From Pedobacter sp. Bi126 (GTDB lineage: Bacteria; Bacteroidota; Bacteroidia; Sphingobacteriales; Sphingobacteriaceae), in NCBI RefSeq assembly GCF_918698245.1, contig NZ_CAKKMS010000003.1, positions 248,001 to 312,000 on the forward strand: 64,000 nt of DNA, given 5' to 3'. Under the pieces are notes generated by a model. It was not told the origin of the DNA and did not search any database. It saw only the letters and a list, made by a program, of their open reading frames with translations. Position numbers and translations under genes: made by a program. Shown piece after piece: positions 1 through 64,000 of the stretch; within the stretch, counting starts at the first letter, position 1, and each line of letters begins with the position of its first letter.

Positions 1-201
1 ATTTTAGGCGATTCGGCTAAGGTGGTCAATACCCAAATTGAAGTGATGGAATTGGCCAAAGGTAATTTCTATGTGGTTACCAAAGGACTTAAAGCTGGCG
101 ATAAAGTTATTTTAGAAGGCTTTCAATCGTTAAAAGACGGGACTAAAATTAAACCTGAGGTAAAAAACACCGATTCAGTTTATGCTGAAATAAAAAAATA
201 A
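1..201 (+). CDS. RND efflux periplasmic adaptor (MFP/HlyD family), C-terminal end only
   Basis: This is the last 66 codons of a gene that begins left of the window. The visible part ends in the pattern 'GLKAGDKVILEG..SLKDGTKIKP', the C-terminal membrane-proximal domain of AcrA/MexA-type membrane fusion proteins. It lies 48 bp upstream of an AcrB-type pump and in the same direction, so it is almost certainly the adaptor of the same tripartite system, bridging the inner-membrane pump and the outer-membrane channel in the periplasm. The lipoyl and alpha-hairpin domains are outside the window, so substrate range and N-terminal anchoring cannot be judged. Confidence 0.85.
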   Translation: MLGDSAKVVNTQIEVMELAKGNFYVVTKGLKAGDKVILEGFQSLKDGTKIKPEVKNTDSVYAEIKK

Positions 202-249
202 CAATATAGTCAGTGCAATCACACTACATCAGTGTAATCCATATTAATT

Positions 250-3200
250 ATGTTTAAGAAATTTATAGATAGGCCCGTTTTATCAACAGTCATATCCATT
301 ATAATTGTAATATTAGGTGTATTAGGCCTTGTAACTTTACCCATCTCTCAATACCCCGAAATTGCACCGCCAACCGTTCAGGTATCGGCTTCGTACCAAG
401 GGGCAAATGCCGATGTGGTAATGAGTAGTGTTGTTGTTCCGCTGGAAGAGCAGATAAATGGTGTGGAAGACATGACCTACATGACTTCTAGTGCCAGTAA
501 TGATGGTACTGCAACCATTACCGTTAACTTTAAATTGGGTACAAATGCCGATTTAGCAGCGGTTAACGTGCAGAACCGTGTAGCCAGGGCAACCAGTTTA
601 TTACCTGCAGAGGTAACCAGATCGGGTGTAATTACAGCAAAGAGACAGGCGAGTAACTTACTTATTTTTGCCATTTACAGCGATGATCCATCATACGATC
701 AGAAGTTTTTGCAGAATTATGCCAACATCAACATCATCCCTGAAATTAAAAGGATTAGCGGTGTGGGTGATGCAAGTGCGTTTGGTACTTTAGATTACAC
801 CATGCGTATCTGGCTTAAGCCAGAAGTAATGGCCGTTTATGGTCTGGTACCAAATGATGTAAGTGTAGCCTTGGCTGAGCAAAACATCGAAGCTGCACCA
901 GGTCAGTTTGGTGAGCAGGGAAATCAGGCTTTTCAATACACCTTAAAATATAGTGGCCGTTTAAAAACGGAAACTGAGTTTAGCAACATCATTATTAAGG
1001 CGGATGCAAACGGACAGATTCTTCGCCTAAAAGATGTGGCCAGGATAGAACTTGGTGCGCAAAGTTATGCCAGTTATGTGAAGTTTAACGGCAAACCTGC
1101 TTTAGGTATCGCCATTAGTCAAACAGCGGGTTCGAATGCGAAAGAAGTAATCGAAAACTCGATCAAAACTTTAGATAAAGCCGCAACTTCTTTCCCTAAA
1201 GGTGTTCATTACGAAACCGTAGTTAACGTAAATAACTTCTTGGATGCCTCAATCGAAAAGGTAATCCACACCTTGATTGAAGCATTCATTTTGGTGTTCT
1301 TAGTGGTATTTATTTTCCTACAGGATTTCCGTTCAACCTTAATACCTGCAATTAGTGTTCCGGTGGCTATTATCGGTACCTTTTTCTTCCTGAGTCTGTT
1401 CGGTTTTACCATCAACCTGTTAACCTTATTTGCATTGGTACTGGCCATCGGTATTGTGGTGGATGATGCCATTGTGGTGGTTGAGGCCGTACATGCCAAG
1501 CTGGATGCGGGTTACAAAGACCCTAAAAAGGCAACGAAAGATGCGATGGATGATATTAGTGGTGCGATTATTTCGATTACACTGGTAATGGCGGCGGTAT
1601 TTATCCCGGTAAGTTTTATCCAGGGTTCGTCGGGTGTATTTTATAAACAATTCGGTTTAACACTGGCTATTGCGATTATTTTATCGGCGATCAATGCCTT
1701 AACATTAAGTCCGGCACTATGTGCGATGTTCTTAAAACCGCACGCAGAAGATCACGAAAAAAGCAAAAATTTCTTGCAACGTTTTTATACTGCTTTCAAT
1801 ACTTCATTTGATGCCGTAACGCAAAAGTATAAACGCTCTGTTGGCTTCTTAGGCAAAAAAAGGTGGCTTGCAGGTTTAGGAATTGCTGTTTTCGCAGTGG
1901 TGTTAGTGTGGATTATGAATACAACGCCTAAAGGTTTCGTGCCAAACGAAGATTTAGGAACGGTTTTCTCTGATATTTCATTACCACCTTCTACGTCACA
2001 GGAAGAAACCGATAAAATTATTGTAAAAATCAATGATATTGTAAGTAAGGTTCCAGAAGTAGAGGCTACATTTAGGGTTGTTGGCCGAAGTTTGATCAGC
2101 GGATCGGGTAGTTCTTATGGTATGGTTATCGCCAGGCTTAAACCATGGGATAAACGTAAGCGTGATGTTAAAGCCATTATTGGTGAATTATTTGCAAAAG
2201 CATCCAGCATTAAAGGTGCGAAGGTAATTTTCTTTGCTCCGCCAACCATTCAGGGTTTTGGTACCGGTGGTGGTTTCGAGTTCCAGTTACAGGATAAAAC
2301 CGGTGGCGACATCAAAAAATTCAACGAAGTGGGTAATGCATTTTTAGCCGCATTGAGTAAACGCCCTGAAATCCAATATGCATCAACCTCGTTCAACCCG
2401 AATTTCCCACAATATCAGATCGATGTAAATGTGGCAAAAGTGAAACAAGCTGGCCTAACGGTTAGTGATGTGTTGGGTGTTTTGCAAGGTTATTATGGTG
2501 GTGTTTATGCATCAAACTTTAATAAATTTGGTAAACAGTACAGGGTAATGTACCAGGCAGATGCCAAATACCGTGCAAATCAGCAAAGTTTAACCAGTAT
2601 TTATGTACGTAATTCGAGCGGTACAATGGCTCCTATTTCTGAGTTTATCACTTTAGAAAAAGTTTACGGACCACAGGCTATTTCACGTTTCAATTTGTAT
2701 ACCTCAATTGCAGTTACGGGTAACCCGAATGCAGGATTTAGTTCTGGTGATGCCATTAAAGCGATTCAGGAAGAAGCTGCAATTCACCTTCCAGCAGGCT
2801 ATGGATATGAGTTCTCTGGTTTATCACGTGAAGAGGTAAGCAGTGGAAGCCAGACGATTTTTATCTTTCTGCTTTGCGTAGTCTTCGTATATTTCCTGCT
2901 TTCGGCACAGTACGAAAGTTATATCTTACCATTAGCGGTATTGTTTTCGCTGCCAATTGGTTTAGCCGGAGTATTCATCTTTGATAAGATATTTGGTGTA
3001 GATAATAACATCTATACGCAGATTACCTTGATCATGCTTGTGGGGCTACTGGCAAAGAATGCCATTTTAATTGTAGAGTACGCGGTAGACAGGCGACGAA
3101 AGGGAATGAGTATTATTAATTCGGCTATTGACGGTGCAACTGCCCGTTTACGCCCGATCTTGATGACCTCTTTTGCCTTTATCCTGGGTTTATTGCCTTT

Positions 3201-3426
3201 AATGTTATCATCAGGTGTTGGTGCAGCAGGTAATACTTCAATTGGTACCGGAGCTGTAGGCGGTATGTTAATCGGTACTATATTCGGCGTGTTTGTAATC
3301 CCGGCCTTGTTCATTGTTTTCCAAACCTTACAGGAAAAAATCAGTAGCAGTTCTCCTTTTGAGGAAGGCATTGATCGCGAACAAACAGAAGAAGAGTACG
3401 AGCTAGCGGTTAACCGTCCACATTAA
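250..3426 (+). CDS. RND efflux pump, inner-membrane transporter (AcrB/HAE1 type)
   Basis: The 1058-residue protein has the usual length of the HAE1 family of proton-driven drug/hydrophobe exporters. It opens with the typical 'MFKKFIDRPVLSTVISI' first membrane helix. Near residue 400 it has 'GIVVDDAIVVVEAV', with the paired Asp residues of TM4 that relay protons. Near residue 935 it has 'LLAKNAILIVEYA', with the TM10 Lys. Two large periplasmic porter/docking loops lie between the helix bundles. The gene sits between its adaptor (48 bp upstream) and its outer-membrane factor (10 bp downstream), forming a complete tripartite operon. Substrate cannot be read from the sequence; drugs, dyes, bile-like detergents or solvents are all possible for the family. 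Assignment to the family is near certain. Confidence 0.95.
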   Translation: MFKKFIDRPVLSTVISIIIVILGVLGLVTLPISQYPEIAPPTVQVSASYQGANADVVMSSVVVPLEEQINGVEDMTYMTSSASNDGTATITVNFKLGTNADLAAVNVQNRVARATSLLPAEVTRSGVITAKRQASNLLIFAIYSDDPSYDQKFLQNYANINIIPEIKRISGVGDASAFGTLDYTMRIWLKPEVMAVYGLVPNDVSVALAEQNIEAAPGQFGEQGNQAFQYTLKYSGRLKTETEFSNIIIKADANGQILRLKDVARIELGAQSYASYVKFNGKPALGIAISQTAGSNAKEVIENSIKTLDKAATSFPKGVHYETVVNVNNFLDASIEKVIHTLIEAFILVFLVVFIFLQDFRSTLIPAISVPVAIIGTFFFLSLFGFTINLLTLFALVLAIGIVVDDAIVVVEAVHAKLDAGYKDPKKATKDAMDDISGAIISITLVMAAVFIPVSFIQGSSGVFYKQFGLTLAIAIILSAINALTLSPALCAMFLKPHAEDHEKSKNFLQRFYTAFNTSFDAVTQKYKRSVGFLGKKRWLAGLGIAVFAVVLVWIMNTTPKGFVPNEDLGTVFSDISLPPSTSQEETDKIIVKINDIVSKVPEVEATFRVVGRSLISGSGSSYGMVIARLKPWDKRKRDVKAIIGELFAKASSIKGAKVIFFAPPTIQGFGTGGGFEFQLQDKTGGDIKKFNEVGNAFLAALSKRPEIQYASTSFNPNFPQYQIDVNVAKVKQAGLTVSDVLGVLQGYYGGVYASNFNKFGKQYRVMYQADAKYRANQQSLTSIYVRNSSGTMAPISEFITLEKVYGPQAISRFNLYTSIAVTGNPNAGFSSGDAIKAIQEEAAIHLPAGYGYEFSGLSREEVSSGSQTIFIFLLCVVFVYFLLSAQYESYILPLAVLFSLPIGLAGVFIFDKIFGVDNNIYTQITLIMLVGLLAKNAILIVEYAVDRRRKGMSIINSAIDGATARLRPILMTSFAFILGLLPLMLSSGVGAAGNTSIGTGAVGGMLIGTIFGVFVIPALFIVFQTLQEKISSSSPFEEGIDREQTEEEYELAVNRPH

Positions 3427-3436
3427 TTTTAAAACC

Positions 3437-4837
3437 ATGAAATTTAGATATAAGCATTCCATTTTAATCGGTGTAGCCATCCTCAGCCTAAGCGCTTGTG
3501 TAACTAAAAAATACGAGCGCCCACAACTTAAGAGCGAAGGTTTATACCGTGATAACAATAATACCGATACAACAACCATTGCCGATGTGCAGTGGAAAAC
3601 GTTGTTTTCAGACACCACTTTACAATCACTGATCCAACAGGGGATAAATGAAAATTTAGACCTGAAACAGGCCATCGAGCGCATTAAAATTGCCGAAGCA
3701 ACACTCATACAAAGTCGTGGAGCATTATTGCCAAGCTTACAGGCTGATGTAAATGTAACCGACAATAAAGCTTCTGCAGCAGCGCAGAATTTTCCGGCAG
3801 GGATTAACATTAACCTGGAAACCCAAACTTATAAAGCACAGTTGAGTACCAGCTGGGAAGCTGATATTTGGGGGAAATTAAGCAGTGCAAAGCGTGGTGC
3901 TTACGCTACTTTATTACAAAGTGATGCAGCAAAACGCGCTGTTCAAACACAGTTAATTGCTACCATTGCTAATAATTATTACGCTTTATTGGCCCTTGAT
4001 AAACAATTGGCCATTACCGAGCAGACGATTAAGGTTAGAACACAGGATGTTGAAACCATGAAAGCCTTAAAACAAGGTGCCGTAGTTAATGGCGCGGCTG
4101 TTGTACAGAGTGAAGCCAATTTATACGCAGCTCAGGTAACCTTGCCCGATTTGAAAAGAAGCATTAAAGAGGCTGAAAATGCATTAAGTGTTTTAGTGGC
4201 TAAAGCACCAAATGCGATTAACCGCACTACCTTAGATCAGCAGACCCCTTATGCTAATTTACAAACCGGCGTTTCTGCACAATTGTTAAAAAACCGTCCG
4301 GATGTAATAGCTGCTGAATTTGGTTTCAGATCGGCTTTCGAAAACACAAACGTAGCTAAAGCTTATTTTTATCCTGCTTTAACCATTACAGCAACAGGTG
4401 GCTTATCAAGCTTACAATTACAGGATTTCTTCAGCAAATCTATCTTCTATAATTTGGTCGGTGGTTTAACTCAGCCAATTTTTGCTAAAGGCGCGAACAA
4501 AGCACGTTTAAAAACAGCCGAAGCGAATCAACAGATTGCTTTTTACAACTTTCAACAAACGCTGCTAACCGGCGGACAAGAAGTATCGAATGCTTTGTAC
4601 GCTTACCAAACGGCTTCGGAAAAAGAAGCAACTAGGGCAAAACAAATTGCTTCATTAACCAAAGCAGTAGATTTTACCAAAGAATTATTGCGCTACAGTT
4701 CGGCAACAAACTATACTGACGTTTTAACTTCAGAACAAAGTTTGTTAGCAGCACAATTAAGTGGCATTAACGATCGATTACAAAAACTACAATCGGTGGT
4801 AAACCTATACCGCGCATTAGGCGGTGGCTGGAAATAA
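3437..4837 (+). CDS. Outer-membrane efflux channel lipoprotein (TolC/OprM, NodT family)
   Basis: The 466-residue protein has a lipoprotein signal: a short basic start, a hydrophobic stretch and a lipobox 'LSLSAC' with the modified Cys near residue 21. The mature part shows two related halves rich in long helices ('ESLIQQGINENLDLKQAIERI' style, and 'LLKNRPDVIAAE' in the second half), the signature of the NodT subgroup of RND outer-membrane factors. It would form the trimeric outer-membrane/periplasmic tunnel of the pump encoded 10 bp upstream. It is the last gene of the operon, with an intrinsic terminator about 20 bp after its stop. No truncation or odd feature is seen. Confidence 0.93.
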   Translation: MKFRYKHSILIGVAILSLSACVTKKYERPQLKSEGLYRDNNNTDTTTIADVQWKTLFSDTTLQSLIQQGINENLDLKQAIERIKIAEATLIQSRGALLPSLQADVNVTDNKASAAAQNFPAGININLETQTYKAQLSTSWEADIWGKLSSAKRGAYATLLQSDAAKRAVQTQLIATIANNYYALLALDKQLAITEQTIKVRTQDVETMKALKQGAVVNGAAVVQSEANLYAAQVTLPDLKRSIKEAENALSVLVAKAPNAINRTTLDQQTPYANLQTGVSAQLLKNRPDVIAAEFGFRSAFENTNVAKAYFYPALTITATGGLSSLQLQDFFSKSIFYNLVGGLTQPIFAKGANKARLKTAEANQQIAFYNFQQTLLTGGQEVSNALYAYQTASEKEATRAKQIASLTKAVDFTKELLRYSSATNYTDVLTSEQSLLAAQLSGINDRLQKLQSVVNLYRALGGGWK

Positions 4838-4857
4838 ACAATAATTAACAAATTTTT

Positions 4858-4888
4858 AAGGCATTCTGATTTACAGGATGCCTTTTTT
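4858..4888 (+). terminator. Intrinsic terminator of the RND efflux operon
   Basis: An 11-bp stem (aaggcattctg / caggatgcctt, one T-G wobble) with a 5-base loop is followed directly by a run of six T. It lies 20 bp after the outer-membrane factor stop codon, as expected for a Rho-independent terminator. Confidence 0.85.
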
Positions 4889-5058
4889 GTTTAGGCCAAT
4901 CCACAAATAGCATTACAATTTGGTCAATCGCGATAATAAAAACGAGCATATGCTTAGTGAAGCGCTCAATTATTTTCAGAAAAATAATGTACGTTTGTTT
5001 CACTAAAACGCTAGCCACTAAATAGTTTATTTGTATTTTGGCTGCACCAAACAATTTT

Positions 5059-8000
5059 ATGCGCTTCTCAAAACTGCTAGCCCTATTTATCGGCTTATTT
5101 TTCTGCAATAATATATATGCTCAAACTTATGTAGTAACCAGTAATGCCGATAGCGGCCCTGGAACACTAAGGGAAGGATTAACACAAGCGGCTGTAGCCA
5201 ATAGGGTAACTACTTTTACTATTAACTTCAATTTACCGGGCACGCCTAGCGACAATGCCAACCGTACCATTAGGTTACGTTCGGCATTACCTGTGGTTTC
5301 TTCAAATGTAGTAATCGATGGCACCTCGCAGGCTTCGTGGCCAGCACTTGGTGTTTCGGGCGCGAAAGTAATTTTGGAGCCTGAGTATCCAAACACTACG
5401 TTTTCGGGATTGGTTATCGGCCAGTCATCAACCACGCAGATCCAAACTACTGGCGTTGAGGTTTATGGTTTATACATCCGTAATTTTGCTACGATCAATA
5501 ACTTACAAAATGTAAATATGGCTCAGGGCTCGGGAATTGTAATCGATTATCGTGCAAATAATATTACCATCGGTGCTCCAAATAAAGGAAATGTTATTGG
5601 AGGGAACATTAACGGCATTATTGTACAGAACAGCTATTATTTTACCACCATCACCGCCACTAAAATTAAGATCCAATCGAACTTAATCGGAGTGATATAT
5701 AATGGAATAACGCCAAACACCAATGTTTTTGGTATTTCAGCCAATTTATACGATAGCGCGCTAGACGTTGGTGGTGATAATCCTGGTGAAGGAAACGTAA
5801 TTGCCGCAAACCGGATTAATGTAGATATCACCCGGTCATCGTACTCCACCAATGCAAGGTTTGATGTTAACGTGATCAATAATAAAATCGGGGTCGATTA
5901 TACAGGTAAAAAAGATTTTCATGAATTACCGATATTTCTTTCTTCCTCCGCTTTAGAAATTGCAGGTTTAAAGGTCAATGCGGTAAATACGGCACTTTAT
6001 GTGCGCAATAATATTATCGGCGGAAATAGAACTACTGGGGTTTCGATCACCAACTCTGATTTTATTTTAACCGGTAATGCCATTGGTACCGATGCTGCCG
6101 GAGCTGTAGTGATGAGCAATGGAATTGGCGTAAAAATAGAGTTGGGTGCAGGAGGAACCATTGGCGGCGCAACACCTGCCGAAGCAAACTTAATTGCCAA
6201 CAACAATTTCGGTGTCGAAACGGTATCTTCAAAGCCCGTAAAAATCACCAGGAACAGTTTCTTTTGCAACAAGACATTCGGCATCGGAAAAACCCTATCA
6301 ATCCTTCAACCCTACATTCAGGTGCTGAAAAAAAGAAATGATTATGTTTCGGGCAGGGCTACACCCAATTCAGAAGTAGAACTATTTTATACTATAAATT
6401 GCCAAGGTATCTGTGAAGGTAAAACCTATATCGCAACAGTACAAGCTGGTAGCGATGGCCGTTGGGAATATAACGGAACCTTGAGCGGAATGGTTACTGC
6501 AACAGCCAGCTTATTAAATGCCACCACCTCCCCTTTCTCTACTGCTGAATTATTACCAAATGAGGCGATAGTAGAGCCTGTAACCTGTAATGCCAATGGA
6601 TCTATCACCATCCCAGAACCCCGTGAAGGTTTTACTTTTAGTTGGGTAAAGATAGAAACAGATGGGAGCCGCGTACCTAAAGGCAATACACAAAGCATCT
6701 CCAATTTAGATGTAGGCACCTATGAAGTAACTGTTGATGACGGCTGTAAGGCATTCCCATCAGTGTTTATCATCAAAGATCAGAAGTTAACCAAACCTAC
6801 TATCCAACCCATTTCTCCCATCTGTGGACAAACCACTTTTACATTTACCGCGGAGGTTTTAAGAGGAAAAGGTGTATTAAAATATGAGTGGATAAATACC
6901 GCAACAAATGCTGTTGTAAGCAGAACAAACCCGGCAAATTTACCTGAAGGTACTTACTTCGTAAAAGTATCGGATGAGTCAGTACCAAGCTGCTCACTAG
7001 ATTCTGATCCGATTACGGTTAAAAGGAAACCAAGAATAATTATTACTAGCACCATCCCACCAAAACATGCTACCTGTGGCAGCCAAAATGGTGCAGTTAC
7101 CGGTTTAAAAATTACTGATTTTACAGGAACCGTTACTTACAATTGGTACAAACCAGATCCAATTACCGGAGATTTAGGGAATTCAATTTCTTCGACATTG
7201 GATTTAGTAAATGTTGAAGGAGGAAATTATAAACTCGTGGTAACCGATGAAGGTGACTGTAACCTCCCTCCTGTTTCTGCTTCTTATTTCATCATTACCG
7301 ATAATACCATCCAGATTAGCGATGCTTCAATCAAAAAAAATGTAACCTGTAATAGCGACAATGGCGCTTTGGGTGGAATTACATTGACCGATGCTGATGG
7401 TTACGAATGGATTGGGCCAGATTTAATCACCATTAAAAAAGGTGCTTATTCTCCTGGAACATCTTTATTGATCGAAAACCTAAAACCTGGTTCTTACAGA
7501 TTATGGGCCAGTAACAGCAGGTCTACCTGCCCGAGAGTGCCAAGAGATTTTGTGGTAACAGCTGTTGCCCCTCCTGTTTATACCTTTTCGCATCGCGAAT
7601 CGCCAACCACATGCGGGCTGATCAATGGAAGTATCGACTTAGATTTTAGCTCAGCGCTTCCATACCGATATGAATGGAAAGATCAGGCAGGTAACATCAT
7701 TTCGAGTACGAAAACAATCAATTCCATTTCGCTTAAAAATTTACCGGGCAGCACTTATACTATGTACGCTTATGACATTAACAACTGTGCTCCTTTTGTT
7801 ATTGGCCCGTATACAATAGATGTTACGCCGTTGCTGACCATTGTGCCTAAAACCGGGACCCCAGTTAAAGATGGATGTAGTTTACAGAGAGGTTCCGTTA
7901 CGGGGGTTGAGGTAATTGGTGGTGTACCAGGCTATACTTTTAAGTGGATAAACGAAGCTGGCGAAGCTGTTCAATTTACGCAAGACCTAACTAAGATTGG

Positions 8001-8604
8001 TGCAGGTACCTATCGTTTAGAAGTTTACGACAAAACAGCTTGCGGTTACGCCATTAGCGAGCCTTTCACTATTATCGACGAACCTTTTAAAATTATAGCT
8101 CCAATCATCAACGATCTACGCGTTTGTTATGTATCAGATATTGTTTTACCTGTAATTGCACCGGAAGAAGGCACCTACCAACTCTTCGAAAAAATTGATG
8201 ATACAAAGCCATTTTTAGAAAACACCAACGGAATATTCAAATTTAGGGTAGCCAAAACGGCCGATTATTTTGTGAGGAGAAAACTGGGTTCTTGTACAAG
8301 CGAGTTTACCAAGGTACATGTAGAAGTAACACACGATAACCTGGAGGTTACCAACACCATGACCCCCAACGGAGATGGCATGAACGATGTTTGGCAAGTG
8401 AGGGGTTTACCAGATTTTAAGGGTACTAATATTAAAATCTACACCCGTGGCGGTCAGTTGGTTTACGAATCGATCGGCAATTATACCAAACCTTTTGATG
8501 GCCGTTTTAGGGATAAAGAATTACCAGCAGGGGTTTATTATTATGTGATCGATTTGCGGGCTGAATGTAAACCACTAGGTGGCAGCATAACACTTTTACG
8601 TTAA
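5059..8604 (+). CDS. Large secreted surface protein with beta-helix, SprB-like repeats and type IX secretion (type B) C-terminal domain
   Basis: The 1181-residue product starts at the ATG at 5059, which gives a clean signal peptide (MRFSKLLALFIGLFF..YAQ). An in-frame TTG seven codons earlier is unlikely to be used. Residues ~30-430 are rich in 'NVIGGN..GI.V' turns, typical of right-handed beta-helix surface proteins. Residues ~510-1085 hold about six Cys-containing modules of about 60-100 residues with the pattern C..NG.I...G....Y.W......L..L..G.Y...V.D...C, resembling SprB/Ig-like repeats. Residues ~1094-1181 carry 'TPNGDGMNDVW' and end in 'SITLLR', the gliding-motility-associated C-terminal domain that directs export by the type IX system. 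The neighbouring PorP/SprF gene fits. Adhesion or gliding is inferred only; no catalytic motif was seen. Confidence 0.88.
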   Translation: MRFSKLLALFIGLFFCNNIYAQTYVVTSNADSGPGTLREGLTQAAVANRVTTFTINFNLPGTPSDNANRTIRLRSALPVVSSNVVIDGTSQASWPALGVSGAKVILEPEYPNTTFSGLVIGQSSTTQIQTTGVEVYGLYIRNFATINNLQNVNMAQGSGIVIDYRANNITIGAPNKGNVIGGNINGIIVQNSYYFTTITATKIKIQSNLIGVIYNGITPNTNVFGISANLYDSALDVGGDNPGEGNVIAANRINVDITRSSYSTNARFDVNVINNKIGVDYTGKKDFHELPIFLSSSALEIAGLKVNAVNTALYVRNNIIGGNRTTGVSITNSDFILTGNAIGTDAAGAVVMSNGIGVKIELGAGGTIGGATPAEANLIANNNFGVETVSSKPVKITRNSFFCNKTFGIGKTLSILQPYIQVLKKRNDYVSGRATPNSEVELFYTINCQGICEGKTYIATVQAGSDGRWEYNGTLSGMVTATASLLNATTSPFSTAELLPNEAIVEPVTCNANGSITIPEPREGFTFSWVKIETDGSRVPKGNTQSISNLDVGTYEVTVDDGCKAFPSVFIIKDQKLTKPTIQPISPICGQTTFTFTAEVLRGKGVLKYEWINTATNAVVSRTNPANLPEGTYFVKVSDESVPSCSLDSDPITVKRKPRIIITSTIPPKHATCGSQNGAVTGLKITDFTGTVTYNWYKPDPITGDLGNSISSTLDLVNVEGGNYKLVVTDEGDCNLPPVSASYFIITDNTIQISDASIKKNVTCNSDNGALGGITLTDADGYEWIGPDLITIKKGAYSPGTSLLIENLKPGSYRLWASNSRSTCPRVPRDFVVTAVAPPVYTFSHRESPTTCGLINGSIDLDFSSALPYRYEWKDQAGNIISSTKTINSISLKNLPGSTYTMYAYDINNCAPFVIGPYTIDVTPLLTIVPKTGTPVKDGCSLQRGSVTGVEVIGGVPGYTFKWINEAGEAVQFTQDLTKIGAGTYRLEVYDKTACGYAISEPFTIIDEPFKIIAPIINDLRVCYVSDIVLPVIAPEEGTYQLFEKIDDTKPFLENTNGIFKFRVAKTADYFVRRKLGSCTSEFTKVHVEVTHDNLEVTNTMTPNGDGMNDVWQVRGLPDFKGTNIKIYTRGGQLVYESIGNYTKPFDGRFRDKELPAGVYYYVIDLRAECKPLGGSITLLR

Positions 8605-9611
8605 AATTGCCTACTTGGACAAACTACCTGGTAACGGTTATTCAATAAAATACCCAGTACAATTTCGTGGGTACCATTATTTACCGAACGTAATCCTGAA
8701 GTATTTACATCATAAGAATAACTCAGGTTTACCAGCGATGCAATATTAAATCCCGCCAGAAGCGAAAAAGAATCGTTGTTCCTGAAACTGGCTCCAACCC
8801 AAAATTTATCCTTATAGGCAAACTTCAAATTGGCATCGAAAGTAGCTGGAGCGTTGGCCCAATATGAAATCAAACCAGAGGGGATCATTGCAATATCCTC
8901 ATCGATAAATATTTTATAACCCGCCGTTCCGTAAAAAGTAGCAGACTGGTATGGGCTCGTTTTAACTTGATTATTTACTATACTGCTTTTATTTCCAACC
9001 AGCTGTTTTGCTGAAACACCAGCAAAAAATCTTGGACTATACAGCCAAATACCTGCGCCAATATCGGGTCTAATTTTGTTGTTATAATCGGCAGAGAATA
9101 AAGGGTCGCCCGATTCATCGGCTATAATTCCGCGCACATCAACACTGATCGATTTAAATCCGCCTGATAAACCAACTGATAAATTTACTTCGTTTGTAAG
9201 GCCCAAATGATAGGCGTAGGTTAAATTCACATTGGTCTGCCGAACCAAACCTGCTTTATCCGTCATAGCCACCAGGCCAATTCCATGGTGAGGCTCCGCC
9301 GCGGTGTAGCTGTTTACAAAACTTCTGCTCATTGGATTGTCTCCATTCCCGGCAAATGAATTTACATTGCTCCGAACAAAATCTTCGCCAATAGCGGTAC
9401 TTAAAGAAAGGTATTGTGTACTTGGTGCACCTTCTAAACCGCTCCACTGTTTGCGTAAACCTATTTTTAAATCTGTATAATTATCTATTCCCGATAATGC
9501 AGGATTCAACAGGATATTGTTAAAAATATATTGGGTGCTCCGGGGGATTTCTTGCCCATAGCTACAAAAGAATAAGCAGGCAAACAGAGAGAGCGCGTAA
9601 AAAAATTTCAT
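8601..9611 (-). CDS. PorP/SprF family type IX secretion system outer-membrane protein
   Basis: The 336-residue protein has a signal peptide (MKFFYALSLFACLFFCSYGQ), then 'IPRSTQYIFNNILLNPALSGI', the classic N-terminal motif of the PorP/SprF family (usually 'Q.....N....NPA.AG'). The rest alternates short hydrophobic beta strands and ends with a strand, as in an outer-membrane barrel. Family members assist surface localisation of proteins carrying type B C-terminal domains, and such a protein is encoded by the adjacent gene. The two genes face each other and their stop codons share the palindrome TTAA (8601-8604), whereas SprB/SprF-type partners are usually co-directional. It probably has its own promoter in the 286-bp region to its right. 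Confidence 0.9.
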   Translation of the reverse strand: MKFFYALSLFACLFFCSYGQEIPRSTQYIFNNILLNPALSGIDNYTDLKIGLRKQWSGLEGAPSTQYLSLSTAIGEDFVRSNVNSFAGNGDNPMSRSFVNSYTAAEPHHGIGLVAMTDKAGLVRQTNVNLTYAYHLGLTNEVNLSVGLSGGFKSISVDVRGIIADESGDPLFSADYNNKIRPDIGAGIWLYSPRFFAGVSAKQLVGNKSSIVNNQVKTSPYQSATFYGTAGYKIFIDEDIAMIPSGLISYWANAPATFDANLKFAYKDKFWVGASFRNNDSFSLLAGFNIASLVNLSYSYDVNTSGLRSVNNGTHEIVLGILLNNRYQVVCPSRQF

Positions 9612-9632
9612 TTAAACCTTGATAGTGATGCG

Positions 9633-9704
9633 TTAATTGATTGATACTAAAAAGCCTATCAATACAATGGCTAAGATAATAAGTTGTAGCCAATTATAAA
9701 GCAT
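9633..9704 (-). CDS. Candidate 23-residue single-span membrane micropeptide
   Basis: An ATG-to-TAA frame of 24 codons encodes MLYNWLQLIILAIVLIGFLV and three further residues, which reads as one complete transmembrane helix. It lies just upstream of the PorP/SprF gene on the same strand, 21 bp before that start. An AAAGG stretch lies about 14 bases before the ATG, somewhat far for a ribosome site. A-T rich sequence makes chance hydrophobic peptides likely, so this is only a candidate; conservation in relatives would be needed to accept it. Confidence 0.25.
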   Translation of the reverse strand: MLYNWLQLIILAIVLIGFLVSIN

Positions 9705-9822
9705 TTAATATTTATCTGCCTTTAACTTCAAAATAAGCGCTCCATCCAATAGTAGTAATTAACCATTCTTTTAAATTTCGATAAAAAACTGATACTTTTT
9801 ATTTCAAAAACCGCTACTTCTT

Positions 9823-9853
9823 TTTGATGTAACCTCAAAATATTGTAAGTTTA
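9823..9853 (+). promoter_or_regulatory. Candidate Bacteroidota-type promoter of the SNF2 helicase gene
   Basis: TTTG at 9823-9826 and TAAGTTTA at 9846-9853 are separated by 19 bases, close to the TTTG-N17-23-TAnnTTTG consensus of Bacteroidota (last base A instead of G). The -7 box is 44 bp before the ATG. The rest of the 286-bp divergent region shows only A-T rich sequence. Confidence 0.4.
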
Positions 9854-9897
9854 AAGTTTTTTAAGCGCTTAGCTTAGAAAAAATTTTAAGCCAATCA

Positions 9898-12789
9898 ATG
9901 TTACGTGTCGATAGTTCTAAAACCTGTAAAGTGGTGTACTCTTTGTGCAAACATGAGTACTTGGGCTATTTAATTGAACCTCACGTTGTTCAGCTCAATC
10001 CACAAGGAGATTTTTCGTTTACTTACCAACGGATTTTTACGCATACCGCAGAAGAATTTAATGCCTGTTTAAGTGATATTGATTATAAACTGATCAAAAT
10101 TTTAGATGACATTGAACAAGACTCACTGATTAAAAAATATTATAAAAAACTAATCAGGCCAACTGAGTTTTTCACTAAAATTTTCGACAATAAATTTTAT
10201 GAAAATGTCCGTCCTAAAATCGAAAAGAAACTTGCCGAAGCTTTAGAGCTTTTGAAAGTCAAAAACGAGCTTTATATAATGGACAAAGATGGCTGGCCGG
10301 TAGAACGAAAAATCGAACTGGCTGATGAGCCTGCATCTATTCTTTTTCATTTCCGAAGGAACGAAACTGAAACACGTTATTTCCCAACCATCAAATATCA
10401 GAATCTGCGCATCGAATTTATGTTTAAAGAAGCACAGATTATCAGCAACAAACCTGCGTGGTTATTACTTAACGACGTACTGTACTTTTTTGATCAGGAT
10501 ATTGAAGGAAAAAAACTGCAACCCTTTTTAAATAAACGGTTTATTGCCATACCCAAAACAACCGAAGCCACTTATTTTGAAAAGTTTGTAGCCCCTTTAA
10601 TAGAAAAGCACCACGTGTATGCGGAAGGTTTCGAAATCAGAACTGAACAATTTGAGGCAACACCGGTAATTAAAGTTTTATATGTTGATGGTGGTCTTTC
10701 TCAAATTCAGCTATATTTTAAATATGGCGAATATACTTTCCCGGTAGAGAATGCGCACAAAGTAACTGTACGTTTAGAAAAAACTGCCGACAACTATATT
10801 TTCCACCGCATCAAACGTTCGGCAGAATGGGAGAAAAAGCAGTTTAATTTGCTGTTATCCTTAGGACTAAAAAAAACGAGTTCTTTATTCAGCAACCTGG
10901 AAGTAGCTGCTGCCGACGAAAATCCAAGCTACGGAGCTATAAATTGGGTAAACGAGCATATCGAAATTTTACAGGCAGCGGGTTTTGAAATTGAACAGGC
11001 TACAGGACAGAAAAAATTTGTTTTAGGTGCCAGCAAAATAGATCTTGAAGTTAAAGAAGGAAACGATTGGTTCGATATCCATGCTGTGGTATGGTTCGGA
11101 AAATACCAGATTCCTTTTCTTTCACTAAAGCAACATATTCTACACAAAAAGCGTGAGTTTTTGTTGCCCGATGGCGAAGTGGCTATTATCCCTGATAAAT
11201 GGTTTACGCAATACGGCAGTTTGTTCAGTTTGGCAGAGGCCGGAAAAACGCTAAAATTAAAGAAACACCATATCGGTCTCATCAATGATCTGGCTGAGGA
11301 TAGCCTGGCTAATGTTACGCTTGAACGCAAGTTACAGCGACTATCAGACTTTGAGGATATTGCTGACACGCAAATGCCGGTTCATTTTAAAGGCAGTTTA
11401 CGCGATTACCAGAAAGCCGGTTATAACTGGTTCAGCTTTTTACGCGAATACAATTTCGGTGGCTGTTTGGCCGATGATATGGGTTTGGGTAAAACCATCC
11501 AGACATTGGCTATGCTGCAAAAGGTGAAGGAAGATGATCAATTGCTCGAAACGCAGACGACCTCGCTCATCATCATGCCTACCTCTTTAATTTACAATTG
11601 GTTAACGGAGGCTAAAAAGTTTACACCAAAGCTTAAAATACTGGCACACACAGGCACCAACCGAAATAAAGATGTTGCCAATTTTGCTAATTACGATATT
11701 ATCATTACCACTTATGGGGTAACCAGGGTAGATGTAGATGAATTGAAAAACTTTTATTTCAACTACATTATTCTCGATGAAAGTCAGAACATTAAAAACC
11801 CTGCATCAAAATCGTTTAAAGCCGTTAGAAGCTTAAAATCTAAACATAAACTGATTCTGAGCGGTACACCTGTAGAAAACTCAGTAAGCGATTTATGGTC
11901 GCAGCTGACCTTTTTAAACCCTGGTTTATTGGGCACACAGGCATTCTTCTACGAAGAATATGTACAAGCGATAGAAAAGAAAAAGGACGAAGAAAAAGCG
12001 CGTAAACTGCAATCGATTATCAAGCCTTTTGTGCTCCGTAGAACGAAAGAGCAAGTGGCTGCAGAATTACCACCAAAAACGGAGCAGGTAATTTATTGCG
12101 ACATGAGCGAAGATCAGGCCGCTTATTACGAAAAAACAAAATCTGCCTACCGTAATGATTTATTGCAGAGCATGGACGATGGAACTTTCGCAAAGAAACA
12201 GGTACAGCTTTTACAAGGGTTAACCGCCTTACGTCAGTTGGCCAACCACCCTGTAATGATTGATGGCACCTACGTTTCAGATTCAGGAAAGTTCGAGAAT
12301 GTGATCCATACGCTCGATAACGTACTTAAAGGCGGACATAAGGTTTTGGTTTTTTCTCAGTTTGTAAAACATCTTGATATCTTCAAAAAACATTTTGAAG
12401 CGGAAAATATTCCATTTGCTTATTTAGATGGTGCAACCCGTAACCGTGGCGAAATTGTTTCCGAATTTCAGCAGAATACCGAACTGAAAGTCTTCTTAAT
12501 CTCTATAAAAGCAGGCGGCGTAGGTTTAAACTTAACGCAAGCTGATTATGTTTTTATCCTCGACCCATGGTGGAACCCGGCAGTAGAGCAACAAGCCATC
12601 GACAGAACGCACCGTATTGGTCAGGATAAAAAGGTTTTCATTTACAAATTCATTGCAAAAGATACCGTTGAAGAGAAAATATTGGCTTTACAGAACCGTA
12701 AAAAATCGCTCGCAAATTCTTTAATTACAACTGAAGAAAGTTTCTTTAAATCACTGAGCAAGGAAGATATACGCGATATATTGAATTAA
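9898..12789 (+). CDS. SNF2-family DEAD/DEAH-type helicase (bacterial RapA/HepA-like ATPase)
   Basis: The 963-residue protein carries the SNF2 helicase core in its second half. Walker A 'DDMGLGKTIQT' lies near residue 526 and motif II 'LDESQNIKNP' near 625 (DESQ in place of DEAH, usual in bacterial SNF2 proteins). The C-terminal RecA lobe ends with 'QAIDRTHRIGQ' near 900. The first ~490 residues have no motif I recognise; no SWIM zinc-finger CxCx(n)CxH pattern was seen. Such proteins are ATP-driven double-stranded DNA translocases thought to remodel protein-DNA or RNA polymerase complexes. The gene stands alone, with no restriction, defence or toxin partner, so a housekeeping role is more likely than a defence island. 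ATPase assignment is firm; the biological role is unknown. Confidence 0.9.
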   Translation: MLRVDSSKTCKVVYSLCKHEYLGYLIEPHVVQLNPQGDFSFTYQRIFTHTAEEFNACLSDIDYKLIKILDDIEQDSLIKKYYKKLIRPTEFFTKIFDNKFYENVRPKIEKKLAEALELLKVKNELYIMDKDGWPVERKIELADEPASILFHFRRNETETRYFPTIKYQNLRIEFMFKEAQIISNKPAWLLLNDVLYFFDQDIEGKKLQPFLNKRFIAIPKTTEATYFEKFVAPLIEKHHVYAEGFEIRTEQFEATPVIKVLYVDGGLSQIQLYFKYGEYTFPVENAHKVTVRLEKTADNYIFHRIKRSAEWEKKQFNLLLSLGLKKTSSLFSNLEVAAADENPSYGAINWVNEHIEILQAAGFEIEQATGQKKFVLGASKIDLEVKEGNDWFDIHAVVWFGKYQIPFLSLKQHILHKKREFLLPDGEVAIIPDKWFTQYGSLFSLAEAGKTLKLKKHHIGLINDLAEDSLANVTLERKLQRLSDFEDIADTQMPVHFKGSLRDYQKAGYNWFSFLREYNFGGCLADDMGLGKTIQTLAMLQKVKEDDQLLETQTTSLIIMPTSLIYNWLTEAKKFTPKLKILAHTGTNRNKDVANFANYDIIITTYGVTRVDVDELKNFYFNYIILDESQNIKNPASKSFKAVRSLKSKHKLILSGTPVENSVSDLWSQLTFLNPGLLGTQAFFYEEYVQAIEKKKDEEKARKLQSIIKPFVLRRTKEQVAAELPPKTEQVIYCDMSEDQAAYYEKTKSAYRNDLLQSMDDGTFAKKQVQLLQGLTALRQLANHPVMIDGTYVSDSGKFENVIHTLDNVLKGGHKVLVFSQFVKHLDIFKKHFEAENIPFAYLDGATRNRGEIVSEFQQNTELKVFLISIKAGGVGLNLTQADYVFILDPWWNPAVEQQAIDRTHRIGQDKKVFIYKFIAKDTVEEKILALQNRKKSLANSLITTEESFFKSLSKEDIRDILN

Positions 12790-13104
12790 TTGCCGAAATC
12801 TGCCATTGAGCGAATTCGAACAGTTTATTTGAATATTGAACCCTCTAACAGACTATTCTACTTAATTTTTTGCCACGGAAACACGGAAATCACGGATGTA
12901 CTCTCTGTTGGTCACTCTGAGCATAGTCGAAGAGTTGGCTGTGTAAACAGGCATCTATAGCCAGTGTCTAACACAAACCTTTCAAGTTATTCTTTGCCAT
13001 GGAGGCACAAAATTGCAAAGTATGTTTTGCAGCGTCCCATTATTTTACTATTTTAGTAAATACATCCCAAGTTAATAAGTTAAACCTTTATTAAATCCCT
13101 TGGT
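12790..13104. repeat. 315-bp intergenic region with left repeats of the GxxExxY cassette
   Basis: Two degenerate copies of a 'tgccacggaaacacgga'-type repeat lie at 12871-12897 and 12995-13020. A 'gtcactctgagcatagtcga' tract lies near 12909-12928. No gene-like frame is seen. The two repeats appear in inverted orientation on the other side of the next gene (13511-13538 and 13571-13598), so they bracket it. Confidence 0.6.
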
Positions 13105-13491
13105 ATGGAAATCCGTCAATCGAACTTCCCATTAAAAAACGAAACAGACCTAATTATTAGTGCTGCTATTGAGATTCATAGTTTTTTAGGCTGTGGTTTT
13201 TTAGAAATTGTTTACAAAGACGCCTTTTGCATAGAACTGAAAAACAGGGATTATTTTTACGAAAGAGAAAAGTTATACCGAGTTTATTATAAAGGTGTTC
13301 TCCTACCCCATAGCTTTTATGCCGACTTTATTATATTTGACGCGGTAATAGTAGAAATTAAATCAAAAAGTGCCCTTGCAAGCGCCGATATAGCGCAAAC
13401 TCTAAACTACTTAAGATGTTCAGGATGCAAAGTTGGGCTTATTTTAAATTTCGGTAAACCAACTCTCGAAATCAGGCGTGTTGTTTTATAA
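13105..13491 (+). CDS. GxxExxY family protein (PD-(D/E)XK nuclease-like fold)
   Basis: The 128-residue protein contains 'GFLEIVY' at residues 31-37, the family-defining G-x-x-E-x-x-Y motif. After it comes an Asp in 'YADFII' (D74) and 'VEIKSK' (E84, K86), matching the D...ExK active-site layout of PD-(D/E)XK nucleases. Length is typical of the family (about 120-130). The biochemical role of the family is not settled; nuclease activity here is inferred from the motif. The gene stands alone and is bracketed by inverted degenerate repeats of the 'ccacggaNNcac' type, two on each side, which suggests that it travels as a unit. No transposase or reverse transcriptase is adjacent. Confidence 0.85.
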   Translation: MEIRQSNFPLKNETDLIISAAIEIHSFLGCGFLEIVYKDAFCIELKNRDYFYEREKLYRVYYKGVLLPHSFYADFIIFDAVIVEIKSKSALASADIAQTLNYLRCSGCKVGLILNFGKPTLEIRRVVL

Positions 13492-13510
13492 TCCCGATTA
13501 TTAGTACTTC

Positions 13511-13598
13511 TTCCATGCTAATCAGCGTTTCCGTGGCTAAAACATCAACGTGATACAAACAACCTGTTCTTTCCGTGCTAATCTGTGCCTCCGTGGCA
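13511..13598. repeat. Right-hand inverted repeats of the GxxExxY cassette
   Basis: Two copies, 13511-13538 and 13571-13598, share the frame 'ttcc[a/g]tgctaatc...ccgtggc'. Read on the minus strand each becomes 'gccacgga..cac/cgc.gattagca.gga', matching the left-hand copies at 12871 and 12995 in the core 'gccacgga.gcac'. They lie 20-107 bp after the GxxExxY stop. Confidence 0.6.
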
Positions 13599-13675
13599 AC
13601 ATTACATAATTAAAATTTCTTTCAAAACTCATTTCCTTCTTACTTGTTATACAGTAGAACATAAATTTAACCATC

Positions 13676-13993
13676 ATGACAAATCAAGATTTTAATACCG
13701 CTGTAAACAATGTTAAGGAAGCCTGGAAGTACCCAGAATTGTTCGAAAACGTTTCAAAATCTGAACGTTGGTTATCTGGCGCTGCAGGAACATATTTACT
13801 TTTTAAAGGCATCACCAGTATTTTTTCACATCCTGTAATTGGCCTTACGGGTGCAGCAATTGGTGCAGGATTACTGTACCGCGGCATTACGGGTTATTGT
13901 CCAATGCGCGATTTGGCCGAACAGCGTAAAGAAGATATTGCCCCTGATGAAGTAATTATAAGTGAAACCTATGTTGTTGACGATTTGGGGTAA
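13676..13993 (+). CDS. Small inner-membrane protein with YgaP-like transmembrane domain (DUF2892 type)
   Basis: The 105-residue protein has two hydrophobic segments joined by a short loop: 'WLSGAAGTYLLFKGI' and 'VIGLTGAAIGAGLLYRGITGYCP'. The G-rich pairing and the 'RGITGYCPM' ending are the hallmark of the DUF2892/YgaP membrane domain. No rhodanese domain is attached, so it is only the membrane module. The hydrophilic N-terminus (about 35 residues) and the acidic C-terminus would face the same side of the membrane. Function of the stand-alone form is unknown. It lies 65 bp upstream of a DUF1080 gene and in the same direction, but the gap leaves room for a separate promoter. Confidence 0.75.
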   Translation: MTNQDFNTAVNNVKEAWKYPELFENVSKSERWLSGAAGTYLLFKGITSIFSHPVIGLTGAAIGAGLLYRGITGYCPMRDLAEQRKEDIAPDEVIISETYVVDDLG

Positions 13994-14058
13994 AATTTTA
14001 AATACGAAATTTCCATTTCTTAATAAACTGGTTAACTTTAAAAAGTTAAACCACAATC

Positions 14059-14841
14059 ATGAACAAGTACACACTATTATTTATTCCTGCACTTTTTGCA
14101 GGGCAAGCTATGGCACAAGATAAAAAACCAGATCCTGCCAAAGACCCAAAAACAACCGAGGTTTGGGAACCCGTTCCTAAAATTGTTACACCGGGCAAAT
14201 TGCCTCAGGATGCACCGTCTGATGCCACCATTCTTTTCAACGGCAGAAATTTAGATGCATGGCATTCTGTTAAAGATCCATCTAAACCAGCTGCCTGGAC
14301 AATCGACGATGGTTTTTTCACGGTAAAAAAAGGCACTGGAAATATCGAAACCAATAAAAAGTTTACCGATTACCAATTGCACATGGAATGGAAAATTCCT
14401 GAAAACATAACTGGCGAAGGTCAGGCACGTGGAAATAGTGGTGTGTTTTTAGCATCAACAGGTGGCGGTGATGATGGTTACGAAATCCAGATTATGGATG
14501 CTTATAACAATAAAACCTATGTTAACGGACAAACAGGCAGTGTTTACAAACAAGCTGTTCCATTGGCAAATGCCAACAAGAAACCAGGCGAATGGCAATA
14601 TTACGATATCATTTGGAACGCGCCACGTTTTAATGAAGATGGAACAGTACAAAAGCCAGCAAGCGTTACTGTATTTTTAAACGGCGTACTTTTACAGAAC
14701 GGATTTGTACTAAAAGGGGAAACCAGGTATATCGGTGCACCAGAATACAAAAAACATGGTCCGGCTTCAATTAAATTACAAGATCACGGCGATCCAAGTC
14801 CTGCAATCAGTTACAGGAACATCTGGGTAAGAGAATTATAA
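14059..14841 (+). CDS. Secreted DUF1080 (3-keto-disaccharide hydrolase-type) domain protein
   Basis: The 260-residue protein begins with a signal peptide (MNKYTLLFIPALFAGQAMAQ), so it is periplasmic or secreted. The body has the DUF1080 pattern: 'ATILFNGRNLDAWHSV', 'GNIETNKKFTDYQLHMEWKIP', 'GNSGVFL', 'GYEIQIMDAY', and a final 'ISYRNIWVREL'. This is a concanavalin-like beta-sandwich. Some family members hydrolyse 3-keto-glycosides made by periplasmic sugar oxidation; others may only bind sugars, so activity here is inferred. No oxidoreductase (GMC or GFO/IDH) partner is adjacent. A REPIN-like insertion follows its stop codon and separates the gene from its terminator. Confidence 0.88.
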   Translation: MNKYTLLFIPALFAGQAMAQDKKPDPAKDPKTTEVWEPVPKIVTPGKLPQDAPSDATILFNGRNLDAWHSVKDPSKPAAWTIDDGFFTVKKGTGNIETNKKFTDYQLHMEWKIPENITGEGQARGNSGVFLASTGGGDDGYEIQIMDAYNNKTYVNGQTGSVYKQAVPLANANKKPGEWQYYDIIWNAPRFNEDGTVQKPASVTVFLNGVLLQNGFVLKGETRYIGAPEYKKHGPASIKLQDHGDPSPAISYRNIWVREL

Positions 14842-14860
14842 TTTCAACAAAACAACAATA
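14831..14860 (+). repeat. Left copy of a 30-bp direct repeat spanning the DUF1080 stop codon
   Basis: The 30 bases beginning 'gagaattata' include the last codons and TAA of the DUF1080 gene. They recur at 14977-15006 with 28 of 30 identities. The two copies bracket a 116-bp insertion of hairpins. This looks like a target duplication or a slipped duplication. Confidence 0.8.
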
Positions 14861-14863
14861 TAG

Positions 14864-14964
14864 TCCTCGTTTGTAACGAGGATTAATGAAAATAGCGATT
14901 TTATCGCTTAATATTAAAGCACATTAAAAATGTGAATCTCTCGCATCCTCGTTACAAACGAGGA
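14864..14964. repeat. REPIN-like element: two inverted REP hairpins
   Basis: tcctcgtt-tgt-aacgagga at 14864-14882 and its exact reverse complement at 14946-14964 each fold as an 8-bp stem with a 3-base loop. Between them lie two more perfect small hairpins: agcgat-ttt-atcgct near 14894-14908, and cacatt-aaa-aatgtg near 14920-14934. Two inverted REP units with a short spacer is the definition of a REPIN. Such elements are mobilised in trans by REP-associated tyrosine transposases; none lies in this window. Confidence 0.75.
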
Positions 14965-14976
14965 CGATCACAGTTA

Positions 14977-15006
14977 GAGAATTATAAATACAACAAAACA
15001 ACAATA
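14977..15006 (+). repeat. Right copy of the 30-bp direct repeat flanking the REPIN-like element
   Basis: This copy matches 14831-14860 at 28 of 30 positions, including the 'gagaattataa' stop-codon context. The original gene-terminator spacing is restored if the 146 bp from 14861 to 15006 are removed. Confidence 0.8.
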
Positions 15007-15009
15007 AGG

Positions 15010-15045
15010 AACCTGCAGGCCAAAAGTTTGCGGGTTTTGTTTTAT
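15010..15045 (+). terminator. Intrinsic terminator, originally adjacent to the DUF1080 gene
   Basis: The arms aacctgca and tgcgggtt (one T-G wobble) enclose an 11-base loop and are followed by 'ttgtttt'. It now sits about 170 bp after the DUF1080 stop because of the upstream insertion. Confidence 0.55.
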
Positions 15046-15093
15046 AAGATAATTTCATTGATAATTGTATCAGATTAACAGCGGTCATTTTTT

Positions 15094-15708
15094 ATGAACA
15101 AAGGCAGATTAGAAGCATTTAGTGATGGGGTAATTGCAATTATCATTACCATCATGGTTTTAGAAATTAAAGTCCCGGAGCATGGCGAAACTTTAGCAAG
15201 CTTAAAACCGCTTATTCCAAAATTCATCAGCTATGTTTTAAGTTTTATCTACGTAGGCATTTACTGGAACAATCACCACCATTTATTGCATGCAGTTAAA
15301 AAAGTAAACGGATCAATGCTTTGGGCAAACCTTAATTTTTTATTCTGGCTCTCGTTATTCCCAGTAGCAGCCGGATGGATGGGCGAACATCATTTTGCCT
15401 TGTGGCCGGTGGTAGTTTATGGTGCTGTACTCCTGCTTGCCGCTGTTTCTTACACCCTATTGGTAATCGTAATCAAAAGAACAGAAGGTCAGCATTCGCT
15501 TGTGGTACATGCCATTGGGAATGATGCAAAAGGAAAATTCTCATTACTTTTTTATATAGGGGGCATTGCACTAAGTTTTATAAACCCATGGATTGGTGTT
15601 GCACTTTATTTCATTGTAGCCTGCATCTGGTTTATTCCCGATAAACGCATAGAGAATGCAATGCTCGAGCAGGGTTTAATTGATAATAATAATGGACTAG
15701 GCACTTAG
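15094..15708 (+). CDS. TMEM175/DUF1211-family integral membrane protein (putative potassium channel)
   Basis: The 204-residue protein starts 'MNKGRLEAFSDGVIAIIITIMVLEI', containing the conserved R..AFSDGV.AI..T. signature of the first helix of TMEM175-type proteins. Five further hydrophobic segments follow, for six in all, as in the bacterial family. Bacterial TMEM175 proteins form tetrameric potassium-selective channels; channel activity here is inferred from the signature. It includes the conserved 'YWNNHHHL' loop after helix 2. It has no operon partners; a structured repeat element follows it. Confidence 0.88.
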   Translation: MNKGRLEAFSDGVIAIIITIMVLEIKVPEHGETLASLKPLIPKFISYVLSFIYVGIYWNNHHHLLHAVKKVNGSMLWANLNFLFWLSLFPVAAGWMGEHHFALWPVVVYGAVLLLAAVSYTLLVIVIKRTEGQHSLVVHAIGNDAKGKFSLLFYIGGIALSFINPWIGVALYFIVACIWFIPDKRIENAMLEQGLIDNNNGLGT

Positions 15709-15738
15709 CCTATAATAGTAATGCCAGCCCTCGCCACC

Positions 15739-15797
15739 TAGCCCCGATTGCAGTGAGCATCCCGATCCTTTCATCGGGATAAAACGAAAAGCGGGAA
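15739..15797 (+). ncRNA. Structured intergenic element, copy A (possible Flavo-1-type RNA or repeat)
   Basis: The element opens 'tagccccgattgcagtgagc', has a hairpin 'atcccgat cctttc atcgggat', and ends 'gaaaagcggga'. The outer ends can pair through CCCG/CGGG. A close copy lies at 20467-20525 and a related one near 40901-40971. The layout (tagcccNgat...variable hairpin...agcggga) recalls a widespread Bacteroidota intergenic RNA-like family; I associate it with the Flavo-1 motif only tentatively. The rest of the 223-bp gap around it holds no gene-like frame. Confidence 0.4.
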
Positions 15798-15931
15798 GAA
15801 ACCTGAATAGCTGTATTAAAAATGCGCTTCTAACCTGAACTCGATTAATAACTTGCTTAGATATTTTCGGCTAAATATTAATTGACCTAAGGCCCTTAAT
15901 AATCTAAAGCAATTCAAAACTTACCTTAACA

Positions 15932-16564
15932 TTAAGGAGCCTGAAGCAGTTCCATATACAATTTCCGATCGATCATTTCAGCACCTAAACTCATTAAATG
16001 ATCGTTCGGCAACTGACAGTCAATTAAATCGATATTCATTTTACTTAAAAAAATCAATGCTGCTTTTGAGGCATTGCTTACATGGCTAAACATGCTTTCT
16101 CCACAAAAAACACGATTTACTTTTAAACCATATAGGCCACCCACCAGCTGATCAGCCAACCAAACCTCTACACTGTGTGCGTAGCCCTGCTGATGAAGGC
16201 TAATGTAAGCATCTTGCATTTCGTTGGTAATCCAGGTACCATCCTGCCCTTTCCTTTCGGTAGTTGCGCAATTGCGGATCACTTCGGCAAAGGCCTGATT
16301 AAAAGTAATCTTGAAAACTTCCTGGTTTAAAATTTTCTGCATGCTTTTACTGATTTTAATTTTATCAGGATAAATCACACAGCGTTTGTGTGGAGAATAC
16401 CAAAGAATTGGTTCGCCTTCACTAAACCATGGAAATATACCATTCGAATAGGCGATTAACAACCGCTCCGTACTTAAATCACCACCAATGGCCAATAAAC
16501 CATCCTCTTCTGCCAAGGCTGGGTCTGGAAAGCCTGGATTGTCATCTAGTAGCTGAAAAAACAT
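15932..16564 (-). CDS. aat: Leucyl/phenylalanyl-tRNA--protein transferase
   Basis: The 210-residue cytoplasmic enzyme transfers Leu or Phe from charged tRNA to N-terminal Arg or Lys of proteins, marking them for ClpS/ClpAP degradation (N-end rule). Typical Aat motifs are present: 'FPDPALAEEDGLLAIGGDLS' at the start, 'GIFPWFSEGEPILWYSPHKR', 'HSVEVWLADQLVGGLYG', and 'FCGESMFSH'. The ATG at 16564 (MFFQLLDDNPGFP) is chosen because homologues begin close to this point; an in-frame TTG eight codons upstream adds a meaningless stretch. It is divergent from the DUF1800 gene with 73 bp between starts. No clp genes are nearby. Confidence 0.95.
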   Translation of the reverse strand: MFFQLLDDNPGFPDPALAEEDGLLAIGGDLSTERLLIAYSNGIFPWFSEGEPILWYSPHKRCVIYPDKIKISKSMQKILNQEVFKITFNQAFAEVIRNCATTERKGQDGTWITNEMQDAYISLHQQGYAHSVEVWLADQLVGGLYGLKVNRVFCGESMFSHVSNASKAALIFLSKMNIDLIDCQLPNDHLMSLGAEMIDRKLYMELLQAP

Positions 16565-16637
16565 AGGCAAAAATAAGAAAGAAAACAAAGATTAAACCCT
16601 GGCGTTTTAAATAAGTCATACTGTAAAACAGTCCATT

Positions 16638-18080
16638 ATGAGCGCAAAAGATAATTTCTTAAAAGTAAAACATCTTTACAACCGGGCAGGCTTCGGGGTT
16701 TCTTATGCCGACTTACAAAAATTAAGCAAAAAAAATCTCGATAAAGTGGTCGATAATCTGCTTAAAGATTCCCTAAAAAACGATCCCATTAATTTAGTAA
16801 ACGATTACGAATCGAAACGACAACTTTTGGTTCAGGCGGGTTTATACTCCAAAAAAGACCTCACGGATGAAGAAAAGAAAATGCGCCAGCAGATTGTACG
16901 GGAGCAAAACGAAGTAAGCCGTGATCTGAATATTGCCTTCATTACCAAAATGATCAATACAGATGCTCCATTGAGGGAAAAGATGACACTCTTTTGGCAT
17001 GGCCATTTTGCCTGCCGTAGCAATAACCCGTTTTTTGCACAACAATTAAATAACATCCAAAGAGCAAATGCACTGGGCAGCTTTAAAACCTTATTGATTG
17101 AGGTTTCCAAGTCGCCGGCAATGCTGCAATACCTGAATAACCAGCAGAATAGAAAAGGTAAACCAAATGAGAACTTCGCCCGCGAACTCATGGAACTTTT
17201 CACCCTGGGAAGAGGAAATTATACCGAGCAGGACATTAAAGAATCTGCCCGCTCATTTACCGGCTGGATGTACGACAAAGATGGCTCGTTCATTTTCAGA
17301 CAAAACCTGCACGATCCTGGAACAAAAACCTTTTTCGGTAAAATCGGGAATTTTGAAGGCGAAAACATCATCGATATTATTCTAGAAAAACCAGAAACTT
17401 CACAGTTTATCGCCAGGAAAGTATATAAATTCTTCGTAAACGATAACCCGAATGAGGATCATATTAAAGAACTTGCCACACATTTTTACAACTCGAAATA
17501 CGACATTGGCTCGATGATGAAAAAAATGTTTACATCAGATTGGTTTTATAGCCCTGAAAATGTAGGCACCAAAATTAAATCACCTGCCGAATTTTTAGTA
17601 GGCTTAAGTCGCGAGTTTTATGTTACCTATAACAAACCACAGGTTTTAATACAGCTGCAAAGCAGTTTGGGGCAATATTTATTTAACCCACCTAATGTAG
17701 CGGGCTGGCCTGGCGGACAAAGCTGGATTGATAGTTCATCGTTAATGTTAAGGATGCGGATTCCTTCACTTGTTTTAAATGACGGGGAAATCGACTTCAG
17801 CGGCAAAGCCGATCCTGAAGATGAAGCCGTAATTGCGTTAAGCAGAACAGCTACCACCAATGCAAATGCCAACATGAAACCAAAATCATACGTAAACGCA
17901 AATGCAGACTGGCCTAAATTTTTAGATACTTTACCAAAAGGATTAACGCCATTGGAACTTACAGAGTTTTTATTGCAACCGAAATTAAATGCAAAAATAA
18001 CAACTATGGTAAGCGATAATAAAGGATTGCGAAGTACTGCAGTCGAAATTACCAGTATGCCAGAGTATCAGTTGTGTTAA
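16638..18080 (+). CDS. DUF1800 domain protein, partner of DUF1501 protein
   Basis: The 480-residue protein has the DUF1800 pattern: 'LKVKHLYNRAGFGVS' at the start, 'REKMTLFWHGHFACR' near residue 115, 'ENFARELMELFTLGRGNYTEQDIKESARSFTGW' near 180-212, and 'NPPNVAGWPGGQSWID' near 355. The motif order matches the family and the length is usual. No signal peptide is seen at the chosen ATG, whereas the DUF1501 partner immediately downstream has a twin-arginine signal. DUF1800/DUF1501 pairs are common in Bacteroidota and Planctomycetes, and their function is not established. Co-expression is likely given the 92-bp gap and same direction. Confidence 0.9.
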   Translation: MSAKDNFLKVKHLYNRAGFGVSYADLQKLSKKNLDKVVDNLLKDSLKNDPINLVNDYESKRQLLVQAGLYSKKDLTDEEKKMRQQIVREQNEVSRDLNIAFITKMINTDAPLREKMTLFWHGHFACRSNNPFFAQQLNNIQRANALGSFKTLLIEVSKSPAMLQYLNNQQNRKGKPNENFARELMELFTLGRGNYTEQDIKESARSFTGWMYDKDGSFIFRQNLHDPGTKTFFGKIGNFEGENIIDIILEKPETSQFIARKVYKFFVNDNPNEDHIKELATHFYNSKYDIGSMMKKMFTSDWFYSPENVGTKIKSPAEFLVGLSREFYVTYNKPQVLIQLQSSLGQYLFNPPNVAGWPGGQSWIDSSSLMLRMRIPSLVLNDGEIDFSGKADPEDEAVIALSRTATTNANANMKPKSYVNANADWPKFLDTLPKGLTPLELTEFLLQPKLNAKITTMVSDNKGLRSTAVEITSMPEYQLC

Positions 18081-18172
18081 TAGTCAATGGTTGATGGTCC
18101 AATAGCCGATTAGCTGAACACCCAAACCAACGAACTATTGACGAATGAACATTGAACCAAAATATTAACAAG

Positions 18173-19372
18173 ATGAACAGAAGAAATTTTTTAAGAAATA
18201 CAGGATTTGTTGCAGCAGGTTCGCTATTTGTTCCGGCTTTTATGAAACCGCTTGAGGCCATGGCGCTTGATGAGCTGAGCCTATACAAAAACTTAGTTGT
18301 GGTACAGCTTTCTGGTGGAAATGACGGCTTAAACACAGTTATTCCCTTTGGAAATGATATTTATTACCAAAAAAGAAAAAGTATTGCCATTAAACCTGAA
18401 GAGGTAATTAAATTGAACGACATGCAAGGGCTAAACCCGAACATGGCGGCCCTGCAAGAAATTTATGACCAAGGCTGGATGACCATCATCAACGATGTTG
18501 GCTACCCCAACCCAGACCGCTCGCATTTCCGTTCGATGGATATCTGGCAAACGGGTAGCGACAGCAATCAATTCTTATCAACCGGATGGATTGGCCGTTA
18601 TTTAGATAGCAATTGCCAAACCTGCAAGTTCCCTTATACTGCAATAGAAGTAGACGACTCGCTTTCTCTGGCCATGAAAGGACAAACCAAAAAAGGAATT
18701 GCATTAAAAGATCCTGCAGCTTTGTTCCGTAATACGAACGATCCGTTTTTTAAGGCCATGTTGCAGAATGATAAGGAACATTTAGATGAAGATAATTTAG
18801 GCTATTTGTATAAAACGATGATCGAAACTTCATCCTCTGCCAGTTACATACAGAATACCTCCAAAATTTATCAGTCGAAATCCACTTACCCTACTTCGGG
18901 TTTTGCAAACCAATTGAAAACGGTTTCTAAATTTATTTCTTCGGGATTAAAAACAAGGGTTTATTATGTATCCTTAAGTGGCTTTGATACCCACGTAAAT
19001 CAAATTGGTCAACAAGGCAATCTGCTTAAACAGTATAGTGAAGGTATGGCTGCTTTTTTGAAAGACCTAAAATCGAACAATAAACTGGAGGATACCTTGG
19101 TGATTACCTTCTCCGAATTTGGCCGTAGGGTAGAACAAAACGCCAGTAACGGCACCGACCACGGAACGGCAAATAATATGTTTGTTTTTGGTGGGAAATT
19201 GAAGAAACAAGGGATTTTTAATGCTGCACCTAATTTAAGTGATCTGGATACTGGCGATTTAAAATATCAACTGGATTTCAGACAGGTTTATGGTACCATT
19301 TTAGATAAATGGCTGGATGTAAATAATGCTGATATCCTGAATAAAAAGTTTAATACACTCGATTTTATATAG
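18173..19372 (+). CDS. DUF1501 domain protein with twin-arginine signal
   Basis: The 399-residue protein starts at ATG 18173 with 'MNRRNFLRNTGFVAAGSLFV', a twin-arginine (RRNFLR) signal followed by a hydrophobic stretch. An upstream in-frame TTG would bury the signal seven codons in. The body has DUF1501 features: 'LVVVQLSGGNDGLNTVIPF', 'DRSHFRSMDIWQTG', 'VYYVSLSGFDTHVNQIGQQGNLLKQYSEGMAAFLKDL', 'VITFSEFGRRVEQNASNGTDHGTANNMFVFG'. The fold is alkaline-phosphatase/sulfatase-like, and the His/Asp clusters could bind metal. Substrate is unknown. It pairs with the DUF1800 gene upstream; a bidirectional terminator follows. Confidence 0.92.
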   Translation: MNRRNFLRNTGFVAAGSLFVPAFMKPLEAMALDELSLYKNLVVVQLSGGNDGLNTVIPFGNDIYYQKRKSIAIKPEEVIKLNDMQGLNPNMAALQEIYDQGWMTIINDVGYPNPDRSHFRSMDIWQTGSDSNQFLSTGWIGRYLDSNCQTCKFPYTAIEVDDSLSLAMKGQTKKGIALKDPAALFRNTNDPFFKAMLQNDKEHLDEDNLGYLYKTMIETSSSASYIQNTSKIYQSKSTYPTSGFANQLKTVSKFISSGLKTRVYYVSLSGFDTHVNQIGQQGNLLKQYSEGMAAFLKDLKSNNKLEDTLVITFSEFGRRVEQNASNGTDHGTANNMFVFGGKLKKQGIFNAAPNLSDLDTGDLKYQLDFRQVYGTILDKWLDVNNADILNKKFNTLDFI

Positions 19373-19379
19373 ATATTAC

Positions 19380-19427
19380 AAAGAAGTCAAGTTTAATAAG
19401 CTACAGGCTATGAAACTTGACTTCTTT
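19380..19427. terminator. Bidirectional intrinsic terminator between convergent genes
   Basis: Perfect 15-bp arms (aaagaagtcaagttt / aaacttgacttcttt) enclose an 18-base loop. A-rich and T-rich flanks allow it to act for the DUF1501 gene on the plus strand and the small secreted-protein gene on the minus strand. Confidence 0.85.
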
Positions 19428-19432
19428 ATTAT

Positions 19433-19783
19433 TTACTTCCTTTTTAACACATATACAGGCCTACTGCTATCTTTATCAATCTGATCGGTATAGGTATTAA
19501 AAAGTTCATAACCATATCCTTTCAGTTTATTGAGGCAATCCATCTGGGAATTGAAAAGTAAATCGTTTCCATCGTCGTCTCTTACGTTCAGTTCCTTAGG
19601 CCTTTTGAATTTTTGTCCATAATCTATCCTGGCAATATAGGTATCGCCACCGTTGTAAATCGGTTTGACCTCAATGTATTCCACCTTGATATCGCTTAAT
19701 TTAAAGCCATTTACATTTTGGGCTTTGGCACGCGACAGCCCAAAGCAGGCGACAAGTGCCGCTGCAAGAATTAATTTTTTCAT
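19433..19783 (-). CDS. Small secreted hypothetical protein
   Basis: The 116-residue product has a clear signal peptide (MKKLILAAALVACFGLSRAK, cleaved after AQN). The mature ~94 residues contain 'KVEYIEVKPIYNGGDTYIARIDYG' and 'LNKLKGYGYELFNTYT', with no Cys in catalytic context and no family I recognise. It is probably periplasmic. It lies 107 bp from the divergent YccF gene and is transcribed toward the DUF1501 gene. No function is proposed. Confidence 0.7.
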   Translation of the reverse strand: MKKLILAAALVACFGLSRAKAQNVNGFKLSDIKVEYIEVKPIYNGGDTYIARIDYGQKFKRPKELNVRDDDGNDLLFNSQMDCLNKLKGYGYELFNTYTDQIDKDSSRPVYVLKRK

Positions 19784-19889
19784 GTTGTGTTTCTTTTGTG
19801 TGTGATTCTAAATTACGAAGAATACGTGAGTATGTATTAAATGAATTGTAACAAAACATCCATTATTAAATCTTAAACTAAAAAACATA

Positions 19890-20258
19890 ATGAACTTTTT
19901 AGGCAATATTATCTGGATTATTTTTGGCGGTATCTTTATTTTCTTCGAATATATTATTGGAGGTTTAATCCTTTGTCTAACCATTGTGGGGATTCCTTTT
20001 GGTATCCAATGTTTTAAATTTGCCATTGTAGGCCTTGCTCCTTTTGGCGTTAAAATAACTGACACTTCATCAAACACAGGTTGCCTTTCTACCATCATGA
20101 ACCTGATCGGGATTTTATGCGGCGGTTTCTGGATTGCTTTAACCCATTTGTTTTTTGGTATTTTGCTTTGCATTACCATTGTGGGTATTCCATTTGGGCG
20201 CCAGCATTTTAAATTAATGAATTTAGCTTTTACACCGTTCGGAAAATCGATTTCTTGA
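19890..20258 (+). CDS. YccF-domain inner-membrane protein (DUF307)
   Basis: The 122-residue membrane protein consists of two similar halves, each with the signature 'LCLTIVGIPFG.QCFK' / 'LCITIVGIPFGRQHFK' after a hydrophobic helix, followed by '..APFG' / '..TPFGKSI'. This internal duplication is typical of the YccF family. About four membrane segments are expected. Function is unknown; the family is widespread in bacteria. No operon partner is close on the same strand. Confidence 0.88.
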   Translation: MNFLGNIIWIIFGGIFIFFEYIIGGLILCLTIVGIPFGIQCFKFAIVGLAPFGVKITDTSSNTGCLSTIMNLIGILCGGFWIALTHLFFGILLCITIVGIPFGRQHFKLMNLAFTPFGKSIS

Positions 20259-20280
20259 TTTGGGGGTAATTCTTCTATTT

Positions 20281-20525
20281 CGTCATAGCGAGGCACGAAG
20301 CAATCTTACAACAACCGCTATTAAGATTGCTTTTTCTGAAAAGCAGGGTCCTGTGTTTATCGGACCCGAAAGCCCTGCCATCCGCTTTACCTCTCTACGT
20401 TCGGTGCCCGCTTCTGTCAGGTTTATTAAACTGTGGCCAGTTTCCACTAGCAAAAAACTTTGTTCTTAGCCCCGATTGAATGGATGCCCACGATACTTCA
20501 TCGGGGCAGGAAGGAAAGCGGGATT
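20281..20525. repeat. Intergenic repeat block, including structured element copy B
   Basis: 20281-20306 holds a 'cgtcatagcgaggcacgaag' repeat, a kind often seen between Bacteroidota genes. 20467-20525 is a close copy of the 15739-15797 element: 'tagccccgattg' start, a 'cgatacttcatcg' hairpin, and an 'aaagcggga' end. No plausible gene lies between 20259 and 20561. The element lies just past the 3' end of the App1 gene. Confidence 0.5.
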
Positions 20526-20561
20526 GTCGAAACCGATGAGCACAACCATTCTGCTCCAAAA

Positions 20562-21536
20562 CTATTTGATCAATCCTATTGATTTAGAATGTTCAATCGC
20601 TTCCTTACTTTCATTAAATAAGCAAGCTTTTACATTTTTACCTTCTACTTTTTTGAGAAACTCCCCCGCTTCTGCTTCTTTTTCAGGACGAATATTGCGA
20701 ATGTAGACCGCTTCGATATTTTTTGGATACTTCTCCACTATTGTAGAATAAATTTTTGGGTCCTGCTGCGAGTTATCGCCAAAAAACACAAACTTCTGGT
20801 TGGGAAAGGCATCTAAAATTCGCATTACCCTCAATAATTTACCTTCATGTCCTGTTTTACCTGTTCTGACTAAATCTTTCCACCGCTTTAATGTATTTAA
20901 AAGAAAAGCACCGTCAGGCAACTTGTTAAACCTAAACGTCTCGACCAAATAATCGTAAAGGTTCCATTCGCTGCTGCTTACATAAAAAAAAGGATTGGGC
21001 TGATCTGATTCAGTGTGCGACATGGCCAATTGCTGATAATGACTGGCCGCATCAGGAAAGGTTTTACGTGTATGTGGATTCTTGATAAACAGCTCTCTCA
21101 ACCGCCGCCCTATAGTTGCCGAATGAGAAATCATCACAGTATCATCCACATCCGAAATAAAGGCATATTGCGTAATGTGCGGTACATATACCTTCCCCTC
21201 ACCTGTACTTAAAACTTTCCCGTTTTTATCAACAGCTTCTACCTTAACAAAGTGCCAGCCTGCAGGCACATCATGTTCAGCCTTCCATTCGAACTTAAAA
21301 AAGCCATCCCCTTCGGTTTTATTGTAAATCGTTTGATCAAAAAATTGCAAACGCACCTCAACAAAAGCATAAGGTTTTAAGATGAAGAGCTTTAAAAGAT
21401 GTGCAATATTAACAAACAAATTATTGCTGTAAACCTGCTGTGTTTTTGCTTTGCGTTTAAAAACATGACCATAAACAACCAAATTGTGTGCGTGGCCATA
21501 GCCATGATATACTTTAACACTAGCAGATTTATTCAT
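20562..21536 (-). CDS. App1-like phosphatidate phosphatase domain protein (DUF2183)
   Basis: The 324-residue protein carries 'ISDVDDTVMISH' near residue 130, the D-x-D-x-T nucleophile loop of HAD-type phosphatases, followed by 'KTFPDAASHYQQL', 'YVSSSEWNLYDYLVETF' and 'KFVFFGDNSQQDPKIY', which are App1/DUF2183 features. Yeast App1 dephosphorylates phosphatidic acid to diacylglycerol; here the substrate is inferred. The first ~110 residues resemble a beta-rich domain that often precedes DUF2183. The ATG at 21536 is preferred over a GTG at 21593, which would abut the divergent gene and leave no regulatory space. No signal peptide is seen. The neighbour (a diacylglycerol-kinase-like protein) would catalyse the reverse step. 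Confidence 0.85.
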   Translation of the reverse strand: MNKSASVKVYHGYGHAHNLVVYGHVFKRKAKTQQVYSNNLFVNIAHLLKLFILKPYAFVEVRLQFFDQTIYNKTEGDGFFKFEWKAEHDVPAGWHFVKVEAVDKNGKVLSTGEGKVYVPHITQYAFISDVDDTVMISHSATIGRRLRELFIKNPHTRKTFPDAASHYQQLAMSHTESDQPNPFFYVSSSEWNLYDYLVETFRFNKLPDGAFLLNTLKRWKDLVRTGKTGHEGKLLRVMRILDAFPNQKFVFFGDNSQQDPKIYSTIVEKYPKNIEAVYIRNIRPEKEAEAGEFLKKVEGKNVKACLFNESKEAIEHSKSIGLIK

Positions 21537-21593
21537 CTGTATTAAAACAGAGTTTATTAAAAGTTGTTTGTGATGTAAACCATAAGGTAACAC

Positions 21594-22466
21594 ATGAAAT
21601 TATTATTCATCATCAATCCAGGCTCGGGCAGTCACGACATTAACCTAAAGGAAGTAATTTCTACCCATTTCGATGCAAAAAAAACGGAGATCGATCTTTT
21701 CGAATTACCGGAAGACTGCTCTTTAGAGCAGATAAAAGAAAGGATTAAAGCTGCGAAGGCAGATCGTGTGGTGGCCGTTGGTGGCGATGGCACCCTAAAA
21801 CTGGTTGCCGAATGTCTGTTGCATACCGAAACGCCTATTGGAATAATCCCTGCTGGTTCTGCAAATGGAATGGCGAAAGAATTAGGTATCCCGACTGATA
21901 TTGAACTTGCTTTAGCCATTTTGGATGAAGGCCGTTTGCAAAAAATCCATGTGGTTAAACTCAACGACGAAATCTGCATCCATTTATCCGATTTAGGTTT
22001 TAATGCCTACCTGGTAAAGAAATTTGATTCCCTGCCCCAACGCGGCATGTGGGGTTATGCAAAGGCTACATGGCATGCTTTATGGAACCACAGCAGAATG
22101 GACGTGCAATTGAACCTAAGAGGTGAAACAATCACTTCTAAAGCGGCAATGGTGGCTATTGCAAACGCAACCATGTACGGTTCTGGATTAAAAATAAACC
22201 CAGACGGAAAATTAGACGATGATCTTTTCGAAGTGGTTTTGGTAAAAGATTACTCATATCTTGAAATACTAAAGATATGGATCACCAAATTACCTTTCAA
22301 CCCTAAAAAAATAGAAGTATTTCAAACCGCTGAGGTTAAGGTTTCTTCGAAACATAAAGCACACTTTCAGGTTGATGGAGAATACATTGGCAGGGTGAAT
22401 ACCGTTGAAGCAAAAATTCTACCTGCAGCCATAACGGTGGTTTTACCTGAGGTATCAGAAGGATGA
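21594..22466 (+). CDS. Diacylglycerol kinase-like lipid kinase (YegS/DagK family)
   Basis: The 290-residue protein opens 'MKLLFIINPGSGSHD' and has 'VVAVGGDGTLKLVAECLL' near residues 57-75, the GGDGT nucleotide-binding motif of the DAGK catalytic domain, then 'PIGIIPAGSANGMAKELGIP'. The second half is the beta-rich domain usual in bacterial lipid kinases. It would phosphorylate diacylglycerol or a related lipid using ATP at the membrane surface. A Shine-Dalgarno-like 'aaggt' lies 6 bases before the ATG. It is divergent from an App1-like phosphatase. Its 3' end overlaps the facing gene by 12 bp. Confidence 0.92.
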   Translation: MKLLFIINPGSGSHDINLKEVISTHFDAKKTEIDLFELPEDCSLEQIKERIKAAKADRVVAVGGDGTLKLVAECLLHTETPIGIIPAGSANGMAKELGIPTDIELALAILDEGRLQKIHVVKLNDEICIHLSDLGFNAYLVKKFDSLPQRGMWGYAKATWHALWNHSRMDVQLNLRGETITSKAAMVAIANATMYGSGLKINPDGKLDDDLFEVVLVKDYSYLEILKIWITKLPFNPKKIEVFQTAEVKVSSKHKAHFQVDGEYIGRVNTVEAKILPAAITVVLPEVSEG

Positions 22467-22844
22467 ACGGTGAATTTTAATGGTAAAATACAATCTGAAG
22501 AATTCGGCAATAAAACAGATGCGGAACAAAATATCAAACCACCGTTCGCCGAGGTTTAACGCTTCTGGTAAATAAGTAATAAAGCCGATGGAAAATATCC
22601 ATACCACCAAACGAAAAGGGAATTGAATGTAGTAGGTAATAAAACCGAATTTCTTAAATAAGATTAAACCCGCTGCCGATACAAAAAGCGACACAAATAA
22701 GGGCAACAATAAAACAACCTTGGCCTGCGAAAGGATCTGATCGGGGATTTCGTTCAGGTGAGTTAAAATCTGCCAAAACTGTTTAGCCAATAATGCAATG
22801 CTGATGATATCCAGTAAGGCAAAAAATCTTGTGGTGTTCTTCAT
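22455..22844 (-). CDS. Hypothetical integral membrane protein, cotranscribed with TonB-C gene
   Basis: The 129-residue protein has about four hydrophobic segments (near residues 8-26, 43-66, 70-95 and 105-122) and ends in 'YFTIKIHRSSF'. No family was recognised. Its start codon directly abuts the stop of the upstream TonB-C protein gene, so the two form an operon. It overlaps the 3' end of the lipid-kinase gene on the opposite strand by 12 bp. Function unknown. Confidence 0.7.
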   Translation of the reverse strand: MKNTTRFFALLDIISIALLAKQFWQILTHLNEIPDQILSQAKVVLLLPLFVSLFVSAAGLILFKKFGFITYYIQFPFRLVVWIFSIGFITYLPEALNLGERWFDILFRICFIAEFFRLYFTIKIHRSSF

Positions 22845-23498
22845 TTACTTACAATACTTTGCTAAATAATCATCAGCCATTTTACTCCCCATATATTTAA
22901 CAAATAAAAAATCTTCACAGGCACCTTGTTTATCACCCTGTTTTATTTTTTTTAGGGCCATTTTTATCCGGTCATCCAAGTATTCATCATCAATGCCCAA
23001 CTGGTTTTTAATGGCAATAATCTGAACCTCTTGTCCGGGTTTTGCCTGGTCGATGTTTTTATAGAAATTAATTACCGAGTTGGTTAAGGCTTCTTCAGCT
23101 AGATAAGTACGGATAGCTTCCTGAATGGCTTCGCTTGATTTCCCTTCACAATTATAGCCCGAAAGTTTAAAATTAACCGGCGCAACAATCGAAACTGTGG
23201 TATCGTAACCTGCCGGAACCTGCCATTTACCGCTGCTTAAACGCACCAAGCGCAGGGCCTCTTCATCCAGATCAGATAATATTCCTTTGCTAATTTTCGA
23301 AAAATAAACCTTCCCTTGTGCATCAAGCTTAAAGCTCACATTTACCGTTCCTTGAATACAATTATCTTTAGAGAACTGCGGATAAATGGTATTCTCTCTC
23401 AGGAAGTTTACAAAACCGCTTTTACCCGATTTAAACTGAACCTGGGCCATGGCCAGTGAACAGCAGAAAAGTAAAAAAAGGGTCAACAGGTTTTTCAT
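22845..23498 (-). CDS. Secreted TonB C-terminal domain protein
   Basis: The 217-residue protein has a signal peptide (MKNLLTLFLLFCCSLAMAQ). Residues ~35-110 contain 'CIQGTVNVSFKLDAQGKVYFSKISKGI..DLDEEALRLV', the TonB_C/energy-transducer fold. It lacks the N-terminal membrane anchor and Pro-rich spacer of a real TonB, so it is a periplasmic stand-alone TonB-C protein, frequent in Bacteroidota. The C-terminal ~100 residues ('AIRTYLAEEALTN...GDKQGACEDFLFVKYMGSK...YLAKYCK') look like a short helical repeat. Role unknown; partner is the membrane protein gene that starts at its stop codon. Confidence 0.8.
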   Translation of the reverse strand: MKNLLTLFLLFCCSLAMAQVQFKSGKSGFVNFLRENTIYPQFSKDNCIQGTVNVSFKLDAQGKVYFSKISKGILSDLDEEALRLVRLSSGKWQVPAGYDTTVSIVAPVNFKLSGYNCEGKSSEAIQEAIRTYLAEEALTNSVINFYKNIDQAKPGQEVQIIAIKNQLGIDDEYLDDRIKMALKKIKQGDKQGACEDFLFVKYMGSKMADDYLAKYCK

Positions 23499-23561
23499 TA
23501 TACTAATTTACGGTTTTAACTGCAGAGAACGCAAAGTTTTTTGTATGGGAGCTTGATATTT

Positions 23562-23844
23562 TACCACAGAGAACATGGAGTTTTTCACAGAGAAAATGAG
23601 AGATTTAATTGACATTTAAATAGTAAGATCGTGATTATCGTCGATTAGCACTTCGTGGTTCCAATCAAGTCACCAATGACGAATAAAAAAAAACGACAAT
23701 CATTTCCTTTGGTTAAGCAAATGACAATCCGCCTATATTTGTCATCATAACTTCTATGGTTTTTCTAATAATGACTTCTGGAAATGACAATCGCAAACAA
23801 ATATCTCTGCGGGCTCTGTGGCCTTCTCTGTGTTCTCGGTGGTT
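23562..23844. repeat. Inverted degenerate repeats with no gene between them
   Basis: The left arm near 23562-23598 ('accacagagaacatggag..cacagagaa') and the right arm near 23803-23844 are inverted copies of each other: the right arm read on the minus strand is 'aaccaccgagaacacagagaa..ccacagag'. The layout resembles the arms around the GxxExxY gene. The ~200 bp between them has no coding frame and holds three short 'atgacaatc'-like words. Confidence 0.5.
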
Positions 23845-23849
23845 AAAAA

Positions 23850-24536
23850 CTAAGAAAACGTAGCCTTTAAAATCAAATTCGGGTCAGGACAGTTTGCCAG
23901 GTATTTTTCTCGCTCACTAAACCTACAAACCCCAGGGTAATCGCCTTTTAATCCTTCCATATTTTCGATCAATTGAAAATGAAGGTGTGGTGGCCAGTAA
24001 CCATTCTCTTCTTTTGAGCCTAATACTGCAATTTTGGCCCCGGCAGGAATGAATTTACCTTCCTTAAGGCCATTTAACGAAGCTAGGCTTAAATGCCCAT
24101 ATAACGCATTAAACTTAAAACCATCAATTTCGTAAGCTAAGATAATGGTTGCGCCATAATCGCCAAATTTGTTGTTATTGGCAAAGCTTTGAACAGTGGC
24201 ATCATAAAAATTGTAGATCGATGTCCCCGCTGGGCCCCAGATATCAACACCTAAATGTAACCTGCGAGCTCCTTCACCGGCATTAAAATGAGCACTTCGT
24301 GAATATATGGTGCGGTGTTCGTCATAACCGCCAATTCCATAACGGGCATTATTATCAATTAATTTTCCATTTACCCAAGCAGAAAACAAATCGGTATTAT
24401 CCAGAATTTTATCCGTTAACTCAGTGTTTGCTGCAGTAAAATCTAAAGATAAAAGCTGATCCCGTTCTACATCAAAATCAACCACCTTATGGATCAATGA
24501 AGCATTCGCTTGAATAATCTGCTCAAAAGTTTGCAT
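23850..24536 (-). CDS. M23 family metallopeptidase without signal peptide
   Basis: The 228-residue protein has an LytM-type core: 'RRLHLGVDIWGPAGTSIYNFYDATVQSF' (HLGVD zinc ligands), 'ALYGHLS' and 'WPPHLHFQL' (HxH ligand/catalytic). It keeps the main M23 zinc residues. The N-terminus (MQTFEQIIQANASLIHKVVDF) has no signal peptide or membrane segment, so the usual peptidoglycan substrate would be out of reach unless the protein is exported another way; cytosolic M23-like proteins of this sort occur in Bacteroidota, sometimes fused to aminotransferases. It is the last gene of an rbfA-hemolysin III-M23 operon (7-bp spacing). Confidence 0.85.
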   Translation of the reverse strand: MQTFEQIIQANASLIHKVVDFDVERDQLLSLDFTAANTELTDKILDNTDLFSAWVNGKLIDNNARYGIGGYDEHRTIYSRSAHFNAGEGARRLHLGVDIWGPAGTSIYNFYDATVQSFANNNKFGDYGATIILAYEIDGFKFNALYGHLSLASLNGLKEGKFIPAGAKIAVLGSKEENGYWPPHLHFQLIENMEGLKGDYPGVCRFSEREKYLANCPDPNLILKATFS

Positions 24537-24543
24537 TTATAAT

Positions 24544-25173
24544 CTACTTAAAAATATAAACGAAGTTATAAATATAGTGAGATAAGGCTCCTCCAATTAC
24601 AAACAGGTGCCAAAGTTCGTGACTGTGCATCCACCTGAAGAGCTGTTTATCCTTTGCATAATAATAAGTTCCGGCAATGTAAAAAACACCACCGAACATT
24701 AACCAGACAATAGCGCCAATAGGTAACGTACCTAGCATTTTCTGTAGCAAAGGCACAATTAAGCAGCCCATTAAAATATAGATAGACAATGAGATAGCCG
24801 TGCTTTTTAATCGGTTAAAGATTTTAAGCAGGCAACCTATAATAGCGATAACCCATACGATTGCGAACAAACTCCAACGTAACCAGTCATCAAAAACCAG
24901 CAAAGCAGTTGGTGTGTAAGAACCTGCTATCATTAGATAAATGCAGCAATGATCGAATTTTTGCCAAAAACGTACACCATAATCGGTAGCCGGATAACCA
25001 TGATACATAGCACTTACGCCAAAAAGGATAAAAGTGCCAATGCTATAAATCCAGGCAGCAGTATATTCAATAGGTGTATTGCATTTCTGGAGCAATAAAT
25101 AACCAGCCGGAATTGCAATTAATGCCGGTATAAAATGAGTGAAGAAATTAACGGGTTCCCTTAGCTTCCTCAC
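24544..25173 (-). CDS. Hemolysin III / TrhA family (PAQR-like) membrane protein
   Basis: The 209-residue protein has seven hydrophobic segments and the hemolysin III signatures 'FFTHFIPALIAIPAG' at the start, 'SAMYHGYPATDYGVRFWQKFDHCCIYLMIAGSYTPTAL' in the middle and 'SHELWHLFVIGGALSHY' near the end. The conserved His/Asp/Ser set forms a zinc site in the PAQR-like fold. Bacterial members regulate membrane energetics or act as hydrolases; hemolysis is a historic label. It is encoded between rbfA (5-bp gap) and the M23 gene (7-bp gap), so it is translated from one message with rbfA. Confidence 0.9.
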   Translation of the reverse strand: MRKLREPVNFFTHFIPALIAIPAGYLLLQKCNTPIEYTAAWIYSIGTFILFGVSAMYHGYPATDYGVRFWQKFDHCCIYLMIAGSYTPTALLVFDDWLRWSLFAIVWVIAIIGCLLKIFNRLKSTAISLSIYILMGCLIVPLLQKMLGTLPIGAIVWLMFGGVFYIAGTYYYAKDKQLFRWMHSHELWHLFVIGGALSHYIYNFVYIFK

Positions 25174-25178
25174 AAAGA

Positions 25179-25556
25179 TTATTCGCTGTCTTCGTCTTTT
25201 TGTCTAGGCTCTTTTGCAATCTTCTCGAAAAGATGATCCATGCGCTCTACATACTCATTCGTATCATCTACAAAGAAAGTAAGCTCTGGCACTACCCTAA
25301 CCTGATGGCGGATTCTGCTTCCCAGTTTATACCTGATTTCGCCCGAATGTGCGTTAACTGTATTGATAGAAAGCGTGGTGTTATTGGTATTAAAAAAGCT
25401 CAGGTAAACTTTAGCCACTGCCAAATCCGGCGAAACCCGAACACGGGTAATGGTTACCAATGTATTAGGCAAAAATGCAGCACCTTCACGCTGAAAAACC
25501 TGTGCTAACTCCTCTTGTAATACTCCTGCAAATTTCTGCTGACGTTTACTTTCCAT
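25179..25556 (-). CDS. rbfA: 30S ribosome-binding factor A
   Basis: The 125-residue cytoplasmic protein starts 'MESKRQQKFAGVLQEELAQVFQREG' and contains 'VTITRVRVSPDLAVAKVYLSFF', 'IRYKLGSRIRHQVRVVPELTFFVDDT' and 'MDHLFEKI', the KH-type fold of RbfA. It binds 16S rRNA during late 30S maturation. It is the first gene of a three-gene operon. Neither nusA, infB nor truB is adjacent, unlike the Gammaproteobacterial arrangement. Confidence 0.95.
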   Translation of the reverse strand: MESKRQQKFAGVLQEELAQVFQREGAAFLPNTLVTITRVRVSPDLAVAKVYLSFFNTNNTTLSINTVNAHSGEIRYKLGSRIRHQVRVVPELTFFVDDTNEYVERMDHLFEKIAKEPRQKDEDSE

Positions 25557-25584
25557 AATGTATTTATCTATCGTTATTGTGATG

Positions 25585-25617
25585 AAACCTCGCAGGTTTT
25601 AAAAACCTGCGAGGTTT
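25585..25617. repeat. Perfect 33-bp palindromic repeat between hflX and rbfA
   Basis: Two 16-bp arms (aaacctcgcaggtttt and its reverse complement) around a single A make a perfect hairpin between the 3' end of hflX and the start of rbfA. No T-run follows on the minus strand beyond 'gaggttt', so it may be a REP-type repeat rather than a standard terminator, although it could stop transcription leaving hflX. Confidence 0.7.
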
Positions 25618-25646
25618 ATTTTCGCACCGCAATGACGGAATTTAAT

Positions 25647-26837
25647 CTAATATAACAAATTACTATCATACGGGTATCTTGCCACGTGCGCAGCTTTAAT
25701 CTTATCGTACAATAATGTTTTAAACTCTTCTAAGTTTTCTTTTTCGGTAGCCGATATAAACAATACAGGCACTTTATCGTGGCTCATCCAGCTTTTCTTA
25801 AAGTCTTCCAAAGTGAGCTTGCCATCATCTTCTTCATCGTCAAGCTCTGGCGAAACATAGGCATCAATCTTATTAAAAACTAATATCATGTCTTTATCAA
25901 TCGCGCCAATATCTTTCAAGGTTTCATTGACTGTATTAATCTGATCTTCGAAGTTAGGATGCGAAACATCAACCACGTGGATCAACAAATCAGCTTCACG
26001 TACTTCATCTAAAGTAGATTTAAAACATTCTACCAAATGGTGAGGCAGCTTGCGGATAAACCCAACGGTATCAGAAAGTAAAAAAGGCAAATTCTCGATC
26101 ACAACTTTACGAACTGTTGTATCTAAAGTTGCAAACAGTTTATTTTCCGCAAATACTTCCGATTTCGACAGCATATTCATGATGGTCGATTTACCAACGT
26201 TCGTATAGCCTACCAAAGCAACCCGAATTAACTGTCCGCGATTTTTACGCTGCGTTTCGTTCTGACGATCTATGTTTCTTAAACGCTCTTTTAACAAAGA
26301 GATTTTATTTAAAATAATCCGTCTATCACTTTCTATCTGGGTTTCACCCGGACCACGCATCCCGATACCACCTTTCTGGCGCTCTAAGTGAGTCCACATA
26401 CCGGTTAAGCGTGGCAAAACATATTGTAATTGTGCCAGTTCTACCTGTGTTTTTGCCTGTGCAGTTTGGGCCCTGTTGGCAAAAATATCAAGGATCAGAT
26501 TGCTTCGATCTAAAACCTTAACTCCAAGTTCACGATCGATGTTACGCAGTTGCGACGGCGATAATTCATCGTCGAAAACCACCACATCAATTTCTTCTGA
26601 TTTTACATAAGCTTTTATCTCTTCCAATTTTCCCGTACCCACAAATGTAGCACGCTCTGGTTTAAGCATTTTCTGTGTAAAAACTTTCTCTACCTTCCCC
26701 CCGGCTGTATCTACCAAAAAGGCCAACTCATCTAAATATTCTTTTGTTTGGGCTTCTTTTTCGCCTGGCGTAACCACTCCGACTAAAATTGCCCGTTCCT
26801 GCACTACGGCAGTATCATATGTCTTTTGTTTTCCCAT
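25647..26837 (-). CDS. hflX: GTPase HflX
   Basis: The 396-residue cytoplasmic GTPase has the HflX N-terminal domain ('AILVGVV...EYLDELAFLVDTAGG'), the glycine-rich 'QKGGIGMRGPGETQIESDRR' linker, then the G domain: G1 'GYTNVGKST', G3 'DTVGF', G4 'NKID'. HflX splits stalled or stress-damaged 70S ribosomes. In Bacteroidota it is normally monocistronic, as here; no hfq or hfl partner is adjacent. The start ATG (MGKQKTYDTAVVQERAIL) matches the family. An inverted repeat precedes it. Confidence 0.95.
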   Translation of the reverse strand: MGKQKTYDTAVVQERAILVGVVTPGEKEAQTKEYLDELAFLVDTAGGKVEKVFTQKMLKPERATFVGTGKLEEIKAYVKSEEIDVVVFDDELSPSQLRNIDRELGVKVLDRSNLILDIFANRAQTAQAKTQVELAQLQYVLPRLTGMWTHLERQKGGIGMRGPGETQIESDRRIILNKISLLKERLRNIDRQNETQRKNRGQLIRVALVGYTNVGKSTIMNMLSKSEVFAENKLFATLDTTVRKVVIENLPFLLSDTVGFIRKLPHHLVECFKSTLDEVREADLLIHVVDVSHPNFEDQINTVNETLKDIGAIDKDMILVFNKIDAYVSPELDDEEDDGKLTLEDFKKSWMSHDKVPVLFISATEKENLEEFKTLLYDKIKAAHVARYPYDSNLLY

Positions 26838-26892
26838 GTAATTGAGGCAAATATACGAAATTTGCGAACGTGTAAATCTTTTTAAGTCGCAA

Positions 26893-26941
26893 AGACTTCC
26901 GAAGTTTGCCTGTGCTTTGGCCTTTGAGACTTCGGAAGTCT
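26893..26941. repeat. Inverted repeat between trpC and hflX
   Basis: Perfect 13-bp arms (agacttccgaagt / acttcggaagtct) flank a 23-base spacer just after the trpC stop (26947). No long T-run follows, so REP-type repeat or weak terminator of the trp operon are both possible. Confidence 0.6.
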
Positions 26942-26946
26942 GTTGA

Positions 26947-27771
26947 TTATATCTGCCCTATAAATTCTTTTATTGCAACACCTGGGTTGTCAGTCTTCAT
27001 AAAATTCTCGCCAATTAAAAATCCGTTAAAACCCGCGGTTTTTAATTCCCTGATCGTTTGTGGATTACTGATCGCACTTTCCGAAATCTTTAAAAATTCG
27101 TTCGGGATTTTGTTTACCAGATCGAACGATGTCTGAATATCTACTGTAAAATCGCCCAGGTTTCTATTGTTTACACCAATGGCATCCAGATTTGGGCAGA
27201 TGCTCCGTTCCAACTCTTCCAGGTTGTGCACTTCTAACAACACGTTTAAACCTAAATCTTTTGCAAACTTTCCGAAATCGTTAATCTGTTGAGGTGTTAA
27301 TATTGAGGCAATCAACAGAATAATATCAGCGCCCCAAGCTTTTGCTTCGAGGATCTGATACTCATCGATCATAAAATCCTTTCTTAAGATCGGAATATTG
27401 TTTGCCGCCCGTGCTGCCAGAATATCGTCGGTTTTACCGCCAAAGAAATCTACATCCGTTAATACCGAAAGCGCTGATGCGCCTGCAGCATTATAAGCCT
27501 GCGTTACCTCTGCAACATCGGCAATGCCATTGATTAACCCTTTTGATGGTGAGCGGCGCTTAAACTCAGCAATAATGCCAGTACGGTCTTCGGCCAATAG
27601 AAACTCCTTAAAGGAATAAGGCGTTCGGTTAAAATGTACCGAATTTTCTAAATCCTGTACAGAAACCAAAGCTTTGGCAGCTGCAACCTCTTCCTTTTTA
27701 CGTAATACGATTTTATCTAATATGTTCACCCCTAAATCCCCTGAAGGGGACTTTGACTTTCCATCGTTCAT
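26947..27771 (-). CDS. trpC: Indole-3-glycerol-phosphate synthase
   Basis: The enzyme closes CdRP to indole-3-glycerol phosphate in tryptophan synthesis. 'IIAEFKRRSPSKGLI' holds the catalytic Lys of the TIM-barrel, followed by 'ASALSVLTDVDFFGG', 'LRKDFMIDEYQI', 'GVNNRNL' and a phosphate loop 'ESAISNP'. The start is uncertain. The ATG at 27771 yields 274 residues whose first 14 (MNDGKSKSPSGDLG) are partly encoded by a palindromic repeat. A GTG at 27729 would start 'VNILDKIVLRKKEEV', where homologous proteins are expected to begin. Last of the short trpE-trpG-trpC operon; trpD and trpF are not present. Confidence 0.93.
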   Translation of the reverse strand: MNDGKSKSPSGDLGVNILDKIVLRKKEEVAAAKALVSVQDLENSVHFNRTPYSFKEFLLAEDRTGIIAEFKRRSPSKGLINGIADVAEVTQAYNAAGASALSVLTDVDFFGGKTDDILAARAANNIPILRKDFMIDEYQILEAKAWGADIILLIASILTPQQINDFGKFAKDLGLNVLLEVHNLEELERSICPNLDAIGVNNRNLGDFTVDIQTSFDLVNKIPNEFLKISESAISNPQTIRELKTAGFNGFLIGENFMKTDNPGVAIKEFIGQI

Positions 27772-27844
27772 ATTTCTGTTATAATCAATTTTAAACTTTA
27801 AGTTATTTGGGTTTTCATTCCCCCTTCAGGGGGCTAGGGGGTCG
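27728..27844. repeat. REPIN-like inverted repeats built into the trpG/trpC junction
   Basis: Two inverted copies of an 'acccc(c)ta..cccctgaagggg' palindromic repeat lie at 27728-27756 and 27816-27844, each with its own ccccttcagggg hairpin. The right copy supplies the last codons and the TAG of trpG. The left copy covers the GTG start candidate and the first codons of trpC. The ~60-bp middle is A-T rich and contains the trpC ATG. Confidence 0.7.
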
Positions 27845-28421
27845 TTAACCAGTTTTCCATCATCTGTTTCCCATACTCCGTTAGCACACTTTCTGGGTGA
27901 AACTGTACCCCGCGTACATCCAAAGTTTCATGTCTTAACGCCATGATCTCATTCTTATGATCTCTTGCTGTAATTTTTAAACACGAAGGGAAGTTCTCTT
28001 TACTCACTACCCAACTATGGTAGCGACCAACATTTATGGTTTGCGGGCATTCCCAGAACAAAGGCTCATCGCCATCTACAACAGTTACCGGTGTCGCAAT
28101 TCCGTGCATTGGTCTGCCCAGGTTCAATAAAGTACCGCCAAAAACTTCGGCGATGGCTTGCTGGCCTAAACATACCCCAAAGATACTCTTCGTTGGCGCA
28201 TAAGTTTTAATTACATCCAACAACAAGCCTGCTTCTTCCGGAATGCCCGGCCCAGGTGAAAGTAAAATTTTATCATACTTTTCTACATCAGCCAGATCGA
28301 ATTTATCATTTCTCCAAACCTCTGCTTCATAACCAACTTCGTTAATTAAATGCACAAGATTGTAGGTAAAACTATCATAGTTATCAATTACTAAGACGGT
28401 TTTTTTATCTATATTTTCCAT
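27834..28421 (-). CDS. trpG: Anthranilate synthase component II (glutamine amidotransferase)
   Basis: The 195-residue glutamine amidotransferase releases ammonia for TrpE. Class I triad motifs are visible: 'IFGVCLGQQAIAEVFGG' (Cys nucleophile) and 'VQFHPESVLTEYG' (His, Glu). The start 'VLVIDNYDSFTYNLVHLI' is typical. A PabA role for folate is also possible, as one protein often serves both enzymes. The final residues 'TTP' and the TAG stop come from a palindromic repeat, so the original 3' end has been altered. It is 52 bp after trpE. Confidence 0.95.
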   Translation of the reverse strand: MENIDKKTVLVIDNYDSFTYNLVHLINEVGYEAEVWRNDKFDLADVEKYDKILLSPGPGIPEEAGLLLDVIKTYAPTKSIFGVCLGQQAIAEVFGGTLLNLGRPMHGIATPVTVVDGDEPLFWECPQTINVGRYHSWVVSKENFPSCLKITARDHKNEIMALRHETLDVRGVQFHPESVLTEYGKQMMENWLTTP

Positions 28422-28473
28422 TTTATTTCCTGTTAACGGATTTTACTCCAAGCTAAAAACTCCTCACTCCCAA

Positions 28474-29871
28474 CTATATTCCCTCTGCCATTTGCACCGC
28501 TTTACGCAAAGCTGCAATTTTATTGTTCACCTCCTGCATTTCAGTTTCGGGAACAGAATCGGCCACAATACCTGCGCCTGCACGGTAATGCAGTTCGTTA
28601 TTCTTGCTCATAAACGTCCTGATCATGATGGCATGGTTAAAATCTTCATTAAAGCCCATAAAACCAATTGCACCGGCATAAAAATTCCTGCCCAGCTTTT
28701 CGTTTTCGTCAATCAATTGCATGGCTTTATATTTTGGCGCACCACTTAAGGTACCTGCCGGATAGGTATCTGCAACGACTTTAAAAGCACTTACGTTTTC
28801 CTGCAAATGACCGCTCACTTTACTTACCAGGTGGATCAGGTGCGAATAGTATTGTACTTCTTTAAAAGATTTTACCTCCACACGATTACAGTGCCTGCTA
28901 AGGTCGTTTCTGGCCAAATCAACAAGCATTACATGTTCTGCACTTTCTTTCGGGTCTTGTTCTAATTTACGGGCCTGTTCAGCATCTTCGATGTCATTTC
29001 CGCTGCGTTTAAAAGTTCCTGCGATTGGAAAAATGTTGGCCGAATTGTTTTTGATGGTAATCTGCGCTTCGGGTGAAGAACCGAACAACTTAAAATTCCC
29101 ATAATCAAAATAAAACAGGTAAGGAGATGGGTTTATCGAACGCAGGCAACGGTACACATTAAATTCATCACCAGAAAATGCTTGCTTAAATGCTCTTGAA
29201 GGCACAATCTGAAAAACATCTCCACGATAAATATGCTTTTGTAGTTTCTCTACCAGATCCATAAATCCCTGATCGGTTAGGTTCGAACTTTCCTCACCAC
29301 GAAGTTGAAACTTATATTCAGGGTAATTTTTATTCTGGATCAGGTACTCCATTTTTTCAAGCCCGCCCTCTTCTTCTCCTTCGAAAGTATTTTTGAAAAG
29401 GGTAATTTCATTTTTAAAGTGATCGATGGCGATGATATAACGGTACAGGTGATACTGCATTTCCGGAATTTCTTCACCCTCTGGTGTTTCAGAAGTAAAC
29501 TTTATATCTTCAAAATGTTGTACTGCATTCCAGGTAAAATAGCCAAACAGACCGCTCGAAATAAATTTGATTTCGGGTAATTCCGTTTCGCTGAATTTAT
29601 CTTTAAAATCGGCAATTTCTTCAATCAGGTTTTTACTTTCGGTAATCTCTACAGCGCCATCAGGGAAATAAGTCTCCAATCGCGATCCTTTTAAAATAAT
29701 TCCCGCTACCGGATCGGCACAAACAAAACTCATCGAGTTTTCTCTGCTGTGGTAATCAGAACTTTCTAACAAGATACTGTTAGGATACACATCACGTAAG
29801 CGTAAATAAATGCTCACTGGCGTTGTGGTATCGGCAAGCATTTTTTTGTAAGTCGTATTAATTTTATACAT
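28474..29871 (-). CDS. trpE: Anthranilate synthase component I
   Basis: The 465-residue enzyme converts chorismate and ammonia to anthranilate, the first step of tryptophan synthesis. 'ILLESSDYH' near residue 34 matches the LLES tryptophan-binding (feedback) motif. The chorismate-binding domain has 'DVFQIVPSRAF', 'PIAGTFKRSGNDIEDAEQAR', 'DLARNDLSRHC' and 'AGAGIVADSVPETEMQE'. The LLES motif and the Trp-rich leader upstream favour TrpE over PabB. It is the first structural gene of the operon, 59 bp downstream of an attenuator-type terminator. Confidence 0.95.
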   Translation of the reverse strand: MYKINTTYKKMLADTTTPVSIYLRLRDVYPNSILLESSDYHSRENSMSFVCADPVAGIILKGSRLETYFPDGAVEITESKNLIEEIADFKDKFSETELPEIKFISSGLFGYFTWNAVQHFEDIKFTSETPEGEEIPEMQYHLYRYIIAIDHFKNEITLFKNTFEGEEEGGLEKMEYLIQNKNYPEYKFQLRGEESSNLTDQGFMDLVEKLQKHIYRGDVFQIVPSRAFKQAFSGDEFNVYRCLRSINPSPYLFYFDYGNFKLFGSSPEAQITIKNNSANIFPIAGTFKRSGNDIEDAEQARKLEQDPKESAEHVMLVDLARNDLSRHCNRVEVKSFKEVQYYSHLIHLVSKVSGHLQENVSAFKVVADTYPAGTLSGAPKYKAMQLIDENEKLGRNFYAGAIGFMGFNEDFNHAIMIRTFMSKNNELHYRAGAGIVADSVPETEMQEVNNKIAALRKAVQMAEGI

Positions 29872-29930
29872 GATAAAGGTAAATGGTGTAAGCTATAGGG
29901 CTTAAGGTTTGCATTTCGTATTTTTTAACA

Positions 29931-29966
29931 ATAAAAAGCCCGGCGTGTGGTTCTACGCCGGGCTTT
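29931..29966 (-). terminator. trp operon attenuator terminator
   Basis: On the minus strand, 12-bp perfect arms (aaagcccggcgt / acgccgggcttt) with an 8-base loop are followed by TTTTTAT. It lies 33 bp after the stop of a Trp-rich leader peptide and 59 bp before trpE, the classic position of a transcription attenuator. Confidence 0.85.
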
Positions 29967-29998
29967 AATGGTTCTTTAATAAGGTTTAGGTTGATAAA

Positions 29999-30076
29999 CT
30001 ATATTTTGTTCATACGCAGCCAGCGCAATTCGTTCGAATTACTTTGCCAAAGCCATGTATGTATATTGTTGATCAT
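29999..30076 (-). CDS. trpL: trp operon leader peptide
   Basis: An ATG-to-TAG frame of 26 codons lies between a promoter-like box and an intrinsic terminator upstream of trpE. Its 25 residues contain Trp at positions 8, 10 and 19 (three of 25, far above average), in the context 'HTWLWQSNSNELRWLRMNKI'. Ribosome stalling at these codons when Trp-tRNA is scarce would expose downstream RNA. Part of codons 18-19 (CGCUGG, 30025-30020) can pair with CCGGCG in the 5' arm of the terminator (29961-29956), a possible antiterminator. The peptide itself is regulatory, not a functional protein. Confidence 0.8.
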   Translation of the reverse strand: MINNIHTWLWQSNSNELRWLRMNKI

Positions 30077-30082
30077 GAGCAA

Positions 30083-30090
30083 CAAAAATA
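30083..30090 (-). promoter_or_regulatory. Candidate -7 box of the trp operon
   Basis: TATTTTTG on the minus strand fits TAnnTTTG exactly and ends 6 bases before the leader ATG, so the leader would have a very short 5' untranslated region. No -33 TTTG at the usual spacing is seen. Confidence 0.4.
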
Positions 30091-30231
30091 TAAAGAATTT
30101 CCAAAAATGGAAATAATTATGAAAATAAATTTAGCAGGAAGGCAGGAGTCGATTGGATCATGACATAATCTCTAATTAGTCTTATGCCTTTCGCTATGCG
30201 CCAAACGCCCAGCCCTCTACTTTGCAATTGG

Positions 30232-30684
30232 CTATGAAACCCCAAAAAACGATCTTCCTGGCACAGCTTTAACCATAAGCAGAATGGCAACAATAATCAG
30301 GATCAATGCCAATCCAAAGAATACAGCAATGGTGCGGTGTTTTGCAACAGCTTCTGTTACCTTTTTCGATTTTGCATTACCAATGGTAATCAGAATAATG
30401 GCAATAAGCATCATTGAAGTATGTTCAGCCTTAAAGTAACGGCCTATGGCATCGCTCATCGGCAATTTTGTTAATGGACTTAAGAAAAAAAGCACCAAAC
30501 CCATCAGGAATTGAATGTGTGCACTGATCAGCGTAAATACATTCAGCTTACGGTTACCTTCCGTGTAAGTTTTATTACCAAACCAACCAGCCAAAGCATT
30601 GATTACAGCAATAACCAATAGAATTAATACGATGTAGCGCCATCCGGAGTGCGCAGATTTTAAGATGTTGTACATTTTTATCAA
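30232..30684 (-). CDS. Four-helix membrane protein, cytochrome b-like
   Basis: The 150-residue protein has four hydrophobic segments, with His residues at or near the membrane boundaries: 'SAHSGWRYIVLILL', 'LISAHIQFLMGLVLFF', 'KAEHTSMMLIAIILITIG' and 'KHRTIAVFFGLALI'. This pattern matches small Bacteroidota membrane proteins often labelled cytochrome b, where His residues could hold heme. No c-type heme motif is present. A second start (MYNILK, at 30675) is equally likely. It is followed, on the same strand, by the trp leader region, but is 155 bp from it and has no visible link to tryptophan synthesis. Confidence 0.6.
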   Translation of the reverse strand: MIKMYNILKSAHSGWRYIVLILLVIAVINALAGWFGNKTYTEGNRKLNVFTLISAHIQFLMGLVLFFLSPLTKLPMSDAIGRYFKAEHTSMMLIAIILITIGNAKSKKVTEAVAKHRTIAVFFGLALILIIVAILLMVKAVPGRSFFGVS

Positions 30685-30787
30685 ATATGTTTAGTCAAAA
30701 ATAGACATTAATTGTAAAAAATAGGATATTCAACAGATTGAACGCTTATTTATATTAGTTTTAAACAAAAAAAACACTAAACTTATT

Positions 30788-33700
30788 ATGAAGAAAATTT
30801 TACTCGCCATTGGGCTGGTATTTTCTACTACATTTCTGTTTGCCCAGCAAACCTCCTTTCCTGTTAACGGTTCTTTCGATACCCGACCTGGAATGTTTGC
30901 TTTTACCAATGCAACCATAGTAGTTAATGCCAACCAAACCCTAACAAATGCCACACTTTTAATCAAAGGACAAACCATACAGGGTGTTGGCACCGGTTTA
31001 GCCGTGCCTAAAGGCTATGTGGTAATAGACCTTAAAGGAAAATTTGTTTACCCCTCCCTAATTGATGCCTTTACCAGTTATGGCCTTAGCGAAACACCTG
31101 CACAACAGCGTGGTTTCGGCGGTCAGCGTCAGTCTATTTTCGTATCTACCAAAAAAGGTGCTTATGGCTGGAACGAATCAATCAGGCCGGAAACTTATGT
31201 AAAAAGCATCTTTTCTACCGACAGCAAAAAAGCAGATGAATTACGTAAGGTAGGCTTTGGTAGTGTAAACGTAATTAATCGCGATGGTATTGCCCGCGGC
31301 GTTTCTGCTGCTGTAACTTTAAACGAAGGCGCAGATAACAGCGTATTTTTAAAAGATCAAACCGCAGCAAACTATTCATTTAACAAAGGAACATCATCAA
31401 ACGATTACCCAACCTCATTAATGGGCTCTATTGCTTTATTGCGCCAAACCTATTATGATGCGCAATGGTATGGCAAACAAAAAGATGAGTTTAACATTTC
31501 TTTGGATGAATTTGGCAAGCAACAGACCATGCCACAGATTTTTGAAGTTGATGGATGGCAGAACATCCTGCGTGCTGATAAAATCGGAAAAGAATTTGGC
31601 AAAAAATACATCATTAAATCTACAGGTGATGAATACCAACGCATAAACGAGGTTAAAGCTACCGGAGCCAGTTTAATTATTCCAGTAACTTTCCCTAAAG
31701 CTTATGATGTTGAAGATCCGGCAGAGGCCAGAAACGTCACTTTATCACAAATGAAAGGCTGGGAACTGGCACCAACCAATCCAGCCAGCTTGGAAAAAGC
31801 AGGGATTAAATTTGCTTTAACGGCATTCGGACTGGAGAACAGTCGCGATTTTTGGGCAAATATCCGCACTGCGATAGAAAATGGCTTAACTGAAAAACAG
31901 GCCCTACAATCGGTTACCGAAATTCCTGCTTCACTTTTGGGCATCAGCGATAAAGTTGGTTCCCTGGAAAAAGGAAAAGTAGCCAATTTTTTAATCTCAT
32001 CTGATAACCTGTTCAAAAACGGAAACATTATTTTCGAAAACTGGGTACAGGGCAAACGTTTCATTGTTAACAAAATGGATGTGAGCGATGTACGCGGCAC
32101 TTATAATTTAAACGTTGATGGTATTGGTGCTTTAACCCTAAAAATTACGGGTACAGGTGGCGGATCGACAGCAGCTATTGAAAGAATTGGTGTAGATAGT
32201 GTAAAAACCACAGCAACCTTTAGCAGAAATGGCGATTGGATAAGCATCAATTTCAATTTAAAGAAAAACCCTAAGGGTGATGTCCGTTTAAGCGGTTACA
32301 TTACTTCGGCAAATCCGGTTACCATCAAAGGCGAATCGGCTCTGGCTGACGGCACTACGGGAAAATTTACAGCAACTTATAAAGAAGCCGCAAAAGAAAC
32401 ACCTAAAAAAGAAGAGCCAAAAAGCACTTTGGCCATGGGGCCGGTAATTTACCCTTTCTCGGCTTTCGGAAGCACTGAACTGCCCAAACAAGAAACGGTT
32501 TTAATTAAAAACGGTACCGTTTGGACGAATGAAAAAGATGGAATCCTCCAAAATGCCGACGTACTTTTAGAAAACGGAAAAATTAAAGCGGTTGGCAAAA
32601 ACCTTTCGGCAAGCGGCGCAAAAGTGATCGATGCTACCGGTAAACACGTAACCGCTGGTATTATTGATGAGCACTCGCACATTGCAGGCGCAGGCGGCAT
32701 AAACGAAGGTGCACAATCGGTTTCTGCCGAGGTACGCGTTGCCGACATCCTCAACTCTGAAGACGTAAACATTTACCGCCAGCTGGCCGGTGGTGTAACC
32801 ACTTCACAAATCCTGCATGGGTCTGCCAATCCGATCGGTGGTCAGTCGCAATTGATCAAACTACGCTGGGGCAAATCGCCAGAGGAACTGAAATTTGCAG
32901 GTGCTGATGGCTTCATTAAATTTGCTTTGGGCGAAAACGTGAAACAAAGCAATTTCGGCACAGGTGCCCGTTTCCCGGTTACACGTATGGGTGTTGAGCA
33001 AACTTTTGTGGATGAATTTACCCGTGCAAAAGAATATGAAAAAGCATTATCCGTAAAAGGTAACAGCGTACGTAAAGATTTAGAATTAGATGCTATTGTT
33101 GAGATTTTGAACAACAAACGTTTCATTACCTGCCACTCTTATGTGCAGAGCGAGATTAATATGTTAATTCATGTGGCAGACAGCTTAGGCTTTAAGATCA
33201 ACACCTTTACACACATTTTAGAAGGTTATAAAGTAGCCGATAAAATGAAAGCACACGGCATTGCAGGTTCTACCTTTTCTGATTGGTGGGCCTATAAAAA
33301 CGAAGTGGCCGAAGCCATCCCTTACAATGGAAAAATTATGCATAATGTTGGTGTAACTACGGCTTTCAACTCTGATGATGCCGAAATGGCCCGTCACTTA
33401 AACCAGGAAGCTGGTAAATCGGTATTATACGGTAACGTTCCGGAAGAAGATGCCTTTAAGTTTGTAACCTTAAACCCGGCAAAAATGCTGCACATCGACG
33501 ATAAAGTGGGCAGTTTAAAAGCAGGTAAAGATGCAGATGTGGTGATCTGGACCGCCAATCCACTTTCTATCTATGCCAGGGCAGAGAAAACTTTTGTAGA
33601 TGGTATTGCTTATTGGGATATCGAGAAAGATGCTCAGGTAATCAAAGCTCAACAGACAGAAAAAGCACGCTTGATCCAGAAGATGTTAGAGAGCAAAAGC

Positions 33701-33808
33701 AAAGGTGGCCGTACACAACGTCCATTGGGCGATGCACCACGTCTGTACAATTGCGAAACCTTAGAAAACTATTCAGCAGAATTAACCGAGAAAGAACATG
33801 CACACTAA
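30788..33808 (+). CDS. Secreted double-module amidohydrolase family protein
   Basis: The 1006-residue protein has a signal peptide (MKKILLAIGLVFSTTFLFAQ) and two amidohydrolase modules. The N-terminal one (residues ~25-440) has the flanking beta-sandwich and a C-terminal 'ITSLLGISDKVGSLEKGKVANFLI'-type end, but where the metal-binding HxH should follow 'PSLID' it reads 'AFTSYG'. The second (~565-975) retains 'GIIDEHSHIAGAG' near 628, 'TCHSYVQ' near 781, 'THILEGY' near 808 and 'NSDDAEM' near 861, a full metal-ligand set of imidazolonepropionase-like enzymes. The enzyme is probably a periplasmic hydrolase of unknown substrate. It is translationally linked (1-bp gap) to a second amidohydrolase-like gene. 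Confidence 0.85.
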   Translation: MKKILLAIGLVFSTTFLFAQQTSFPVNGSFDTRPGMFAFTNATIVVNANQTLTNATLLIKGQTIQGVGTGLAVPKGYVVIDLKGKFVYPSLIDAFTSYGLSETPAQQRGFGGQRQSIFVSTKKGAYGWNESIRPETYVKSIFSTDSKKADELRKVGFGSVNVINRDGIARGVSAAVTLNEGADNSVFLKDQTAANYSFNKGTSSNDYPTSLMGSIALLRQTYYDAQWYGKQKDEFNISLDEFGKQQTMPQIFEVDGWQNILRADKIGKEFGKKYIIKSTGDEYQRINEVKATGASLIIPVTFPKAYDVEDPAEARNVTLSQMKGWELAPTNPASLEKAGIKFALTAFGLENSRDFWANIRTAIENGLTEKQALQSVTEIPASLLGISDKVGSLEKGKVANFLISSDNLFKNGNIIFENWVQGKRFIVNKMDVSDVRGTYNLNVDGIGALTLKITGTGGGSTAAIERIGVDSVKTTATFSRNGDWISINFNLKKNPKGDVRLSGYITSANPVTIKGESALADGTTGKFTATYKEAAKETPKKEEPKSTLAMGPVIYPFSAFGSTELPKQETVLIKNGTVWTNEKDGILQNADVLLENGKIKAVGKNLSASGAKVIDATGKHVTAGIIDEHSHIAGAGGINEGAQSVSAEVRVADILNSEDVNIYRQLAGGVTTSQILHGSANPIGGQSQLIKLRWGKSPEELKFAGADGFIKFALGENVKQSNFGTGARFPVTRMGVEQTFVDEFTRAKEYEKALSVKGNSVRKDLELDAIVEILNNKRFITCHSYVQSEINMLIHVADSLGFKINTFTHILEGYKVADKMKAHGIAGSTFSDWWAYKNEVAEAIPYNGKIMHNVGVTTAFNSDDAEMARHLNQEAGKSVLYGNVPEEDAFKFVTLNPAKMLHIDDKVGSLKAGKDADVVIWTANPLSIYARAEKTFVDGIAYWDIEKDAQVIKAQQTEKARLIQKMLESKSKGGRTQRPLGDAPRLYNCETLENYSAELTEKEHAH

Positions 33809-33809
33809 C

Positions 33810-35120
33810 ATGAAAACATATTTATTCAGTCTGGCTTTTTCGGCTTCGAGCCTGATGTGTTTTGCGCAGGCGAACATATCGCCAGCTAAAAAACAAAGCA
33901 AAACCATTGCCATAACAGGTGCAACCGTACATGTTGGCAATGGAACAGTGATCGAAAACGGAACCATCCTTTTTGGCAACGGAAAAATTATCTCGGTTAC
34001 CGCTAACGGACAGGTACCACAGGATGATGTAATGCGCATTGTGGCTACAGGTAAACACATTTACCCAGGCTTTATTGCTGCAACCACAAACCTGGGTTTA
34101 ACCGAAATTGAAGCTGTAAAAGCAACATTGGATTTTCAGGAGATCGGAGATTTTAATTCACACATCCGTTCTATTGTGGCTTACAATACCGACTCGAAAG
34201 TTCCGGCTACATTACGTAGCAATGGCGTATTAATGGCGCAACCAACTCCACAAGGCGGCACGGTTTCGGGCAGTTCGTCAGTTGTTCAGCTTGATGCCTG
34301 GAACTGGGAAGATGCAGCCCTTAAAACAGACGATGCCATGCACATGGCCTGGCCTGTTACGCCACGTTTTAGAGGCGGTTTTGGTGGTTTCGGCAGGCCA
34401 CAACAATCGCCAGAAAGCTTAGCCGAAAGAACGCAGGCTGCCATTGCGCAGTTAACTTCTTTCTTTGCCGAGGCAAAAGCTTATGCTGAAATGAGCAAAC
34501 CAGATGCAATTAATACCCGTTTCGAGGCGATGAAAAAAGTATTCGCCGGTAACGAAAAATTGTTTATCGCGGCCGAAAGTCAGAAAGATATTGTTGCAGC
34601 CGTTAATTTCGCCAAGAAATTTGGCATCACCCCGGTAATTACAGGGGCAGATGAAGCTTACCTGATCATCGATTTCTTAAAAGAAAACAACATTACCTTA
34701 GTGGTGAAACAGCCTCATGCTTTACCTAACAATAATGATGACGATGTAAATATGCCTTACAAAAATGCTGCAATATTGGCCAATGCAGGCTTAAATGTAG
34801 TATTGAGTATTGATGGTTACTGGCAACAACGCAACCTGCCTTTTATGGCGGGTACGGTTACGGCCTGGGGCTTGGATAAAGAAAGAGCTTTATCAACCAT
34901 TACCTTAAACGCTGCAAAAGCGATGGGCGTTGAGAAAAGCACAGGCAGTATTGAGACGGGCAAAGATGCTACTTTCTTTATTTCAGCTGGCGACGCTTTG
35001 GATATGCGCACCAACAAAGTGGAGCAGGCTTTTATTCAAGGCAGGGATATTAATCTTGATAACCTGCACAAACAGTTGGATAAAAAGTTTAGTGATAAAT
35101 ATATTGTTGAGAAGAAATAA
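33810..35120 (+). CDS. Secreted amidohydrolase-like protein lacking metal ligands
   Basis: The 436-residue protein starts at ATG 33810 (MKTYLFSLAFSASSLMCFAQ, signal peptide), one base after the upstream stop; an in-frame ATG at 33798 would overlap it. The family outline is clear: 'ITGATVHVGNGTVIENGTILFGNGKI', 'TGKHIYPGFIA', 'TITLNAAKAMGVEKSTGSIETGKDATFFI'. Yet 'PGFIAATTNLGL' stands where 'PGLIDxHxH' should be, and later His/Asp ligands are also missing. It is probably a non-catalytic subunit or binding partner of the upstream protein. A strong terminator follows. Confidence 0.82.
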   Translation: MKTYLFSLAFSASSLMCFAQANISPAKKQSKTIAITGATVHVGNGTVIENGTILFGNGKIISVTANGQVPQDDVMRIVATGKHIYPGFIAATTNLGLTEIEAVKATLDFQEIGDFNSHIRSIVAYNTDSKVPATLRSNGVLMAQPTPQGGTVSGSSSVVQLDAWNWEDAALKTDDAMHMAWPVTPRFRGGFGGFGRPQQSPESLAERTQAAIAQLTSFFAEAKAYAEMSKPDAINTRFEAMKKVFAGNEKLFIAAESQKDIVAAVNFAKKFGITPVITGADEAYLIIDFLKENNITLVVKQPHALPNNNDDDVNMPYKNAAILANAGLNVVLSIDGYWQQRNLPFMAGTVTAWGLDKERALSTITLNAAKAMGVEKSTGSIETGKDATFFISAGDALDMRTNKVEQAFIQGRDINLDNLHKQLDKKFSDKYIVEKK

Positions 35121-35139
35121 GTTAACACCAGTTTAACAC

Positions 35140-35172
35140 AAACGGCCGATATTGATTTATCGGCCGTTTTTT
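35140..35172 (+). terminator. Intrinsic terminator of the amidohydrolase operon
   Basis: The arms aaacggccgat and atcggccgttt with an 8-base loop are followed by a T-run, 20 bp after the stop codon. The remaining ~180 bp to the next gene is A-T rich, with no gene and no clear promoter match beyond a near -7 box 'catctttg' near 35254. Confidence 0.88.
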
Positions 35173-35353
35173 ATTTTAACATCAGCAATCAAAATGCCAA
35201 CACACTAAACCTATTATTAATATTAAATCAGGATTCAGTTAACAGCACATTAACATCTTTGTCATCATAAAAAATCAGAACAAATCATAATGAAATCTGC
35301 CTGAGCAGCAAAAAAACAGGCTCAGGCAAGCTTCATAACCGTTAAAAAAACAA

Positions 35354-38300
35354 ATGATGATGAAAAATTTACTTATTGCAGTGATGCTGTTTTTATGTTA
35401 TTCCAGTAATTCGGTTATAGCACAGACTACCCAAGCATCAATCTCCGGAATTGTAACGGATAATCAAAAGAAGCCCATCCCAGGTGTTTCTGTTCAAATC
35501 AAAAACAACTCTACTGGTTTTACCACCAGAACATCAACAAACGCTCAGGGAGAATACACATTTAAAGAGCTTCCTTTAGGTGGCCCCTACACCATTAAAG
35601 CAACATACATTGGCTTTGCAGAGCAAAACAGAACAGGTTATATGCTTAACCAGGGCGATGCTGTAATCGTAGCGGTTAACATGCAGGAAGATGCGAAAAC
35701 ACTTGATGGTATCACAGTTAATGGATCAGCTTTAAGAAATAAAGTGCAGCAATTTGGTGCTTCAACAGAAATTTCATCGAAGACGATGAACTTGTTACCA
35801 GTAAATGGCCGTAACTTTTCAAGTTTAACAGACTTATCTCCGCTATCAGGTCCCGGTGGAATTTCTGGCCAGTTAGGCTCGTCAACCAACTTCACCATTG
35901 ATGGTATGACAGCGAAAAACCCAACTTCAGCAGGTAGTACAACCAGCCGTAGTGGTGCGCCATATTCTATCTCAATTGAAAGTGTCCGTGAGTTTAAAGT
36001 AGTAACCAATCAGTACGATGTAAGTTTAGGTCGTTCAGGTGGTGGTACAATCAGTGCTGTAACTAAATCTGGTACAAATCAAATTACAGGTAGTGCTTTT
36101 GCTTATAACCGTGCTGATTTCCTTGCAAGTAAATATGACATCAGAGGAAATAGAAGAACTAATGATTTTTCAACTTATCAGTATGGTTTTAGCTTAGGTG
36201 GCCCGATCATAAAAGATAAATTACATTATTTTGCAGCCTGGGATCATCAAAGAGATTCTCGCCCATTAATTATTGCCGATATTAACTCGGATGCGGATGT
36301 AGCCCGTTTCAACATCACAAACAGCACACTAAATAATTTTTTAGCTGTTGCAAGATCAAAATATGGTGTAGCTAATACTCCACAATTTGGTTCTTTCCCA
36401 AAAAAGAGAGGCACCGATGCAGGTTTCCTTCGTTTAGATTGGCAGATTGATGATAAAAATTTATTAACCGTTAGAGATAACTATACCAACGACAGAAATC
36501 CGTTAGGATTAGCTGACAATACGGCCATCAACTTTTACGAAAGTTATGGAAATGATAAAAACGTGGATAATAGCTTATTGGCTACCTTACGTTCAACAAT
36601 CAGCAGCAAAGTTACCAATGAATTAAAATTGCAGCATTTGTACACCTACCAGGCTAGTACGCAAAATGATGAATTAGGTTTTGCTATACCAAGAGCGGTT
36701 GTTTCTAATTTACAATCTACTACCCCAACTGGCAGTTTATTAACAGCTATTCAAATTGGCGGTCACCGTTTCGGACAAGAAGGTTTTACCAATAACGTGT
36801 TGCAATTGGTAGATAATTTCTATTATAACACAGATAAAATTAAATATACTTTTGGTGTAGATATCATGTACACCCATGCAAAATCATTGTATGGTAGTGA
36901 AGTAAATGGTCGTTTTACTTTTAACAGATCAGGCACAGGAGCAACCGATCCAACCGCTTTACAAAACTTCGATAATTTAACACCAATCAGTTATTACAGA
37001 GAAGTTCCTTTAGTTGCTGATCCAACTGTTGTCGGCAAATTATGGAATACAGCAGTATATGGCCAAATGCAAACTAAATTGGGTAAAGGTTTAGATTTTA
37101 CAGGTGGTTTACGTTTAGATTATAGCAAGTACCCAACCTCACCATTAAATCAGCAATTATTTGATGCCATAGGTGTAAGAACAGATCATAAATTAAAGCA
37201 GTTTTTAATTCAGCCTCGCATCCAGTTTAATTGGGATGTGAATGAAAAACATACTGATTACGTTCGCTTAGGCGCCGGAATTTTTGGATCAGATGTGAAC
37301 AATTATGTAACCATTAACAACTTAACATTTGATGGTAAACATTTTGCAACGGTTGATGTTACAGGTACAGGTGTACCTACTCCTAACTTTATTGGCTACA
37401 GAAACGGAACTGCTTCAGCACCAACGCTACCGTCACTACAAATCCCTACCATTAATACTTATGCTGACGATGCGAAAATACCAGTAGTGTATAAAGCAAA
37501 CTTATCTTATAACAAATTAATAAATGATAGAATACGTATAGGTATTACCGGTTATGCAACTTTAGCACGTAATAACTATATGTATGTAGATAGAAATATG
37601 GTTGCCGATCCTTTCTTCAGATTATCGAACGAAGGAGACAGAGGAGTTTATGTGCCTGCAAACAGTATCATTACAGGTAATGGAACTACAGATTGGAAAA
37701 GAGGTCGTTTAACTAATCAGTTTGGTAGAGTATTAGAGATGAACAGCAAGGGCAAGGTAAATCAATTTGCAGTAGTTGTAGATGGTACCTGGAGATACTT
37801 TAAAGATGGAGAAATTTCGGCTAGTTTTACCTGGAATGATACAAAAGATAACACATCGTACAATGGTAACGTAGCTAACTCAGCAACATTATCTTTACCT
37901 GTTGTTGATGATCCACGCGATTTAAGCAGAATGACTTACTCAAATGGTCAATTTAGAAACAAAGTTGTAGTTTACGGAACATTACCATCATTCTACGGTA
38001 TTAAAGCTGGGATTCGTTATTCGGGCATTGGCGGTACCAGATATAGTTTACTATCTGGTGGAAATACCAATGGCGATTTCGTGGCAACAAATGATTTAGC
38101 CTACATCTTCAACAGATCAAATACCAATGTACCAGCTGCACTTAGAACTGCTTTACAAGCCTTATTGGATAATGGCGCTGCAAGCCAGAGTTTGAAAGAT
38201 TATATCACTAAGTACGAAGGTACCTTTGCTGAGCGCAATGGTGGTATAAATGGCTTCTATGGCACATTCGATTTAAGACTGGCTTATGAGTTTAAATTTG

Positions 38301-38530
38301 GCCCTCGTAAAAACCAGAAGGTAGAAATTTCTGGCGATTTGTTTAACGTAGCCAATTTGTTTAAGAAAACATGGGGTACAACGGAAACTTTAGGTACGCA
38401 GGCATTATATGCTGTAACAGGCTTTGACGCCGCAACTTCTAATTACAATTACCGCGTAAACAATACTGGTATTGTAACACCAACCGGAAACCCTTGGCAG
38501 GCTCAAATTGGTTTACGTTACGGTTTTTAA
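35354..38530 (+). CDS. TonB-dependent outer-membrane receptor, Oar-like
   Basis: The 1058-residue protein has a signal peptide (MMMKNLLIAVMLFLCYSS..), then a carboxypeptidase-regulatory-like domain 'ISGIVTDNQKKPIPGVSVQIKN' (residues ~28-110). The plug follows ('PVNGRNFSSLTDLSPLSGPGG', 'FTIDGMTAKNPTSAG', 'VREFKVVTNQYDVSLGRSGGGTISAVTKSGTN'), then a long beta-barrel ending 'WQAQIGLRYGF' with the C-terminal aromatic residue required for outer-membrane insertion. These features match the Oar/cell-surface-protein branch of TonB receptors rather than SusC. No SusD partner is adjacent. The substrate may be a peptide or protein; this is not readable from sequence. Confidence 0.88.
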   Translation: MMMKNLLIAVMLFLCYSSNSVIAQTTQASISGIVTDNQKKPIPGVSVQIKNNSTGFTTRTSTNAQGEYTFKELPLGGPYTIKATYIGFAEQNRTGYMLNQGDAVIVAVNMQEDAKTLDGITVNGSALRNKVQQFGASTEISSKTMNLLPVNGRNFSSLTDLSPLSGPGGISGQLGSSTNFTIDGMTAKNPTSAGSTTSRSGAPYSISIESVREFKVVTNQYDVSLGRSGGGTISAVTKSGTNQITGSAFAYNRADFLASKYDIRGNRRTNDFSTYQYGFSLGGPIIKDKLHYFAAWDHQRDSRPLIIADINSDADVARFNITNSTLNNFLAVARSKYGVANTPQFGSFPKKRGTDAGFLRLDWQIDDKNLLTVRDNYTNDRNPLGLADNTAINFYESYGNDKNVDNSLLATLRSTISSKVTNELKLQHLYTYQASTQNDELGFAIPRAVVSNLQSTTPTGSLLTAIQIGGHRFGQEGFTNNVLQLVDNFYYNTDKIKYTFGVDIMYTHAKSLYGSEVNGRFTFNRSGTGATDPTALQNFDNLTPISYYREVPLVADPTVVGKLWNTAVYGQMQTKLGKGLDFTGGLRLDYSKYPTSPLNQQLFDAIGVRTDHKLKQFLIQPRIQFNWDVNEKHTDYVRLGAGIFGSDVNNYVTINNLTFDGKHFATVDVTGTGVPTPNFIGYRNGTASAPTLPSLQIPTINTYADDAKIPVVYKANLSYNKLINDRIRIGITGYATLARNNYMYVDRNMVADPFFRLSNEGDRGVYVPANSIITGNGTTDWKRGRLTNQFGRVLEMNSKGKVNQFAVVVDGTWRYFKDGEISASFTWNDTKDNTSYNGNVANSATLSLPVVDDPRDLSRMTYSNGQFRNKVVVYGTLPSFYGIKAGIRYSGIGGTRYSLLSGGNTNGDFVATNDLAYIFNRSNTNVPAALRTALQALLDNGAASQSLKDYITKYEGTFAERNGGINGFYGTFDLRLAYEFKFGPRKNQKVEISGDLFNVANLFKKTWGTTETLGTQALYAVTGFDAATSNYNYRVNNTGIVTPTGNPWQAQIGLRYGF

Positions 38531-38565
38531 CAAACATTTAGCTAAGTTTCTTAGCTTAAAGTCAT

Positions 38566-38603
38566 AAAAAAAGGGAATGGATTTTTATCCGTTCCCTTTT
38601 TTT
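38566..38603 (+). terminator. Intrinsic terminator after the Oar-like receptor
   Basis: A long A-rich/T-rich stem (aaagggaatggat / atccgttcccttt, one T-G wobble) with a 3-base loop is followed by a run of seven T, and lies between the receptor stop and the ABC exporter start. Confidence 0.88.
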
Positions 38604-38632
38604 ATGTTTGCATTAACAAACAACAAAACTTA

Positions 38633-40384
38633 ATGGGATTATTACTTAACTACCTGAAAAACCACAAATGGATTGTGGCCTTAGCGTTATTGCTAGCAGG
38701 CATAAATATTGGTTTTTCACTTTTAGATCCATACATCACCGGTCGGATTTTAGACCGCTTTATCAATAAAAAAGATTCGTTAACCTATAACCAATACCTT
38801 TGGGGTTCGCTGGGTTTAATCGGGCTGGCTATTGGTGCAGCCATGGTTTCGCGTATCGCTAAAAACTTTCAGGATTATTTCACCAGTGTGATTGTTCAAA
38901 AAGTTGGCGCAAAAATGTATGCTGATGGTTTGCAACATTCTCTAAAACTGCCTTATCAGGTTTTCGAAGATCAACGCAGTGGCGAAACATTGGGTATTTT
39001 ACAAAAAGTACGTTTGGATTCGGAGAAGTTTATCACCGCCTTTATCAGCATCCTTTTTGTAAGTTTAATCGGAATGATTTTCGTTATCGTGTATTCGGTT
39101 TCGGTAAGCTACAAAGTTACCCTGGTTTATTTTTCAGCTATTCCGATCATCAGTTTCGTGAGCTGGTTTTTAAGTCGCAAAATTAAAACCATCCAACGCT
39201 CTATCGTTGGCGAAACCACAGCTTTAGCAGGTTCTACCACTGAATCGTTAAGAAACATCGAACTGGTTAAGAGTTTAGGTTTGGCCGATCAGGAAATTGA
39301 CCGGCTGAATAAAACCACTTACAAAATTTTGGGTTTAGAACTTAAAAAAGTGAAATATGTGCGCAGTATGAGTTTTGTTCAGGGCACAACCGTTAACCTG
39401 GTCCGCAGTACAATGGTATTGGTTTTACTGCTCCTTATTTTCGACAATACGATTTCTGCCGGACAGTACTTCTCATTCCTTTTTTACTCGTTCTTCCTTT
39501 TCGGACCGCTACAAGAACTGGGCAATGTGATTTTAACCTGGCGTGAGGCTGAAGTTTCGTTAGGTAACTTTAAAAAGATTCTAAGTACACCAATTGATAA
39601 AAAACCAGAGAATCCAACTTCTATAGCAAAAATTAAGGATCTAACCTTTAACAACGTTGGCTTCAAACACCTAACAGCCAATAGAAATGCTTTAGATAAT
39701 ATTTCATTTAAAACCCATCACGGGCAAACCATTGCATTTGTAGGCCCATCAGGTTCTGGAAAAAGCACACTCGTGAAACTATTGGTGGGTTTATATCCGG
39801 CAAAAGATGGTGAGATTTTATACAATGGTATTCCAAGTAACGATATCGATCTTGATGCCTTACGCGAGAAAATCGGTTTCGTAACGCAAGACACGCAATT
39901 GTTCTCGGGTACAATAAGAGAAAACCTGTTGTTTGTTAACCCTAATGCTACAGATGAAGAATGTTATAAGGTTTTAAACCAGGCAGCCTGTCAAACTTTA
40001 CTGGCCCGTGCCGACAAAGGTTTGGATTCTTTAATTGGCGAGGGTGGTGTTAAAGTCTCGGGAGGAGAAAAACAACGTTTATCAATTGCAAGAGCACTGC
40101 TCCGCCAACCAGATATTTTGGTTTTTGATGAGGCCACTTCTTCGCTGGATTCGATTACAGAAGAAGAGATTACCAAAACAATCCGTTCAGTTTCAAATTT
40201 AACTGATCACATTACCATTTTGATTGCGCATCGTTTATCGACCATAAAACATGCTGATAAAATTTATGTTTTAGAGAAAGGCCATATTATTGAGCAAGGA
40301 CGGCATGAAGAACTAATTGCACAAAATGGTTTGTATCAAGCCATGTGGCGCCAACAAATTGGAGAAAGAGTTGTTGAAGCTTAG
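38633..40384 (+). CDS. ABC exporter, fused membrane and ATPase domains
   Basis: The 583-residue half-transporter has six membrane helices in residues ~1-310 and an ATPase domain with Walker A 'VGPSGSGKSTLVKLL' near residue 377, 'Q-loop' 'VTQDTQLFSGTIREN', signature 'VSGGEKQRLSIARALL' and Walker B 'ILVFDEATSSLD', then 'HRLSTIKHADKIYVL'. This is a type IV (MsbA/multidrug-type) exporter that works as a homodimer or with a partner. The substrate is unknown (lipid, peptide or drug). A small PLDc_N-like membrane protein gene follows by 17 bp and may be cotranscribed. Confidence 0.92.
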   Translation: MGLLLNYLKNHKWIVALALLLAGINIGFSLLDPYITGRILDRFINKKDSLTYNQYLWGSLGLIGLAIGAAMVSRIAKNFQDYFTSVIVQKVGAKMYADGLQHSLKLPYQVFEDQRSGETLGILQKVRLDSEKFITAFISILFVSLIGMIFVIVYSVSVSYKVTLVYFSAIPIISFVSWFLSRKIKTIQRSIVGETTALAGSTTESLRNIELVKSLGLADQEIDRLNKTTYKILGLELKKVKYVRSMSFVQGTTVNLVRSTMVLVLLLLIFDNTISAGQYFSFLFYSFFLFGPLQELGNVILTWREAEVSLGNFKKILSTPIDKKPENPTSIAKIKDLTFNNVGFKHLTANRNALDNISFKTHHGQTIAFVGPSGSGKSTLVKLLVGLYPAKDGEILYNGIPSNDIDLDALREKIGFVTQDTQLFSGTIRENLLFVNPNATDEECYKVLNQAACQTLLARADKGLDSLIGEGGVKVSGGEKQRLSIARALLRQPDILVFDEATSSLDSITEEEITKTIRSVSNLTDHITILIAHRLSTIKHADKIYVLEKGHIIEQGRHEELIAQNGLYQAMWRQQIGERVVEA

Positions 40385-40401
40385 GAACAATTTTTTTAAT
40401 T

Positions 40402-40617
40402 ATGTTACTAGCTCAAATAGAAAGCAACCAGATTGCAATTATCATTATTATAGCAGCCATACTTTGGCTGGCATTAATATTAGCGGCATTGTACCATATA
40501 TCGAGAAACAACCACATCAGTTTCTCGGTAAAAGTACTTTGGTTTATCATTATCCTGCTTGCCCCCTTTTTAGGTTCCATTATTTATCTAATCTGGGGTA
40601 AGAACAAGAAGTTTTAA
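40402..40617 (+). CDS. Small two-helix membrane protein (PLDc_N-like)
   Basis: The 71-residue protein has two hydrophobic helices (residues ~10-33 and ~44-66) separated by 'YHISRNNHISFSVKVLW' and ends 'LLAPFLGSIIYLIWGKNKKF'. This matches the phospholipase D-nuclease N-terminal (PLDc_N) membrane module, common as a stand-alone protein in Bacteroidota. It lies 17 bp after an ABC exporter and may be cotranscribed; function is unknown. Confidence 0.75.
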   Translation: MLLAQIESNQIAIIIIIAAILWLALILAALYHISRNNHISFSVKVLWFIIILLAPFLGSIIYLIWGKNKKF

Positions 40618-40667
40618 TGTTTCGTGGCCGATGGCTCATTAGCTAATCACACAGTATAGTATCGCTA

Positions 40668-40689
40668 TGGTCCGTGCCCTCACAGACCA
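40668..40689. repeat. Left copy of a 22-bp direct repeat bounding a structured block
   Basis: The sequence 'tggtccgtg ccct cacagacca' folds as a hairpin with one C-A mismatch. An identical copy lies at 41039-41060 in the same orientation. Confidence 0.85.
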
Positions 40690-41038
40690 TTTCTTATTCA
40701 AAAACAAATACTGTTGGTAGAATAAGTCTATTTTTTTGGAAAGCAATTCCAGTTTTCTTCGGTTTGGTTCCGTCCCGCTGTTCCTCCTGCCGATAGCTAT
40801 TGATAAAAAAATAACAAATCCCCTCTATCGGCATCCGTGCCATCGGGTTTAGGTGGCCTGGGCAAACCCATAACTGACATTTTTTACCGCTATGGGTTTT
40901 GCATGAGAGATAGCAGTGGAAATCCTTTTTTGATTTTTCTTCAAAAAAGATTGCAACGGATAGCCCGGCCCTTTCCCGATTCATCGGGATTAGGGGCATG
41001 CCCAAATTATTTGCAATAAAATATTTTCCTTATCGCCA
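40690..41038. other. Intergenic block of several hairpins (structured RNA or repeat), copy C
   Basis: No gene lies here. Visible stems are gccgatag/ctatcggc (~40788-40834), aaacccata/tatgggttt (~40864-40899), cttttttga/tcaaaaaag (~40924-40949) and tcccgat/atcgggat (~40974-40990). '...gatagcagtggaaatcc...gattgcaacggatagcccgg' resembles the elements at 15739 and 20467 with a variable hairpin between. The density of stems suggests an RNA-like repeat, not a coding region. Confidence 0.5.
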
Positions 41039-41060
41039 TGGTCCGTGCCCTCACAGACCA
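41039..41060. repeat. Right copy of the 22-bp direct repeat
   Basis: It is identical to 40668-40689. It is followed by a 'caccaccaagacgcaaaggc' tract (41072-41096) of the same flavour as the arms around the GxxExxY gene. Confidence 0.85.
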
Positions 41061-41126
41061 TTTTTTTGTTTCACCACCAAGACGCAAAGGCACAATAAAT
41101 AGTTAATTTATTATTAAATTCCAGAA

Positions 41127-41163
41127 TGTCAACTTTCTGGCAAACTGGCTATTAAAGTTGACA
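41127..41163 (-). terminator. Possible terminator hairpin after the MFS gene
   Basis: Arms tgtcaacttt and aaagttgaca (perfect 10 bp) lie just after the end of the minus-strand MFS gene (41177). No strong T-run follows on the minus strand, so repeat or terminator cannot be told apart. Confidence 0.4.
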
Positions 41164-41176
41164 ACTCTTTTAGTAA

Positions 41177-42499
41177 CTAAACAGCCTTGCTGGTTTGTTC
41201 ATTAATATCCTGCAAACTCAGTTTCGTTAAAGATTTCGTTTTTAACCATGTAATTCCAGCAATTGCCAATGTCATCGTTCCACCAAAAACTACCGATGGG
41301 ATAGTACGCATTAACTTTGCGGTAAGGCCTGATTCGAAAGCTCCGATTTCGTTCGACGACCCAATGAACATGCTGTTTACTGCTGATACACGTCCGCGCA
41401 TTTCGTCGGGCGTTAACAATTGCATAATGGTTGATCTGATGATTACACTTACGCTATCAAAAGAGCCTTCTAAAAAGAGAAAGAAGAGCGTTAAGTAGAA
41501 ATTTTTAGATAAACTCCAGCAGATGATGCTTAAGCCAAAACCGGTTACGGCGATCAATAAATTTCGCCATGGTTTGTTCATCGGCGAAAAACGCGTCATA
41601 GCAAGCATGGTAAAAACAGACCCTGCAGAAACAGCGGCCCGCATAAAGCCTAAACCCTCGGGTCCAACTTTTAGTATATCATTTGCAAACACAGGCAATA
41701 TGGCTACCGCACCACCAAAAAACACCGAAAACAGATCCAAACTCATTGCCCAAACCATCATTTTGGTTTTAAACACAAAATTTATTCCTTTAAGCAAACT
41801 CTCTTTAATATTTTCTTTGGGCACAAACTGCGGAGGGTGTACTTTTAAAAAGAAAATACAGATAAGGGCTATAAATACAAAAGAAATAATTACGATATAA
41901 GTGATGGTAATACCGAAGAAACCATAAGTTATTCCTCCTATTGCCGGCCCTAAAATAGAAGCCATCTGCCAGCTCGAACTGCTCCAGGTGCTCGCATTTG
42001 GATAAAGGTTTTTTGGTAAAATCTGAGCCATTAAAGAGAATGTAGCCGGACCGAAAAACCCTCTTGATATCCCCATCCCAAATACGAGTACATACATAAT
42101 TAAGGCAATTAGATTCACCTTAAAATTAAACAGGGTAAAAATAATATCGAACTGCCCAAGGTTAAACTGCGGTAATGTTACCAGCAGCATAATGAGGGTA
42201 CAAAGAAATACGCCTCCAAATACTTTGAGCAATAAGCCCCTTTTTTCGCTCTTATCTGCAACATAACCTCCGTATAATGCAATCCCTATAGCAGGAATAG
42301 CCTCACACAGGCCTACAAACCCTAAGGCCAATGGATCTTTTGTTACGTGATAAATATAAATCCCAAGCACTACTGCCTGCATTTGATAGGCAAAGGTGAA
42401 GAAAAAACGCATGCCTAAATAAGAGCGGAACTCCCTAAAGCGCAATGCGGCGTAAGGATCTGGTTTTGTAATAACCGAATTGAGGTCTGAATCTGCCAC
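41177..42499 (-). CDS. Major facilitator superfamily transporter (MFS_3 / EntS-like)
   Basis: The 440-residue protein has about twelve hydrophobic segments. After 'RFREFRSYLGMRFFFTFAYQMQAVVLG', the loop between helices 2 and 3 reads 'GGYVADKSEKRGLLL', the MFS motif A. 'SRGFFGPATFSLMAQILPK' and 'LLTPDEMRGRVSAVNSMFIG' match the EntS/MFS_3 branch. Likely a proton-coupled exporter; a siderophore or drug substrate is possible but no siderophore genes are near. It stands alone; a divergent start to its right is 178 bp away from the SusD terminus, which converges differently. Confidence 0.9.
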   Translation of the reverse strand: MADSDLNSVITKPDPYAALRFREFRSYLGMRFFFTFAYQMQAVVLGIYIYHVTKDPLALGFVGLCEAIPAIGIALYGGYVADKSEKRGLLLKVFGGVFLCTLIMLLVTLPQFNLGQFDIIFTLFNFKVNLIALIMYVLVFGMGISRGFFGPATFSLMAQILPKNLYPNASTWSSSSWQMASILGPAIGGITYGFFGITITYIVIISFVFIALICIFFLKVHPPQFVPKENIKESLLKGINFVFKTKMMVWAMSLDLFSVFFGGAVAILPVFANDILKVGPEGLGFMRAAVSAGSVFTMLAMTRFSPMNKPWRNLLIAVTGFGLSIICWSLSKNFYLTLFFLFLEGSFDSVSVIIRSTIMQLLTPDEMRGRVSAVNSMFIGSSNEIGAFESGLTAKLMRTIPSVVFGGTMTLAIAGITWLKTKSLTKLSLQDINEQTSKAV

Positions 42500-42628
42500 A
42501 GAAAAAAATTTATTTGCAAAACTACGCTTTGAAAATTAAATAAGGGAATGGCCAAAGGCTTAAGCTTACCTGTTTTTTCTATTAAAAAGTAAAAATATCC
42601 GATCGGCCAGCTCCAGATATTATTGCAT

Positions 42629-42661
42629 AAAAAACCCGATGAATAATATTATCCATCGGGT
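42629..42661 (-). terminator. Intrinsic terminator of the susC-susD operon
   Basis: On the minus strand, acccgatg / catcgggt arms continue after one mismatch into attat/ataat and are followed by a T-run. It lies 17 bp after the SusD stop. Confidence 0.8.
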
Positions 42662-42677
42662 ATCTAGATTGGTTAGC

Positions 42678-44552
42678 TTAGTAACCGGGGTTTTGTTCCA
42701 GTAAATTATTTTTGTTTACTTCATCGCGACTAAATGGCCTGAAATAAAGTTTATTGTCCCAACTTCTGTTTTCCTGTGCATTTTCTACAACTGGACTATA
42801 AGTATAATCATATACAGTAGGGTCGTAATGGTAAGGGGCAGACATCGTTTTACCTGGTTTAAATTTACCGGTAACTTTGATATAAGTAACCTTTCTGCCC
42901 AGTGTTTCGCCAGCAATTAACCACCTGCGCGTATCGTGATAACGTTGTTCTTCATAGGCCATTTCTATACGGCGCTCATGGCGGTAAACCTCTCTAAGGC
43001 CAGCCTGATCTGTTGCTGTAACCGCAGGCATACCCGCCCTGAAACGAATTTTATTTAACCAGTTTGTAGCATTACTCAATTCGCCGAGCTCAATACTCGC
43101 CTCGATATAATTAAATACCGCTTCGGTATATCTAAAGAAAGGCCAAGGCACATTTTGCGACATCGAGGCATCTACAATAGTTGGATCTGGATCAATAAAT
43201 TTATGGTAGTAATAACCTGTCCAGCTACCGTTCCAGTTTTCGATAGAACTTGCACGTGTATCTAAACCTCTAAAGTCAATTCTCGTATTGTTATCCATTA
43301 AATCGTATACTCCAGTTTGGATTTGACTGGCAGGATCGACATTACCGGATGCTTTATCGCGGGGTTTCCAACCTGCACCATCATATAAAACTGTAGCGTA
43401 AAACCTTGGATCTCTATTTACATAAGGATTTGCTTTCTGTACTGGATCGTTCCAACTAAACTTTGTCCCATCCATCATTTCATAATCATCAACCAATAAC
43501 CCAATTGGCGTATTTCCAGCCCAGTTATGGTAACCGTTCGGGCCATTTTGCTGTGCATGTTTGATATTGCTTTGAATGATAAAATAACGGGCAAAAATAA
43601 GTTCAGATGCAGCTGACGCATCTATATTTGGTGCCTTGCTTGCTCCACCCATAGCTATACTTTTATAATTTAACCGGCCATCTGTTAGCGCAGCAGGAGC
43701 TGAAAGATTTAATTTATAACCAGTACCTAAATCCATAACGGCTTTGGCAGCAGTTTGGGCTAATTTATAACGGTCTGCCTGATTACCACTCGCATAGCTT
43801 AAGAAATCTAATTTTTGCGCAGCTATTCCTGTAATTTTTGCATTAAGTTTCGCTCTATCATGCAAGTCGCTTGCGGCATAAATCAGCACTCTAGATTTTA
43901 ATGCCAGCGCAGCAAGCGCTGTAGTACGGCCTTTATCGAGTGTTTTACCTGTTAACAGCTTATTGGCTTCATCGCAGTCTTTAATAATAAAATTCACACA
44001 TTCTTCGTAAGTGTTGCGTTTTATTTTAAAATCATCAGTTAAAGCATATGTTTTGGTTATAATAGGTACTGCTCCATAAAAGCGTAATAACTGCTGATAA
44101 AAATAAGCACGTAAAAAATATGCTTCACCCACCAGCTGATCTTTTAACGTTTGGCTGGTTAGTGCATTATCTCCACTAGTAATTTTCTCGATGGTAATGT
44201 TGCAGGCCCGGATGCGGTTATACATTTGTTTATAAGCCCAGGTATCATTAACCCACCCCAATGTAGATGGGTTGATGGTAGCACTATTAACCAGATCGAT
44301 ACCACGGGTAGGGTGCGTAAACAAGGCTTCGTCAGAAACTGATGCTAACATCTCTTCTGAAAAACCACCATTTCCCAATCCGTTATAGATATCGTTTACA
44401 AAAGCCTGCGCAAGTGCAGGGTCTTTCCAAACCAGTTCCGAAGATATTTTATCGGGCGGGTTTACATCCATAAAATCTTTCTTACAAGAAGCTGCAAGAA
44501 AAGTTATAAAAACCAATATATATAGATTTATATTTTTGTTTGTTGCTTTCAT
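42678..44552 (-). CDS. SusD/RagB family nutrient-binding outer-membrane lipoprotein
   Basis: The 624-residue protein starts at ATG 44552, where an AAAAGG lies 9 bases upstream and a lipobox 'FLAASC' places the lipidated Cys near residue 22. Upstream in-frame starts to 44669 would bury the signal. 'FMDVNPPDKISSELVWKDPALAQAFVNDIYNGLG', 'AYFLRAYFYQQLLRFYGAVPIITKTY', and the C-terminal 'YRHERRIEMAYEEQRYHDTRRW' are SusD signatures. It caps the SusC barrel encoded 119 bp upstream and binds glycan or peptide substrate on the cell surface. Somewhat longer than the usual ~550 residues. Confidence 0.93.
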   Translation of the reverse strand: MKATNKNINLYILVFITFLAASCKKDFMDVNPPDKISSELVWKDPALAQAFVNDIYNGLGNGGFSEEMLASVSDEALFTHPTRGIDLVNSATINPSTLGWVNDTWAYKQMYNRIRACNITIEKITSGDNALTSQTLKDQLVGEAYFLRAYFYQQLLRFYGAVPIITKTYALTDDFKIKRNTYEECVNFIIKDCDEANKLLTGKTLDKGRTTALAALALKSRVLIYAASDLHDRAKLNAKITGIAAQKLDFLSYASGNQADRYKLAQTAAKAVMDLGTGYKLNLSAPAALTDGRLNYKSIAMGGASKAPNIDASAASELIFARYFIIQSNIKHAQQNGPNGYHNWAGNTPIGLLVDDYEMMDGTKFSWNDPVQKANPYVNRDPRFYATVLYDGAGWKPRDKASGNVDPASQIQTGVYDLMDNNTRIDFRGLDTRASSIENWNGSWTGYYYHKFIDPDPTIVDASMSQNVPWPFFRYTEAVFNYIEASIELGELSNATNWLNKIRFRAGMPAVTATDQAGLREVYRHERRIEMAYEEQRYHDTRRWLIAGETLGRKVTYIKVTGKFKPGKTMSAPYHYDPTVYDYTYSPVVENAQENRSWDNKLYFRPFSRDEVNKNNLLEQNPGY

Positions 44553-44671
44553 ATTTTTCATCCTTTTAAATTTATTTTCAACTACGATGAAGCTTTCATG
44601 ATTTAAATATTCACTACGTGATCTTGAAAAGTATGATGGTTTCAATGTAATTGATAAACTGTTATACATTT

Positions 44672-47600
44672 TTAAAAAGCGGCCTTAATTCCCATGTTGA
44701 TTACCCTGGCCTGAGGATAGTATTGACCACTTGTGTTGGTAGATTCAGGATCCCATATCTTGATTTTATCAAGCGTTGCCAGGTTGAGGCCATTTGCATA
44801 AACCCGTACACTATTTAGTCCAATTTTTTCAACCCATGTGGTTGGCAACGTATAGCCCAACTCAACATTTTTTAGCCTGATGTAATTGTTGCTGCGCAAC
44901 CAATAAGTATTATTTAAGGCATTATTACTATCGGTATAATAGGTAGCGCCCCTGTTTGATAAACGTGGGTTTACTGAACTCGGATTCTCGATACTCCAAC
45001 GATTTTGATACGACCACTCCAAGAAATTGCCGATATCTCCAGATTCAGTTATCCCTACAATTTGCATCCCACCTGTGGCTCCCTGGATAAGTACAGAAAG
45101 GTCGAATCCTTTATATTGCAAATTCAAGTTTAGCCCTCCGGTGAAGGTTGGTGTTCCGTTTTTGTCTAAACGTATTTTATCATCTGCATTGATTTTACCA
45201 TCACCGTTAATGTCTTTAAATTTCATGTCGCCAGGGCGAAGATTGCCGGTAAGTGCACTATAATTAAGCGTATTGGCACTAACTTCTGCCTGATCTTTAA
45301 AAACACCATCATAATCGTATACCAACCACGAGCTAGTTACCCTATCGGTAGAACGTTGCCACTCTGGGGCACCCGGTGTCTCATCCCAAAATATGATTTT
45401 ATTTTTAGCATAACCACCATTTACACTCACGCCATAATTCCAATCACCTACGTGGTCGTTATAACTTAATTTAAATTCGAAACCTTTGTTATTTACTTTA
45501 CCCAAGTTAACAGGCGGTAAACGGTCTGTAATCCCTGAACTTTCTGGAACTGAACTGCCTCTGCTGATCAGGATATTTGTACGTTTATTGTAGAAATAAT
45601 CGAACTCAAGAGAGAGTTTGTTTTTCAAAAAGGATGCATCCAAACCAATGTTCGTATTGTTAGCAACTTCCCATCCGAAATCTAAATTAGGCACCTTGCC
45701 TTCGGTCAATGATTTTGTAATCAAATCATTAAAAACATAACTACCAAAGTTCATCAAACTGAGATACTGGTACTCTTGCAAGGCATCTCCGAAGTAGGCC
45801 TCAGCCCCCATTTGTCCCCAAGAAGCTCTCAATTTTAGATTATCAACGAACCTAACATTGTCTTTAAAAAAGGGTTCTTCAGACAAGCGCCATCCTACTG
45901 ATACGCCAGGGAAGAAACCAAAACGCTTGGCTGTCGGAAAAATATAAGAACCATCTACACGCCAAAGAAATTCGGCCAGGTATTTTTCTTTGTAATTATA
46001 GCCAGCACGCCCGAAATAACTTAATCGTGCACGGTTGAATAAATTGTTCGGGTCGCCGGGATTATTACCTAACGACTGCTCTTTCTCATCACCTGCCAAT
46101 AATTGCTCAATTGCCGATGACAGGAAATATCTTCTGAATGCAGTAAAACCATCATTCTTTATTTTCTCGCGGGTAACACCAGCCATTAATCCTATGGTAT
46201 GATCACCGATTTTTTTATCATAATTGATCATACCCGTTAAATTTACAGCCAATTGACCACCAGCTGTTTCTCTAAGTCTTGGATCGGTATATTGAGATCT
46301 TATTGTACCTGTTAATACAGGGGTTACCCCATCCGCTTGAAAAGTCTTCTTGTCCCAGTCGTAAAGTGTCCATGGTAATTGCCAGTTTTTTTGCCTTCCA
46401 GAATATTTGTCTATGGCTGCTGTTCCGGTTACTTTTAATCCTTCTACACCTGGGATTTTAATTTCAACTTTACCTGTTGTTTGAAAGTAATCTCTGATAT
46501 CTTTATTGTACCCTGTCAAATCAGTAGTAGAAACCACTGGATTATAACCATATTCAATATCCCTACCTGGCAAACCGTTAGGCCATATGGCTATTTCATT
46601 AGGGCGTCCTCTCATTAAAAATCTAAATATATCGCCCGCACTAACCGTCGGAAAATTGCGGTTTTCCTCTCTCGCAGTTACGCCCAATGTCGTGGTAATA
46701 TATTTACTTACTTTTGCTTCCAGGTTAAAACGCATATCGTATTGCTGATAGCCAGTAGCAGAATTCTTATAGTATGCATCTTGATCAAGATAGCCGAGTG
46801 AGACCAGATATTTCACATTTTCACTGCCACCATTAATCTGAACATTATGTCTTTGTTGAGGCGACCAATTTTGAAAAACAGTTTTAAACCAATCAGTATT
46901 GGGATACCTTAAAGGATCTGAGCCGTCGCCAAATTTCCGGATTTCATCTGGTTTGTAAGCAGCATTAATCGTTTTACCGCCGGTAGACAAATAAGTACCT
47001 GTTGTTTTAAAACTATTCCATGCTGCCGACCATTCATTTGGATTAAGATCGGAGCCGAAAATATTCAGTTCATTTAAAATCTCAGCATATTGAGTAGAAT
47101 TGGCCATTTTAGGTATGCGTGTAGGCTGTTGTAGGCCATAACTAAAATCGTAAGAAAATTGTGGTTTCCCAGATTTTCCTAATTTAGTAGTGATGAGGAT
47201 TACTCCATTTGCAGCCTGCGAGCCATAAATAGCTGCAGATGCATCTTTTAGCACCGATACACTTTCTATATCGTTCGGATTTAATCTTTCGATCCCACCT
47301 GCCCGGTTAGGTATTCCATCGATTACAATTAAGGCATTATTATTACCCAGCGAATTTATACCGCGAATCCGGATCGTCGAGCCGTCGTATCCAGGCTCCC
47401 CGCTTCCTTGCAGTGCCGTAACGCCAGGTAAACGACCAGCCAATGAATTGGTTAAGTTTACTGAAGAGGATTTGGCTAATTCTGTACCTTTAACCGAGGC
47501 TACAGCACCAGATACAACTGCTTTCTTTTGGGTTCCGTAACCCACTACCACTACCTCAGATAAGTTTTGGTTGTTTTCTAATAAACGGACATTAATATTG

Positions 47601-47953
47601 CTTTGGTTTTTTACCTGAATCTCTTGATCTACATAACCTACATAGGTAAATACTAAAGTAGCATCTTCGGGTACTTTTATGCTAAATTTTCCGGAAGCAT
47701 CTGTTACGGTAGTTGCAGCACCTCCTTTTAATTTAACACTTACTCCAGGAATCGGACCTTTAGCATCGGTAACCTGTCCCTTCACAATAATATCCTCAAG
47801 CGGAGGTCTGTAAAAATCAAAGGGTTCTTTTTCGTGCAATGATGCTTTAGCAGACATGCTGGTAAACGGCGAAAAAACGAGACAACCACCGCAAACAAGA
47901 AACATGCTACTTCTGGCAAAAGTCTTCCATAGATTTTTTTTCATAGTTTTCAA
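44672..47953 (-). CDS. SusC/RagA family TonB-linked outer-membrane transporter
   Basis: The 1093-residue protein has a signal peptide, a carboxypeptidase-regulatory-like domain ('VKGQVTDAKGPIPGVSVKLKGG', ~57-130), and the SusC signature 'NLSEVVVVGYGTQKKAVVSGAV'. The plug ('SLAGRLPGVTALQGSGEPG', 'RIRGINSLGNNNALIVIDGIP', 'ASAAIYGSQAANGVILITTK') and a long barrel ending in 'INMGIKAAF' follow. No STN/FecR-interacting N-terminal domain is seen, so anti-sigma signalling is not expected. It works with the SusD protein. No glycoside hydrolase, sulfatase or sigma factor lies nearby, so the substrate cannot be inferred. Confidence 0.93.
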   Translation of the reverse strand: MKTMKKNLWKTFARSSMFLVCGGCLVFSPFTSMSAKASLHEKEPFDFYRPPLEDIIVKGQVTDAKGPIPGVSVKLKGGAATTVTDASGKFSIKVPEDATLVFTYVGYVDQEIQVKNQSNINVRLLENNQNLSEVVVVGYGTQKKAVVSGAVASVKGTELAKSSSVNLTNSLAGRLPGVTALQGSGEPGYDGSTIRIRGINSLGNNNALIVIDGIPNRAGGIERLNPNDIESVSVLKDASAAIYGSQAANGVILITTKLGKSGKPQFSYDFSYGLQQPTRIPKMANSTQYAEILNELNIFGSDLNPNEWSAAWNSFKTTGTYLSTGGKTINAAYKPDEIRKFGDGSDPLRYPNTDWFKTVFQNWSPQQRHNVQINGGSENVKYLVSLGYLDQDAYYKNSATGYQQYDMRFNLEAKVSKYITTTLGVTAREENRNFPTVSAGDIFRFLMRGRPNEIAIWPNGLPGRDIEYGYNPVVSTTDLTGYNKDIRDYFQTTGKVEIKIPGVEGLKVTGTAAIDKYSGRQKNWQLPWTLYDWDKKTFQADGVTPVLTGTIRSQYTDPRLRETAGGQLAVNLTGMINYDKKIGDHTIGLMAGVTREKIKNDGFTAFRRYFLSSAIEQLLAGDEKEQSLGNNPGDPNNLFNRARLSYFGRAGYNYKEKYLAEFLWRVDGSYIFPTAKRFGFFPGVSVGWRLSEEPFFKDNVRFVDNLKLRASWGQMGAEAYFGDALQEYQYLSLMNFGSYVFNDLITKSLTEGKVPNLDFGWEVANNTNIGLDASFLKNKLSLEFDYFYNKRTNILISRGSSVPESSGITDRLPPVNLGKVNNKGFEFKLSYNDHVGDWNYGVSVNGGYAKNKIIFWDETPGAPEWQRSTDRVTSSWLVYDYDGVFKDQAEVSANTLNYSALTGNLRPGDMKFKDINGDGKINADDKIRLDKNGTPTFTGGLNLNLQYKGFDLSVLIQGATGGMQIVGITESGDIGNFLEWSYQNRWSIENPSSVNPRLSNRGATYYTDSNNALNNTYWLRSNNYIRLKNVELGYTLPTTWVEKIGLNSVRVYANGLNLATLDKIKIWDPESTNTSGQYYPQARVINMGIKAAF

Positions 47954-48415
47954 TTTATTTTGGTTAGATAATAATTGTATTATAATTTAATACTCATAAG
48001 TAATATCGAACTGTCATTACACAAATCAATTATACATGACTTATCGACATAATCGCTTACATCACTTAACATCAAAAAAATTAAGGTTCCCTTCTAATTA
48101 CGCCAATAAATCATTGTTAACCATATCAAATCGGCTTTAATTAGTTCAAAATTCATTTTTGGGATTAAAAATTACCAGGTACGATGTACCTAATTTTGGA
48201 CTTGCCGACGCTACAGTTCACATTTGGTTACACGCAAGATAGGAATATTAGGAGGTAAAAAAAAGGGGGTAAAATAATATTTATAAGGGGCTGATTAGTA
48301 AAAAAATAATTTCAAACTACGCAAAGTAGCACTAATAATACAGCACTAAATATTATTGCAAAATAGGAAGAGAAGAAAATTATAATAATTAGAAGAGTTT
48401 AAACTTAATACAAGA
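47954..48415. other. 462-bp A-T rich region upstream of susC
   Basis: The gap between recG's 3' end and the susC start holds no convincing gene, RNA or terminator. Short chance frames only. It must contain the susC promoter and perhaps recG's terminator; no TAnnTTTG match at the usual spacing was clear on the minus strand. Confidence 0.5.
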
Positions 48416-50521
48416 TTAGCTTATTTTGTCGAAAGAAATGCCCCTTTCTAATTTTTGCAGGTAAGCTTTTAAGATTGCATTTTCGGGCTTTGCCAGCTGC
48501 GGATCGTCTTCAAAAAGTGCGATTACGGTGTTACGTGCTTCAGACAAAATAATCTGATCTTTGGCCAGGTCGGCAAGCTTCAGATCTAAAACGCCGCTTT
48601 GCTGAGTTCCTGTAATATCGCCAGGGCCGCGCAACTGTAAATCTATTTCTGATATTTCGAAGCCGTTGTTGGTTCTTACCATTGTTTCCAAACGAATCTT
48701 ACCTTCTTTACTCAGTTTATTCCCGCTCATTAATATACAAAAAGACTGTTCTGCACCGCGGCCTACCCTACCACGCAACTGGTGCAGTTGTGAAAGCCCA
48801 AACCGTTCTGCATTTTCAATTACCATTACCGAAGCGTTAGGTACGTTTACGCCCACCTCTATTACGGTAGTGGCCACCATAATTTGGCTTTTACCATCGA
48901 TAAACTGCTGCATTTCGAACTGTTTATCGGCATTGGGCATTTGCCCGTGTACAATACTCATTTGATAATCAGGTCTAGGAAACTGATAGCTTAACTGCTC
49001 AATTCCAGCTTCGAGATGCAAAAGATCTAATTTTTCGCTTTCTTTAATTAAAGGATAAACAATATAAACCTGCCTGCCTTTGGCAATTTCCTGCTTCATA
49101 AAACCAAACATCCTGAGGCGTTGGCCTTCAAAAAGGTGTTTGGTTTCTATTGGTTTTCTGCCTGCAGGTAATTCGTCAATAACCGAAACATCAAGATCGC
49201 CATATAGGGTCATGGCCAAAGTACGCGGAATTGGCGTAGCGGTCATCACTAGGATGTGTGGGGGTATAATATTTTTCCGCCAAAGCTTAGCGCGCTGCTC
49301 TACACCAAAACGATGCTGTTCATCAATTACAACCAGCCCTAAATTCTTAAATTGAACCTTATCTTCAATCAGGGCATGTGTCCCGATCAGAATATCGATT
49401 TCTCCATTCTCCAATTGCTCATGCAAAACGGTACGCTCCTTCTTTTTGGTATTTCCTGTAAGGATAGCAACACGCACCAGATCGTTGGTTACAAGTTCTG
49501 TAATAGAGGCATAGTGCTGGCGGGCCAAAATTTCCGTTGGAGCCATCATACAAGCCTGATAGCCGTTGTCATTTGCCAAAAGCATACTCATCAGTGCAAC
49601 CGCAGTTTTGCCGCTTCCTACGTCGCCCTGTACAAGCCGGTTCATTTGCACACCCCGTTGTGTATCTATCCTAATTTCTTTAACCACACGCTTTTGCGCA
49701 TTGGTTAATTCGAAAGGTAAAAACTCATTATAAAAGCGGTTCACTTTTTCACCAACCTTTTCAAAAGTTACACCTTTAAATTTTAACTGGCGTAAATGTT
49801 TATTGTGCAAAAGCTGTAATTGGATGAAGAATAATTCTTCAAATTTAAGGCGTCTTTGTGCTGCACTTAAATCCTTTACATTTTTAGGAAAATGAATATT
49901 CAGCAGCGCCAATCTTTTATCTGGTAGCTGATACTTATCAATGATGTATTGTGGTAAATTTTCGGGAACCTGAGGGATGATCTGATCCAATAAGCCGGCG
50001 ATTAAACGCTGTAATCCTTTTGAATCAAGATTAAACTTTTTAAGCTTCTCTGTTGAGTTATAAACCGGCTGTAAGGTTAAATTCCCTCGCCCCACCTGTT
50101 TGCGCTGGTACAGCTCCATTTCTGGATGCGAGATGCTGAATGTACCGTTAAAGACGGTTGGTTTACCAAAAGCCACGTAAGCGGTGCCAACAGTGATATT
50201 ATCATCAACCCATTTTAGGCTCTGGAACCAAACCAATTCCATAATTCCGGTTTCATCTTTAAAAACAGCAACAATACGTTTAGCTCTTTTATCGCCAATT
50301 ACTTTTTTGCTGATCACACGCCCAATAATCTGGATATATTGCGAATCAGGATTGATCTGGTTAATCTTGAAATATTTTGTACGGTCGATATACCTGAAAG
50401 GATAGTGCGCAAGCATCTCCTGATAAGTGAACAGGCCGAGATCCTTTTTCAAAACATCGGCACGGCTTGGCCCAACGCCTTTTAAAAACTCAACAGGTGT
50501 ATCTAATACCGAATTAAACAA
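48416..50521 (-). CDS. recG: ATP-dependent DNA helicase RecG
   Basis: The 701-residue protein has the RecG wedge/OB domain in residues ~1-250 ('EFLKGVGPSRADVLKKDLGLFTYQEMLAHYPFRYIDR'), Walker A 'LVQGDVGSGKTAVALM' near residue 300, motif II 'VVIDEQHRFGVEQR', 'VMTATPIPRTLAMTLYGDLDVSVIDELPAGR' and motif VI 'QLHQLRGRVGRG'. It branch-migrates stalled forks and Holliday junctions. It is the last gene of a four-gene minus-strand operon, 6 bp after the EamA gene. Confidence 0.97.
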   Translation of the reverse strand: MFNSVLDTPVEFLKGVGPSRADVLKKDLGLFTYQEMLAHYPFRYIDRTKYFKINQINPDSQYIQIIGRVISKKVIGDKRAKRIVAVFKDETGIMELVWFQSLKWVDDNITVGTAYVAFGKPTVFNGTFSISHPEMELYQRKQVGRGNLTLQPVYNSTEKLKKFNLDSKGLQRLIAGLLDQIIPQVPENLPQYIIDKYQLPDKRLALLNIHFPKNVKDLSAAQRRLKFEELFFIQLQLLHNKHLRQLKFKGVTFEKVGEKVNRFYNEFLPFELTNAQKRVVKEIRIDTQRGVQMNRLVQGDVGSGKTAVALMSMLLANDNGYQACMMAPTEILARQHYASITELVTNDLVRVAILTGNTKKKERTVLHEQLENGEIDILIGTHALIEDKVQFKNLGLVVIDEQHRFGVEQRAKLWRKNIIPPHILVMTATPIPRTLAMTLYGDLDVSVIDELPAGRKPIETKHLFEGQRLRMFGFMKQEIAKGRQVYIVYPLIKESEKLDLLHLEAGIEQLSYQFPRPDYQMSIVHGQMPNADKQFEMQQFIDGKSQIMVATTVIEVGVNVPNASVMVIENAERFGLSQLHQLRGRVGRGAEQSFCILMSGNKLSKEGKIRLETMVRTNNGFEISEIDLQLRGPGDITGTQQSGVLDLKLADLAKDQIILSEARNTVIALFEDDPQLAKPENAILKAYLQKLERGISFDKIS

Positions 50522-50527
50522 AATATT

Positions 50528-51430
50528 TTACTGTTTCTTGTAAACAACACTCTTTAGCAACTGCGCATTAAAAATAACGATCGATAGCAGCAAAAGCAAA
50601 TAGGCAAAAAATTGATGCAGATCTATTTTCTCTTTAAAATAGAGAAATGCAACGGTAAATGCAACTATGGGGTTGAGATAGATCAAAATACCCAGGGCCG
50701 ATGAAGGCATGCCCAACAGTGCATACGAATTTAAAAAGAGCGGAATAATGGTAAATACAATGGCAATCAACAATATATGCGACCAAAAGAATGTTTCGGT
50801 AGGAAAAGGCGCAGCATTAAGAAAATACAACGGAAGCATTATTAATCCTGATAAAATTAACTGAACGCCCAAAAAATTAAACTTATCTACATCTTTAATT
50901 ACTTTTAGCACAATAACATATAAGGCATAAAAAGATGCGATGATAATGGCCCACATTACTTCATTTAAAGAGCCTGTTGCCAATAAAATGATGCTTATAA
51001 ACGCAATCATCAGGGCAATGATTTTAGCCTTTGTTAACTGCTCTTTTAAAATGATAAATCCACAGAGTGCAGTTAACAGTGGGCACACCATATAGGCAAA
51101 GGCGGCTGCTTTTAAACTTACGCTATTTACGGCATAAATATAGGTGAACCAGTTTCCCGTGATCAGAAATGACGACACTACGGTAAGCAACAATAGCCTT
51201 GTTTTCTTAGGGGCGCTTAATGATTTTAGGAAATTGAAATCATTCTTCAGCGCTTCTCTTCTGAACAAAAAAATAGTTGCCCAAACAACGATAATGGAAA
51301 TAAATATCCTGTAGTATAAAATTTCGTGTGGCGGAAAACCTTTTATGTTACGCAAAGGTATAGACATTGTTCCCCAGATAATGTAAGGAACAATGCCAGC
51401 AATAAAATATTTGTTTTTACTATCTGCCAA
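50528..51430 (-). CDS. EamA/DMT-superfamily permease, RarD-like
   Basis: The 300-residue protein has ten hydrophobic segments in two EamA halves. The start 'FIAGIVPYIIWGTMSIPLRNIKGFPPHEILYYRIFISIIVVW' resembles RarD. Likely a metabolite or drug exporter; substrate unknown. Its start is 2 bp from the ridA stop and its stop is 6 bp from recG's start, so the three are cotranscribed without visible functional link. Confidence 0.88.
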   Translation of the reverse strand: MADSKNKYFIAGIVPYIIWGTMSIPLRNIKGFPPHEILYYRIFISIIVVWATIFLFRREALKNDFNFLKSLSAPKKTRLLLLTVVSSFLITGNWFTYIYAVNSVSLKAAAFAYMVCPLLTALCGFIILKEQLTKAKIIALMIAFISIILLATGSLNEVMWAIIIASFYALYVIVLKVIKDVDKFNFLGVQLILSGLIMLPLYFLNAAPFPTETFFWSHILLIAIVFTIIPLFLNSYALLGMPSSALGILIYLNPIVAFTVAFLYFKEKIDLHQFFAYLLLLLSIVIFNAQLLKSVVYKKQ

Positions 51431-51432
51431 AA

Positions 51433-51813
51433 TTAGCCTACAATGGCAACTACAGAAATTTCTACATTGACATTTTTAGGCAATACCGAAACCTGAACCG
51501 TTTCGCGCGCAGGGAAATCAGCAGTAAAATACTGCCCATAAACTTCGTTTACCTGAGCGAAGGTGCCCATATCGCTTAAGAAGATAGTAGACTTTACTAC
51601 GTTATCGAAAGTTAAACCTGCTTCAAGCAAAACTGCTTTAAGGTTACGCATTACCTGGTGTGTCTCTTCTTCAATATTACCAATATTTAATTCTCCATTT
51701 TCGGGATTAATGGCTACCTGGCCTGATACGAATAAAAAGTTGCCGGCTTGTACAGCTTGGCTATATGGTCCAATTGGAGCTGGAGCATTGGTTGTTTTAA
51801 TAATTTGTTTCAT
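51433..51813 (-). CDS. ridA: RidA family enamine/imine deaminase
   Basis: The 126-residue cytoplasmic protein reads 'NAPAPIGPYSQAVQAGNFLFVSGQVAINPENGEL', 'VMRNLKAVLLEAGLTFDNVVKSTIFLSDMGTFAQVNEVYGQYF' and 'ARETVQVSVLPKNVNVEISVVAI', matching RidA/YjgF throughout, with the conserved active-site Arg in 'PARETV'. It hydrolyses reactive 2-aminoacrylate made by PLP enzymes. It is preceded by a small membrane-protein gene (12 bp) and followed by EamA (2 bp). Confidence 0.95.
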   Translation of the reverse strand: MKQIIKTTNAPAPIGPYSQAVQAGNFLFVSGQVAINPENGELNIGNIEEETHQVMRNLKAVLLEAGLTFDNVVKSTIFLSDMGTFAQVNEVYGQYFTADFPARETVQVSVLPKNVNVEISVVAIVG

Positions 51814-51825
51814 ACAATTTTGGGG

Positions 51826-51963
51826 TTATTTAGCAAGCCATTGGATTAGCTTGTAGATGATACCTGCAAGAAAAATTAAGATGGCCAATGCATTTATAAA
51901 ATGCATAATTTTCAGATTGATATTATTTGGCCTGTTTGGGTCCTTTTTTCTAAAGAAGTACAT
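51826..51963 (-). CDS. 45-residue small membrane protein upstream of ridA
   Basis: An ATG-to-TAA frame of 46 codons, too short for most gene finders, encodes 'MYFFRKKDPNRPNNINLKIM' then 'HFINALAILIFLAGIIYKLI' and 'QWLAK'. A basic N-terminus, one transmembrane helix and a basic tail indicate a cytoplasm-in single-span protein. It is 12 bp ahead of ridA on the same strand and probably leads the operon. Its pattern resembles small Bacteroidota proteins of the DUF6728 type; that name is given from memory and is uncertain. Function unknown. Confidence 0.6.
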   Translation of the reverse strand: MYFFRKKDPNRPNNINLKIMHFINALAILIFLAGIIYKLIQWLAK

Positions 51964-52010
51964 AACACAAACTTAGCTAAAAAGCGTAACACAGAAAATT
52001 AAAAGGCATA

Positions 52011-52042
52011 AAAAAAGTCCTGACTTTCATCAGGACTTTTTT
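52011..52042. terminator. Bidirectional intrinsic terminator
   Basis: Perfect 13-bp arms (aaaaaagtcctga / tcaggactttttt) enclose a 6-base loop. On the minus strand it follows the OmpA-family gene stop by 18 bp and has a T-run. Confidence 0.9.
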
Positions 52043-52060
52043 AAATCTTATATTGAAATA

Positions 52061-53407
52061 CTAGTTTCTAGCAGTTTCAACACGACGGTTTTGGATACGA
52101 CCTTCTTCAGTATCGTTAGAAGCAATTGGATTAGCTTCGCCATTACCTTTAGTAGCAACTTGACTAGCGTTAACGCCAGAGTTTACTAAGTAAGTTTTAA
52201 CAGAGTTAGCTCTGTCTTTAGATAATTTCAAGTTATATGCAGCAGTACCTTCGCTTGAAGCGTAACCGTTTACAGTTACTTTACCACCGTTTTCACGTAA
52301 CACTGAAGATAATTTATCTAAAGTAGGGTAAGACTCAGTTTTTAAAACTGAAGAGTTGAAATCGAAACCGATTTTTTCGAAACCAGTTACATTTGAAGGA
52401 ATTGAATCAACTGGAGCTGGTTTTGGAAGAGGACAACCTGAACCATCAACAGCAGTACCAGCAGGAGTTCCTGGGCATTTATCGAATTGATCAGCAACAC
52501 CGTCACCGTCAGTATCTTTTTTCAAATCTTCAACTGATTTTTCAACAGCAGAAACACGGTTTTTCAATGCTTCAACTTCTTGACGCAAAGTTGGATCTTT
52601 TAACTCATCGTACATAGTAGCTAATGGGTTAGTCCATTCTAAACTTGGTTTAGCAGAAGAACCTAAAGAGAATTCTAAACCAGCATAACCGTAAGAGAAT
52701 TTATCTTTAGTTTGACCTTTTGCATAAACTCCATCTAAGTTATCAGCATCAACAAAGTTCATTGTGTAACCTAAGTTAAAGTTAACACGCTCAGAAACTT
52801 TGAATTTAACACCAGCACCAACTGGAATGTAGAAACCTTTTACGTAATCTTTAGCATCATGTTTGTCATCAGCAGGACCAGTAGCTTTACCTTTCCAGTC
52901 AATAACACTACCATTACCTAAAGTAACTTTTGGAGCATAAGCCATATAACCAGCACCAGCAGTTAAGAAGAAACCTACTGAGTTCTCACGACGTAAGAAA
53001 TCGATAGAACCAACATTTACAACACCACGTAAATCTACAGCATATTGTAATTCAGTTTCGAAATCTTTTGTAGCTGGGTTAGAGATACCTTCGTTAGTAC
53101 CTGAAAGTTTACCACGTGTTCCGTTTAATTCTAAACCGAATGAGTGACCTAATTGTTTACGGATGTTTAAACCGTAACCTAAGTTAGCATCCCATTTGTT
53201 GAAGTCATTTGAACCACCGATAGCAACAACTGGCATTAAAACACCACCATGTACACCGATAGACCAAGTTCTGTACTGACCTCTACCGCCAAATACCTTG
53301 ACGCCAGAAGTTGTTGCAGGTGCATCTTGAGCGACAGCAAGAGAAGCAACTCCTGTTAATGCCACTAAAGAAAGCGCAACACTTTTCTTTAAAGTAGAAT
53401 AATTCAT
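52061..53407 (-). CDS. OmpA-family outer-membrane porin with peptidoglycan-binding domain
   Basis: The 448-residue protein has a signal peptide (MNYSTLKKSVALSLVALTGV.. cleaved after AQD), a beta-barrel-like N-terminal half with aromatic/glycine alternation, a coiled segment ('RQEVEALKNRVSAVEKSVEDLKKD'), a thrombospondin-type-3-like calcium motif ('DTDGDGVADQFDKCPGTPAG'), and an OmpA C-terminal domain (~335-448: 'GFDFNSSVLKTESYPTLDKL', 'NGYASSEGTAAYNLKLSKDRANSVKTYL', 'EGRIQNRRVE'). It links the outer membrane to peptidoglycan and is likely abundant. A near-ideal promoter lies upstream. Confidence 0.93.
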   Translation of the reverse strand: MNYSTLKKSVALSLVALTGVASLAVAQDAPATTSGVKVFGGRGQYRTWSIGVHGGVLMPVVAIGGSNDFNKWDANLGYGLNIRKQLGHSFGLELNGTRGKLSGTNEGISNPATKDFETELQYAVDLRGVVNVGSIDFLRRENSVGFFLTAGAGYMAYAPKVTLGNGSVIDWKGKATGPADDKHDAKDYVKGFYIPVGAGVKFKVSERVNFNLGYTMNFVDADNLDGVYAKGQTKDKFSYGYAGLEFSLGSSAKPSLEWTNPLATMYDELKDPTLRQEVEALKNRVSAVEKSVEDLKKDTDGDGVADQFDKCPGTPAGTAVDGSGCPLPKPAPVDSIPSNVTGFEKIGFDFNSSVLKTESYPTLDKLSSVLRENGGKVTVNGYASSEGTAAYNLKLSKDRANSVKTYLVNSGVNASQVATKGNGEANPIASNDTEEGRIQNRRVETARN

Positions 53408-53464
53408 AATCTTTTTTCTTTTTTAAGGGTTAAACAATTTAATTGATTAATTTTTTAGTAATGC

Positions 53465-53494
53465 CAAAATTAAACAAAATTTTAAATTTTCAAA
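53465..53494 (-). promoter_or_regulatory. Strong Bacteroidota-type promoter of the OmpA-family gene
   Basis: On the minus strand TTTG (53494-53491) is separated by 18 bases from TAATTTTG (53472-53465), an exact fit to TTTG-N17-23-TAnnTTTG. The start codon is 57 bases downstream, leaving a 5' leader of about 50 bases. Confidence 0.7.
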
Positions 53495-53542
53495 CTTTTA
53501 TACAAACTCCGTTCCAAACTTCACAGTAATTAATCATTTTAT

Positions 53543-53550
53543 TACATTTG
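53543..53550 (+). promoter_or_regulatory. Candidate -7 box of the aminopeptidase gene
   Basis: TACATTTG fits TAnnTTTG and lies 29 bases before the ATG. No -33 TTTG at the right spacing is seen. Confidence 0.4.
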
Positions 53551-53579
53551 GCCATTGCCCATATAAAAATACCATTTTC

Positions 53580-54869
53580 ATGAAATATCCTACTATTGAT
53601 CAGTCATTATTTATTTTAAACAGAAAAAAATTCTCTAACAACCTAAAAAACAATTCATTAGCTATATTCAACTCAAGCGATGAATTTCCTAGAAGCGGTG
53701 ATCAGAACTTTATTTTTAAGCAAAACCCTGATTTATTTTATTTATCTGGAATTGATCAAGAACAAACAATATTGCTATTATATCCTGATTGTCCTAATCC
53801 TTTGTACAGAGAAGTCCTGTTTTTAAGACAGACTAACGATTACATTAAAGTTTGGGAAGGATACAAATACACTAAAGAGCAGGCTAAAGCGGCATCGGGT
53901 ATTCAAGCGGTATATTGGATAGAAGATTTTGATAACATATTGCATAGCATTGTTAACTATGCCGAATATATTTATTTAAATACAAATGAAAACGATAGGT
54001 ATGCCCATGAAGTTCCTTATCGTGATATCCGTTTTATTGAGAAAATGCGGGCCAAATATCCATTGCATCATTATGAACGTTCGGCACCAATTATGCGAAA
54101 TTTACGTGCAGTTAAATCTGATATTGAAGTTGAGCTAACTAAAAAGGCTTCAGCAATAACACGCGATGCTTTTATCAGGGTGTTAAAATTCACCAAGCCT
54201 GGTGTTAAAGAATATGAAATTGAAGCAGAAATTATCCACGAATTTATCCGTCAAGGCGGAACAGGCCATGCCTACACTCCTATTATTGCTTCAGGCCACA
54301 ATGCAAACATCCTGCACTACAATGATAATAATCAGGAATGTAAAGATGGCGACGTAATACTTTTTGATTTTGGTGCCGAATATGCCAATTACAATGCAGA
54401 TATGAGTCGTTCCATCCCCGTTAACGGTCGGTTCACCCAAAGACAAAAGCAGGTATACAACGCAGTACTGCACGTAATGAAGGAGTCGATTAAATTAATA
54501 GGCGAAGGAACGATATGGAATACCTACCACGAACAGGTTGGCGAAATTATGACTGAGCAGCTGGTAAGCCTTGGACTTATTTCTACAACAGACGTGAAGA
54601 ATCAAACGGCAGCGTGGCCAGCTTATAAAAAATACTTTATGCATGGCACTTCACACCATTTAGGTATTGATGTACATGACTTTGCCGGAAGATATACGCC
54701 ATTTGCAGCAGGCAATATTTTAACTGTTGAACCAGGAATCTATATTCCAGAAGAAGGCTTAGGCATCCGTTTGGAAAATAACATTCTCATTACTGCAAAG
54801 GGAAATATTGATTTAATGGCCGATATTCCACTAGAAGCTGAAGAAATTGAGGACATTATGAACAGTTAG
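53580..54869 (+). CDS. Aminopeptidase P family protein (M24B, Xaa-Pro aminopeptidase)
   Basis: The 429-residue protein has a creatinase-type N-terminal domain (~1-165) and a pita-bread metallopeptidase domain. The ligands are visible: 'LFDFGAEYANYNADMSRSIP' (two Asp near 261 and 272), 'HGTSHHLGIDVHD' (His near 358), 'TVEPGIYIP' (Glu near 385) and 'RLENNILI' (Glu near 401). It releases an N-terminal residue next to Pro using two metal ions. No signal peptide; cytoplasmic. It is divergent from the OmpA-family gene. Confidence 0.93.
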   Translation: MKYPTIDQSLFILNRKKFSNNLKNNSLAIFNSSDEFPRSGDQNFIFKQNPDLFYLSGIDQEQTILLLYPDCPNPLYREVLFLRQTNDYIKVWEGYKYTKEQAKAASGIQAVYWIEDFDNILHSIVNYAEYIYLNTNENDRYAHEVPYRDIRFIEKMRAKYPLHHYERSAPIMRNLRAVKSDIEVELTKKASAITRDAFIRVLKFTKPGVKEYEIEAEIIHEFIRQGGTGHAYTPIIASGHNANILHYNDNNQECKDGDVILFDFGAEYANYNADMSRSIPVNGRFTQRQKQVYNAVLHVMKESIKLIGEGTIWNTYHEQVGEIMTEQLVSLGLISTTDVKNQTAAWPAYKKYFMHGTSHHLGIDVHDFAGRYTPFAAGNILTVEPGIYIPEEGLGIRLENNILITAKGNIDLMADIPLEAEEIEDIMNS

Positions 54870-54926
54870 CCAGTTTACAATTTCCGGTTTGCAGTACTCA
54901 GTTAGCAATTTTAAAAAACTAAACGG

Positions 54927-55826
54927 TTAACCGTTATTGATAAATTCATCTGCAAAACGATAAATATTAAAGTCGTCTTGCTTTAAGGCTGCCTGGACTT
55001 TTTCTAGCAGCCTTTTTTTATCAACAATCTTCATTTTTTCATACTGAATGAGTCTCCAGGCTTTCTCTGCAAACAGAAAAGCCCTTCGGTTATGATCAGC
55101 AGTAAGCGGCTTGATTATCCAAGCGCATAATTCATCAATACCTGTATTTTTATCGGCCACTGTTTTTAATATTGGGATAGTCTTCGTGCCCTGATGAACA
55201 ATTTTCTTTAAATTATTGGCAAAAATAGCTGCACCTTCTCTATCAGCCTTGTTTATCACAAAGCAATCGGCAATCTCCATCAAACCTGATTTGATATTCT
55301 GCACCTCATCGCCCGATTCTGGAACCAGCACCACGATGGTTTTATCTGCTAATCCGGCAATTTCTACTTCCGATTGCCCAACACCAACAGTTTCTACAAT
55401 AATCAGATCAAAATTAGCGGCTTTTAAAACATCAACCATCTCGATGGTTTTCGCCGAAATACCGCCCAGAGCGCCCCGGGTAGCCAACGAACGGATAAAA
55501 ACATTTGGATTGTTAAACTGACCGGCCATGCGGATACGGTCGCCCAGCAAAGAACCAAAATTAAATGGAGAGGTAGGATCTATCGCCAATATCGCGATGC
55601 GCATTCCTTTCGTAACAAAATGACCAGCTATTGCATTTACCAAGGTACTTTTACCGGCACCTGGAGGGCCGGTAATGCCTAAAACCGGCACATTAACCCG
55701 ACTATCTAAATCTCTTAAAATCGAATCGGCCGGTGTAATGTTGTTTTCGACAAGGGTTAATGTTCTTGCCAAAACCTTGTAATTCCCGGCTTTTACTTCG
55801 CTTAAAATGGATAGATGCGTATTCAT
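54927..55826 (-). CDS. meaB: Methylmalonyl-CoA mutase-associated GTPase MeaB (ArgK-like)
   Basis: The 299-residue G3E-family P-loop GTPase has Walker A 'GITGPPGAGKSTLVNAI' near residue 50, 'AILAIDPTSPFNFGSLLGDRIRM', 'GGISAKTIEMVDVLKAANFDLIIVETVGVGQSEVEI' and 'VINKADREGAAIF'. MeaB guards and reloads the B12 cofactor of methylmalonyl-CoA mutase. The ATG at 55826 (MNTHLSILSEVKAG) is preferred; an ATG ten codons upstream adds an unlikely prefix. mutA/mutB are not in the window, so the mutase must lie elsewhere. Divergent from a glycosyltransferase gene. Confidence 0.94.
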   Translation of the reverse strand: MNTHLSILSEVKAGNYKVLARTLTLVENNITPADSILRDLDSRVNVPVLGITGPPGAGKSTLVNAIAGHFVTKGMRIAILAIDPTSPFNFGSLLGDRIRMAGQFNNPNVFIRSLATRGALGGISAKTIEMVDVLKAANFDLIIVETVGVGQSEVEIAGLADKTIVVLVPESGDEVQNIKSGLMEIADCFVINKADREGAAIFANNLKKIVHQGTKTIPILKTVADKNTGIDELCAWIIKPLTADHNRRAFLFAEKAWRLIQYEKMKIVDKKRLLEKVQAALKQDDFNIYRFADEFINNG

Positions 55827-55835
55827 CAATAAAAC

Positions 55836-55843
55836 TATCTTTG
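55836..55843 (+). promoter_or_regulatory. Candidate -7 box of the first glycosyltransferase gene
   Basis: TATCTTTG fits TAnnTTTG and lies 41 bases before ATG 55885, supporting that start rather than a frame extension to 55807. Confidence 0.45.
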
Positions 55844-55884
55844 TACAAATAAACAAAAATTATCAGCTACAAAGCATCCCCATA

Positions 55885-56760
55885 ATGAAAGTTACCGGTT
55901 TTACCTTTTTAAGAAATGCCATTGTAAACGATTATCCAGCAAAAGAAGCCATACTTTCAGTATTACCTTTATGTGATGATTTTATAGTTGCGCTGGGCAA
56001 CTCATCTGATGAGACTTCTGAAATGGTTAAAAGCATCGATCCTAAAATCAGGACCATCGATACCGTTTGGGATGACAGCATAAGGGAAGGCGGCCGTGTT
56101 TTTGCTGATGAAACCAATAAGGCCTTAGCAGAAATAGGGAAAGATACCGACTGGATGATCTATATTCAAGGGGACGAAGCCATACATGAAGATTATCTAC
56201 CCCTGATCAAAAAAGAAATGGAGCTAGCGCTTAACAACAGCAATGTAGAGGCCTTACTTTTAAAATACAAACATTTTTATGCTTCTTACGACTATCTGGC
56301 TGAATCCAGACGCTGGTATAGAAGAGAGGTTCGGATTATAAAAAATTTACCAGGGGTAAAATCTTATCGCGATGCGCAAGGCTTCAGAATTAACGACAGA
56401 AAGCTTAAGGTTAAGCTAATTGATGCTTACATTTATCATTATGGCTGGGTTAAACCTCCAAAAGGATTACAAGGTAAGGTGCGGAACTTTAATCAGTTTT
56501 ATCAAACAGAAGAATGGATTGAAGAGAATTATCCCGTGCAGGAAACTTATGATATGCACAATGCCGACCGTTTAGTTCATTTTAAGGGTAGCCATCCAAA
56601 GGTAATGCAGGAAAGAATTGCTGCTGCAAACTGGAAATTTGAAAAAGATTTAACCAAGGAAACTCCAAAAATGAATTTCCGTAGGAGGGTTTTGCAAAAG
56701 ATTGAAGATTTAACAGGAATGCGTTTGTTCGAATACCGGAATTATAAAATTGTAAAGTAG
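55885..56760 (+). CDS. Glycosyltransferase family 2-like protein
   Basis: The 291-residue protein starts at ATG 55885 (MKVTGFTFLRNAIVNDYPAK), preceded by a -7 box; an upstream frame extension would overlap meaB. 'EAILSVLPLCDDFIVALGNSSDETSEMV' and 'WMIYIQGDEAIHEDYLPLIKKEM' follow the GT-A nucleotide-sugar-binding pattern, with 'QGDE' in the place of the DxD loop. A 'WYRREVRIIKNLPGVKSYRDAQGF' region and a basic C-terminus complete it. It is the first gene of the glycan locus. Donor and acceptor sugars unknown. Confidence 0.82.
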   Translation: MKVTGFTFLRNAIVNDYPAKEAILSVLPLCDDFIVALGNSSDETSEMVKSIDPKIRTIDTVWDDSIREGGRVFADETNKALAEIGKDTDWMIYIQGDEAIHEDYLPLIKKEMELALNNSNVEALLLKYKHFYASYDYLAESRRWYRREVRIIKNLPGVKSYRDAQGFRINDRKLKVKLIDAYIYHYGWVKPPKGLQGKVRNFNQFYQTEEWIEENYPVQETYDMHNADRLVHFKGSHPKVMQERIAAANWKFEKDLTKETPKMNFRRRVLQKIEDLTGMRLFEYRNYKIVK

Positions 56761-56780
56761 TCTACAATTTTAAATCTGTC

Positions 56781-56788
56781 TATATTTG
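56781..56788 (+). promoter_or_regulatory. Candidate -7 box of the GT4 gene
   Basis: TATATTTG fits TAnnTTTG exactly and lies 35 bases before the ATG at 56824. Confidence 0.45.
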
Positions 56789-56823
56789 CATAATTTTTTT
56801 CTTATAAATACACGATTTAATTA

Positions 56824-57879
56824 ATGGAAAAGCCTAAGGTCTTAGTAACTTTTGATTCGATGAAAGATGCCAATTGCGGCTATTTTTCATTTGGAAAAGG
56901 ATTAGGCGACGCATTAATCCAAGAAAACAAAGGAAAGTTTGAATTAAAATTTTATCTTTTCAAACAGACAAAATATCTTTTTAACGGCTTGGTTGATATC
57001 ATTTATCTTTCGAGATTAGATCGGTTATTTTTTAAGAAAAAAAATGATTTCGAAGTTGTTCATCTCTCTGATCAGACCTGCCGATTACGACCTAGCAAAG
57101 TAAACGCAAAAAAAATAATGACCATTCATGACATGAATAAGGTTCATTTAAAGTTTAGCAAGCCACACAGAATCCAGGTATATCTAAAAAAATTAGGCAA
57201 GTTAATAGCGCAGTGCGATAAAATTGTATGTATTTCGCAGTTTGTTGCAAATGATGTGAAACACTATTTCCCTGAATCAGCAAATAAAATCAGTGTAATT
57301 TATAACGGGGCCGATAAATCAGTTTCAGATGAAAATCATCAGCCAGCTTTTAAGCCTAGAAAGAAATTTCTATTTACCATTGGTTTACTTTCGGTGCAAA
57401 AAGGTTTTCACTTATTACCTGCATTATTAAAAGATAACGATTTTGAACTGGTAATTTCTGGAAGGGAAACACCTCATAAGCAGCGAATTTTAGCGGAAGC
57501 AGAAAAACATAATTGTCTGGATAAGGTACACATTACCGGGCCAATTAGTGATGAGGATAAAGCCTGGTACTACAAAAATTGCGATGCTTTTTTATTCCCT
57601 TCTGTTGCTGAAGGTTTTGGTCTTCCTGTAATAGAAGCCATGCACTTTGGAAAACCTGTTTTCCTCTCCAAATTCACCTCACTCCCAGAGGTTGGCGGCG
57701 ACGTGGCTTATTACTTTGATAATTTTGAACCTGAACACATGCAGGAAGTGTTTAAAAAAGGAATGAATGATTTCGCTCAAAATAATCGCGTTAAAGAAAC
57801 AATTGCCCAAGCAGAAAAATTTTCGTGGGAAATTGCAGCCAACCAGTATCTGAATTTATATCAGGAATGTTTGGAATGA
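56824..57879 (+). CDS. Glycosyltransferase family 4 protein
   Basis: The 351-residue GT-B fold enzyme has an N-terminal acceptor domain and a C-terminal donor domain with 'FLFTIGLLSVQKGFHLLPALL', 'HITGPISDEDKAWYYKNCDAFLFPSVAEGFGLPVIEAMHFGKPVF'. The last part includes the E-x7-E motif of GT4 that binds the nucleotide sugar. It probably adds one sugar of a surface polysaccharide or LPS core in the cytoplasm. It has its own -7 box and lies 63 bp after the first GT gene. Confidence 0.9.
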   Translation: MEKPKVLVTFDSMKDANCGYFSFGKGLGDALIQENKGKFELKFYLFKQTKYLFNGLVDIIYLSRLDRLFFKKKNDFEVVHLSDQTCRLRPSKVNAKKIMTIHDMNKVHLKFSKPHRIQVYLKKLGKLIAQCDKIVCISQFVANDVKHYFPESANKISVIYNGADKSVSDENHQPAFKPRKKFLFTIGLLSVQKGFHLLPALLKDNDFELVISGRETPHKQRILAEAEKHNCLDKVHITGPISDEDKAWYYKNCDAFLFPSVAEGFGLPVIEAMHFGKPVFLSKFTSLPEVGGDVAYYFDNFEPEHMQEVFKKGMNDFAQNNRVKETIAQAEKFSWEIAANQYLNLYQECLE

Positions 57880-58093
57880 CAGTTCTTACCTGTATTCTAT
57901 AGCCCAACGGTTGACGCGAAACATCCCGTAAAACAGCATCTCAATCCATTCCATAACCCAAGAATTGTAATTTTAATTTTGTTGGGTTTCACCATCTTAT
58001 TCATATGTATGAAAAACCGTACATTTGCTCGGATTTTATTATATTTTTTTCCTACTGGGTACTTCCTGGGTTCTGTTATATATACAATACTTA
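57880..58093 (+). promoter_or_regulatory. 214-bp region before the flippase gene, with a -7 box
   Basis: TACATTTG at 58020-58027 fits TAnnTTTG and lies 66 bases before ATG 58094. No gene-like frame or terminator was found in the rest. Confidence 0.35.
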
Positions 58094-59929
58094 ATGAAAA
58101 CTTATTTTCGTTTATTATCATTTGCCAAGCCTATTGAAAAGTTTGCCATACCTTACGTTATTGCAACCTTACTTTCTATTCTATTCGGAACCTTTAACCT
58201 GGCTTTGTTATCGCCGCTGTTCGAAACACTTTTAAATGCAAACAAGCAAGCTTGCCAAACGCCAAGCTTAACAGATAAAGCGGCCTCCTCATTTAGCTTA
58301 TTGGGCAAGTTAAGGGATTTTGTTAATTATTCAATAAAGGTTAACACCATAGAAAGTACGCTGATGTACATCTGTATTATCATTGTTATCTCTGTATTGC
58401 TTTCCAATTTGTTCAGGTATTTTTCTCAGCGTTATATGGAAGATCTGAGAGTCCATACGTTGCTAAACTTTAGAAGGCGGGTATTTAACAATGTGATGAA
58501 TCTTCATGTAGGATATTTTAACAATGAGAGAAAAGGCGATATTATTTCTAAAGTAGCCTCTGATGTACAGGTGGTTCAATTCACGGTTACCAATACATTA
58601 CAGGTTGTTTTTAAAGAACCTGTAACACTAATTGTATATGTTATTCTTTTATTTAATATTTCAGCAAAGCTTACCTTATTCTCTTTACTGGTAATCCCAA
58701 TTTCTGCATTTATTATCAGTAAAATTGTAAAAAGGTTAAAGCAGCAGGCAAAAGAATCGCATGAATCTTTTGCGAAAATGATTGGCTTTTTAGATGAGGC
58801 ATTAAGTGGGATTAAAATCATAAAGGCCTTTAATGCAACGGAACGAATTAAAAACAAATTTAACCAGGAAAATATATACTATTCCAACTTAACACGCAAA
58901 ATGGTTAGACGCCAACAACTCGGCTCACCAGTTTCTGAATTTTTAGGTGTTTTAATGATTTCTATTATCGTTTGGTATGGCGGATCATTAATATTACATA
59001 ATGATAAAAACGCCTTAACCGCATCAGATTTTATTGCTTACATCGCTATTTTTTCCCAGGTAATGCGTCCTGCAAAAGCATTAACAGATTCATTTAGTGG
59101 AATCCATTCTGGAATTGCAGCAGGCGAACGGGTTTTAGACCTAATAGATACTAAACCGTTGTTGATTAATGAACCAGACGCGAAAGTTCTGGATGATTTT
59201 AACAGTACAATCAGCCTTCAAAATATATCATTCAGTTATGGGGAAAAACAAATTCTTAACTCGATAACCTTCGACATTGAAAAAGGGCAAACAGTAGCAC
59301 TTGTGGGGCCTTCTGGGGGTGGAAAAAGCACATTAATGGATCTGCTTCCCCGTTTCCATGATCCAAAATCAGGAACGATTAAAATTGATGGCCACGATTA
59401 TAGGGAGCTTACTGTCGAAAGTATCAGGGCACAAATGGGAACCGTTAATCAAGAATCTTTTCTATTTAACGATACCATTTTTAATAACATCGCATTTGCC
59501 AAACCAGATGCTACAATGGAAGAAGTTGTTGCCGCAGCGAAAATCGCAAATGCGCACGATTTTATCGAGAATACAGAAGATGGTTATCAATCTTTTGTTG
59601 GCGATCGAGGAAATAAACTCTCAGGAGGCCAGAAACAACGGGTTTGTATTGCAAGGGCTGTATTGGCTAATCCACCAATCATGTTGTTGGATGAGGCCAC
59701 TTCAGCCTTAGATACAGAATCTGAAAAATTAGTTCAGGATGCCTTAAATAATCTGATGAAAAACCGCACCTCAATTGTAATAGCTCACCGTTTAAGTACA
59801 ATACAACATGCCAATAAAATTGTTGTTATAGATAAAGGCAGCGTTGTAGAAACCGGAAGCCATAATGAGTTAATGAACAAAAATGGTTTATATAGGCGCT
59901 TAATCGACATGCAGGCTTTTAACGACTAA
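58094..59929 (+). CDS. MsbA-type ABC flippase (lipid A/glycolipid exporter)
   Basis: The 611-residue half-transporter begins at ATG 58094 (MKTYFRLLSFAKPIEKF); earlier in-frame starts lack family similarity. Six membrane helices lie in ~15-340, then the ATPase domain: Walker A 'VGPSGGGKSTLMDLL' near residue 402, 'VNQESFLFNDTIFNNIAF', signature 'LSGGQKQRVCIARAVL' and Walker B 'IMLLDEATSALD', 'HRLSTIQHANKIVV'. Its place between glycosyltransferases suggests that it flips lipid-linked saccharide or lipid A-core across the inner membrane. The downstream GT gene follows by 7 bp. Confidence 0.92.
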   Translation: MKTYFRLLSFAKPIEKFAIPYVIATLLSILFGTFNLALLSPLFETLLNANKQACQTPSLTDKAASSFSLLGKLRDFVNYSIKVNTIESTLMYICIIIVISVLLSNLFRYFSQRYMEDLRVHTLLNFRRRVFNNVMNLHVGYFNNERKGDIISKVASDVQVVQFTVTNTLQVVFKEPVTLIVYVILLFNISAKLTLFSLLVIPISAFIISKIVKRLKQQAKESHESFAKMIGFLDEALSGIKIIKAFNATERIKNKFNQENIYYSNLTRKMVRRQQLGSPVSEFLGVLMISIIVWYGGSLILHNDKNALTASDFIAYIAIFSQVMRPAKALTDSFSGIHSGIAAGERVLDLIDTKPLLINEPDAKVLDDFNSTISLQNISFSYGEKQILNSITFDIEKGQTVALVGPSGGGKSTLMDLLPRFHDPKSGTIKIDGHDYRELTVESIRAQMGTVNQESFLFNDTIFNNIAFAKPDATMEEVVAAAKIANAHDFIENTEDGYQSFVGDRGNKLSGGQKQRVCIARAVLANPPIMLLDEATSALDTESEKLVQDALNNLMKNRTSIVIAHRLSTIQHANKIVVIDKGSVVETGSHNELMNKNGLYRRLIDMQAFND

Positions 59930-59936
59930 CATCTAG

Positions 59937-61103
59937 ATGAAGAAAGTACTATTTTTTATGCCTGATAATCCGCTAAAAAAAAATGCGGGCAACAGAACCA
60001 GGGCTTTAAGCATGTTAAGCTATTTTAAATCAAGGAATTTTGAAATTGATTTTGTAAGTGAGTATTTCACCGGGAAATGGAGCGAAACAGATATTAAAGC
60101 ATTTGAGCAAGCGGGCCTGGCCAGTAGGACTTATGTAATTAAAAAAAAGCCATCTAAAAAGAACATACTCTATTATCTGCTTTTTTATAAACTGCCTAAT
60201 TTTTTCTATCAAAATAAGGCTTGGTTCTTTCCGCTTCAATTCCCTGAATTAGTAACCTTAAGGTTTAAGAGGGCTTTCAAAAAAATTCTAAAAAACAACA
60301 ATTATGATTACATCTTTATCAATTATGCCAGTTGGGCTACATTGGTAGAAGATAATCACCTTACAAAAAAATCGATAAAAGTAATTGATACACATGATTT
60401 TATAACCGCTCAACTTCAAAAAAAAGTTAATATTGGCCAATCTTTTAAAGAAGAAATCAGAAGGATTTCTTTGTTTGATATCGCTTTAGCCATTTCTGTC
60501 GAAGAACAGTATATTTTTAGTCAATTCTGTAAAAACAAGGTGGTATTAGCGCCAATGATGCTTGATAAACCTCAAAATCTTCATGATATTAATGAAAAGT
60601 CGTTTGATCTGGTCTATGTAGCCAGCGATAATGTACATAATCAAAAAGCCGCCAACTGGTTTTTTAAGGATGTGTATCCGTTATTACCAACCAACGTGCA
60701 GATATGCGTCATTGGACAGATAAACGAGCATCTTTCAATAAAGGCGCCGAATATTGTTTCCGTAAACTTTGCCGAAGATTTGTCAATCTATTACCAAAAT
60801 GCTAAAGTAGCACTATGCCCTATGCTTACGGGCACTGGAACCAAGATAAAAGTAGTAGAAGCGCTATCTTATGGCTTACCGATCGTTTGTAATACCCGTG
60901 GGATCGATGGGCTGATCAACAAGACCGACAATGGCTGTTTGGTTAGTGATGATCCCGTTGAATTCGGAAATAATATCATGAAACTATTAACAGACGAATC
61001 AGAATATAAAAAACAGGCAAAAAATGCCTTTGCTGCTTTTAGCATCAATTATGAAAAAGAACGTTGTTACAAAAATCTTGATACCGTTTTTGAAATAGTT
61101 TAA
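59937..61103 (+). CDS. Glycosyltransferase (GT4-like, GT-B fold)
   Basis: The 388-residue protein opens 'MKKVLFFMPDNPLKKNAGNRTRALSML' and in the C-terminal half has 'FDLVYVASDNVHNQKAANWFFKDVYPLLP', 'QICVIGQI' and 'KVALCPMLTGTGTKIKVVEALSYGLPIVCNTRGIDGL', the donor-binding region of GT4-type enzymes, with E in 'KVVEALSYG'. It is 7 bp after the flippase gene and 13 bp before the DUF5672 gene, so the three form one operon. Sugar specificity unknown. Confidence 0.87.
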   Translation: MKKVLFFMPDNPLKKNAGNRTRALSMLSYFKSRNFEIDFVSEYFTGKWSETDIKAFEQAGLASRTYVIKKKPSKKNILYYLLFYKLPNFFYQNKAWFFPLQFPELVTLRFKRAFKKILKNNNYDYIFINYASWATLVEDNHLTKKSIKVIDTHDFITAQLQKKVNIGQSFKEEIRRISLFDIALAISVEEQYIFSQFCKNKVVLAPMMLDKPQNLHDINEKSFDLVYVASDNVHNQKAANWFFKDVYPLLPTNVQICVIGQINEHLSIKAPNIVSVNFAEDLSIYYQNAKVALCPMLTGTGTKIKVVEALSYGLPIVCNTRGIDGLINKTDNGCLVSDDPVEFGNNIMKLLTDESEYKKQAKNAFAAFSINYEKERCYKNLDTVFEIV

Positions 61104-61116
61104 ATCTCATCACATT

Positions 61117-61911
61117 ATGAAAAAGGTTGCCGTTATTGTACCTATTTATAAAGAAATAAGCTATTTAGAGGATATATCCTTGCAGCAGTGTTTCAAAGTT
61201 CTTTCTAAATCCCATCCAATTTTTTGTGTAAAACCCAGCTCTTTAAATCTAAATACCAGGTATCCATTTAATAACTTTATCAGTTTTGATGATGCGTATT
61301 TTAAAGATATCGCAGGTTACAACAAATTAATGCTGTCCGGAGAATTTTATGAAGCATTTTTAGACTATGAATACATCTTGATTTATCAATTAGATGCTTT
61401 TGTTTTCAAAGATGACCTAACGCTTTGGTCTGAAAAAAACATAGATTATGTTGGAGCTCCGTGGCTCAGACATAAATATCCTGACGCAATCAAAGCAATA
61501 AAAAATAGTGTTTTGGGCTACTTACACCGAAAATTCGACATTAAAGAGAAAAATACGCTTGCTCCAACCGACATCCAGCGGGAGTATAAAGTAGGAAATG
61601 GGGGGCTATCCTTGCGTAGAACACAGTTATTTTATGATTTAACCAAACGCTTTCAGAAAAAAATAAAAGAATATTCATCAAATCCTGCAGCCAACTTTAA
61701 TGAAGATGTTTTTTGGAGCATAGAAGTAAATAGAAAGACAAAACATTTAAGGATACCATCCTATAAAGAGGCCGTATATTTTGCATTTGAAGTGCCTGTT
61801 GACAGAGCTTTCGAACTCACTAACAATACACTGCCATTTGGATGCCACGCATGGAACAAAAACCTGGAGGTATGGAGGCCTATATTTAAAGACTTTGGAT
61901 ACTCTATTTAA
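61117..61911 (+). CDS. DUF5672 family protein (putative glycosyltransferase)
   Basis: The 264-residue protein has 'VAVIVPIYKEISYLEDISLQQC' at the start, 'YNKLMLSGEFYEAFLDYEYILIYQLDAFVFKDDL' near 70-105, 'NIDYVGAPWLRHKYP' and 'VGNGGLSLRRTQLFYDL..FNEDVFWS'. These are DUF5672 signatures; 'QLDAFVF' stands where a GT-A DxD loop would be and 'GGLSLRR' is typical of sugar-transferase folds. The family often occurs in polysaccharide loci. Function inferred as sugar transfer. Same operon as the GT upstream. Confidence 0.82.
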   Translation: MKKVAVIVPIYKEISYLEDISLQQCFKVLSKSHPIFCVKPSSLNLNTRYPFNNFISFDDAYFKDIAGYNKLMLSGEFYEAFLDYEYILIYQLDAFVFKDDLTLWSEKNIDYVGAPWLRHKYPDAIKAIKNSVLGYLHRKFDIKEKNTLAPTDIQREYKVGNGGLSLRRTQLFYDLTKRFQKKIKEYSSNPAANFNEDVFWSIEVNRKTKHLRIPSYKEAVYFAFEVPVDRAFELTNNTLPFGCHAWNKNLEVWRPIFKDFGYSI

Positions 61912-61923
61912 ACTACAATCGCG

Positions 61924-62868
61924 TTAAGGTTTACTTTTTCTGCTATCGTTCATTGCTTTTAAGTAAGATGCCAGGAATTGAGATGTACCGGCGTTTTTAA
62001 TCAAGTTAAAACATTCTTTTAAGCTAAGCTTTGATTCTTTAATTAATCCACTTACAATAACCTTATTATGCCTCGAGTTTGATTTTTCCAGCATCTTTTT
62101 CTGCCCTGAGTTAATAAATGAACAGTTTTTTATTAAGTTTTTAATTCTCTTCCTCACTATTACTTCGTACTCCGACATCTTTTTCCTGTTCTGACTCATA
62201 CTGATTTTATGAATCCTAATTAACGCAAAAGCCTCCTCTACAGGCAAAAAAGAAAAGTAAAAATCTTTAAATGCGCACGAAATCCAAAAATCCCAGTCTT
62301 CCAAACTTTTCAAAGACATATCAAAAAAGCCTACTTTTTTCAATGAAGATGCCCTAATTAAAGCGGAATTAACTGGCATTATATTTTGCTTTACTAGCAT
62401 TTCTAAAACTTCATATCCAGAAGCATCCAACTTAGGCATCCATTCATCCTGGTTTAAGTTTATACTTTTATAAAGCTTTTCTTTATCGCCGTCTACAAAA
62501 TAACATGCCATAGTGTAAGAGATATCTATATGAGCATCTTTTTCCATATCCTCAACTTGCGAGCTTAATTTTAGATCGGACAAAAGGTCATCCGCGTCTA
62601 AAAACTGGATATATTCTCCACTTGCATTTTTTATCCCCAGATTTCTAGCAGCCGATAAGCCTGCATTTGATTGATAGAAATATTTTATTCTGGAATCTTT
62701 TGCTAAAAATTCAGCGACAACATCTTTTGTTTTATCTGTCGAACCGTCATCTACAACAATAAGTTCAAAATTTTGATATTTTTGTGCCAATACCGAATTT
62801 AAAGTCTCAGGTAAAAACGCCTGATAATTATATGCGGGTATAACAATAGTAACTAAAGGATTTTCCAT
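61924..62868 (-). CDS. Glycosyltransferase family 2, opposite orientation to the cluster
   Basis: The 314-residue GT-A enzyme reads 'PLVTIVIPAYNYQAFLPETLNSVLAQKYQNFELIVVDDGSTDKT' at the start, 'NAGLSAARNLGIKNASGEYIQFLDADDLLSDLKL' (LDADD, metal-binding DxD) and 'ALIRASSLKKVGFFDMSLKSLEDWDFWISCAF' (ED acceptor motif). It is flanked by genes facing the other way (12 bp after the DUF5672 gene's 3' end, 83 bp from the fucosyltransferase start), so it is an inserted or inverted unit with its own promoter. Confidence 0.92.
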   Translation of the reverse strand: MENPLVTIVIPAYNYQAFLPETLNSVLAQKYQNFELIVVDDGSTDKTKDVVAEFLAKDSRIKYFYQSNAGLSAARNLGIKNASGEYIQFLDADDLLSDLKLSSQVEDMEKDAHIDISYTMACYFVDGDKEKLYKSINLNQDEWMPKLDASGYEVLEMLVKQNIMPVNSALIRASSLKKVGFFDMSLKSLEDWDFWISCAFKDFYFSFLPVEEAFALIRIHKISMSQNRKKMSEYEVIVRKRIKNLIKNCSFINSGQKKMLEKSNSRHNKVIVSGLIKESKLSLKECFNLIKNAGTSQFLASYLKAMNDSRKSKP

Positions 62869-62951
62869 CTATAACAAAGTTAATTTAAATCTGAGTATGT
62901 ATTTCAGATCACCCAGATTTAAGTAGAAATTTATTGATTCAACTCAAAGTA

Positions 62952-63806
62952 ATGATCATCATAAAAATAATAGGCGGATTGGGCAATCAGATGTTTCAAT
63001 ATTCATTCTACAGATCGCTACAAAGTAAGGGCTTCAATGTTTATGCAGATTTATCTGATTTTGAAGATTATCCTTTACATAATGGCTATGAACTGGAAAG
63101 AATTTTTAAATTAACCGTAAGAACACCAAGCAAATTTATTTTAAATCTATTTAAGCCCAATCAAACCAAATGGATATTTAGAAAACTGAAAAGGGTTTTA
63201 GATTTAAAAAAGACCTATAGGGTAGAGGAAAAGGAATTTAGGTTCGATCCCTCTTTTTTAAGCGATACTAATAAATATTATTTTGGTTATTGGCAAAACG
63301 AGGGGTATTTCTATGATATAGCAGATCAAATAAAACATGATTTCATTTTTCCTAAAATTGTAGATATAGAAAATGAAACAATCCTTCAAAAAATAACAAA
63401 TACTCAAAGTGTATCGATCCATGTAAGAAGGGGTGACTATTTAAAAGACCCCTTATTAGGCAACATTTGTAACTTAGATTATTATGAGGAAGCTATATTG
63501 AGCATCAATTCAAAAATTAAAGATGCTCAATTTTTTGTCTTCTCTGATGACGTGGCCTGGTGCAGACAAAATCTTAAATTAGAGAATGTAAGCTACATTG
63601 ATTTGAATAAGGGAAAAAACAGTTATATAGACATGCAATTGATGAGCAACTGTAAGCATAATATTATTGCAAATAGCAGCTTTAGTTGGTGGGGTGCATG
63701 GCTAAATAACAATACTAATAAAGTGGTTATTGCTCCAGGGAAATGGGTAAATAATCTTGCTAGTGATGATACTGATATTTGTCCAAAAAACTGGATCAAA
63801 CTATGA
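62952..63806 (+). CDS. Alpha-1,2-fucosyltransferase (GT11 family)
   Basis: The 284-residue protein starts at ATG 62952 ('MIIIKIIGGLGNQMFQYSFY'), the typical GT11 beginning 'GGLGNQMFQYA'; in-frame codons upstream lack an ATG. 'VSIHVRRGDYLKDPLLG' (HxRRGDY, GDP-fucose binding) and 'IIANSSFSWWGAWLNNNTNKVVIAPGKW' are GT11 motifs. It transfers fucose from GDP-fucose in alpha-1,2 linkage to a surface glycan. GDP-fucose synthesis genes are not in the window. The next GT2 gene overlaps its stop (ATGA). Confidence 0.92.
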   Translation: MIIIKIIGGLGNQMFQYSFYRSLQSKGFNVYADLSDFEDYPLHNGYELERIFKLTVRTPSKFILNLFKPNQTKWIFRKLKRVLDLKKTYRVEEKEFRFDPSFLSDTNKYYFGYWQNEGYFYDIADQIKHDFIFPKIVDIENETILQKITNTQSVSIHVRRGDYLKDPLLGNICNLDYYEEAILSINSKIKDAQFFVFSDDVAWCRQNLKLENVSYIDLNKGKNSYIDMQLMSNCKHNIIANSSFSWWGAWLNNNTNKVVIAPGKWVNNLASDDTDICPKNWIKL

Positions 63807-64000
63807 AAAGCCCTAAAATAACAGCATTTATAGCTGCCTATAATGCTTCCGGCTATATAGAAGAATCTGTATCTAGTATTTTAAATCAAACCTTTAAAGA
63901 TTTTGAACTTATTATTATCGACGATGGGTCAACTGATGATACGGCATTAGCAGTTAAAAAATTTAATGATAACAGAATCAGGTTTATACAAAATGAGGGG
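63803..64000 (+). CDS. Glycosyltransferase family 2, truncated by window end
   Basis: The first 66 residues are visible: 'PKITAFIAAYNASGYIEESVSSILNQTFKDFELIIIDDGSTDDT', a GT2 start with the first Asp of the nucleotide-binding pocket. The ATG overlaps the fucosyltransferase TGA by three bases (ATGA), indicating translational coupling. The rest lies beyond the right edge. Confidence 0.88.
   Translation, partial: MKSPKITAFIAAYNASGYIEESVSSILNQTFKDFELIIIDDGSTDDTALAVKKFNDNRIRFIQNEG

Follow-up and report, generated by a model that had tools for sequence, protein, structure and literature searches.

The trpE upstream region and its predicted promoter

The locus under study is the minus strand upstream of trpE in Pedobacter sp. 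Bi126 (contig NZ_CAKKMS010000003.1), within a stretch of 64,000 nucleotides that is referred to here as the window. The nearest named relatives by trpE are P. psychrodurus, P. borealis and P. alluvionis. Read along the minus strand, a -7 promoter box is followed in order by a leader open reading frame (ORF), a spacer, a terminator and the genes trpE, trpG and trpC. The genes and the elements of the leader are as follows:

30083-30090, minus strand: promoter -7 box TATTTTTG of the Bacteroidota TAnnTTTG type, recognised by sequence
29999-30076, minus strand: trpL-like leader peptide ORF MINNIHTWLWQSNSNELRWLRMNKI of 25 codons, from the ATG at 30076 to the stop TAG at 30001-29999
30053-30055, minus strand: Trp codon 8, predicted sensor, its W-x-W kept in 59/59 Pedobacter loci
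30047-30049, minus strand: Trp codon 10, predicted sensor, in the W-x-W of the same 59/59 Pedobacter loci, with WW or WWW in other genera
28474-29871, minus strand: trpE, anthranilate synthase component I, the putatively regulated gene, ATG at 29871; the leader position upstream is kept among trpE homologues
27834-28421, minus strand: trpG, glutamine amidotransferase, same operon as trpE, assigned by sequence
26947-27771, minus strand: trpC, indole-3-glycerol-phosphate synthase, same operon as trpE, assigned by sequence

The -7 box, the 25-codon leader with Trp at codons 8, 10 and 19 and a perfect 12-bp terminator before trpE had been recognised in a preliminary description of this DNA, and all of them were located where it had placed them. 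The box TATTTTTG is separated from the leader ATG at 30076 by 6 nt, and a TAnnTTTG box was present 3–10 nt upstream of 138 of 162 leader ATGs in the family in comparison to 24 of the 1151 other ATGs of the same regions. Because the G of a TAnnTTTG-type -7 box lies at -5 in F. johnsoniae (PMC6847099) and the gap between box and ATG is 6 nt here, transcription is predicted to start at about 30078/30077, leaving the leader mRNA with a 5' UTR of 1–2 nt. With the -7 box so near to the AUG, the leader mRNA is thus probably near-leaderless. In B. thetaiotaomicron few UTRs are shorter than 10 nt (about 3.7%; PMC7366714), 5.5% of mRNAs are leaderless in Flavobacterium psychrophilum (PMC9723704), and the trpL of Sinorhizobium meliloti is leaderless (PMC7298713).

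Conservation of the leader among Bacteroidia

Homologues of trpE were found in the genus, family, order and class, their upstream DNA was gathered as 209 regions, and a single fixed rule (an ATG-initiated ORF holding a W-x0-1-W cluster and, after it, a terminator) was applied to all of them. A leader was recovered in 192/209 regions and a leader with terminator in 173/209, in comparison to leaders in 3/209 reverse strands and 31/2090 Markov shuffles, neither of which gave a single case with a terminator; as the genomes are related, these locus counts are not independent events. A chance ORF or a chance terminator was ruled out by these reverse-strand and shuffle controls. By group, a Trp-rich leader preceded trpE in 59/59 Pedobacter loci, in 162/169 Sphingobacteriaceae loci and, among the other Bacteroidia families, in 30/40. 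One locus (L022) was counted with leader MISNSHTWQWPGNPKKRCALCV as the correct frame, the automatic pick having chosen the wrong ORF. Three of the ten loci outside the family that lacked a leader (G330, G297 and G361) had a match to the Rfam model RF01692 with a W-rich leader approximately 0.9–1.3 kb farther upstream. The leader motif varied across genera from WLW to WQW, WHW, WW and WWW while the arrangement persisted. Near-universal occurrence in Sphingobacteriaceae and common occurrence across Bacteroidia are the reverse of what the preliminary description had named as fatal to its proposal, namely relatives lacking the Trp codons or the terminator. Two family relatives (L151 and L163) carry trpE leaders with single, separated Trp codons in place of a cluster (MMNQNHNNNWQSLPKRKAGWCF and MIDQNHINSWQKLPKREAGWCF, respectively) and have kept the terminator.

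In the 30 distinct sequences of the closest Pedobacter clade, codons 1–14 (MINNIHTWLWQSNS) were well conserved; past codon 14, two bases present in most other clade members are missing from the window's sub-clade. One and the same RNA stretch around GATTGCGCTGGCTGCGTATGA consequently gives the peptide ..ELRWLRM.. in the window and ..DCAGCV* or something close to it in the other sequences, so that W19 and the tail 'NELRWLRMNKI' are confined to the window's sub-clade. This 2-nt frame difference marks W19 and the peptide tail as by-products, and on the same ground a sensor role for W19 was rejected together with conservation of the tail. Of the three Trp codons first noted in the leader, W8 and W10 have therefore held up as conserved while W19 has not, and the suggestion that the non-Trp part of the peptide might be conserved fails for its tail. 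On this comparative evidence the tryptophan sensors are predicted to be W8 and W10, and the constrained feature downstream of codon 14 appears to be the RNA and not the peptide.

Alternative pairings and a model of attenuation

The RNA between the Trp codons and trpE can be divided into segments which, by computed folding and alignment, take part in alternative pairings:

30011-30061, minus strand: segment 1:2 hairpin, joining the Trp-codon region to segment 2, the state expected without a stalled ribosome (minimum-free-energy structure and consensus fold of 30 distinct sequences)
30018-30026, minus strand: segment 2, GCGCTGGCT, putative 5' half of the antiterminator, which holds the non-conserved Trp codon 19 and pairs with the terminator 5' arm
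29985-29995, minus strand: conserved spacer block ATCAACCTAAA, lying after the leader stop and ahead of the terminator
29955-29966, minus strand: segment 3, terminator 5' arm AAAGCCCGGCGT, from sequence and alignment
29935-29946, minus strand: segment 4, terminator 3' arm ACGCCGGGCTTT, followed by T's; its 3:4 pairs are intact in 30/30 sequences

The terminator AAAGCCCGGCGT-AGAACCAC-ACGCCGGGCTTT (29966-29935) forms a perfect stem of 12 bp that leads into T's, and it ends about 60 nt upstream of the trpE ATG. The 171-nt region as a whole folds at -47.5 kcal/mol in comparison to -30.4 +/- 3.7 for shuffled sequences (z -4.67), and 0/200 shuffles folded as low. Segment 2 can form an antiterminator in which GCGCUGGCU pairs with AGCC[C]GGCGU through nine pairs and one bulged C; an antiterminator at this place had been proposed earlier with six pairs, and the pairing proves to be larger. 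Among the 30 sequences, the variable position of the 2:3 pairing (column 55; T, C or A) formed standard pairs in 28/30 (T-G in 14, C-G in 12 and A-T in 2) with two exceptions, and double changes in the 3:4 terminator were G-C to T-A in three sequences and G-C to A-T in one. The antiterminator segments thus appear to covary with the terminator, with compensatory changes in the alternative pairings.

Folding of the full unbound RNA gave the 1:2 hairpin plus the 3:4 terminator, a state that is mutually exclusive with 2:3. When the RNA was extended to segment 3 and nt 1–36 were masked, representing a ribosome stalled at W8, the 2:3 antiterminator formed at -16.7 kcal/mol, and with nt 1–42 masked (stall at W10) it formed at -15.3 kcal/mol. 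In the finished RNA the terminator was energetically favoured (-31.6 vs -17.5), and the switch would therefore have to be decided during transcription, as it is in E. coli.

Across the family, segment 2 starts approximately 46–54 nt from the AUG in most loci despite differing peptides, and the RNA segment beneath the peptide tail is unaffected by the shift in reading frame. The 2:3 pairing outperformed 95% of shuffles in 77/173 loci (median z -1.56). It is strong in the clade of the window, as in several further genera; in the Pedobacter clade with WQW/WHW and in many other genera it is weak. As the strength of this pairing depends on the clade, the attenuator model is best supported for the window itself. 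The spacer also holds 7-mers shared by many genera, ATCAACC in 72/173 and AACCTAA in 76/173 spacers.

A clustered-Trp leader ORF thus lies between the promoter and the first trp gene, an intrinsic terminator precedes that gene, and an antiterminator that excludes the terminator is freed in the masked folds by a ribosome placed on the Trp codons, this last feature being weak in some other clades. We consider it very probable that the trpE-trpG-trpC operon is controlled by a ribosome-mediated transcription attenuator, and from the sequence we infer its start site, stalling, timing, termination efficiency and tryptophan response. RNA synthesis would begin 0–3 nt ahead of the leader AUG and a ribosome would enter the 25-codon leader almost immediately. 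When Trp-tRNA is scarce, the ribosome would stall at codons 8–10 and mask segment 1, so that segment 2 (30026-30018) could base-pair with segment 3 (29966-29955) while segment 4 is yet to be transcribed; 2:3 pairing would preclude the terminator and trpEGC would be transcribed. When Trp-tRNA is plentiful, the ribosome would advance, segment 2 would be masked or return to the 1:2 hairpin, and the 3:4 terminator would form and halt RNA polymerase about 60 nt before trpE. The attenuator reading of the preliminary description is supported by the conserved leader and terminator and by the compensatory pairings, with the response to tryptophan standing as a prediction. It is further favoured by the nearly constant distance of segment 2 from the AUG and by Rfam's naming of related loci as a tryptophan peptide leader; against it count the weak 2:3 pairing of some other clades and the lack of any match to an Rfam attenuator model in the window.

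It is improbable, in our judgement, that the leader transcript acts mainly in trans, as a small RNA or a small protein gene of the rnTrpL/peTrpL kind, with attenuation secondary. S. meliloti provides the precedent, including a leaderless trpL (PMC7298713), high tryptophan would release a leader RNA of ~145 nt, and the spacer carries the conserved block ATCAACCTAAA. However, the frame of the tail differs by sub-clade while the RNA segments are kept, which speaks against a conserved peptide function, and the alternative pairings that covary act in cis. A still less probable account is that the terminator merely ends the upstream gene, a 150-aa ORF at 30232-30684, and that the Trp codons are due to chance. 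A codirectional gene is indeed present upstream, but a Trp-cluster leader occurs in 192/209 loci in comparison to 3/209 on the reverse strand, the leader has a -7 box of its own, and its spacing and alternative pairings are conserved, and conservation has already refuted this account. Control through a leader that binds a protein (TRAP-like) or a tRNA (T-box) is hardly credible, as nothing apart from the presence of a terminator favours it, in-frame conserved Trp codons after a start codon are unexpected for TRAP or T-box, and a T-box or riboswitch identity was rejected with no Rfam match to either at the locus.

Further leaders in the genome and comparison with known systems

Leaders of the trp, his, thr and ilv operons were examined in this genome. 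The rest of the tryptophan pathway, trpD-F-B-A, lies on a separate contig and is preceded by leader MIIKNLNNNWWWHNEIR and a terminator (L221, minus strand; C1:315613-315742 in the genome itself), an arrangement found in 29/29 Pedobacter loci with enough upstream DNA. This leader scored 42.6 bits against RF01692, below the cut-off of 49. The genome therefore carries what is, by its sequence, a second predicted trp attenuator, on the trpD-F-B-A operon, and it also carries putative Thr, Ilv and His leader peptides. Upstream of thrA (L341:703-840, C3), a Thr/Ile-rich leader MNFNTSIITTIIITTGINQRG is followed by a strong terminator, and the region scored 37.3 bits against RF00506 (Thr_leader), below the cut-off of 55. 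Upstream of ilvD (L342, reverse complement 1257-1390, C4), a branched-chain leader MNINTNIISNLIIVISQKRGGNRCV is followed by a terminator. Upstream of hisG (L256:1226-1274, C1) there is a His-rich leader-like ORF MNLTLNHHLHLHHRR, and a clear terminator was not found beside it. The window also contains two Flavo-1 RNAs (RF01705) above the gathering score, at 15736-15802 and 40896-40974.

Attenuation requires the leading ribosome to match the pace of RNA polymerase, and Bacteroidota are a phylum without Shine-Dalgarno sites. As Trp, Thr, Ilv and His leaders are nevertheless predicted here, the phylum would be suited to testing transcription-translation coupling, for which the predicted near-leaderless start provides a concrete point. 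We regard the case as evenly balanced for a Bacteroidota design in which the mRNA is near-leaderless, the AUG lying 0–6 nt behind the 5' end in most family members, and the ribosome loads without a Shine-Dalgarno site once the AUG emerges, combined with a split pathway under two independently evolving attenuators (W-x-W on trpEGC and WWW on trpDFBA), which might be set to respond at different levels of Trp-tRNA. The regulation itself appears to be textbook regulation in the expected place, and less expected are the predicted near-leaderless start and the two predicted attenuators for a split pathway.

The closest described element is Rfam RF01692 (Bacteroid-trp, 'Bacteroidete tryptophan peptide leader RNA'), which goes back to Weinberg et al. 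2010 (PMC2864571), and leader-peptide attenuation has also been inferred in F. psychrophilum (PMC9723704), so that the remark that trp attenuators have received less discussion in Bacteroidota holds only in part. No match to RF01692 was obtained in the window at the gathering cut-off (49 bits) or at E <= 10, nor, at E <= 1, in those trpE leaders of Sphingobacteriaceae that were sampled, and RF00513 (Trp_leader) reached 16.6 bits in the window, below its cut-off of 41. No Rfam attenuator model detects the window copy, and membership in RF01692 or RF00513 by score was rejected, the cut-offs not being reached. Vitreschak et al. 2004, whose abstract is said to mention Bacteroidetes/Chlorobi, and Merino et al. 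2008 may reportedly cover Bacteroidetes attenuators; our search found no literature on trp attenuation in Pedobacter. The known Bacteroidetes trp leader would accordingly be extended to Sphingobacteriaceae, a family to which the Rfam model is blind and in which leader-peptide attenuation on trpE is, by prediction, nearly universal.

In class relatives where RF01692 matches (e.g. G324, G289 and G356), the element shares with the window copy a position just upstream of trpE and has a WWW or WW leader and a terminator, and both are predicted cis-regulators from the same phylum; the Pedobacter trpE copy differs in its W-x-W, its CCCGGCG-type terminator and its other stem sequences. With the E. coli-type trp attenuator (RF00513) the window copy shares a Trp-rich leader peptide, the 1:2, 2:3 and 3:4 pairings and a terminator before trpE. 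In contrast to that type, it has no match at the sequence level, a Bacteroidota promoter, a predicted 5' UTR of 1–2 nt, split Trp codons (W-L-W) and, in its own clade, a stop codon past segment 2. The trpL/rnTrpL of S. meliloti (PMC7298713) likewise attenuates trpE(G) where the trp pathway is split, and its leader transcript starts at the AUG; no sign of trans action was seen here, and whereas S. meliloti attenuates only trpE(G), trpEGC and trpDFBA of the Pedobacter genome each appear to have an attenuator of their own. In summary, the window copy falls outside RF01692 by score and is, by position and logic, the same kind of element, a predicted ribosome-mediated trp attenuator of a Bacteroidota branch whose kind is already known in the phylum.
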